Virus record (IMG/VR): IMGVR_UViG_3300032271_000233
Location: 1-23,381 of that record
DNA: 23,381 bases
Origin: a virus
Strand: one strand, 5' to 3'
The notes under the pieces are model-generated. The model saw only the letters and a program-made list of their open reading frames with translations. It was not told where the DNA came from and did not search any database. Of the stretch, positions 1-23,381 are shown in pieces; positions within the stretch are counted from its first letter, which is position 1, and each line of letters starts with the position of its first letter. The position numbers and the translations under genes were made by a program.

Positions 1-392
1 GCATTAGGCACAACCCCGGCTCCAGCCAGCATAGCCAGGAATTGTTGCTGCTGTTGTTCCCACGATTGTGCTTGACCCATGCCGTAGTTGTACAGCGCGG
101 TTGCTTGGTTTCCTGATCCCAAGAAGCCTTGGGCAGCCATGCTTCGATTTACACCTTGCATACCCAAGTTCATTTGAGCTTGTAATGCAGGGTCGTTCAT
201 AGCAGTAGCAGGATTTGCCATGAAAGCGTTTAGTTTGTTTGCGTACGTCCCTCGGTAAGCACCAAAAGGATCTGACGCAGCAATAGCGTTTTGACCAGCT
301 GACTGCATAGAACTGCCGCCAGACAACTGGTTTACAATGCTCATCGTTCCGCCGATGGCACCTACAACTGTACCGATCGTAGCAACAGTCAT
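1..392 (-). CDS. Probable DNA-ejection/tail-associated virion protein, N-terminal part (cut by window edge)
   Basis: The frame starting at ATG 392 runs open to the left edge (130 codons visible). The start overlaps the stop of the upstream cupin gene as ATGA, the coupling style used throughout this operon. The product begins MTVATIGTVVGAIGG, a small-residue-rich, weakly hydrophobic start. It continues with Gln/Met/Ala-rich sequence including NLGMQGVNRSMAAQGFLGSG, then a Gln run (WEQQQQQF). This 'AAQGFLGSGN' type of segment is familiar from podovirus proteins sitting after the tail genes and annotated as internal virion or DNA-ejection proteins. That family link is from memory, and the C-terminal part that would confirm it is outside the window. 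Position at the distal end of the structural operon fits an ejection protein. A longer open frame over the same bases (4-435) is Cys/Arg-rich nonsense and was discarded. Confidence 0.62.
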   Translation of the reverse strand, partial: MTVATIGTVVGAIGGTMSIVNQLSGGSSMQSAGQNAIAASDPFGAYRGTYANKLNAFMANPATAMNDPALQAQMNLGMQGVNRSMAAQGFLGSGNQATALYNYGMGQAQSWEQQQQQFLAMLAGAGVVPN

Positions 393-835
393 TCTTTGTT
401 CTCCAATTCTTTAAGTAAAGTGTTTCCCACGCCATACTTGCTGTGTGGCGAAGTCTCTGTAATGTCTGCTTCAGCTTCTTCTACAGTGGTTGCGTTTGTC
501 CTGTGAACAGTAATACAAACACAATCCGACAGAACAATGCCAGCTCGTTTTGTTCCCGCTGAACTGACAAGTACTGAAGGTGCATAGATGTCTTCCACTC
601 CGTTATCCGTGGTGACTCTTATTGCACCTTTTGCTACAATAAAGAAATGACTTTTGGTATGCACCCTGCCAACAAAAGCCAGGTTTTGGCACATCAAAAC
701 AATGCGGCAGTACATTCCATCTGTGAAGTAATGAAACGTAGGTATCTCTTCTTGCGGTAGTTTTCCCAGCGCAATTTCTACTTGCTCTAGTAATTCTTTT
801 GGAAGGAACGAAACTGCTTCTGGTATATTTTCCAT
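389..835 (-). CDS. Cupin-fold phage virion-associated protein
   Basis: 148 aa. The segment GRVHTKSHFFIVAKG (residues 57-70, His59 and His63) followed by a 'TTDNG...YAPSVLVSSAGTKRAG' strand set is the pattern of a small beta-barrel cupin. This type of protein (H-K-x-H-x-x-I-x-x-G, then 'xAPxxxxSxPGxKR') occurs widely next to phage tail genes. The start ATG (835) overlaps the stop of the preceding fibre gene as TAATG, and its own stop overlaps the next start as ATGA. Residues 115-125 are acidic. The role is unknown: in phages these are thought to be structural or tail-associated, but a metal-binding or sugar-modifying function cannot be excluded. It is the second of two cupin-like genes flanking the 357-aa fibre gene. 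Fold assignment is fairly secure, function is not. Confidence 0.75.
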   Translation of the reverse strand: MENIPEAVSFLPKELLEQVEIALGKLPQEEIPTFHYFTDGMYCRIVLMCQNLAFVGRVHTKSHFFIVAKGAIRVTTDNGVEDIYAPSVLVSSAGTKRAGIVLSDCVCITVHRTNATTVEEAEADITETSPHSKYGVGNTLLKELENKE

Positions 836-1908
836 TATGGGAATCCTGCGCCAAGGACGCTGTTACGTGATCCGGATAGGTTAATTATAGGGGAAAATGT
901 GCCGCCGCCGATTTTGAATCCGGGGTCTGTCGGCAGGTTGGTCGTGACCAACTGACCGTTGCTAATGGCACAGGTCGCCGTCGGGCTATAGGTGCCGCCC
1001 GTAATGTAATTGAAACCGTTAGCATATGAAACGCTACGCGTAACGGTTCCAGTAAAAGTACCACCCGCAATTCGCGGCGCATTTGCCACGATAACGCTTG
1101 TTACTGTGCTAGTGGTAAGATTTGCATTGTAATAATTAAGCGTGACCGTATTTGAAAATGAACCGCCAAAAACAACTCCACCATTATTGACCGTTATTGC
1201 CCCGGTATAAGTGCCACCAACTGCATTTACGGTACCTAGAGTCACCGAGTTTGTGTATGTTCCGTTTGTCAAACCAAACTGCCACGGCGGTGTGTTGTTA
1301 TAAGTGTACGTTTGAGTTGTCCCAGTACCGCCTCCATTAGTTATGGGCGTTGTAAAAGTTCCGCTGTTAGTGACTTGTATAAGACATTTTTTATTATCTG
1401 CGTAATTTGAAACGCCTAAATAATAAAAAAGACCAAGGTCTGCAGAACCAAACGCTACAGATGGGAAAATTAAAGTGTCAGTTGCGGGATTAAGAGCGAA
1501 CGGATACGGAGTGCCGCCAACGTAATACGATCCACAAGGACATGGCACTAAGGTTGCTAACGTTGAATAGTAATTACTCGTGTCGTTAATATCGACTGTT
1601 GGTAACGTAACCCATGCGTAAATGTAAGTTGAAAAAAGTCCTGTAATTGGACCACTTACACTTATTTTTGTTGACGTAACAGCGGTCACGCGAAGCATGT
1701 ACCGTAAACCACCAGACGATGGGAACGTGTTTGTATTATTAAAATAAATAACTACAATATCCCCAACCGCGACAGACGTAGTAAAACCACTGCTTTTAGT
1801 CACGCCATTGAGCGCAGTCCCAGTTCTGTTTGTAGTAAAACCCGACTCAAATGACGTAGACCATGTAGGCCATGTGTACCCTCCATCGGTGTAATAAATA
1901 TTTGCCAT
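835..1908 (-). CDS. Repeat-rich tail fibre/spike-like protein (357 aa)
   Basis: 357 aa, rich in Gly, Thr, Asn, Ser, Tyr and Val with no charged clusters, as in fibrous phage adhesins. A short motif GG-T-[FY]-[ST]-x-x-[VI]-T recurs at about residues 183, 216, 231, 248, 282, 304 and 335, spaced 15-34 residues apart, suggesting stacked beta-strand rungs (beta-helix or beta-prism). The N-terminus MANIYYTDGGYTWPTW is distinct and could be the particle-anchoring part. No enzyme motif is visible, so a depolymerase role is not supported. The gene starts 2 bases after the stop of the preceding cupin gene and ends in a TAATG overlap with the next one. Four Cys (PCPCG near 122-126, plus 175 and 313) are unusual for such a protein. 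Function is inferred from composition and context. Confidence 0.65.
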   Translation of the reverse strand: MANIYYTDGGYTWPTWSTSFESGFTTNRTGTALNGVTKSSGFTTSVAVGDIVVIYFNNTNTFPSSGGLRYMLRVTAVTSTKISVSGPITGLFSTYIYAWVTLPTVDINDTSNYYSTLATLVPCPCGSYYVGGTPYPFALNPATDTLIFPSVAFGSADLGLFYYLGVSNYADNKKCLIQVTNSGTFTTPITNGGGTGTTQTYTYNNTPPWQFGLTNGTYTNSVTLGTVNAVGGTYTGAITVNNGGVVFGGSFSNTVTLNYYNANLTTSTVTSVIVANAPRIAGGTFTGTVTRSVSYANGFNYITGGTYSPTATCAISNGQLVTTNLPTDPGFKIGGGTFSPIINLSGSRNSVLGAGFP

Positions 1909-1909
1909 G

Positions 1910-2388
1910 TCACGCCGTCAAGGCTTTAGCCGAAGTCAGTTTGGCAATCAGTTCATCAATAGGCGCAGCGATAGCCGCTAGGTTCCCTTTGATCGAATCG
2001 GGGTCTACTGCGTTCATGCGCAAATGAAGCGTTACAGCCGCAAGTGTGGTGAGATCACCAATCACAGGGCCTGACGTATCCTGAGGCGGTGAAACCGCAA
2101 TCACAGCGTGATCGACGTTCGATGGAACCAACAGCACAGCCGGGGCTGAATAAATGTTGTCAGTCATAGTGCCATCTGCATTGGTCACTTTGTAATTGAT
2201 TGCCCCGTGCAGCACGCCGATAGAATGGTTTTGCCCCGGTTCATGAACGTGTTCAGCAACCTGATCGCCTTCAGTCGCGAACATATAGATCGCGCCATTG
2301 ATGATCGGCCAGACCATAGGCTTATTCGGCTGAAAGACATTCGGCATCAACTTTGCCGGATAAGGAAGAAGCGCGTCATCAACAAACA

Positions 2389-2389
<1 letters not shown>
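1910..2389 (-). CDS. Cupin-like metal-binding-type protein (159 aa)
   Basis: The start is taken as ATG 2389 (MFVDDALLPYPAKL), which overlaps the TAA of the collagen-like fibre gene (TAATG) and has AGGGGG at good distance. A longer in-frame start at 2422 would run 34 bases into that gene with no ribosome site. Residues 46-62, EHVHEPGQNHSIGVLHG, have His47, His49, His55 and a following Gly as in cupin motif 1. The strand pattern INYKVT...SAPAVLLVPSNVDHAVIA completes the barrel, with a second His near the usual motif-2 place. This makes metal binding plausible. The C-terminal third is helical (AAIAAPIDELIAKLTSAKAL). It lies between two fibre genes, so it may be a tail appendage part or act on fibres or receptor sugars. 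Both roles are inference. Confidence 0.68.
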
Positions 2390-5506
<3,117 letters not shown>

Positions 5507-5510
<4 letters not shown>

Positions 5511-6226
5511 CTAAACGCACCCGACTGGTATGCAACACGTTGGTCAGGAGCAAACGATGTCGCGGCATCTTCAACGTCCCAGTTCTCGAGTGCGTTGCGG
5601 TAGCCTTCAGCAAACACTGAGCAACGCTCCATAATGATTGCGGGCTGACCGGTAGAAAGGTCACTTGCAAGTGCCCACCGCAGCCACATAAACCACTCGA
5701 GGGGGAAGTTCATACCATCAGTCAGGCTTACAATATTTGACACTTGCTGCTGGATAAGCAAGTGCGCTACACCTGTTGCAGCTTGTGTATCAGGTACAAG
5801 CCAAAAATAAACAACCAACTGAGTTTGCTGTTTATCTACAAAGTAAGAAGTTGTTGCGCCCTGCGCGGTAGGGTTGGACAACCGAGACCACTCATCCCTT
5901 GACATCATAATCAAGGGTCGACGATTGCCGTATGAATCTAAGTAGTATCCGTTGTCAAGCACTCGCGTGGGCTTGGTCATGTTAACCAAACCACTAGGGC
6001 CAATCGTGTATGGGTTAGTGCCTGCGACAAGCGGCACAGCCAAATCATACTGCAGCCACAGTTTAAGTCCCTGGGTCTGCTCAAAGTTAATAATGTCGTT
6101 AAGACGGTTTAAAGCGTCTGCAAACTGTTCTGATGTAGGATCATCCCCGTCCTGTATCAGGCCAGCATCTTTTAGTGCCATCCGAATAATACGGTCTGGC
6201 GTATTGAAGTTTGATGATGTTGTCAT
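5507..6226 (-). CDS. P22 gp4-like tail accessory factor (portal-adaptor/head completion)
   Basis: 239 aa. The N-terminus 'TPDRIIRMALKDAGLIQDGDDPTSEQFADALNRLNDIINFEQTQGLKLW' is the helical start of the gp4-like adaptor family of short-tailed phages. It is followed by 'LVAGTNPYTIGPSG', a 'KPTRVLDNGYY' strand, 'LIMMSRDEWSRLSNPTAQG' and a 'VVYFWLVPD' strand, all in the usual order. The helical C-terminal part (MWLRWALASDLSTGQPAI) also fits. The protein would bind beneath the portal ring and join it to the tail hub. The start overlaps the preceding stop by ATGA, and the stop overlaps the gp10-like start by ATGA. Length is close to that of related adaptor proteins. The assignment rests on motif pattern and position. 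Confidence 0.8.
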
Positions 6227-6591
6227 GACTGCTTAGTGAAGTCCATTGTGAAGGTAAATGCTTTGGGAGCATTGCAACCAAAGGTAGACATTGCTATAGC
6301 AGAGAGACCCTCCCGTGGAGAGTGTAGGCTGTGGACTGATTCGAAGTCCAACTTCCCACGACTCTCCACAGGGAGAATCAATTCTGTCTTTTCACCAAGT
6401 TTCCAATAGAGCAGAACACCAAGTTTTTCTTGCAACGCAAAGGTAACAGAATTAAACTTCAGTGAACGAGGAGAATGACTAATCTCTGCAATCCGTAAGA
6501 TCTCCGTTAGGGGCATATCTTTTTCAATAATGCCAGTTACATTTACCAACAGGCTGTTAGCCCCGTTAGACAAGATCTTTACGGAGTGCAT
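6223..6591 (-). CDS. Conserved phage protein of unknown function (122 aa)
   Basis: 122 aa with a strong ribosome site (AAGGAG, 8 bases before ATG 6591) that lies inside the last codons of the preceding gene. The product starts MHSVKILSNGANSLLVNVTGIIEKD and is beta-rich (LKFNSVTFALQEKLGVLLYWKLGEKTELILPVES). It ends GCNAPKAFTFTMDFTKQS. I have a general memory of similar small proteins between capsid and adaptor genes in podoviruses, but no named function. Its place between the capsid-associated protein and the gp4-like adaptor suggests a minor head or neck protein. No signal peptide or membrane segment is present. Confidence 0.72.
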   Translation of the reverse strand: MHSVKILSNGANSLLVNVTGIIEKDMPLTEILRIAEISHSPRSLKFNSVTFALQEKLGVLLYWKLGEKTELILPVESRGKLDFESVHSLHSPREGLSAIAMSTFGCNAPKAFTFTMDFTKQS

Positions 6592-6592
6592 A

Positions 6593-7414
6593 TTAACGCT
6601 CCTTGGAAGCCATGATAAAGTCTGTCGTCAACGTCGAGGACGCTGCAGTACCAGACTGAATTGCAATCGTCAAGTTCAGGTTAGCAGTCGTCGGCGTCCA
6701 GATAGTGCTGGTCGGGTACAACGTCTGCGTAGCTGAAACGCCCATGGTCGCGACTGCACCTGGCGGCGGGAGGATGCTAACACCGGCGGAGTTAACACTA
6801 CCCGTACCAGACTGCGGTACATAACCAACAAGGGACGAACCAACGAAAGCCCAGACTTGCTGGTTACGGTCAACAAACCAACCCAAGTCGATGTACGTGC
6901 TATTGGCTAAAGTGTACGCCGAGGTTGGGATAGTAAGAGTCGTAGCCGTGCTACCAACAACGCTGATCAACTGAAGGTTGTTCAATGCTCCAGTGGCTTT
7001 GTAGAAGTACAAACCATCTGTAACCGTGAAAGGCGTCGTAGTAGTCTGGATCAAACCGGCAATAAAAGCTGCGTTGGTTGCGCTAGACAACTGCAACCGC
7101 GTGAGGAAGAAGCTCTTCTTACCCGCGGTGAAGGTGAAGCTAGCAGCCGGCAACTGCAACGACACAATATCGCTCGTCGCTGGCGTCGAGCTGTTCGTCG
7201 TCAAAAGCGCCGTACCACCATCAGCTGCGTTATGGGCTGACGTTCCGTTACCGGTCTTTGTCTGCGTCCAGATACCAGTCGTAAGGTTGGCATCAAAGTC
7301 GTCAAAGAACTGGTGGTAGAAGAACGGGTTGCCCATTCCGCACTGTGCTAGCGGCCCATACGGAGGATCCGTAGTGGCGCCAGATGGGTTTCGAATCGGA
7401 GGAGGACTTGGCAT
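6593..7414 (-). CDS. Capsid/neck-associated structural protein, possible lectin-like jelly roll (273 aa)
   Basis: 273 aa, rich in Thr, Ala, Ser and Gly. After a Pro-rich start (MPSPPPIRNPSG) comes 'FFYHQFFDDFDANLTTGIWTQTKTGNGT', then alternating beta strands (FLTRLQLSSA, AFIAGLIQTTTT, DGLYFYKATG, YIDLGWFVDRNQQVWAFVGSSLVGYVP). This is the layout of concanavalin/LamG-like beta-sandwiches found in phage virion proteins. It follows the major capsid gene after a 72-base gap that carries a palindrome, and has its own ribosome site (AAAGGA). A decoration or host-surface-binding role on the capsid is possible but not shown. The stop is one base before the next gene's ATG. Confidence 0.65.
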   Translation of the reverse strand: MPSPPPIRNPSGATTDPPYGPLAQCGMGNPFFYHQFFDDFDANLTTGIWTQTKTGNGTSAHNAADGGTALLTTNSSTPATSDIVSLQLPAASFTFTAGKKSFFLTRLQLSSATNAAFIAGLIQTTTTPFTVTDGLYFYKATGALNNLQLISVVGSTATTLTIPTSAYTLANSTYIDLGWFVDRNQQVWAFVGSSLVGYVPQSGTGSVNSAGVSILPPPGAVATMGVSATQTLYPTSTIWTPTTANLNLTIAIQSGTAASSTLTTDFIMASKER

Positions 7415-7441
7415 GATATATCCTTTTAAGTTAGTTGGTTA

Positions 7442-7475
7442 TGTGGACGTATACTCATTTGGGTATACGCCCACA
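7442..7475. promoter_or_regulatory. 34-bp palindrome, copy S1 (between capsid gene and next gene)
   Basis: The left arm TGTGGACGTATAC and right arm GTATACGCCCACA are separated by 8 bases. They pair over 13 bp with one A/C mismatch as plus-strand RNA, but with no mismatch (one G-U pair) in the transcribed minus strand. The same 34-base architecture recurs at 20546 and 20721. It follows the capsid stop (TAATAG) with no T-run, so it is not a standard terminator. It could be a protein-binding site, an RNA processing or stability hairpin limiting read-through after the capsid gene, or both. Confidence 0.75.
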
Positions 7476-7486
7476 AAACTACACTA

Positions 7487-8410
7487 TTAAGGGCCGTTGC
7501 TGCCCAGAATACCACGCGGGTCAGTTGCACCCACCGAGAACCGCATATAGGTTGCAGCCTTTGCGTTCTTCGTGTCGAACTCGTTGTCCTGATCGAACAT
7601 CGGCTCGTCGCGCCAGAACATCTGCATACCGTTCGGGCAGTTCGTGCGAACGAACCACGCGTGCGGGGAGGTGAAATAATGATTCATCTTGATGCCTTTC
7701 GGGAAGGCGTTGACGGCCTTTAGCACGTTGATGTCATTATTTGCGGTGCCGCTCTGCAACACGCTCTTAAGGATACGGTTCGCGTTGAACCATTCCTGAC
7801 GAGCAATGTGCAGTGACTCCGGAAGAATCGAGATCAACAGACCGCGATCCGTCTGCAAGCCCATCGCCTGGATGCAGATGTCTTCGAGAGCAGCCTCGGA
7901 GAGATCAGCGCCCGGGGTCAGCGCGTTGCTGAACGTACCGCCAGTCGTGTTAACGTGCGCCGAGTTACACAGGCTAAGGCCGTCACCAAAGGTGAAGACG
8001 TTACCAGTGAACGCGTCGTTGTACACCGCAGCCGCGACGTTCTCAATCGTTTGCGTGATCGAGAAAGCATTGGCTTGAGCGCGGCGCATCGACACCTGCT
8101 CGTACAAGTTATCGCGCAACTCTTCGTAGGTCACGATGTAGCCAAGCGCATACGCGATGTGCGTATAACGCTGGACAGGACCCTGGACTTCCGAATCGTA
8201 AGTGATCGACGCGCCTTCAGCCTTGACCGGAGCCAAACCAAAGCCAGTGATCTGGACATCTTCTTCGTAAGCCATTTGCGAGCTCTTGACCTCATAAAGG
8301 TCAGAGTACTCTTTCATGTGCTCTGCGTAGATCTGTCCCCAGAAGGCATGAATCCCAGGCCATAGCGCCTTCGGATGACTGCCGGTTGAAATTACACCAC
8401 CGCCTGCCAT
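7487..8410 (-). CDS. Major capsid protein
   Basis: 307 aa, HK97-fold-type major capsid protein by family resemblance. Key segments are 'WGQIYAEHMKEYSDLYEVKSSQMAYEEDVQITGFGLAPVKAEGASITYD' near the N-terminus, and the helix 'YTHIAYALGYIVTYEELRDNLYEQVSMRRAQANAFSITQTIENVAAAVYNDAF'. The C-terminal region is 'GIKMNHYFTSPHAWFVRTNCPNGMQMFWRDEP', with 'MRFSVGATDPRGILGSNGP' at the end. This series is familiar from capsid proteins of diverse environmental phages. It has a strong ribosome site (AAGGAG, 7 bases) and sits after scaffold and cement-type genes and before the neck genes, the usual place. The tandem stop TAATAG and the following palindrome may help separate its expression from later genes. No protease gene was seen upstream, so maturation cleavage is not indicated. 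Confidence 0.88.
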   Translation of the reverse strand: MAGGGVISTGSHPKALWPGIHAFWGQIYAEHMKEYSDLYEVKSSQMAYEEDVQITGFGLAPVKAEGASITYDSEVQGPVQRYTHIAYALGYIVTYEELRDNLYEQVSMRRAQANAFSITQTIENVAAAVYNDAFTGNVFTFGDGLSLCNSAHVNTTGGTFSNALTPGADLSEAALEDICIQAMGLQTDRGLLISILPESLHIARQEWFNANRILKSVLQSGTANNDINVLKAVNAFPKGIKMNHYFTSPHAWFVRTNCPNGMQMFWRDEPMFDQDNEFDTKNAKAATYMRFSVGATDPRGILGSNGP

Positions 8411-8422
8411 AATAGTTCTCCT

Positions 8423-9058
8423 TTAGTAACCGACCGTACCGGTGCCGCCAGCGTATGGATGGTTATTAATCTTAACCAACCACTTCTGGTAGACCGAGAA
8501 CGGAGTGTTGTCATTGCGCTGCACTGCACCCAAAATCTTGAGCTGCAGGGTAGCGGTAGTACCGACACCAGTGACAGCGTCAAGAGTGACAGCCGAAAAC
8601 GCAGCGCCGGTTGCCGGAGTTGAGTAGTAGAACTGACCATTCTTGTTAGCTGCAGTATACGTCAATGCAGTCGACGACGAGGTGTAACCCGAGCCGCCTT
8701 CCTGAATTTCATACACAATCATCGGGTCATCAGCAACCAAAACGTAGTAACCTTTCGTCTTGGTACCCGGAGCCGAAACCAGCGTGAGGTTGGTCGGATC
8801 AATGAAGGGACCACCCTGCGGGTTCGTGCCAATAGCAAGCACTGCACCCAGGATAGGGTTAGAGCCTACAGTTGCACGAGCCACAGTTTGAATACCGTAC
8901 TTCTGATCAAGACCAGCCTTCAGCATCACCGGATCGCCGATGTTGTACTGGTTGGTATCCGTACTATCAATGTAGTACATATTCCCACGGCCATCCCAGT
9001 TTGCACCGCTCAGGTACTTAACTGGAGCAAGACCCATGGGCTTATTTGCATTAGCCAT
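8423..9058 (-). CDS. Head-associated structural protein (cement/decoration type, 211 aa)
   Basis: 211 aa. 'MANANKPMGLAPVKYLSGANWDGRGNMYYIDSTD...YNIGDPVMLK' followed by 'PILGAVLAIGTNPQG' and 'KGYYVLVADDPMIVYEIQE' is a recurring pattern of small beta-rich virion proteins encoded beside capsid genes in many phages. The ribosome site is GGAG 7 bases before ATG 9058. It is separated from the capsid gene by only 12 bases and from the upstream 165-aa gene by 21. A capsid-stabilising role is inferred from family position. The late part (LTYTAANKNGQFYYSTPATGAAFSAVTLDAVTG) is Thr/Ala-rich and may be a lineage-specific insertion. Confidence 0.75.
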   Translation of the reverse strand: MANANKPMGLAPVKYLSGANWDGRGNMYYIDSTDTNQYNIGDPVMLKAGLDQKYGIQTVARATVGSNPILGAVLAIGTNPQGGPFIDPTNLTLVSAPGTKTKGYYVLVADDPMIVYEIQEGGSGYTSSSTALTYTAANKNGQFYYSTPATGAAFSAVTLDAVTGVGTTATLQLKILGAVQRNDNTPFSVYQKWLVKINNHPYAGGTGTVGY

Positions 9059-9079
9059 TTAGGTTCTCCATAAAATAGG

Positions 9080-9577
9080 TTATCGAGCCACTCTTTTTGG
9101 CCGCTGGAACAAAGCCTTTTTAACGTAGCTTGTTCCTTGGTCGGCCGCGCTGCGGGAACCGCCGACTTGCTCGTCTTTAAAGACAGCAGACAGTACTTGC
9201 GCGTTCCGTTCCTCGAGTACCTTCTGGTCTTCTTGCCACCACGCAAGCGGGATCTTCATGAGGTTGAGATACTCAGCCCCACCAGTCTCCGACGTGCCAG
9301 CTACCAACTTGATGTTAGAACCAAGATCGGCGCTACCAGAGATACTTTTGTCTGTTGCCACACCATGCTGGTTAAGTGACAATTCCTGCTTCTTGACCAT
9401 TTCGTACCCGGCCTGAAGCGCACGCTCTACGTTACGGTCTACAAACCAGTAGAGATGATAGCCAGGGATTTCCGGGGTTTCAAGCCGGCGCTGCGGCACA
9501 GACATCGGAATACGTCGGCGCTTAGTAGCGTCCGTATTCGTGTCAGGCTTGTTTGCCGGATTTGCGGGAAGACTCAT
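9080..9577 (-). CDS. Conserved phage head-region protein of unknown function (165 aa)
   Basis: 165 aa with an AAGGAG site 6 bases before ATG 9577. The central segment RRRIPMSVPQRRLETPEIPG with YHLYWFVDRNVERALQAGYEMV is distinctive and recalls a protein found between scaffold and capsid genes in several environmental phages. I know no proven role for it. It is basic at both ends, predicted soluble, and has a Ser/Asn/Gly-rich middle (ATDKSISGSADLGSNIKLVAG). Its place between the scaffold and the cement-type gene suggests a head assembly or minor capsid function. Confidence 0.75.
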   Translation of the reverse strand: MSLPANPANKPDTNTDATKRRRIPMSVPQRRLETPEIPGYHLYWFVDRNVERALQAGYEMVKKQELSLNQHGVATDKSISGSADLGSNIKLVAGTSETGGAEYLNLMKIPLAWWQEDQKVLEERNAQVLSAVFKDEQVGGSRSAADQGTSYVKKALFQRPKRVAR

Positions 9578-9587
9578 GTGTTACTCC

Positions 9588-10415
9588 TTATTCTTCAAAG
9601 TACTTCTGGACGTAGTGCTTACGCCAGTCGCCTATTGTCTTGAAGGCGCGGCCTTCGCCGACTACCCTTTGTGACTGCCGATCACAAGCTGCTTTTGCTT
9701 CCGACGGGAGATCCGCATAGGATCGGCCGCTCGTAGCACCAGCAGAACCACGCGAGCTGCCTTCTACTTTAGAAGCAGCCTCTCGGGTGGGTTCATCGCG
9801 AACCCCAAGCATCTTGTTAACTTCTTCTGTAATCTTGTTGTAGAAAGCGGTACCTTCGCTGGCATCACCTTCTGCACGCAAGTCCTGGGCAATACCCAAG
9901 GCCAGTGCTGTCTTTCGTTTGTCGTGGCCAAACCAAGTATTTTCTTTAATCCAAGACTGCCACTCAGGAGATTGAGTAGGATCGTTAGCCGGGTCAGGCT
10001 TTTTTGCCTCCGGCTTTTTTTCCGACTCTTTAATCGCCTGCGTTGTTTCTTGAAGCTTATCCTGAATTTCTAATTCAGCATCAACATCACCTTCGCGGCG
10101 TGCCTCGGCAAGTGCAGACTTAAGTTGATCTCGCTTCGTCCGTACTTTCTCAAGAGCCTCACGGCTAGTTGTTTCTTTCAAAGCCTCAATAGATTCAGTA
10201 GCGGCCTTCAGCAACCTATCGCTCTGAGTCAACCGAGCTTCAAGCGCGGCGATTTTCTCGCTTTGCTTTTTAGTGGTTGCCTTTAAAAGCGGCATGAGTT
10301 CTTCGCCACGACGGACGAAAGACTCGGCATCTACCCATTTGTCAGGATCGCCTCTGAATTCCTCTTTAGGAGACCATCCCATTTCCTTAGCTTTGACTTC
10401 AATATCTTCACTCAT
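9588..10415 (-). CDS. Scaffolding protein
   Basis: 275 aa, strongly charged (Lys, Glu, Asp, Arg) and mostly helical. The N-terminal part (EVKAKEMGWSPKEEFRGDPDKWVDAESFVRRGEELMPLL) is the typical start of phage scaffold-like proteins. Residues about 45-135 form a long coiled coil (KKQSEKIAALEARL, REALEKVRTKRDQLKSALAEARREGDVDAELEIQDKLQ). A Lys/Pro/Glu linker and 'SPEWQSWIKENTWFGHDKRKTALALGIAQDL' follow. The basic C-terminal tail (FKTIGDWRKHYVQKYFEE) could bind capsid subunits, as in other scaffolds. It sits upstream of the capsid gene as expected, and its start overlaps the end of the GroES-like gene by 8 bases, with GAGGT 8 bases before the ATG. Confidence 0.8.
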   Translation of the reverse strand: MSEDIEVKAKEMGWSPKEEFRGDPDKWVDAESFVRRGEELMPLLKATTKKQSEKIAALEARLTQSDRLLKAATESIEALKETTSREALEKVRTKRDQLKSALAEARREGDVDAELEIQDKLQETTQAIKESEKKPEAKKPDPANDPTQSPEWQSWIKENTWFGHDKRKTALALGIAQDLRAEGDASEGTAFYNKITEEVNKMLGVRDEPTREAASKVEGSSRGSAGATSGRSYADLPSEAKAACDRQSQRVVGEGRAFKTIGDWRKHYVQKYFEE

Positions 10416-10728
10416 TGTTGTCTACCTCAATTCGGCAAAACAAGTCAAGGTCATTAACCAAGCGGTACATCTTGCCATCGGCAGTACCCTTGACCATGAC
10501 GCCTGCAAACTTGGATACCATTACTTTATCTCCAGCCGAAGCTCGAGGAGCTGGTTCATCGTACCACGCAGATGGGCCGATGTCAACTACAATTGCACGA
10601 GTTTCAACCATCTGAGTCCGTTCTTTTACCGTGTCTGGGATATGGATAACGGACTTCTTTACTTCAGGTTCATACGGCTCAACAAGAACCGCACGTCCCA
10701 AAGGCTTCAAACCTGACTTATTCATCAT
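10408..10728 (-). CDS. GroES-like co-chaperonin (Cpn10 fold)
   Basis: 106 aa from ATG 10728, chosen because AAGGA lies 7 bases upstream. A TTG six bases earlier is less likely. The order of segments follows GroES: 'LKPLGRAVLVEPYEPEVKKSVIHIP' (first barrel strands and the mobile loop, where VIHIP replaces the usual GGIVL tripeptide region that touches GroEL), 'ETRAIVVDIGPSAW', 'ASAGDKVMVSKFAGVMVKGTADGKMYRLVNDLDLFCRIE' (the end barrel strands). A phage-coded GroES partner is expected to adapt host GroEL for folding the major capsid, as T4 gp31 does. The gene sits between portal-side and scaffold genes. The loop is about as long as in host GroES but its sequence is different, which fits specialisation. 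Confidence 0.85.
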   Translation of the reverse strand: MMNKSGLKPLGRAVLVEPYEPEVKKSVIHIPDTVKERTQMVETRAIVVDIGPSAWYDEPAPRASAGDKVMVSKFAGVMVKGTADGKMYRLVNDLDLFCRIEVDNNE

Positions 10729-10972
10729 CAGCAATTCCTTCTATTAACTGGTCATAATCAATAACTAGCAAACGGTCGATGGAAGCAAGCTCCCCTCGAA
10801 CTGACGCATCGGCAAGCGCAGATGCTTCAATAGTGTCTTCGACGAACTGACCCCTAGCCCATTGCTCCTTGATCCCCTCCCGGTATTCCCGGAGGTACTT
10901 GTTGAACGCCTGTGTCACCGGATGGCTGAGCCATTCCAGGAACTCCTCCTCCGTCGGGGGTCTTTCCTTCAT
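10718..10972 (-). CDS. Small acidic head-cassette protein overlapping the portal gene (84 aa)
   Basis: 84 aa, with a strong ribosome site (AGGAG, 6 bases before ATG 10972) located within the portal gene. The sequence (MKERPPTEEEFLEWLSHPVTQAFNKYLREYREGIKEQWARGQF) is helical, with 'LSHPVTQAFNKYL...KEQWARGQF' a familiar pattern of small phage proteins encoded right after portals. The first 119 bases overlap the portal's Gly/Pro-rich tail in another frame. The gene end also overlaps the GroES-like start by 11 bases. Function unknown. Both overlapping frames look genuine: this one by its ribosome site and composition, the portal one because its frame continues without interruption. Confidence 0.8.
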   Translation of the reverse strand: MKERPPTEEEFLEWLSHPVTQAFNKYLREYREGIKEQWARGQFVEDTIEASALADASVRGELASIDRLLVIDYDQLIEGIADDE

Positions 10973-12950
10973 CGCTGTCTCCTAAAGATTTAATACGTTC
11001 GTTAAGCATATTGTTGTGCTCTTGCATGGCCTTGATAGCCATGTCAAAAGCTTTCAACTGTGTGTTGTCTCTATCTATTCCAGCATCGTGCATCAACTTC
11101 ATTGCTTGCGCTTCCATCTGTGCGATACGCGCAGTGTTCACGCGACGATCTTCCATAAGCTTTGCTTGCAAGGCTTGCTTCTTGTACTCAATATCCATTT
11201 GCTTAATTTGAATCTTGCCTTGTTCAACCTGCATCTTCGGGTTAGGCAGAGGCGGAACCTTGTTCGGGCCTTTGTAAAGTTCGTCGATACCTTCGACCTT
11301 AAGCGCACGCAGGTAGTTCTTTTCGACGAGCGGTATGTCGTAGCCAGGGACTTGATGCGCTGCAGCACGAACAGCAGACGCCTGAGCGACACGCTGCGAC
11401 TGCGATACGATGTGCGGATCAGCAACCGGCACAACATACTCAGACGAACTCTTGTAGTCCTCTTGTCGAATTTCTTCTCCCATAGTCCCATATCGCTGGC
11501 GGCTCGGGAGGAACAACGAGTTGAGATAATGCAGCTTCTTAAACTCTTCCTTCATCGACCGCCACACTCGCTTAAAGATCACGCTGTAGACTTGCATACC
11601 CTGCTCAGTCATATTGCGCGAAGTCTCAGCTGGAGTGTTCTGGCCTGGGTTCTCGCCAACCATCTGATCAACAGTGCCGGCCACTCGATCGGTGTAGTTA
11701 ATGAGAAGATTCAAAAGCTGGAACATAACAGTAGAAGGCTGCCGCTCTGGGAAAGGCACCATGTTCTTTCGCAGGTCGTCACCGGTGGAGTCTACACGCT
11801 TCCACTCCCATGGAGCCATTGTATAGACACCACCACGGATCTTAGCACCACGGCCAAGGAATCCGCCGATGCTGTTTTGCATAGTACCAGAGTCAAGTAA
11901 CTGGTTGATGCCGGTGTTAACAGCTTCGTTAAGAGGGCCGAGGAGAACCCCAAAGCCTACGTCATAGACACTTCCGTCGGGGGCCGGAATAAATGAGTAC
12001 TTTGTATAGTATTCAGTAGGGTGTATGCGGAGTATTCTGCCCGATGAAGTTCGTTCGATGGCATCTTCCGAATCATACCGAGCTACAATACGAAGAACGG
12101 CTTTAGAGCTCTCCTCGATAGTTACAATGTAAGGTTCTGCATATCCGTCACCATCAAGATCCAGCAAACGATGCTGTTCGAGTGTGATAAATGGTGTGTC
12201 TTCATCCGGCTGCGGAGGTTGCTGTCCGTGACGATTATCGACTTTAGGGTTGCTTGTCGGCTTCGTCGGAACCCCGTGGTACCATTCAGCATCCAGAATC
12301 GCAGGGTCAAAGATCTCACTTTGGCAACGCTCGTAGATTTCGTTTCGGTAAAGGGGTACGATTTGTGTCTTACGTGCACAAGACTCTACGGACTTAGCGT
12401 AGTAATCTAAAACAAAGTCACGCGCAAGAACAAGCTCGCTTACGTTGTGGTTAAGCCTTGGAGAGAAGTAGGTCTTAATAAAGTTTGTGCCTACAATGCC
12501 AAGGTTAATTAAAAGTCTGTCGTGTTGCTCTTCCCAAGAAGTATCCTCCTCGAGAATCTGCCAAGACATATGCTTCGAAATACGATCAGCTCTGTTTCGT
12601 ACTTCGCCAGTAGGATCATCACCAACAACTCGATACTTAACTACGTCAGTACCAGATATAATGTTGCTGTATGCGCGAGCACTAAACTGCAGCGCAGCAA
12701 TAGTGATGAGTGGGAAGATTACGTTTGAGCAACCAGTCCAAGGAAAGTTCTTGTCTCGGGAGACTTGCATGGCAAGATCCATGCCAGCTTCCATGCGACG
12801 CTCCCACACAAGGCGGGACATTTTATCACGCTTGTACCCTTCGTAGCACAACAAGCCGATTGCGTCGATGTCAGCCCGATCTAACCTGTCCATCAAGTTA
12901 GGTGAATTGATTACATCTTTTGTAATCTTGATGTTTTTGACTAGTTTCAT
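10854..12950 (-). CDS. Portal protein (P22-like)
   Basis: 698 aa. The N-terminal region (RDKMSRLVWERRMEAGMDLAMQ, then NFPWTGCSNVIFPLITIAALQFSARAY near residues 68-94) is characteristic of the large P22-type portals. Further marks are 'YRVVGDDPTGEVRNRADRISKHMSWQILEE', 'GFGVLLGPLNEAVNTGINQLLDSGTMQN', 'AGTVDQMVGENPGQNTPAETSRNMTEQGMQVYSVIFKRVWRSMKEEFKKLH', and a long C-terminal helix (about 574-657) corresponding to the barrel of P22 gp1. It forms the dodecameric ring for packaging and ejection. The start ATG abuts the terminase stop (TAAATG). The last 39 residues are Gly/Pro/Gln-rich and overlap the next gene. Length is normal for the family. Confidence 0.9.
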   Translation of the reverse strand: MKLVKNIKITKDVINSPNLMDRLDRADIDAIGLLCYEGYKRDKMSRLVWERRMEAGMDLAMQVSRDKNFPWTGCSNVIFPLITIAALQFSARAYSNIISGTDVVKYRVVGDDPTGEVRNRADRISKHMSWQILEEDTSWEEQHDRLLINLGIVGTNFIKTYFSPRLNHNVSELVLARDFVLDYYAKSVESCARKTQIVPLYRNEIYERCQSEIFDPAILDAEWYHGVPTKPTSNPKVDNRHGQQPPQPDEDTPFITLEQHRLLDLDGDGYAEPYIVTIEESSKAVLRIVARYDSEDAIERTSSGRILRIHPTEYYTKYSFIPAPDGSVYDVGFGVLLGPLNEAVNTGINQLLDSGTMQNSIGGFLGRGAKIRGGVYTMAPWEWKRVDSTGDDLRKNMVPFPERQPSTVMFQLLNLLINYTDRVAGTVDQMVGENPGQNTPAETSRNMTEQGMQVYSVIFKRVWRSMKEEFKKLHYLNSLFLPSRQRYGTMGEEIRQEDYKSSSEYVVPVADPHIVSQSQRVAQASAVRAAAHQVPGYDIPLVEKNYLRALKVEGIDELYKGPNKVPPLPNPKMQVEQGKIQIKQMDIEYKKQALQAKLMEDRRVNTARIAQMEAQAMKLMHDAGIDRDNTQLKAFDMAIKAMQEHNNMLNERIKSLGDSDEGKTPDGGGVPGMAQPSGDTGVQQVPPGIPGGDQGAMG

Positions 12951-14405
12951 TTAGTATCCTGTTACAGCAGAACGACCTGAGTCGCCCCGCGTTTGTGCAG
13001 ACATAGCATTAAATTCTTCTTCTTCAGGCGTAAGCATATCGTCTTCTTCGACAACTAGGTCTTCGAAGCCGCGGCACACCCACGCCGCCGAGTCAAATTG
13101 ATCGTCGAGCATAGCTTCAGAGTTGCCGGTAAAACGGAGTAGCTCGGCTTCAAAACCTTCGTACCACTGCGACTTTTTGTTAAACTTGCAGCCGTGCGCG
13201 CGCATACGCTTTTGTAGCGATCGTCCGCGAACCTTTTTATCCTTAACAGGAAGCAATGCTATTAGGTTTAGGTAAACATCCCTGCGCCGCATCTCTGCTC
13301 TAAGCACAGGGTAGATAGCCTTCCAGATTACTCCGTCTTCGACCCAGAACACATCTGGGTTCCAGGAGCTTTGGATGCTAAAGAATTCTTCAATGATTTC
13401 CGTAGTGTCCATGCGCCCAACGCGCTGATCCACGAAGTGAAGAGTGTTGTTGACATCTTTACCTGCAATGCTGAATGACGTACGGTTAGCGGAGTCTGCT
13501 TTGGATATGGCAAAGTCTACACCAACACCATACCGCTTGAAAGATTCGTAGTCATCTTCCTTCATTTCTATGAAGTCATCTTTCTTGAGGTACGAGTCAT
13601 CGTAGTCGAATGGATCGTTAAGGTACTCTTGTGAGTATCCAGCCGAGTCACCTTCGTTAATAAACTCTTGCCGGATGCTGCGTAAGCGTTTCTCTGAAAA
13701 CTTCTCCGGCCATAGGATGTCAGAGAAGTCGTCAAACGCTCTGTGTGCTTTGAAGATTTTTGAAGTCCACTCTTTGTTGTGGACTAAGTGAGAGAGGAGG
13801 GAGTCTTCGTGGAGGATAGTTCCGTGGACTCTGATTTTACCTCCGTCGCGCAAGGCTTGCTTACACGCACGGAAGAACCAGCGACGGAATTTCCTGCGTC
13901 GATCCCGGTTTTCAACCTGCTCGTCATCTTCAAGGTCATCGCAAATAACAAGGCCAGGGCGACGGCCATGCCACTTACGACCACGAATCTTTTGCTCCGC
14001 TCCGCGGGCAATAAAGCGAAATTCATACCCATCAGCGCAGCGTACAATAATATCGGTTTTTTGGTCAACAATAAACTCTTCAATTTTGAAGTCACGGATA
14101 ATATCTTCATTTTCTCTTAGCTCGTTTGCTATATCACCAAGGTGCTCGATAGCCATTTCTTCGGACGCACCTACAAGAATAATGTAGGATTCAGACCGAA
14201 AAAGAGCCATTGCGAGGCCATAGTCGTGGGTAAGAGACGTAGATTTCGCGTGATTTCGAGGCGCTGCAATTGCCGCAGACGGGGTATCTCCGCAGTACAT
14301 TTCCCAACATTCCCTGTGAAATGGGGGCGTAGGCTGCGGAGAGTCGTACCTTGGGGACAGGTAGATACCCGAAAAAGCCTCGATCATGTCGGCTGTAAGG
14401 TTCAC
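12951..14405 (-). CDS. terL: Terminase large subunit
   Basis: 484 aa packaging motor. The Walker A region is a variant, AAPRNHAKST (residues 47-56), and Walker B is GLVICDDLEDDE (151-162) with the coupled acidic residue. The C-terminal RNase H-like nuclease has 'YGVGVDFAISKADSANRTSF' (first catalytic Asp about 297), 'FWVEDGVIW' (Glu356/Asp357) and 'DDQFDSAAW' (about 434-442, Asp438 a third metal ligand). This type of terminase pairs with P22-like portals. It starts with GTG at 14405, overlapping the stop of the 105-aa gene as GTGA, and ends immediately before the portal ATG. The Asn in place of the common Gly after Arg in Walker A is ordinary for this subfamily. It lies about 5.5 kb downstream of the small subunit. 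Confidence 0.92.
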   Translation of the reverse strand: MNLTADMIEAFSGIYLSPRYDSPQPTPPFHRECWEMYCGDTPSAAIAAPRNHAKSTSLTHDYGLAMALFRSESYIILVGASEEMAIEHLGDIANELRENEDIIRDFKIEEFIVDQKTDIIVRCADGYEFRFIARGAEQKIRGRKWHGRRPGLVICDDLEDDEQVENRDRRRKFRRWFFRACKQALRDGGKIRVHGTILHEDSLLSHLVHNKEWTSKIFKAHRAFDDFSDILWPEKFSEKRLRSIRQEFINEGDSAGYSQEYLNDPFDYDDSYLKKDDFIEMKEDDYESFKRYGVGVDFAISKADSANRTSFSIAGKDVNNTLHFVDQRVGRMDTTEIIEEFFSIQSSWNPDVFWVEDGVIWKAIYPVLRAEMRRRDVYLNLIALLPVKDKKVRGRSLQKRMRAHGCKFNKKSQWYEGFEAELLRFTGNSEAMLDDQFDSAAWVCRGFEDLVVEEDDMLTPEEEEFNAMSAQTRGDSGRSAVTGY

Positions 14406-14719
14406 GGCAGATCAGGTTCCACTACAAGGTAACCAGCTTGCACTGGTGTTTGTCCTGACGTAGTAGTTGCTGTGCATTTTAACTCGTAAACCACACCGGC
14501 TATTCCTCCAGTAATAGACTGAGAAACAGCGGTATGATTGTTAATAACACTAGCAGTTCCATTAAACAAAAGAGAAGGGTTTGAATCGACACCAGAGTAT
14601 ACACTCATAGAGCAGACAGCTGAAAGAACTGTGTCACCAGTAGTGGTGGCATAGGTGAAGTCGATAGTAACAAGAACAGTATCGCCAACCCTTTTTGGAC
14701 TAAATACAACTCTCGACAT
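14402..14719 (-). CDS. Phage fibre-tail adaptor-like small beta protein (105 aa)
   Basis: Start taken as ATG 14719 (MSRVVFSPKRVGD) with AAGGA 6 bases upstream. A TTG six bases earlier is not needed. The pattern FSPKRVGDTVLVTIDFTYATTTGDTVLSAVCSMSVYSG, then 'VSQSITGGIAGVVYELKCTATTTSGQTPVQAGYLVV' (a beta-sandwich with 'GG-x-x-G-x-x-Y' and 'T-T-S-G-Q') is the Ig-like outline of the fibre-tail adaptor family of phages. It overlaps the terminase start by GTGA. It may help attach fibres coded just upstream. The assignment is by pattern and moderate. Confidence 0.7.
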   Translation of the reverse strand: MSRVVFSPKRVGDTVLVTIDFTYATTTGDTVLSAVCSMSVYSGVDSNPSLLFNGTASVINNHTAVSQSITGGIAGVVYELKCTATTTSGQTPVQAGYLVVEPDLP

Positions 14720-14813
14720 AATCAATCCTTAAGAAGTTTAGCGAGAAAGAGATGCCGCCGACCCTCAGAGCCAGAACAAAGCCTTGAAGAAGAAAAGAAG
14801 AAGAAAAGAAAAA

Positions 14814-15071
14814 TCATTTACGGACTGCCTTGTTTGTCCGGTAGTCGTAGCGGAAAGCTCTGGTAGGCAATCCGGTTTCTCTTGCAGCTCTATCCTTTGC
14901 TCGTTCTTCAGCTGTCATTGTGTTCCTTACCTGGCCTTCGGGGGTAAGTGTACCGTCAGGATACATATGCCCCCGTTTGATAAGAATACTCTTGGCAAGT
15001 TCTTCCGACCCAACTTGAGACGTTAGCCTTGCTAGAAGAGAATTCCGGCCGGTGAAGAACTGGCTGTTCAA
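14814..15071 (-). CDS. Conserved small phage protein (85 aa, TTG start)
   Basis: 85 aa. The start is TTG at 15071, overlapping the upstream stop as TTGA. The next in-frame ATG would remove 35 residues, including well-formed sequence. The C-terminal part 'MTAEERAKDRAARETGLPTRAFRYDYRTNKAVRK' has a form I know from many phages ('ERAIDRAAKRSGR...YKYNPKTNRA'), often encoded near terminases. The protein is basic and soluble. Its first half ('LLARLTSQVGSEELAKSILIKRGHMYPDGTLTPEG') may bind nucleic acid or another virion part. Function unknown. A weak ribosome site means translation depends on coupling with the upstream gene. Confidence 0.72.
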   Translation of the reverse strand: MNSQFFTGRNSLLARLTSQVGSEELAKSILIKRGHMYPDGTLTPEGQVRNTMTAEERAKDRAARETGLPTRAFRYDYRTNKAVRK

Positions 15072-15388
15072 GCGTCAACCCAGGGCGGAATCATGTTAAC
15101 AATGGGCGGGTTAACCTGTGCCGCGATACCAGCATCAAGCTGATTAACAACGGTTTCGGTTTTTGGATCTGGAATCCAACCAAGAACCTGCTCTTCAGTC
15201 AACTTAGAAAAGTCGGTAAAGTCCGTAGGATTTGGAGGGCCAACTTCGTTGCTACCAGATATTTGAGCGTAGTACGTTCCATTTGTGGCTTGCACGCACC
15301 AGTTAACCGTTACAACGACGTTAGTCAAGTTGTCCTGAGAAGGTACAACAGTTAATGAGGTGATGTTTGTTTTGTAAGTGTTGCTCAT
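15068..15388 (-). CDS. Conserved phage protein with beta-sandwich and LTEEQVLGW motif (106 aa)
   Basis: 106 aa, ATG 15388 overlapping the preceding stop (ATGA). Strands 'NITSLTVVPSQDNLTNVVVTVNWCVQATNGTYYAQISGSNEV' are followed by 'FTDFSKLTEEQVLGWI' and a helix 'TETVVNQLDAGIAAQVNPPIVNMIPPWVDA'. This arrangement is repeated in many small phage proteins placed with tail genes. I know no proven function. The stop overlaps the next TTG start, making it part of a chain of four coupled small genes between the fibres and the terminase. Confidence 0.75.
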   Translation of the reverse strand: MSNTYKTNITSLTVVPSQDNLTNVVVTVNWCVQATNGTYYAQISGSNEVGPPNPTDFTDFSKLTEEQVLGWIPDPKTETVVNQLDAGIAAQVNPPIVNMIPPWVDA

Positions 15389-15540
15389 TCTGCCACCTTA
15401 ACGGCAGCCTTCGCCGCGTCTTGAATCTTTTTAGCAAGTACAACAGCCGCTTCCGCCGAACCCAAACCAGTGGCTTTAACACCCAGGTCGATGAAGTTGA
15501 GGAGTGCGTTTGCTTCTTCGTTCGTAAGTTCTAGAGTCAT
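15385..15540 (-). CDS. Small helical phage protein (51 aa)
   Basis: Start taken at ATG 15540 (MTLELTNEEANALLNFIDLG), with AAAGGA 6 bases upstream. A longer version from 15618 would overlap the end of the fibre gene and lacks a ribosome site. The protein is one or two amphipathic helices (EEANALLNFIDLGVKATGLGSAEAAVVLAKKIQDAAKAAVKVAE). Similar short proteins with 'LTxEEAxxLLxLLDxAVKAxGLxxAxAAVxLAxKI' occur in many phages near tail genes. Role unknown, not membrane-spanning. Confidence 0.7.
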   Translation of the reverse strand: MTLELTNEEANALLNFIDLGVKATGLGSAEAAVVLAKKIQDAAKAAVKVAE

Positions 15541-15550
15541 TGTCTTTCCT

Positions 15551-17854
15551 TTATCCAATTCGCCAGTTAGTGCCATCACAAAACACAGGGACGGTATTGC
15601 TACCACTACCCACAACAACTGTAGCTACGTTAGCCGGAAGGTACGCCACAGTAGCATCACTAACAACTGCCATCAAACCTGCGTTACCCGTTGCGGTAGG
15701 GAGTGTAGCAACAGTCAATGCTGTCGGCTTGTAGCCACCGGTAGCAGGAAGTTGGAACCGTCCAACTGAGTTTGTTACAAATGTGAGTGCAGTTGCATTT
15801 TGAGTTTGAATGTATGAGTTGCCTGATGCGTCCTGTACCAACTGGAATCCAGCGGCACCGGCATTACCATTACCCTGTAAAGTAAGGTACGCACCACCAC
15901 CGCTTGGTGCAGCCAGGTTCATTGTGTAGTTACCGCTTCCAGATGTCGCGGCAAACGAAGAACCTGCGTGCGTAATACTACCTGAGTTGTTTATTGAAAA
16001 ACGGTTGCTATTGTTGGTCATAATAGCAAAGCTATGACTGGTGGTAGTACCAATAAAATGCGTAGTACCTACCGTATAGCCGTATACACTTGCAGTAACA
16101 CCGTCACTAATTTGTAGACCAACAACGCCGGTATTACCGGCACCGGCGGTATTAATAATTACAGCAGAACCGTTGCTAGTAATTGCGTTTGTAATGCTAA
16201 GAGTAGTAGCGGCGCCAACTGAAGTTAGAAGAGTGCTACCTAAACCATTAACAATAAGATAGTTAGTAGTTACAGCGGCATTTTGAACTACGAAACCGTA
16301 ATCCGAGCCTGTTGTACCTGCACTGATCTTTACACCAAACGACTGACCAGAGGTATTTGGTGCGGTTACTAACTGTGCATAAGAATTAGCCCCACCGACA
16401 ACGGACAAGCCGGTAGACGCACTTGCTGAGTTTACTGTAAGAGCAGTTCCGCTAGATACAGCCGCAATAGACACTGCGCCGGTTGTAGCAACAGTCAGCC
16501 TTACTGCGCCGTTTGTAGCAAACGCCAAAGGAATAGATGAGCCAATTGCTTCTACTTTAAACGAGCCGCTGTTGTAGTACAACTCACCATACGAGGTAGC
16601 AGCAGCATTAGCCAACAAAAGACCGTTGTCAGAAGCGGTAAGAACCGCTGCAAAAGTACCGGTCAGCCCGTTTACTTGTAGTGCGTATCCGCTTAAAGGC
16701 GACGAAATAGTTACGTTATTGTTTGCGTTTATTCGGATAGACTCTCCGATTGAGTTGGCAAACCGAAGGTATCCAGTGTTTGCGTAAATCAACGAGCCAG
16801 ACGCTTCGTTGTTAAACTGCCAATTGTTTGAAGTAATACTGCCAGTAAGCGACAAAGCAACGTTGGTAGCAGCGCCAGAATTTACCGTAACGGTACCTGA
16901 GTCAGCGACACTAAACAGCGTTGCGCTATACGCATCGTTCATCAATTCCAAATTACCGGCACGCGCACGAAGCGTCTTGGTCGGATTAGAACCGTTACCA
17001 CTAAATTTTAAGTTAGCGCCGTTGGTGTTATTAGTATCAGTAAGCGTCACAAGGCTGGTGTTACCTGCGCCCGTATAACTGCCCGTAACAGACAGGCCAA
17101 TACCGGTTGTAGTATTAGCGCCGCTAATAGCAAAAGCCGTACCGCTTGTTGGCGCAGCAATAGTAAAATTGCCAGCAGGATTAAGGGTAAAGCGATGTAC
17201 TGAGTTATCATAAATAGAGAAGATACCAGTACCAGCAAACCCATTAGTAATAATCCAAACTTTATTACCAGTGGCACCATCAACCATATCTATGCGAGAT
17301 GGATAACCGGTAGCTCCGTATGCCGCAAGACCTGCACCAAAGCCAGATCCGGTGGTAACAATAGTTTGCTGTGATCCGGTTCCGGTAACACTAAGCGCAG
17401 CTACACCCGTTGTAGGGGCATTAATAGTCACTGCACCACTCGTGGCAATCGTCATTGCCGTAGTGTAGCCGGTGGGAAAGCTTGTGCCTAACGTGCCGTT
17501 GACAAGAAAGTTAAGTGTGTTAGAGCTGTAAATCTGACCACTGCCACCCGCCCACATACCAATTCCGGTGGCTACGCCGCCCGAAAAGCTGTTGATCTGC
17601 AAAAGGTTATTGCCACCGGTAGAGGTATTTCCGAACCTAGCCATACCACCAGCAAGAGTTACATCAAGCATTGTTGCTGGTGAGGAGTTATTAATACCAA
17701 CAAACGACGAACCAACCTGGAGAGGTGATCCGGTCTGGGCGAGGAGCTGTGCCGCGGTAAGCGTATAGTTAGATCCGCTCCTTGCAATAGGAAGAAGGTC
17801 AGTAGTTAGTGCAGGTGAACCAGAAGGCAGAGCCGAAATTTTAGTGTCAGCCAT
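15551..17854 (-). CDS. Long repeat-built tail fibre protein (767 aa)
   Basis: 767 aa, very rich in Ser, Thr, Gly, Ala, Asn and Val. The N-terminus 'ADTKISALPSGSPALTTDLLPIARSGSNYTLTAAQLL' is the common anchoring start of phage fibres. A 25-residue repeat of the form [F/L]-T-[I/V]-x-x-x-G-x-V-T-I-x-x-P-x-S-G-x-A-L-x-V-x-G recurs near residues 133-157, 221-245, 313-337, 373-396 and 452-475, with a weaker unit at about 618. The C-terminus (LPTATGNAGLMAVVSDATVA...VVVGSGSNTVPVFCDGTNWRIG) is a widely shared fibre tail end. No enzyme or intramolecular chaperone motif is seen. It starts 5 bases after the preceding gene's stop. It is likely the main trimeric receptor-binding fibre or its shaft. Confidence 0.8.
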   Translation of the reverse strand: MADTKISALPSGSPALTTDLLPIARSGSNYTLTAAQLLAQTGSPLQVGSSFVGINNSSPATMLDVTLAGGMARFGNTSTGGNNLLQINSFSGGVATGIGMWAGGSGQIYSSNTLNFLVNGTLGTSFPTGYTTAMTIATSGAVTINAPTTGVAALSVTGTGSQQTIVTTGSGFGAGLAAYGATGYPSRIDMVDGATGNKVWIITNGFAGTGIFSIYDNSVHRFTLNPAGNFTIAAPTSGTAFAISGANTTTGIGLSVTGSYTGAGNTSLVTLTDTNNTNGANLKFSGNGSNPTKTLRARAGNLELMNDAYSATLFSVADSGTVTVNSGAATNVALSLTGSITSNNWQFNNEASGSLIYANTGYLRFANSIGESIRINANNNVTISSPLSGYALQVNGLTGTFAAVLTASDNGLLLANAAATSYGELYYNSGSFKVEAIGSSIPLAFATNGAVRLTVATTGAVSIAAVSSGTALTVNSASASTGLSVVGGANSYAQLVTAPNTSGQSFGVKISAGTTGSDYGFVVQNAAVTTNYLIVNGLGSTLLTSVGAATTLSITNAITSNGSAVIINTAGAGNTGVVGLQISDGVTASVYGYTVGTTHFIGTTTSHSFAIMTNNSNRFSINNSGSITHAGSSFAATSGSGNYTMNLAAPSGGGAYLTLQGNGNAGAAGFQLVQDASGNSYIQTQNATALTFVTNSVGRFQLPATGGYKPTALTVATLPTATGNAGLMAVVSDATVAYLPANVATVVVGSGSNTVPVFCDGTNWRIG

Positions 17855-17858
17855 TAGA

Positions 17859-19226
17859 TTAACCTAATAGTAAATGTGTTGCGCCGTCTTCGGCGAGGAT
17901 GTATGTGCCGGCTTCCATAAGAAGCGCGCTGGCTAGCGTTGTGACTGACTGAAGTTGTGACGCGGTTAACGCTGTGTTGTAGTACTGAAGTACTTGCATA
18001 TGCCCGTTCAAGGCTGTGCCGCTAGCGTTACCAATTCCGATAGATGTCGGCGCCGCCGGTACTGCCGCATTAGTGCTGCTTGCCGTGCCACCGTTACCTC
18101 CGATAAGATAGTTACCCGCGGCGTAGGAGATGCCGCCCTTGGCTGTAACAGATGTCGACAGGATTACCCCGGTGCCTGTCGAGAAGGTTCCGTTAATGCC
18201 GCCAAATACACCTGATGTATAGCCAAACAAGTTGGGCGAACCTGTCGTTCCAGCCACAATAGCGTTAGCAACTACACCAGTAGGAACATTTTCAACATCA
18301 AACTGGACAACCCAAGTACCTGTTGGAGTGTTGTACCAGGCCGGAACAGTAGAGAAAGAATAAAGATCTGGGGAACGTACTACAGCCGCCGTCGTCGTAG
18401 GGATGTACGAAGTCGCAAATGCCCCTAACTCTAACTGGGCGCCGTACATAAAGATTGCTTCAGTACCAACAGCAGTCCAAGTAAGCGTGACGCTGTTCGT
18501 GTTTTGAATGAAGATGCCTATGTAAGGATTGGCACCCGTAATGGTGTACGTTACTGCACAACGATACCAACCATTTCCCACAGAGATCATGGATATAGTT
18601 GTACCGGAGTGAGATGTCCCTGTCACACCGTTCAACAGATCAAACAAACCAACTTTCCATGCAGAGGCGCCGGGATCGTAAACAGCTACAGCCGCCCACT
18701 GGTTGTTGCTGTATTTGAGATATGTCGACGCTGTGTAAGTACCAATAGCCGCAGTTATTTGCTGCTGTTCGTTATGTTGTGTGTTACCGGCAAGGGCTGT
18801 TAGCTTAATGCCGTTTACAGTGCCGTCAGGACTAGTAGTATTACTAGGAGGAGTATTATTAAGCCCAGCACCTGACCAAGGCGATTGTGTGACATCGTTG
18901 CTGTATATGAGATTGTTTGTCCGACCTTCTTCGATCAACAACCCACTTGCGGCCTTAGTAACCGGGTTATAGTCAAACCGAGGTGCGCCGCTTGCAGCCG
19001 TTGAAAGCAAACCCGAACTGTTGTAGTAAGTCCCGATCGAGGCGCGGGTAAGGGTTATGCTTGGGTTGAGCGTTCCAGATAGGAAGTTGAAAGAAACAAT
19101 GGGGGCTAGGCCGCCGCCGACCCCGGCTGTAACACCAGACCCACCCTCGTTCCCAAGCGCAGTAACCCCAGAGACCGTCGTCGTGGTGGTCTTCTTGTAA
19201 TTGGATACTGCGCTTTGACCGCTCAT
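17859..19226 (-). CDS. Tail/fibre-region structural protein with concanavalin-like domains (455 aa)
   Basis: 455 aa. 'APIVSFNFLSGTLNPSITLTRASIGTYYNSSGLL', then 'APRFDYNPVTKAASGLLIEEGRTNNLIYSNDVTQSPWSG' is a module shared by many phage structural proteins and precedes a beta-sandwich (TASTYLKYSNNQWAAVAVYDPGASAWKVGLFDLL, GNGWYRCAVTYTITGANPYIGIFIQ, FMYGAQLELGAFATSYIPTTTAAVVRSPDLYSF). A second lectin/LamG-like sandwich fills residues about 290-440 (GTWVVQFDVENVPTG...HMQVLQYYNTALTASQLQSVTTLA). Sugar or surface binding is plausible. The Thr run KKTTTTTVSG sits at the N-terminus. The start overlaps the preceding stop as ATGA. No catalytic residues are recognised. Confidence 0.75.
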   Translation of the reverse strand: MSGQSAVSNYKKTTTTTVSGVTALGNEGGSGVTAGVGGGLAPIVSFNFLSGTLNPSITLTRASIGTYYNSSGLLSTAASGAPRFDYNPVTKAASGLLIEEGRTNNLIYSNDVTQSPWSGAGLNNTPPSNTTSPDGTVNGIKLTALAGNTQHNEQQQITAAIGTYTASTYLKYSNNQWAAVAVYDPGASAWKVGLFDLLNGVTGTSHSGTTISMISVGNGWYRCAVTYTITGANPYIGIFIQNTNSVTLTWTAVGTEAIFMYGAQLELGAFATSYIPTTTAAVVRSPDLYSFSTVPAWYNTPTGTWVVQFDVENVPTGVVANAIVAGTTGSPNLFGYTSGVFGGINGTFSTGTGVILSTSVTAKGGISYAAGNYLIGGNGGTASSTNAAVPAAPTSIGIGNASGTALNGHMQVLQYYNTALTASQLQSVTTLASALLMEAGTYILAEDGATHLLLG

Positions 19227-19750
19227 CTACCCATACCTTGAAGGACGGTAAGGGTGGCGTTACCGCTGGTGTACGAGGTAATATTCAACCGAACGGCCTG
19301 GATTGGGAAGGCGTAGTTACCATCCGTGCGAGCCGACAGGCCGACAAGCGTGGCGTGCGTAAACACCCTGAACGTGCGGACGTTGGTGTACATACTGCCG
19401 CTGGCAGCACCGGTGTTTGCCACGGTGTAGGTGTAGCTGTTGGCGTCTACAACAGTGATGGTGTATGTGCCGTCAAGGTTAGCATCACCAGACCCTGAAA
19501 CAATAACGCAATCACCTGAAACAAGGTTGTGGCCGTTGTCAGTAATTGTTGCGGTAGTCGTCGTGCGCGACAACACGACTTGACGAAAGTCTGCATTGGG
19601 ATCATCAAAAGTGTGCTGAACAGAATAGGTGAGGTTAGCGCCGTTGCTTATCGTAACACCCAGTCCAATACCGAACGCAATTTGGATTTCGTTTACTGGA
19701 ATCCACTTAGAGATACCAGCCGCTGTGAGGGTTACACTAGTCGGTCTCAT
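19223..19750 (-). CDS. Virion structural protein with inserted Ig-like/beta domain (175 aa)
   Basis: 175 aa. The ends (MRPTSVTLTAAGISKWIPVNEIQIAFGIGLGVTIS...YAFPIQAVRLNITSYTSGNATLTVLQGMG) form one beta-rich unit, with the phrase 'AVRLNITSYTSGNATLTVLQG' usual for small phage virion proteins. Residues about 60-118 are an inserted segment 'TTTATITDNGHNLVSGDCVIVSGSGDANLDGTYTITVVDANSYTYTVANTG', the well-spread 'GH-L-x-x-GD-x-V-x-x-S-G-x-x-D-x-x-x-x-G-T-Y-x-V-T' beta module. Both start and stop overlap neighbours by ATGA. Its exact part in the particle is unknown. It precedes the two long fibres and may belong with them. Confidence 0.72.
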   Translation of the reverse strand: MRPTSVTLTAAGISKWIPVNEIQIAFGIGLGVTISNGANLTYSVQHTFDDPNADFRQVVLSRTTTTATITDNGHNLVSGDCVIVSGSGDANLDGTYTITVVDANSYTYTVANTGAASGSMYTNVRTFRVFTHATLVGLSARTDGNYAFPIQAVRLNITSYTSGNATLTVLQGMGR

Positions 19751-19953
19751 TTCGGCACCGAGATGTTCGTGACACTAGACTTGTGGTTGTACGATTGGCG
19801 GGTAGGTTGTTTTTCCGTTGGCGGCTTCTGTTCAGAATCCGGTACGTTAGCTTCCTTCATGCAGTACGGCATATGTTGCTTGCCGGTCATGTTGGGAAGC
19901 GTGTAGTGCTTCATCGGCTTGCCGCTTGACGGCAACTTAATGCGATTCGACAT
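19747..19953 (-). CDS. Small basic protein of unknown function (68 aa)
   Basis: Start at ATG 19953 (MSNRIKLPSSGKPMKHYTLP), supported by AAGGAG 9 bases upstream. The frame continues open upstream to 20079, but that part lies in the small terminase gene in another frame and has no ribosome site. The gene overlaps the end of the small terminase gene by 17 bases and its stop overlaps the next start (ATGA). The protein is basic, Pro/Lys/Ser/Gln-rich and probably disordered after residue 35. I do not recognise a family. Confidence 0.65.
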   Translation of the reverse strand: MSNRIKLPSSGKPMKHYTLPNMTGKQHMPYCMKEANVPDSEQKPPTEKQPTRQSYNHKSSVTNISVPK

Positions 19954-20431
19954 TTGTAAATTCTCCTTCAATAGCTTGAGCTTTTTTCTGGTTGAGGAGG
20001 CCGACAAGCCGCTCGCCCAGTACGTTAAGGTGAACGTGCATATCGCCAGTGGCAATTTGAGGGGTGTTGTCTCGAGCACCGTAACCTAGGGCACGGGAGG
20101 AAAGCTCGAGGGTACGCAGGGCCAGGTTGTCGGGAATCTGGTGGGAAGGCTTGTTAAGCTTTTCGCGGATGATGTCAAGGGAGCGGGCAACGATACCCTT
20201 GAACTGTTCCTCTACGGTGGCACGCACTGTAGGATCAATAAGTTCTTTTGTACGTTCCGCCAGCCTCGACTGGAAAGCATCGGAAGAAATGATCTGGGAG
20301 ATCCAGGAAGGGGTGTAGCCGAACTTCGTTGCCAGTTCGTTTTGGGAAATGCCAGGGAACGCAATGATCTGATCAATCATAGCGTCATGGGTATAATGAA
20401 CCTTGGCAATTGCTTGCCCCTCTGTGCTCAC
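19937..20431 (-). CDS. terS: Terminase small subunit (probable)
   Basis: 164 aa from GTG 20431 with AGGAG 7 bases upstream. Residues about 15-50 (HDAMIDQIIAFPGISQNELATKFGYTPSWISQIISSDAFQSRL) contain a clear helix-turn-helix, 'SQNELATKFGYTPSWISQII', followed by a helical oligomerisation region (EEQFKGIVARSLDIIREKL, LALRTLELSSRALGYGA). This is the plan of small terminases that recognise phage DNA. It is the first gene of the late operon, directly after the promoter at 20465-20493. An alternative is a transcriptional regulator, but the ALRTLELSSRALGYGAR segment is typical of the terminase type. About 5.5 kb of fibre and small genes separate it from the large subunit. Confidence 0.75.
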   Translation of the reverse strand: MSTEGQAIAKVHYTHDAMIDQIIAFPGISQNELATKFGYTPSWISQIISSDAFQSRLAERTKELIDPTVRATVEEQFKGIVARSLDIIREKLNKPSHQIPDNLALRTLELSSRALGYGARDNTPQIATGDMHVHLNVLGERLVGLLNQKKAQAIEGEFTNVESH

Positions 20432-20464
20432 AGTATGACTCCTGAACGTCCCAACTTGGGGCCG

Positions 20465-20493
20465 ATTCTAAGCCTGTTTTTTCAAGTAGTCAA
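20465..20493 (-). promoter_or_regulatory. Sigma-70-type promoter for the late (virion) operon
   Basis: On the minus strand TTGACT (20493-20488) and TAGAAT (20470-20465) are separated by exactly 17 bases, 5/6 matches each to the consensus boxes. The 27 bases upstream of the -35 (to about 20520) are nearly all A/T (TTTAAAATATATC), like an UP element. Transcription would start near 20458, leaving about a 27-base leader before the GTG of the small terminase gene. Confidence 0.8.
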
Positions 20494-20545
20494 GATATAT
20501 TTTAAACATCTTTGAAAATTTTTTTGTGCAACTGGTAAAAGTTTT

Positions 20546-20579
20546 TATGGACGTATACTCGAAGGGGTATATGGACATA
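20546..20579. promoter_or_regulatory. 34-bp palindrome, copy S2
   Basis: Arms TATGGACGTATAC and GTATATGGACATA flank an 8-base centre. The arms pair over 11 of 13 positions (one as G-T), and the two mismatches fall at arm positions 5-6. It lies 53 bases upstream of the late promoter's -35 box and is followed by CAATG, as copy S3 is. Confidence 0.75.
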
Positions 20580-20720
20580 CAATGAGAGGCGATTTGCGCG
20601 GCCAAAAAAGGGGGGTATATCATGGGTGCGGGTGGCCGTCGATCGCGTCACCATGGGCGTCTAATGCGGTTATACGGTGTTCGATCTCGGGGCGTTCCAT
20701 ATCAGAGCTGGTGCGCCAGG

Positions 20721-20754
20721 TGTGTCCATATATCTCGACGGGTATATGTCCATA
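20721..20754. promoter_or_regulatory. 34-bp palindrome, copy S3
   Basis: Arms TGTGTCCATATAT and GTATATGTCCATA flank an 8-base centre (CTCGACGG). The mismatches are again at arm positions 5-6. It starts 175 bases to the right of S2 in the same alignment and is also followed by CAATG. Like S1 and S2 it carries CTC-N4-GGTATA around the centre, except for one base. Confidence 0.72.
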
Positions 20755-20890
20755 CAATGTGGGAACTTTGCGCGCAGGAGAATGGGTTTAGCGCCCCCCA
20801 CGCGCTCAGCGATTTTCCCCCTCCCCGGCTGAGTATGTATCAAGTTGCCGGGCAAATGCGACTGATTCTCATTTGCAACTGAGTTGTGCG

Positions 20891-20992
20891 GTGCAACATT
20901 TCAGCACGCGCGTGCGGTTATGCTGCGGTGCAACAAAGGATGGTGGCATGGTGCAGTGCAACAAAACCCGGCTGGATTGTTGCAGTGCAACA
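20891..20992 (+). repeat. Four direct GTGCAACA repeats (iteron-like)
   Basis: Copies of GTGCAACA start at 20891, 20928, 20956 and 20985 (spacings 37, 28, 29). The last is part of a perfect inverted repeat, TGTTGCA-G-TGCAACA (20978-20992). A fifth GTGCAAC lies at 20526. The near-regular spacing of about three helical turns fits a protein-binding array for replication initiation or repression. Confidence 0.7.
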
Positions 20993-21043
20993 TAGAAGTC
21001 GGCGGCAAGTGGCGCGCACGCAACACAATAAAACTAACCGGAC

Positions 21044-21080
21044 TGGTAAAAACAAATATCAAAGTTTTTTTAAAAAATAG
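21044..21080. other. AT-rich tract next to the GTGCAACA repeats
   Basis: The stretch has T and A runs (AAAGTTTTTTTAAAAAATAG) with few G or C, about 50 bases after the last GTGCAACA copy. It could be an easily melted element of an origin or an UP-type element for the gene at 21242. Neither is shown. Confidence 0.45.
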
Positions 21081-21241
21081 TTGCATCCGTTGCGGAGTTC
21101 GATTAATCTACTTACATGGTGATTGACAACCACCTACGGACGCCCCAGCGGTGCTCCGCGTTTTTTAACAATCAGCCGCTCGCTATTTTTCTGACTTCCA
21201 TTTCGGGGGTTGGACGGGCGGCTTTTACATGGAGAAGTGAA

Positions 21242-21715
21242 ATGAAGTGCGAAGTGAACTTTTCGATTGAAGAAGTGCGGTTTGTGTCGGAAGAAGGTGA
21301 CATTGTTGGGTTAACACTCGGCACATTGTCAGACGACATCAAAAAGCAGCTCATGTTGCATGGGTTGAAGCAGAAGCTTGGTGATGCGGCTGCCATGTCG
21401 CGTGACCCAGTAACTGGTAAATCAGCGAGTGAGGGCGAGAAGCTTCTCGCGATTCGCGAAGTCGCCGATATGTTGCTTTCTGGCAACTGGACGAAGCCCC
21501 GTGGCGCATCTAACCTTGACTCGGACTTGGTGAAGGCTCTGATCGAATTGAAAGGTGAAGACAAAGCCCAGGCTATTCGTGCGGCAGTGAAGGGATGGGA
21601 CAAAGCCCAGAAGCTTGCCGTGTCGTTGAAGCCCGAAGTTGCCGCGATTATCCAGCGGCTGCAGAGTGCGAAGACTTCGAGCATTGACGTTGACGATATG
21701 CTGAGCGACCTGTGA
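21242..21715 (+). CDS. Conserved phage protein of unknown function (157 aa), probable early gene
   Basis: Start chosen at ATG 21242 (MKCEVNFSIEEVRFVSEEGD) because GGAG lies 7 bases upstream. The frame stays open back to 21116 but that extension has no ribosome site and odd composition. The core 'LSDDIKKQLMLHGLKQKLGDAAAMSRDPVTGKSASEGEKLLAIREVADMLLSGNWT' recalls a small protein common in environmental phages ('LP-x-x-V-x-x-x-L-x-L-H-G-L-x-Q-K-x-G-D...A-x-x-L-x-x-G-x-W'), whose role is unknown to me. The C-terminal half is helical and basic (ELKGEDKAQAIRAAVKGWDKAQKLAVSLKPEVAAIIQRLQSAK), then ends in an acidic tail (SIDVDDMLSDL). It is a one-gene unit closed by a terminator. Confidence 0.8.
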   Translation: MKCEVNFSIEEVRFVSEEGDIVGLTLGTLSDDIKKQLMLHGLKQKLGDAAAMSRDPVTGKSASEGEKLLAIREVADMLLSGNWTKPRGASNLDSDLVKALIELKGEDKAQAIRAAVKGWDKAQKLAVSLKPEVAAIIQRLQSAKTSSIDVDDMLSDL

Positions 21716-21720
21716 TCCTG

Positions 21721-21749
21721 AGGGGGGGCGAAAGCCTCCCCTTTTTTTT
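21721..21749 (+). terminator. Intrinsic terminator after the 157-aa gene
   Basis: A GC-rich 9-bp stem (21721-21729 with 21734-21742, one G-T pair) carries a GAAA tetraloop and is followed by a run of eight T (21742-21749). It begins 6 bases after the stop codon, so it ends this single-gene transcript cleanly. Confidence 0.93.
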
Positions 21750-21896
21750 ACCTTGAAACCCTGGGAAGTGTGCATGGTACGCAGGCTACGCAACGAGAAG
21801 ATAGCATTGTACGCAGCCACACTACCACAACCACCACAACCACCATGTCGGGGGGCATACCTTTTGGTTCTCAGTTTTAATTGTCTAAGTGTTTTA

Positions 21897-21913
21897 TTTT
21901 TTTTTTTTTTTTT
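21897..21913 (+). repeat. 17-base T homopolymer
   Basis: Seventeen consecutive T, preceded by TTTTA. It sits in the centre of two inverted CA/GT-rich arms. Its length could vary by slippage or be a sequencing artefact. Confidence 0.9.
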
Positions 21914-22014
21914 CTTATAAGACATACAAACACAAGAGCCTGACGGGGCAAAAGGGTATGGGGGGATAAGGTGGTAGTGGTGGTAGTGATTGTTGTTGTG
22001 GTGTTATTACTTGG

Positions 22015-22043
22015 TTGACAAATGCCGCCGACTCGGGTATACT
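22015..22043 (+). promoter_or_regulatory. Near-consensus sigma-70 promoter for the small-gene cluster
   Basis: TTGACA (22015-22020, perfect) and TATACT (22038-22043, 5/6) are separated by exactly 17 bases. Transcription would begin near 22050 and give a leader of about 40 bases before ATG 22092. The -10 region, CGGGTATACTCC, resembles the core of the 34-bp palindromes (GGGTATA and GTATACTC). Confidence 0.88.
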
Positions 22044-22091
22044 CCGTCATGAAGTGGACGCAATACCGCGCACACGTTCAAGGAGACTCGA

Positions 22092-22319
22092 ATGTTTAAG
22101 TTCATTTTGATTCAAGGCGGCAACGCCTATCGCCTGGAGCCGTACACGCTGCCCGGTGGCGTGAAGCAGATGGCACTCGTCGAAGCCCCGGTCATGGCAG
22201 ACGGCTCGATTGACAACAACTGGGGCGCGGTCGACTACAACGAAGTCGACGACAAAGAGAACCTGTTCAACATCCTCAAGACTTTGTTCGGTTTGCAAAA
22301 GGAGCACGGCAATGAATAG
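22092..22319 (+). CDS. Small acidic protein of unknown function (75 aa), first gene of early cluster
   Basis: 75 aa with an ideal ribosome site (AAGGAG, 6 bases). The sequence MFKFILIQGGNAYRLEPYTLPGG starts with a short beta strand, is acidic overall (VDYNEVDDKEN) and ends in a helix (LFNILKTLFGLQKEHGNE). I recognise no family. Being first after a near-perfect promoter it should be strongly expressed at once on infection, like host take-over proteins of other phages, but that is inference. Its last 8 bases overlap the next start. Confidence 0.8.
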   Translation: MFKFILIQGGNAYRLEPYTLPGGVKQMALVEAPVMADGSIDNNWGAVDYNEVDDKENLFNILKTLFGLQKEHGNE

Positions 22320-22551
22320 ACCTTTGTATAAGATTGCTTACGAGATTCGTTGTGACTGGTTCAATCTCAGCCCACACGCGAAGCCTTACCTCGATGCGAT
22401 GAGCACGCTGGACGATATTGCTGACAACTACTACGCAGATAGCGGCGAGTCAGTTGTTGCGTATTTTCTTGCCAATGCCGCCGGTTGGAAGGGTGCGACG
22501 GCGCGTGCAATCAAGACTGAGTTGAAGCAAATGCTGAAGGGATGCAAGTAG
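22312..22551 (+). CDS. Conserved small phage protein (79 aa)
   Basis: Start at ATG 22312 (MNRPLYKIAYEIRCDW), supported by AAGGAG 7 bases upstream and an 8-base overlap with the 75-aa gene. The frame upstream is a Thr/Ser-rich shadow. The pattern 'RPLYKIAYEIRCDW...AKPYLDAMSTLDDIADNYYADSGESVVAYFLANAAGWKGATARAIKTELKQML' is common in small proteins of many phages ('I-x-x-x-Y-x-x-D-S-x-x-x-x-x-x-Y-F-L-A-N-A-x-x-W-x-G-x-x-A-R-x-I-K-x-E-L'). Function unknown, soluble and helical. Confidence 0.85.
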   Translation: MNRPLYKIAYEIRCDWFNLSPHAKPYLDAMSTLDDIADNYYADSGESVVAYFLANAAGWKGATARAIKTELKQMLKGCK

Positions 22552-22561
22552 TGTATCCTCG

Positions 22562-22585
22562 AGGGGGTTGGGCAACCAGCCCCCT
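22562..22585 (+). promoter_or_regulatory. Strong RNA hairpin with GCAA tetraloop between two early genes
   Basis: AGGGGGTTGG (22562-22571) pairs with CCAGCCCCCT (22576-22585) over 10 bp with one G-T pair. The loop GCAA is a GNRA tetraloop. No T-run follows, so termination is unlikely. It lies between the 79-aa stop and the 83-aa start, so it may protect or process the transcript. Confidence 0.85.
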
Positions 22586-22617
22586 GTGGGATGCAAGGTC
22601 GCATCATGGAGACAATC

Positions 22618-22869
22618 ATGCAATATCCTAAGATTATCCGCATCGGCAAGCCGCGCGTCGGTGATGTCAGCTTTCTTGTTCGTGTCAAGTTTCCGCGCGG
22701 TTACAGCCGCGATCTCATGGCAGAGTGGGCTTACAAAAAGTTCGATACTCGCTGCCATCACACATATGACTGCTGCGGCAACACATACTACCACGCTTAT
22801 ATGCACAAGGCGTTCCGCGACAAGCGTAACGAGTGGATGATTCCTGTATATGGTGTGGTGAACATCTGA
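22618..22869 (+). CDS. Cys/His-rich small protein (83 aa)
   Basis: Start chosen at ATG 22618 because GGAG is 6 bases upstream. ATGs at 22591 and 22606 are possible but less well served. The first half is beta-rich and basic (YPKIIRIGKPRVGDVSFLVRVKFPRGYSRDL), followed by 'AEWAYKKFDTRCHHTYDCCGNTYYHAYMHKAFR', which places Cys-His-His, Cys-Cys, His and His within 20 residues and could bind zinc. I recognise no named family. The stop overlaps the next ATG (TGATG). Confidence 0.75.
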   Translation: MQYPKIIRIGKPRVGDVSFLVRVKFPRGYSRDLMAEWAYKKFDTRCHHTYDCCGNTYYHAYMHKAFRDKRNEWMIPVYGVVNI

Positions 22870-23075
22870 TGCCATCGTTCGAAGCGGGTCGTTTATGCCG
22901 CTGCGGTGACTGCGACGACTGCCTCTTCTACAAGGACACCATGTCCAAACGGGAGGCAGCCGCTCGCGAAGTAAAGCATTGCGTCGTGGCAATGCACAAG
23001 TCAAATCTTATCGTAGTCACTGACCGCGAAATTCTCAAGCAATTAAATCGTCCAGGCCGGACACTAGGAAACTGA
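22869..23075 (+). CDS. Small zinc-ribbon-like protein (68 aa)
   Basis: ATG 22869 overlaps the preceding stop (TGATG), so translation is by coupling. Upstream sequence has only a weak ribosome site. The start MPSFEAGRLCRCGDCDDCLFYKDT contains a Cys-x-Cys-x-x-Cys-x-x-Cys cluster (residues 10-18), a likely metal site. The rest is helical and charged (MSKREAAAREVKHCVVAMHKSNLIVVTDREILKQLNRPGRTLG). A small nucleic-acid- or protein-binding early protein is plausible, but no family is recognised. A longer frame from 22833 is an artefact of overlap with the 83-aa gene. Confidence 0.68.
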   Translation: MPSFEAGRLCRCGDCDDCLFYKDTMSKREAAAREVKHCVVAMHKSNLIVVTDREILKQLNRPGRTLGN

Positions 23076-23076
23076 A

Positions 23077-23235
23077 ATGAAATCCTTAGCAAACATCGCC
23101 GCAATCGGCACAGGTATTCTTTTCGTGACAGCCGCCGACGGCACACCCTTATACGTTCAGCTCGGCTTGTTCGTTGCCGCGCTGTGCTTTGCTTACGCAG
23201 CATGGAGTCTCAATGATAGCTCTAACAATAATTAA
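23077..23235 (+). CDS. Tiny membrane protein (52 aa)
   Basis: A short gene starting one base after the preceding stop, with AGGA 7 bases before ATG 23077. Its product, MKSLANIAAIGTGILFVTAADG followed by TPLYVQLGLFVAALCFAYAAWSLNDSSNNN, has two hydrophobic segments (about residues 4-19 and 24-45) separated by a short polar turn, so it is a small inner-membrane hairpin protein. The Asn/Ser end is polar. The last 23 bases overlap the next gene. Function is not evident. Confidence 0.72.
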   Translation: MKSLANIAAIGTGILFVTAADGTPLYVQLGLFVAALCFAYAAWSLNDSSNNN

Positions 23236-23311
23236 GTGGATCTTGCTTTCTTGGGTAGTGTATGGTATACTACTCGCGTTAGGTGTGGCAATGCCAAAGG
23301 AAACTAAATAA
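23213..23311 (+). CDS. Tiny single-pass membrane protein (32 aa)
   Basis: GGAG lies 5 bases before ATG 23213. The product starts MIALTIIKWILLSWVVYG, continues ILLALGVAMP and ends KETK, so it is one hydrophobic helix with a basic end. It overlaps the 52-aa gene by 23 bases in another frame, and its stop overlaps the next ATG (TAATG). The overlap arrangement recalls spanin or toxin-like pairs but there is no lipobox, so no role is proposed. Confidence 0.6.
   Translation: MIALTIIKWILLSWVVYGILLALGVAMPKETK
23243..23271 (+). promoter_or_regulatory. Possible extended -10 promoter inside the 32-aa gene
   Basis: TGGTATACT (TATACT at 23266-23271, extended by TG) has TTGCTT 17 bases upstream. The -35 is a weak match (3/6). 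It could give extra transcription of the genes to the right, or be a chance match in AT-rich coding DNA. Confidence 0.4.
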
Positions 23312-23381
23312 TGATGCTTACTGGTAAGAATCAGATCAGGTACTTTCAGCTCGCGGCCGCGAAAGGCGCGATCAAGCTGGA
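23311..23381 (+). CDS. Phage protein of unknown function, N-terminal 23 residues (cut by window edge)
   Basis: ATG 23311 overlaps the stop of the 32-aa gene (TAATG) and has AAGGAA 8 bases upstream. A second ATG follows at once. The visible part, MMLTGKNQIRYFQLAAAKGA then IKLE, has the 'M-x-T-G-K-x-Q-I-x-x-x-x-L-x-x-x-x-A-x-K-L-E' outline of a small conserved phage protein often seen in early regions. Function unknown, and the rest is outside the window. Confidence 0.65.
   Translation, partial: MMLTGKNQIRYFQLAAAKGAIKL

Follow-up and report, generated by a model that had tools for sequence, protein, structure and literature searches.

The stoperators of cluster A mycobacteriophages such as L5 and Bxb1 are dispersed sites that lie mostly outside promoters, and their consensus varies with the repressor (PMC6550527, PMC9283540). 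In phage SPbeta, the dispersed intergenic repeat SPBRE serves a single master regulator, MrpR, as operator (PMC10516654). The three 34-bp palindromes described here (S1, S2 and S3) come from a 23,381-base IMG/VR virus record, hereafter called the window, and belong to sets of sites that resemble stoperators in being dispersed and in having a phage-specific consensus. However, stoperators are asymmetric 13-bp sites, present in up to about 30 copies per genome, mostly in one orientation and served by a two-domain repressor, whereas the present phages carry 2-6 symmetric sites of 33-35 bp and a protein of about 60 aa, p60, that is tentatively ribbon-helix-helix (RHH)-like; a tyrosine integrase was not found here. 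SPBRE differs as well, being a 15-bp motif whose reader has a tyrosine-recombinase fold, and no such gene was found here. Stoperators and SPBRE, as dispersed operator sets for one regulator, are the closest working likeness, but site symmetry, site number and protein type differ, and we do not class the present set with either.

RHH regulators such as Arc, MetJ, CopG, NikR and AmrZ use residues of their strand to recognise short palindromic sequences in the major groove, and their sites are often paired. p60 is like them in having a residue in its predicted strand that varies with the core of the site; it is unlike them in having no significant family match and in the 24-25 bp that separate the box centres of its putative sites, and the inter-helix loop of the p60 model is longer than we had expected for an RHH protein. 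With loxP-type sites the elements share the length of 34 bp and the 13-8-13 build. This likeness is geometric only; the centres are not common to the copies, and a recombinase gene was not found.

We consider it likely that S1-S3 are operators of the early protein p60 and form a dispersed set in which S1 is also a hairpin. This would provide a function-level handle on a large uncultured phage family (309 capsid relatives from one query), with a candidate master regulator, its sites and testable swaps. The family also offers natural pairs of regulator and operator whose DNA specificity seems to shift with one residue, bearing on the co-evolution of a regulator with the full set of its operators and on the divergence of phage regulatory groups.

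Three palindromes in the window

The late genes of the window run leftward from the putative small terminase gene through a large terminase gene (phrog_38) and a portal-like gene to the capsid gene; the early genes, the first of which starts at 21242, point rightward (Table 1). The divergent control region contains S2 and S3, and S1 separates the capsid gene from the late gene after it. The product of the capsid gene has the 309 relatives in IMG/VR, and its matches in phage records carry the annotation major capsid protein.

Table 1. Features of the window discussed in the text
Feature	Position	Strand	Basis or remark
S1, candidate operator copy between capsid gene stop and next late gene	7442..7475	.	
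S2, candidate operator copy, edge 52 bp upstream of late promoter -35	20546..20579	.	
S3, second control-region candidate copy, 175 bp from S2	20721..20754	.	
First late gene, putative small terminase (terS), HTH-like	19937..20431	-	
Major capsid protein gene, 307 aa	7487..8410	-	transcriptionally immediately upstream of S1
Late gene after S1	6593..7414	-	
First early gene, conserved among relatives, without known family	21242..21715	+	
Sigma70-like late promoter TTGACT-17-TAGAAT	20465..20493	-	read from sequence
Possible early promoter TTGCAT-17-TAATCT	21081..21109	+	read directly from sequence

The original prediction had described S1-S3 as a gap-free alignment of 34 bases with two 13-base arms around an 8-base centre, and this build was confirmed. 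The arms are symmetric at 12 (S1), 10 (S2) and 9 (S3) of 13 positions. On the plus strand, the asymmetries of S2 and S3 fall at positions 5-6, plus wobble-type pairs, as had been stated, and the single asymmetry of S1, at position 6, is A.C on the plus strand and G.U on the capsid-sense strand. CAATG indeed directly follows both S2 and S3. The core pattern has six matches in the window against 0.72 expected, a number reached in none of 100 shuffles, and with a weight matrix S1-S3 score 40-44 bits while the rest of the window stays at or below 8. S1-S3 are the sole copies in the window, and chance is excluded. Two further sequences that had been related to the family do not belong to it: the "half-site" at 20611 has a weight-matrix score of -17, and the best 34-mer over the GGGTATACTC core at 22036 scores -9.7. 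As judged by reading the sequence, the latter core belongs to an ordinary promoter (TTGACA-17-TATACT, 22015-22043), of which it forms the -10.

Each 34-bp element consists of two short boxes (TRTGNNCRYA in the window), AT-rich flanks and a variable 8-bp centre, for which the three copies have TCATTTGG, TCGAAGGG and CTCGACGG; the box centres are 24-25 bp apart. The outer part of the arm is itself a short pseudo-palindrome (TATGNNCATA in the window, GTGTACAC in relative G028, GGCGCC in G003 and ACGT in G014), and the arm is flipped about its own centre in some copies (S2, S3 and the G014 copy at 48355). The flipped arms and the box spacing lead us to read the element as a pair of dimer sites and not as a single simple dyad.

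The 13-8-13 geometry would also suit lox-like sites of a tyrosine recombinase or sites of a recombinase-fold repressor such as MrpR, and a repressor of that fold acting on a dispersed intergenic repeat has a precedent in SPbeta (PMC10516654). However, the copies do not have the 8-bp centre in common, a difference that recombination would not tolerate, and PF00589 was detected in one of 25 contigs and was absent from the other 24, including contigs of 46-48 kb with terminal repeats, in a search that a very diverged recombinase-fold protein could escape. The differing centres together with the absence of PF00589 disfavour recombination sites, and we hold this explanation to be extremely improbable.

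Dispersed sites in related phages

The capsid search gave 309 relatives, of which 80 were retained, and the terminase search gave 30. Scanning IMG/VR for exact matches to the core pattern of the window returned none, because the arm sequences differ in the relatives. A DNA-level search of phage records for the elements and an Rfam search also returned no match, and an unanchored de novo palindrome search yielded low-complexity noise only; a search anchored on gene positions recovered sites where the de novo search had failed. The closest useful relative (G002/L088, TerL 78%) has the same layout, with a pair of sites ahead of terS and a single one past the capsid gene, and its counterparts of S2 and S3 are located at 37075 and 37283 of G002 (6887-6920 and 6679-6712 of L088), respectively. 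Past the capsid stop, other relatives have 13-8-13 palindromes with arms unrelated to those of the window. By automatic calling, which includes a few weak cases, about 60 of the 80 post-capsid regions hold a 33-35 bp palindrome, and 13 of the 80 a classical intrinsic terminator. In a cleaned set, 36 of 45 palindromes are exactly 34 bp long.

Each mapped relative (about 15 contigs) carries 2-6 copies of its own 33-35 bp palindrome, and the arm sequences are alike within one phage and different between phages. There are three copies each in G001 and G015, four each in G003, G014, G020 and G028, five in G002 and six in G022; the gene-position-anchored search found 2-3 copies each in G006, G007, G008, G013 and G023. 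In nine phages scored by weight matrix, the sites reach 29-46 bits against shuffle maxima below 15. Four locations recur. One lies upstream of terS and another just past the capsid gene; a third is close to the gene for the DUF3987 primase/helicase, with which the early operon ends, and in some phages falls in a convergent gap; the fourth is upstream of p60. All four are not occupied in every phage; the late-region site of G020 follows the gene after the capsid gene instead of the capsid gene itself, the DUF3987-side site of G013 and G015 precedes that gene, and one copy of G022 lies inside a long ORF. The sites are dispersed and intergenic with a phage-specific consensus, some of them falling within short or predicted ORFs of rough gene calls, and they are symmetric, without an asymmetric fixed orientation to transcription. 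Both the further copies and the conservation in relatives that the original prediction anticipated were thus found, which favours a regulatory site. Its suggestion of a phage-specific promoter element is not supported, since the elements have symmetry, convergent gaps hold some of them, and the nearby promoter is an ordinary one (where seen near the terS-side site, it is sigma70-like and about 50 bp away). Neither the candidate protein nor the S1 hairpin described below had been part of the original prediction.

Among the relatives with an intrinsic terminator after the capsid gene are L025-L030, L034, L036, L037, L040, L041 and L054. By eye, a promoter-like TTGCA-17-TACAAT or TATACT follows the post-capsid terminator in L025, L034 and L054, suggesting a transcription-unit boundary. 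Capsid relatives (57-62%) also occur in Gluconacetobacter, Bradyrhizobium and Sphingomonas genomes (L231-L241), apparently in prophages or derived elements, and several of these Gluconacetobacter species have similar post-capsid sequences.

A small early protein covaries with the site core

p60, an undescribed phage protein of about 60 aa, is encoded by a small early gene that is present in all 14 first-set relatives whose early region is covered. Further p60s were found later in other contigs, using models built from the known ones. In most cases, a few hundred bases separate the gene from the mid-early site upstream of it; the distance is 38 bp in G028 and about 2.5 kb in G001. The window stops short of this position, and its own regulator is therefore predicted, not seen. 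A search with a single p60 query retrieved only the query itself, and p60 was not found in the prophage-like loci of Gluconacetobacter, Bradyrhizobium and Sphingomonas or in the three whole genomes searched.

The sequence of p60 suggests a strand and, after it, two helices. An AlphaFold monomer from 14 sequences is in agreement as to the helices, with an extended N-terminus and helices at 19-29 and 41-57 (pLDDT 86); the model from a single sequence was poor. The sole fitting Pfam family was RHH_5, at a sub-threshold E value of 0.091, and Foldseek with the p60 model returned nothing convincing, its rows being at chance level. None of the profile and fold searches confirms RHH, and p60 is weakly assigned as RHH-like. 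Pfam searches of two early regions found no ParA/ParB and no integrase. TerS was considered as the site binder and rejected as recogniser, because its HTH is nearly constant across phages of different site classes.

One residue in the predicted strand of p60, x2, accompanies the site core: T or S occurs with ACGT, N with GCGC, E with CCGG and H with TGTGNNCACA. Among 15 phages whose sites were located without use of p60 residues, a shared x2 predicts a shared core (permutation p=5e-5). When core positions 3-9 were compared, in an arm register that we set from the pseudo-palindrome centres, x2 (column 5 of 46) was the best column (r=0.57; next column, 0.28). In a shift-free test on the whole arm, column 5 reached 0.50 vs 0.34 for strand column 7, and the permutation p was unchanged. 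In these alignments x2 is the best-correlating column, not the only one, and no correlation with the sites is seen for identity across the remainder of p60 (r=-0.03). The covariation of column 5 with the core corresponds, as a correlation, to the specificity that strand residues give to RHH regulators.

The relationship was tested on 15 further contigs, in which the class predicted from x2 was compared with the best-scoring class matrix, the matrices deriving from phages with known x2. The prediction was correct in 10 of the 12 contigs with a site (p=0.0015) and in 10 of 15 overall (p=0.002). It was wrong for L245 and gave a tie, counted as a miss, for L226, and no site was found in G005, G011 and L223; p60 is present in G005 and G011, and L223 begins just before p60 and may lack the site region. 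The p60 strand of L251 has S, H and T, as in G002, and its sites TGTGGCCGTATATCTCACCCGGTATGCGGCCACA and TATGTCCACATACCGCGTATGATATGCGGACATA are nearly the same as those of the window. With two H-type relatives having sites so close to the window's, an H-type p60 is predicted for the window phage, some kilobases beyond 23381; in G002, p60 is about 6 kb away from the terS-side sites.

The original proposal of a binding site for a dimeric regulator is well supported by the recurrence of the same kind of site at set positions and by the covariation of its sequence with a p60 residue, and p60 probably binds the elements. A bolder proposal is that one strand residue of this small regulator selects the operator core genome-wide, as a natural residue-to-base code, and that the post-capsid element works as both DNA and RNA; we see the chances for and against it as evenly balanced.

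The post-capsid element as a probable RNA hairpin

The RNA of S1 folds at -25.1 kcal/mol (z -5.8). In a comparison over eleven phages, more arm positions pair in the post-capsid copy than in the other copies of the same phage (11.0 vs 8.5 of 13, p=0.002). In 41 non-redundant post-capsid elements, which were selected for palindromy, the non-Watson-Crick pairs on the capsid-sense strand comprise 43 G.T vs 12 A.C (p=3e-5). This wobble bias is absent in the terS-side and DUF3987-side copies and borderline in the p60-side copies (16 to 6, p=0.05), and the flanks of the post-capsid elements are not keto-rich (0.52). The G.T excess could come from transcription-linked mutation bias. The pairing suggests that S1 is probably also a hairpin on the capsid (minus) mRNA. 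No T-run follows S1 on the capsid strand, so that the GC-rich stem plus U-tract of an intrinsic terminator is not seen at this site, and true post-capsid terminators occur in other relatives only.

The strong post-capsid hairpin and its tolerance of G.U would be expected if the elements acted as RNA only, that is, as intercistronic hairpins or terminators without a DNA-binding protein. The intrinsic terminators at the same place in 13 of 80 relatives are in line with this, as is the post-capsid terminator of isolate vB_Af_QDWS535, which has no p60. However, the other copies are poorly paired (60-64% Watson-Crick), S2 and S3 on the late strand fold no better than shuffles, and S1 is without a U-tract. 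In addition, an action through RNA only leaves unexplained both the sequence common to the copies of one phage and the covariation with p60, and we regard it as improbable.

Proposed mechanism

If the elements are operators of p60, the protein would bind them directly, probably with one dimer per box and two boxes per 34-bp element. Binding at transcription-unit boundaries may block or repress transcription in the manner of stoperators, p60 may autoregulate its own operon, and the S1 hairpin would probably protect or partly terminate the capsid transcript. A link of the sites to the early/late switch, as proposed originally, is plausible. The outcome of binding could be repression, blocked elongation or activation; the location of the sites at transcription-unit ends and boundaries, where other relatives and vB_Af_QDWS535 have intrinsic terminators, favours a block.

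Alternatively, p60 could be a late activator, and the sites upstream activating sequences. The late promoter is the best promoter-like site near S2 (p=0.02 vs stretches taken at random from the window). S2 does not overlap it but is placed about 50 bp upstream, which speaks against our operator reading. The terS-side site is located at a steady 48-58 bp or so upstream of a good sigma70 -35 in four phages (G000, G002, G020 and G014), which leaves room for activation. In G007, a promoter follows the post-capsid site at a distance of 32 bp, and MW202796, without p60, has a promoter-like sequence after the capsid gene, as read. However, the convergent-gap sites after the DUF3987 gene in G001, G003 and G014 have no evident promoter, a good promoter within 100 bp is absent at most post-capsid sites, and most copies show no enrichment of sigma70 promoters. 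We regard activation as rather unlikely.

Other features of the window and relatives

Several other repeats are present in the window. The control region has an inverted repeat at 20855-20882 that resembles a Fur box (minus strand, GCAAATGAGAATCAGTCGCATTTGC), and a similar AATGAGAATC repeat occurs upstream of terS in L118. A strong inverted repeat of TTGTTGCAGTGCAACA units (20948-20993; stem 17, loop 12) lies outside the S family, with more GTTGCA..TGCAAC copies nearby. The early leader region contains a run of about 20 T (21892-21914), followed about 60 bp later by a GGTGGTAGTGGTGGTAGTG repeat, beyond which lies the promoter at 22015. In G020, the DNA polymerase is divided between two genes (40533-43414), one fusing a uracil-DNA-glycosylase domain to an exonuclease-like part and the other carrying the polymerase A domain.
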